Shown in pieces: positions 1-5,092 of a DNA stretch of 5,092 bases. Numbering within the stretch: the first letter of the stretch is position 1; each line of letters starts with the position of its first letter. Position numbers and translations under genes: made by a program. A model generated the notes under the pieces. The model saw only the letters and a program-made list of their open reading frames with translations, ran no database searches and was not told where the DNA came from. This stretch comes from Deltaproteobacteria bacterium (GTDB lineage: Bacteria > Desulfobacterota > Desulfobacteria > Desulfobacterales > Desulfatirhabdiaceae). Location: assembly GCA_026388755.1 (NCBI GenBank), contig JAPLJE010000564.1:1-5092 (forward strand), written 5' to 3'.

Positions 1-695
1 ACTTGATTCCGAAAGTTCTGTATCTCGTTTTCCGAAATGCTGAAGTTCACCCATATCGGCGAGAGCACCGCCACGGTGGTAAGCAGACTGTTCTGCGTAC
101 CGATGTAAGTGCCGTCCGTCTGCTGGGCAGCGCTTGTAACGCCGGCAACCGGAGAGGTAATTGTTGTATATGACAGGTTCAGTTGGGCGGTATCGACCTG
201 GGCGCTGGATTGCTCCACCGATGCTGCCGCGGATTCGAACTGTCCGGTTGCATCGTCAAGATCCTTCTGCGACAGAGCATTCTGCTCGGCAAGCGGTTTG
301 GTCCTGGCCAGATTCGAACGGGCGGTTTCAAGGGTGGCTTTCTGGATGGAAAGGGCGGCTTTTGCCTGATTGAGCTGGGCCTGAAAGGGTTTGGGATCCA
401 TGAGAAAGAGCACTTGCCCCTCTTTCACGATCTCACCTTCGGTGTACACCCGTTTATCGAGAAAGCCGCTGACCCGCGCCTGAATGTTGACCAGATGGGA
501 GCTCTGTGTTTGAGCGACATACTCGACAGCGACCGGCACATCCTTTTGGACCACTTCCACCACCGATACAACTGGAGGCTGAGTCGGCGCAACGGCTTGC
601 TCTTTCTTACAACCTGAAAGAAAAAGTGCCGCGCAAATGCAAACAGCAATGACTGACCAGAACCTTGCGACCATGTTATGCCGGATAAACCCCAT
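1..695 (-). CDS. RND efflux pump periplasmic adaptor lipoprotein (HlyD/AcrA/MexA type), C-terminus cut by window edge
   Basis: Membrane fusion protein that would bridge an inner-membrane RND pump to an outer-membrane channel. The frame is open from an ATG at 695 to the window edge (231 codons). Start choice: AGGAGG at 704-709 sits 8 nt upstream of this ATG. Residues 1-28 are a signal peptide (two positive residues, hydrophobic stretch 14-26) ending in a lipobox LSGC, with the acylated Cys at 29. Residues about 66-104 form the first half of the lipoyl/barrel-sandwich domain (VSGFLDKRVYTEGEIVKEGQ, then LFLMDPKPF). Residues about 104-172 are an Ala/Gln/Leu-rich coiled-coil hairpin. Residues about 174-212 are the returning half (LSYTTITSPVAGV), followed by the start of the beta-barrel. 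The family is usually 370-400 residues, so about 40% is missing beyond the window. The pump gene would be expected next, also outside. Substrate cannot be inferred. The family call is firm; RND-type rather than another HlyD subtype is inferred from the lipobox and the SPVAGV region. Confidence 0.93.
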   Translation of the reverse strand, partial: MGFIRHNMVARFWSVIAVCICAALFLSGCKKEQAVAPTQPPVVSVVEVVQKDVPVAVEYVAQTQSSHLVNIQARVSGFLDKRVYTEGEIVKEGQVLFLMDPKPFQAQLNQAKAALSIQKATLETARSNLARTKPLAEQNALSQKDLDDATGQFESAAASVEQSSAQVDTAQLNLSYTTITSPVAGVTSAAQQTDGTYIGTQNSLLTTVAVLSPIWVNFSISENEIQNFRNQ

Positions 696-756
696 TTGGA
701 ATTCCTCCTGTTTATTTTCTTCCATGTAAAAAACTAACGTCACCGAGCCTTTCAAA

Positions 757-772
757 AAACGATCGTACGGTT
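757..772. promoter_or_regulatory. Imperfect palindrome, possible TetR-family operator
   Basis: AAACGATCGTACGGTT matches its own reverse complement at 10 of 16 positions, in the pattern AA-CG--CG--CG-TT, and lies 62 bp upstream of the efflux adaptor start. Outer CGATC/GATCG arms (760-764 and 773-777) extend the dyad unevenly. Efflux adaptor operons are often repressed by TetR/AcrR-type proteins that bind CG-rich dyads of about this size. No regulator gene is visible in the window, so the role is inferred from position and symmetry only. Confidence 0.35.
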
Positions 773-791
773 GATCGAATTCCAGTCTGTC

Positions 792-820
792 TTATTAACC
801 GGAATTCCCTGCGGTATCAA
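792..820 (-). promoter_or_regulatory. Possible sigma-70 promoter for the efflux adaptor gene
   Basis: On the minus strand, TTGATA (815-820, 5 of 6 to the -35 consensus) is followed after 17 nt by TAATAA (792-797, only 3 of 6 to the -10 consensus). The predicted transcription start, near 785, would place the palindrome at 757-772 just downstream, where a bound repressor could block initiation or elongation. The -10 match is weak. Confidence 0.28.
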
Positions 821-1063
821 GAGCTTTTATTGCTCTGCATGTAACCGTTCACTCCCCATCCCCCTTGAAATATAACAAACTGAAGTTGCGTGCGAAATGG
901 ATGAAACAGCGACATCAAAGCCGCTGCCTATTTTCCGACCGGAATAGTAATCCCCATGTCGGCAGCGCTTTTCAGAATGACCAGATTTTGGTTTTGAGTA
1001 AAATTTTTCAAACTCGTAACACATCCCCCTTTCTTTTTTGGAGAGAAAAGTGTACCCCTTTAT
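821..1063. other. Gene-free intergenic stretch, possible relic of a mobile element
   Basis: Short open frames exist here on both strands (minus 827-1069, plus 865-1080), but neither has a ribosome binding site, a recognisable domain or convincing composition, so I call no gene. The stretch contains a CATCCCCCTT direct repeat near each end (857-866 and 1022-1031). It also has loosely inverted flanks: GTTCACT near 847, and GTACACT on the opposite strand near 1050. A five-base GCATG occurs just outside each side (837-841 and 1066-1070). A third minus-strand frame ends in a protein-like stretch, LVILKSAADMGITIPVGK. These features hint at a decayed insertion sequence end or a small non-autonomous element, without proof. 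Confidence 0.2.
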
Positions 1064-1091
1064 TTGCATGTTTTGTATGAATTCTTATTAT
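1064..1091 (+). promoter_or_regulatory. Possible promoter for the MscS-family channel gene
   Basis: TATTAT (1086-1091, 5 of 6 to the -10 consensus) lies 16 nt after TTGCAT (1064-1069, 3 of 6 to the -35 consensus), in an AT-rich stretch about 33 bp before the start codon. This would give a short leader of roughly 25 nt containing the ribosome binding site GAGGAG at 1111-1116. It is a plausible but unproven match. Confidence 0.33.
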
Positions 1092-1123
1092 CACGAACAC
1101 ATATCAGGTAGAGGAGAATTACG

Positions 1124-2158
1124 TTGATACAATGGTTTCACCTAAATCCTTTTGCCCATGGAGTGCTCATTCTACTGTTCGGAGCACTCATAGGTTATGT
1201 CTTGTATCTGATATTGATCAAAATCACCAGAGGCAGAACACCTGTTTCTCTTTCACCGATCCGGTCTCCGGCACTTCAGTACATCTGGTTGCCGCTGATC
1301 CTGACAACAATTGCCATCTTTGCCGACGATGCCATTGAAAGAGCAGGTTTGAATGTATATTTCTGGTGGGACGAATTCCTCGCAATGTTGCAATCGCTGC
1401 CAGTAATTGCCTGGACTTGGCAATTGATTGCAATCTGCCGCTTCTACTTTTTCCGACTGACCGATCAACACACAGAGGAAACCAATGTAGTCCACTCCTT
1501 GGCCCTAGTCAGCAACCTGATCACCTTACTGTTCATCGTCGGAGGCTGCTATGTCATACTGCGGATCTGGTCCCTTGATCTCAGCCCATTGTTGACTTCG
1601 GCAGGGCTTGTGACAGCGGTTGGAGCCATTGCCGCAAGAGATGCTCTCTCGGATTTCCTCGGCGGGATTACCATCTTTCTGGACCGACCCTATCACATTG
1701 GGGATTTCGTCGTTTTAACCAGCGGGGAGCGCGGTGAAGTGGTAAACATCGGTATCCGCAGCACTAAAATACGCACCCGAGACGACGTTCATATATCCGT
1801 TCCCAATTCGGTGATGATCGGCGCCAAAACTATGAATGAGACCAGCCTCGTTCCACAGTATCGCGTCAGGTGTCGTGTAGGAGTCGCCTACAACAGCGAT
1901 CTGCTTGAGGTTGAGAATGTCCTTCTCGATTCTCTGAAGGACAACCCGTTTGTTCTTCATGAACCTGAGCCGAGGGTGCGGTATCGGGATTTTGGTGATT
2001 GGGCGGTGGAATTGGAGGTTCTGGCCTGGATCAAGGACCCACGCGACCGGGGATTTGCCCGAGATCTGATCATTCGGGGAATTCATCAGGCTTTTCGGGA
2101 TGAGAAGATCGATATACCTTGTCCTCAGAAAGAAATAACGATCAAGAAGGATGAATAG
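1124..2158 (+). CDS. MscS-family small-conductance mechanosensitive ion channel
   Basis: Inner-membrane channel of 344 residues that opens under membrane tension to release solutes on hypo-osmotic shock. It starts at TTG: GAGGAG (1111-1116) lies 7 nt upstream, and the next in-frame Met is residue 88, which would delete two membrane helices. Hydrophobic segments lie at about 12-34, 49-68, 91-110 and 125-148, followed by the pore-lining helix at about 154-182, giving five helices. The helix is rich in Gly and Ala (SAGLVTAVGAIAARDALSD) and runs into the family core FLGGITIFLDRPYHIGDFV (178-196). GEVVNIGIRSTKIRT (204-218) and VPNSVM (226-231) mark the cytosolic beta domain. The alpha/beta C-terminal cage domain follows and ends at residue 344. 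Length and helix count resemble the YnaI/YbdG class more than three-helix MscS. It is transcribed alone, divergent from the efflux adaptor and convergent with the liv-paaK operon. It appears intact. Confidence 0.95.
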   Translation: MIQWFHLNPFAHGVLILLFGALIGYVLYLILIKITRGRTPVSLSPIRSPALQYIWLPLILTTIAIFADDAIERAGLNVYFWWDEFLAMLQSLPVIAWTWQLIAICRFYFFRLTDQHTEETNVVHSLALVSNLITLLFIVGGCYVILRIWSLDLSPLLTSAGLVTAVGAIAARDALSDFLGGITIFLDRPYHIGDFVVLTSGERGEVVNIGIRSTKIRTRDDVHISVPNSVMIGAKTMNETSLVPQYRVRCRVGVAYNSDLLEVENVLLDSLKDNPFVLHEPEPRVRYRDFGDWAVELEVLAWIKDPRDRGFARDLIIRGIHQAFRDEKIDIPCPQKEITIKKDE

Positions 2159-2187
2159 GAATCGCGCTGTACCCATGATTCTTTTTT
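2159..2187 (+). terminator. Weak candidate intrinsic terminator after the channel gene
   Basis: GAATC (2159-2163) pairs with GATTC (2177-2181) across a 13-nt loop, followed directly by T6 (2182-2187). It begins immediately after the channel gene stop codon. The stem is only five base pairs and AT-rich, so termination would be inefficient. The rest of the 76-bp convergent gap shows no stronger hairpin for the opposite-strand operon, only a tiny ACGG/CCGT dyad followed by a short T run on the minus strand. Confidence 0.3.
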
Positions 2188-2234
2188 AAATTTTCCGAAA
2201 AAACTACGGCTCCGTCCAAATGAAAGACTGAATA

Positions 2235-3423
2235 CTATTTCGCCTGTTCGAAAATATTTTCCCTCGATACCATTTCCAACTTCACACTCAGTCCCAGTGC
2301 CTTGCGCAAAGCGAACTGAATCTTTTCATGGAGGACGGTTTTCCTGCTGCCCGCATCGTTTATTATTTCATCAGAAGCATTCACCCTGATGTTTAACTGA
2401 TCATTCATTCCGGCCTTTTGGTGAATCACGAGGGAATATTCCGACCCGATCCCTTTGATGCCGGAAAGCACCTCCGCGATTGTTTCCGGAAAAACATTGA
2501 TCCCCCGCACGGAGATCATTTGATCCGTTCGCTTAAAAATCCGGTTCATCCGGACCAGGGTCCGGCCGCAGGCGCAGGGCTTTTTGCAAAGTGCTGTTCT
2601 GTCGTGGGTCCGGTACCGGATAAGGGGATACGCGCTGGTGGTCAGGCTGGTCAGAACCAGCTCTCCCTCCTCGCCTTCTTTAAGGGACTGACCGGTGACC
2701 GGGTCGATGATTTCCGGAAAGAAGTGATCCTCGAAAATATGAAGGCCTGATTTGGCCGAACATTCGCCGGAAACCCCGGGCTCGATCAGTTCCGAGACGC
2801 CGTAAATGTCGAATGCCTTTATCCCCAGACCTTCCTCGATGAGGCTGCGGGCGCTTTCCGGCCATGGCTCTGCTCCGAAAAGTCCGATTTTCAAGGACAG
2901 TTCTTTGGGGTCGATCCTTTTTTTATTCATGATTTCGATGATGTGAAGGGCAAATGACGGGGTTGAAACCAGGACCGTGCTGCGGAAATCGCGCATGATC
3001 CGGATCTGAACATCGGCCGGGGCAACGGAAGCCGGAACCACTGCGGCGCCGATCAGCTCCGCGCCCTGGTTGAACCGGAAAGCCCCCATGAAAAGGCCGT
3101 AATTGAAGGCGACCTGAATGATATCATGCTCGGTGATACCCACCCCGGCCATGATCCGAGCCACGAGCTCTCTCCAGATTTTCAGGTCTTCCCGGGTGTA
3201 GCCGATGACAATGGGATTGCCGTAGTGGCCGAGGGGAAACTGTTTTTTTAAGATCCTCAAGGGTTTTGATGTCATCCGGGTTGATCCCGGCTGCATCAAA
3301 TTTGTTGCGATAAAAACGGACATTGGCGTAAGCATGGTTGATGAGAATACCCAGCCGCTCGTTCTGAAGGTCGAGGAGTTCGCGGCGATTCAGGGTCTCT
3401 GTTTCCGGATTGAATATGGCCAT
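2235..3423 (-). pseudogene. paaK: Phenylacetate-CoA ligase, frameshifted and lacking the ATP P-loop region
   Basis: AMP-forming cytosolic ligase family converting phenylacetate, ATP and CoA to phenylacetyl-CoA. The start is ATG 3423: AGGAG (3432-3436) lies 8 nt upstream, whereas an alternative GTG at 3432 overlaps that site. Residues 1-60 read as a normal N-terminus up to EDLKK, at an A7 run (3243-3249). The rest continues in another reading frame (from QFPLGHYGNPIVIGYT to the stop at 2235). Removing one base there restores a single frame of 395 residues. PaaK proteins are about 430, and the missing 30-35 residues are those that normally lie between the EDLKK region and GNPIVIGYT, including the SSGTTG phosphate-binding loop. 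Later motifs remain: GAEPW, YGVSELIEPG, YRTHDRTAL, GRTLVRM and RTDQMISVRGINVFP, plus the C-terminal ACT-like domain. It lies 15 nt after livF, last in the operon. Without the P-loop it should be inactive even if the frame were restored. A sequencing or assembly error is possible. Confidence 0.9.
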
Positions 3424-3438
3424 CTGTATCACTCCTAT

Positions 3439-4170
3439 TCATCGTTCCCATTTTTCCTTGTAATCATTTCCCAGAAAGGCCCGTTTCACCTCTGCGTTGT
3501 TCAGAAGCTCAACGCCTGCGCCTGTCAGGATGATCCGTCCGGTTTCCATCACATAGGCCCGGCTGGAAATCCGCAGGGCTTCCCTGGCGTTCTGCTCCAC
3601 AAGAAGGATGGTGGTCCCCATGGCGTTCAGGGATTGAATGATGCGAAACATCTCCGAGACAATGGCAGGCGCAAGCCCCAGGGACGGCTCATCCAACATG
3701 AGGAGTTTGGGCTTTCCCATCAGCGCCCTTCCCAGGGCCAGCATCTGACGCTCGCCTCCGGAAAGGGTTCCGGCCGCCCTGCCCCCGCGGTCCCGGAGAA
3801 TGGGAAACAGCGCATGGACTTTCTCGATTTCCGTCTTTAACGTATTACGGTCCAGGCGCCTGAGATAGGCGCCGAGTTCCAGATTCTCCAGAACAGTCAA
3901 GGGGGGAAAGATCTTGTCGGTTTCCGGCACCTGAATCAGCCCCATTCCAACGATCCTGTCCGGCTGCATGCTTTGAATTTCCCGGTCAAGAAACAAAACA
4001 CTGCCGCTTTTTAAGGGATGCAGACCGGAGATGACGTTCAGGAGCGTTGTCTTTCCCGCACCATTGGCGCCGATGAGAGAGACAATCTCACCTTCCCGGA
4101 TATGAAGCGATGTTCGGTGAAGGATCTGAATCTTTCCATAGACCACATCGATGTTTTTGATCTTCAGCAT
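3439..4170 (-). CDS. livF: Branched-chain amino acid-type ABC transporter ATP-binding protein LivF
   Basis: One of the two cytosolic ATPases that power LivH/LivM permeases of the hydrophobic amino acid transporter family. At 243 residues it is about normal length (E. coli LivF is 237). Motifs in order: Walker A GANGAGKT (34-41), Q-loop Gln80 in IQVPE, signature LSGGERQ (136-142), Walker B LLMLDEP (156-162), D-loop SLGLAP (163-168) and switch VEQN (191-194), where Gln replaces the usual His, as is standard for LivF. The usual VPEGRR after the Q-loop reads VPETDK here. The C-terminus extends slightly beyond the usual LG ending (FLGNDYKEKWER). There is no clear Shine-Dalgarno before ATG 4170, and 71 bp separate it from livG, which is loose for this operon. 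The association with paaK suggests an aromatic acid or aromatic amino acid substrate, but sequence alone cannot separate this from leucine, isoleucine or valine. It appears intact. Confidence 0.95.
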   Translation of the reverse strand: MLKIKNIDVVYGKIQILHRTSLHIREGEIVSLIGANGAGKTTLLNVISGLHPLKSGSVLFLDREIQSMQPDRIVGMGLIQVPETDKIFPPLTVLENLELGAYLRRLDRNTLKTEIEKVHALFPILRDRGGRAAGTLSGGERQMLALGRALMGKPKLLMLDEPSLGLAPAIVSEMFRIIQSLNAMGTTILLVEQNAREALRISSRAYVMETGRIILTGAGVELLNNAEVKRAFLGNDYKEKWER

Positions 4171-4241
4171 AGGGGAGTACTCATGTGATTATTCATGATT
4201 CATCCTTTAAAGCCCTCAACCTTCAGTCTTCGGCTTTTCTC

Positions 4242-4991
4242 TCATTTCCCTAAATACGCCTCGATTACCTGCTGGTTTTTCTGGATATCATCGGGCCGGC
4301 CTTCGCCGATTTTGATGCCATGGTGAAGCACGATCAGGCTGTCTGAAATCGCCATGACCAGGCGCATGTTGTGCTCCACCAGGATGATGGTCTGGCCTTT
4401 TTCCTTGAGTCCGAGGATGAGATTGCCCATTTCTTCCATCTCGCGGATCGTCAACCCGGCCGCAGGCTCATCCAGAAGCAGGATTTCCGGCTGGAAGATC
4501 TTTTGGCGTTGCAGCCATCCGGAAAAATACATGATCGCGCAGGTTTTTGAAAAGAAGGATGCCTCGGTTCTGGAAGCACGGAAAATCACTGTTCGTTTCG
4601 AGGACGGCAGACGGAGCATGCCCTTGATAAAGCCGGACCTTGTCCGGGAGTGCATGCCGACCATGACATTCTCCAGAACCGTCATGTTCATAAAGAGCTG
4701 GGCCTGCTGAAAAGAGCGGGTAATGCCCATGGCGGCAATCTGAAACGGCTTCAGTCCTGCGATCGGTTTTCCCTGAAATAATATTTCCCCTGCATGGAGA
4801 GGATAAATGCCGGTGATGGCATTTAAAAGGGTGGTCTTGCCCGCGCCGTTGGGGCCGATAATGGAGACGATCCGCCGCGGATCAATGGAAAAGGAAAGGC
4901 GGCTGAGCGCCTCCAGACCCTCGAAACGAACAGTGATTTTCCGTGCTTCCAGAACCGAGGCATCCTTCTTTTCAAAAACCTGCGCGATCAT
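4242..4991 (-). pseudogene. livG: Branched-chain amino acid-type ABC transporter ATPase LivG, core replaced by an inverted copy of its own 5' end
   Basis: The reading frame is open over 249 residues (the family is about 255), but the protein is chimeric. Residues 1-129 are normal LivG: an N-terminal strand (ASVLEARKITVRFEGLEALS), Walker A GPNGAGKT (46-53), Q-loop Gln95 in TRSFQQ, then MTVLENVMVG. Residues about 170-249 are also normal: Walker B ILLLDEP (170-176), D-loop AAGL, switch His207 in VEHN, and the ending AYLGK. Residues about 130-169 match no LivG sequence. They are the antisense translation of the 120-bp livM/livG junction, inserted inverted. In E. coli LivG, 49 residues sit between the matching flanks (TPS and PEILMLDEP), including the signature equivalent of LSGGQ (AYGQQRRLEIAR). 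Here about 37 unrelated residues replace them. ATP hydrolysis needs that signature, so the product should be inactive. The start ATG 4991 overlaps the livM stop as ATGA; the Shine-Dalgarno is weak. Confidence 0.88.
4484..4603 (+). repeat. Inverted repeat copy A (120 bp, inserted copy inside livG)
   Basis: This segment is the exact reverse complement of 4919-5038, with all 120 bases matching. It is flanked by mismatches at both ends (A at 4483 and A at 4604 on this strand). Read on the plus strand it encodes the start of livG and the end of livM in their proper sense, but here it lies antisense within livG, so it is the secondary copy. It begins exactly at the codons for QPEIL before Walker B. 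Confidence 0.97.
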
Positions 4992-5038
4992 GTATTTTTC
5001 CGGATGGCTGCAACGCCAAAAGATCTTCCAGCCGGAAA
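4919..5038 (-). repeat. Inverted repeat copy B (120 bp, original copy at the livM/livG junction)
   Basis: This is the partner of 4484-4603, separated from it by 315 bp. It covers the last 17 codons of livM (including the stop) and the first 24 codons of livG, in natural frames and order, so it is the source copy. It includes the livG start codon and translation initiation region. Confidence 0.97.
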
Positions 5039-5092
5039 CAGCCCTTTCGGAAAGAACATCAGAACCGCCATGAGAATAAAGCCGTAGACCAG
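4988..5092 (-). CDS. livM: Branched-chain amino acid-type ABC transporter permease LivM, C-terminal end only
   Basis: The last 34 codons and stop of an inner-membrane permease, cut by the window edge. The visible protein starts with a hydrophobic helix (LVYGFILMAVLMFFPKGLFP), the characteristic final membrane segment and the Pro-Lys/Gln-Gly-Leu ending of LivM proteins. A short polar tail ending RKNT follows. Its TGA (4988-4990) overlaps the livG ATG as ATGA, showing translational coupling. The assignment rests on this C-terminal pattern plus its place immediately upstream of livG. LivM rather than LivH is favoured because the usual order is livH-livM-livG-livF. The last 17 codons lie within the 120-bp inverted repeat. 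Confidence 0.82.
   Translation of the reverse strand: MVYGFILMAVLMFFPKGLFPAGRSFGVAAIRKNT

Follow-up and report, generated by a model that had tools for sequence, protein, structure and literature searches.

Short inverted template switches have been described in several systems, and the portions of three reports drawn on here provide the closest comparisons. In great apes, short-range switches leave a reverse-complement copy of nearby sequence between native flanks, with a median copied length of 12 bases and a maximum of 128; in the four-point model used to describe them, switch points in the order 3-2-1-4 yield one inverted repeat (PMC7954356). Quasipalindrome mutation in E. coli takes the nascent strand as template and then returns, converting an existing imperfect inverted repeat into a more perfect one (PMC7202029). 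In starving E. coli, two inverted switches occur at microhomology of 3–30 bp, and embedded inverted duplications of 5.2–42.6 kb are linked to amplification, with one fork proposed for some inversions and fork dimensions given as ∼1.5 kb (PMC3161906). Here, we describe a 120-nt inverted copy of the livM/livG border inside livG, which resembles these events.

The window, the whole 5,092-nt stretch of DNA that was analysed, is an entire contig, one of 839 in a draft genome totalling 3,970,882 bases, with an estimated completeness of 92.95% and contamination of 5.68%. The closest genomes in a genome similarity search, G001 and G005 among them, belong to the same genus. The 3′ end of livM lies on the minus strand and is followed by livG, a livG-like ORF of 249 aa (4242–4991, minus strand). 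Two further minus-strand genes are livF (3439–4170) and a paaK-like ligase gene (2235–3432); an MscS-like channel gene (1124–2158) and a partial HlyD-like gene are also inside the window.

An inverted-repeat search of the window found that positions 4484–4603 (plus strand) are the reverse complement of positions 4919–5038 (minus strand) at 120 of 120 nt, in agreement with the original prediction. The arms are separated by 315 nt of native livG in normal orientation (4604–4918, minus strand), and the right arm stops 54 bases short of the contig end. The right arm covers the final 16 codons of livM plus its stop, together with the initial 24 of livG, and it is collinear with three relatives (L175, L176 and L177), confirming that the source copy is the natural livM end and livG start in its native place. 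The left arm is the inserted copy, which runs antisense within livG and supplies ∼39 residues in the middle of the ORF. Seven further inverted pairs were reported in the window, of just 16–22 nt and 77–88% complementarity, and a strand-folding prediction merely restated the inverted repeat. Across the window and 76 further readable contigs of this genome (443,670 readable bases in total), the second-longest perfect inverted repeat was 24 nt, and the longest in 34 loci from other genomes (141,839 bases, with overlap between some loci) was 20 nt. The 120-nt repeat is far beyond chance.

Compared with each of the three relatives with DNA, the copy (120 nt, 40 codons) occupies the place of 156 nt (52 codons), and the sequence flanking it is collinear with the unchanged gene on both sides. 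The path originally proposed, forward, then 120 bases from the opposite strand, then forward again, holds against all three, as do its 40 inserted codons and its kept frame; the number of native codons replaced, given there as about 49, is 52. The preserved reading frame encodes 249 aa, compared with 261 aa in the intact LivG relative P0002 and in most close matches listed. Identity to P0002 is 126/127 for residues 1–127, 7/39 for residues 128–166 and 77/83 for residues 167–249; the middle block matches at 7–12 of its 39 positions when 29 relatives (P0002–P0030, out of 119 other LivG matches listed) are aligned. Across four comparison genes, antisense stretches of 120 nt were open at 26–53% of positions, and with a one-third chance of a fitting length, an open in-frame outcome would be expected by chance in ∼9–17% of cases. 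The preserved open frame is therefore weak evidence.

The product still scores as an ABC ATPase in a profile search, with a Pfam ABC_tran score of 70.3 bits versus 96.2 and 96.0 in two relatives. An alignment of P0002 with 1g6h, a branched-chain amino acid ATPase of known structure, places the LSGGQ of 1g6h within the lost block. Because the copy replaces this signature motif region, we predict a dead LivG. At that position, intact LivG relatives read HI(C/S)ILDQRRLEIARA (P0002 ∼160–175 and the alignment consensus), so the signature motif of this group was unusual even before the lesion. Structure prediction gave a mean pLDDT of 67.3 for the window protein (below 50 at residues 1–9 and 94–158) and 73.7 for intact P0002 (below 50 at 1–9, 95–139, 144–146 and 156–162). 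Since the helical part is poorly predicted in both proteins, the models give no evidence of unfolding by the copy.

We placed both breakpoints by aligning livG with L175, L176 and L177, which stand in for the ancestor in all microhomology counts and random-pair comparisons. At the QPEIL-side join (4483/4484), the exact match with the replaced sequence is 7 nt against L175, 8 nt against L176 and 3 nt against L177. Thus, the microhomology originally proposed at this join is borne out by two relatives and falls to just three bases in the third. The match would reach ten or more bases if the ancestral codon there encoded Q, as in P0002. Similarity at this join, compared with random position pairs, gave P values of 0.14 (L175), 0.013 (L176) and 0.15 (L177). 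At the LPS-side join (4603/4604), the strict match is 1–2 bases; a patch matching G001 at 11 of 13 bases sits there, with the actual join three bases out of register, and P values from the same random-pair comparison were 0.007, 0.013 and 0.012 for L175, L176 and L177, respectively. As to an imperfect inverted repeat that may have preceded the event, as in quasipalindrome mutation, the relatives, as stand-ins, show short similar patches at both joins, one of them out of register; similarity was above that of random pairs in all three relatives at the LPS join and in one of three at the QPEIL join. Guidance of a switch by homology is suggested, not shown, by these matches.

The age of the change was judged from the copies and their flanks. 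The copies differ at 0 of 120 bases. In the N-terminal flank of livG, synonymous versus amino-acid-changing codons numbered 25 and 14 (L175), 32 and 14 (L176), and 45 and 20 (L177); the C-terminal flank gave 18 and 7, 14 and 8, and 22 and 10, respectively. Because synonymous differences outnumber amino-acid-changing ones, livG was constrained until recently. Purifying selection in the flanks, combined with identical copies, indicates that the event would be either very young or technical, the same pair of readings that the original prediction drew from the complete identity.

We give an even chance to an origin of the inverted copy inside the cell, through a template switch in two steps, local and recent, while DNA was being synthesised. 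Judged from the DNA, the layout fits such an inverted switch. In the gene direction, points 3 and 2 are the ends of the source, point 1 is the end of LPS and point 4 is at QPEIL, giving the order 3-2-1-4. A stalled 3′ end would leave its livG template, anneal to the nearby opposite strand, copy 120 bases backwards and rejoin livG 156 native bases further on. Because point 2 comes before point 1, fold-back of the nascent strand is possible (PMC7954356), and in the gene direction, folding it back across 315 bases would be enough. On the other strand, the polymerase would have to jump to the opposite strand ahead of it, a jump that the QPEIL match could start. The distance to the source, 315 nt, is inside the size of an E. 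coli fork, which counts in favor of a template switch (PMC3161906), and the joins share 1–2 and 3–8 bases, which we infer to be too few for an assembler overlap. Counting against a switch are the LPS join, with so few matching bases, the constraint that the flanking codons show up to the present, and the copied length of 120 nt, which is near the great-ape maximum and far above the median (PMC7954356).

The main alternative, to which we assign somewhat less than an even chance, is a technical artefact, in which an in vitro chimera (from library end-repair fold-back, PCR or whole-genome amplification) was incorporated into a thinly covered contig. Library preparation yields inverted chimeras with short pairing (PMC10908179), and 406 of 475 chimeras from multiple displacement amplification were inverted (PMC1855051). 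Like the latter, the structure in livG has a nearby segment inverted, short pairing and an intervening deletion, here the 156 missing native bases. The complete identity of the copies also favors an artefact and counts against a real mutation, as do several other features: the fragmented 839-contig draft with 5.68% contamination, a position near the contig end, a second lesion in the paaK-like gene of the same contig, and the lack of a second record. No record with the change was found among the LivG matches listed, where the window's own protein (P0001) forms a cluster of one. The same strain was not recognised in the tables of 120 livF and 120 paaK protein matches listed, and a 31-base junction pattern was absent from viral_contigs, a result of little weight given how few bacterial genes are in that collection. 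Another, intact livG elsewhere in this genome was considered and rejected: of 11 DNA matches, three were the window or its arms, and the best other was 88% over 57 bases.

Other properties of the locus and its genome argue against an artefact. In the portions drawn on here, both artefact papers describe single inverted joins, with no return 156 bases on (PMC10908179, PMC1855051). Amplification chimeras, with one join each, would be expected library-wide (PMC1855051), but none of the other readable contigs, 76 in number and 438.6 kb in length, had a perfect inverted repeat longer than 24 nt. A general tendency of this assembly towards inverted chimeras is therefore ruled out. This sample comprised 140 of the 838 other contigs, with C92 covered only to base 20,000 of 21,404; 64 of the 140 (L028–L167) read wholly N. 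Five larger contigs among the 76 were also compared with G001 (69,235 bases queried); breaks were read by hand from match tables, which detects just those that split a BLAST match. Three of the 13 breaks fell within ORFs of at least 120 aa, because of which this control is not wholly clean: it cannot establish that the window's contig is the only one with lesions, and it is not clean in favor of an artefact either. On balance, we lean slightly towards a real, recent mutation.

The sampled contigs also contained other repeats. Positions 1–100 of L083 and 40–139 of L089 (minus strand), at or near contig ends, are identical over 100 bases, possibly an overlap that was not merged during assembly. 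L071 contains an 89-base perfect direct repeat (2625–2713 and 3629–3717) and L083 a 60-base one (1537–1596 and 4878–4937); these may be pairs of paralogous genes.

The second lesion, which was not part of the original prediction, affects the paaK-like gene, where 83 nt found in both G001 and G005 are gone at 3242/3243, shifting the frame; close homologues among the matches listed are mostly 410–430 aa. The deletion lies 1.24 kb from the livG change, and its join has no clear microhomology. In G001, the stretch missing from the window carries an inverted repeat of 6 bases, set 7 and 8 bases in from the two ends of that stretch, and deletion through a hairpin may have been favored by this repeat.

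The paaK deletion bears on a further alternative, repair of a break in the cell, in which end joining, after a double-strand break in livG and widening of the gap, took in a copied piece of the livM/livG border. We consider this very unlikely. The LPS join, matching at 1–2 bases only, and a nearby deletion without clear microhomology are what end joining might leave, but the source has stayed where it was, which means that copying of the piece must have come beforehand, and the QPEIL join has 7–8 matching bases in two of the three relatives. Finally, a mobile element or regulatory hairpin is ruled out by a copy that corresponds exactly to the livM/livG border and is flanked on each side by native livG, and a simple inversion by the source copy still present in its native place.

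We also considered whether one replication accident in a wild uncultured bacterium made both lesions, the 120-base insertion with 156-base loss in livG and the 83-base loss in paaK. This seems unlikely; if true, it would parallel, in miniature and in a bacterium, the clustered multi-switch rearrangements of eukaryotes. If the inverted copy is technical, it is a warning that a draft genome can hold a false in-frame gene core accepted by profile searches as an ABC ATPase. If it is real, a bacterial transporter gene offers a clean natural case of two-step inverted template switching over a long tract (120 nt), seen before any divergence between the copies, and a second lesion may be of the same age.

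A template switch in livG would share features with each of the systems described at the outset. Like the great-ape switches, it has a nearby reverse-complement copy between native flanks in the order 3-2-1-4; in contrast to them, it is bacterial, entails a loss of 156 bases and is compared with relatives in place of an ancestor, and it copies ten times their median length (PMC7954356). Like quasipalindrome mutation, it could use the nascent strand as template before returning, and leave a more perfect inverted repeat, but that process starts from an existing imperfect inverted repeat, whereas here there are short end matches, and these in relatives only (PMC7202029). It would share two inverted switches and short microhomology with the events in starving E. 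coli, where the embedded duplications are measured in kilobases and linked to amplification, compared with 120 bases here (PMC3161906). Thus, the type of mutation is already known, and the example in livG is notable mainly for its length.
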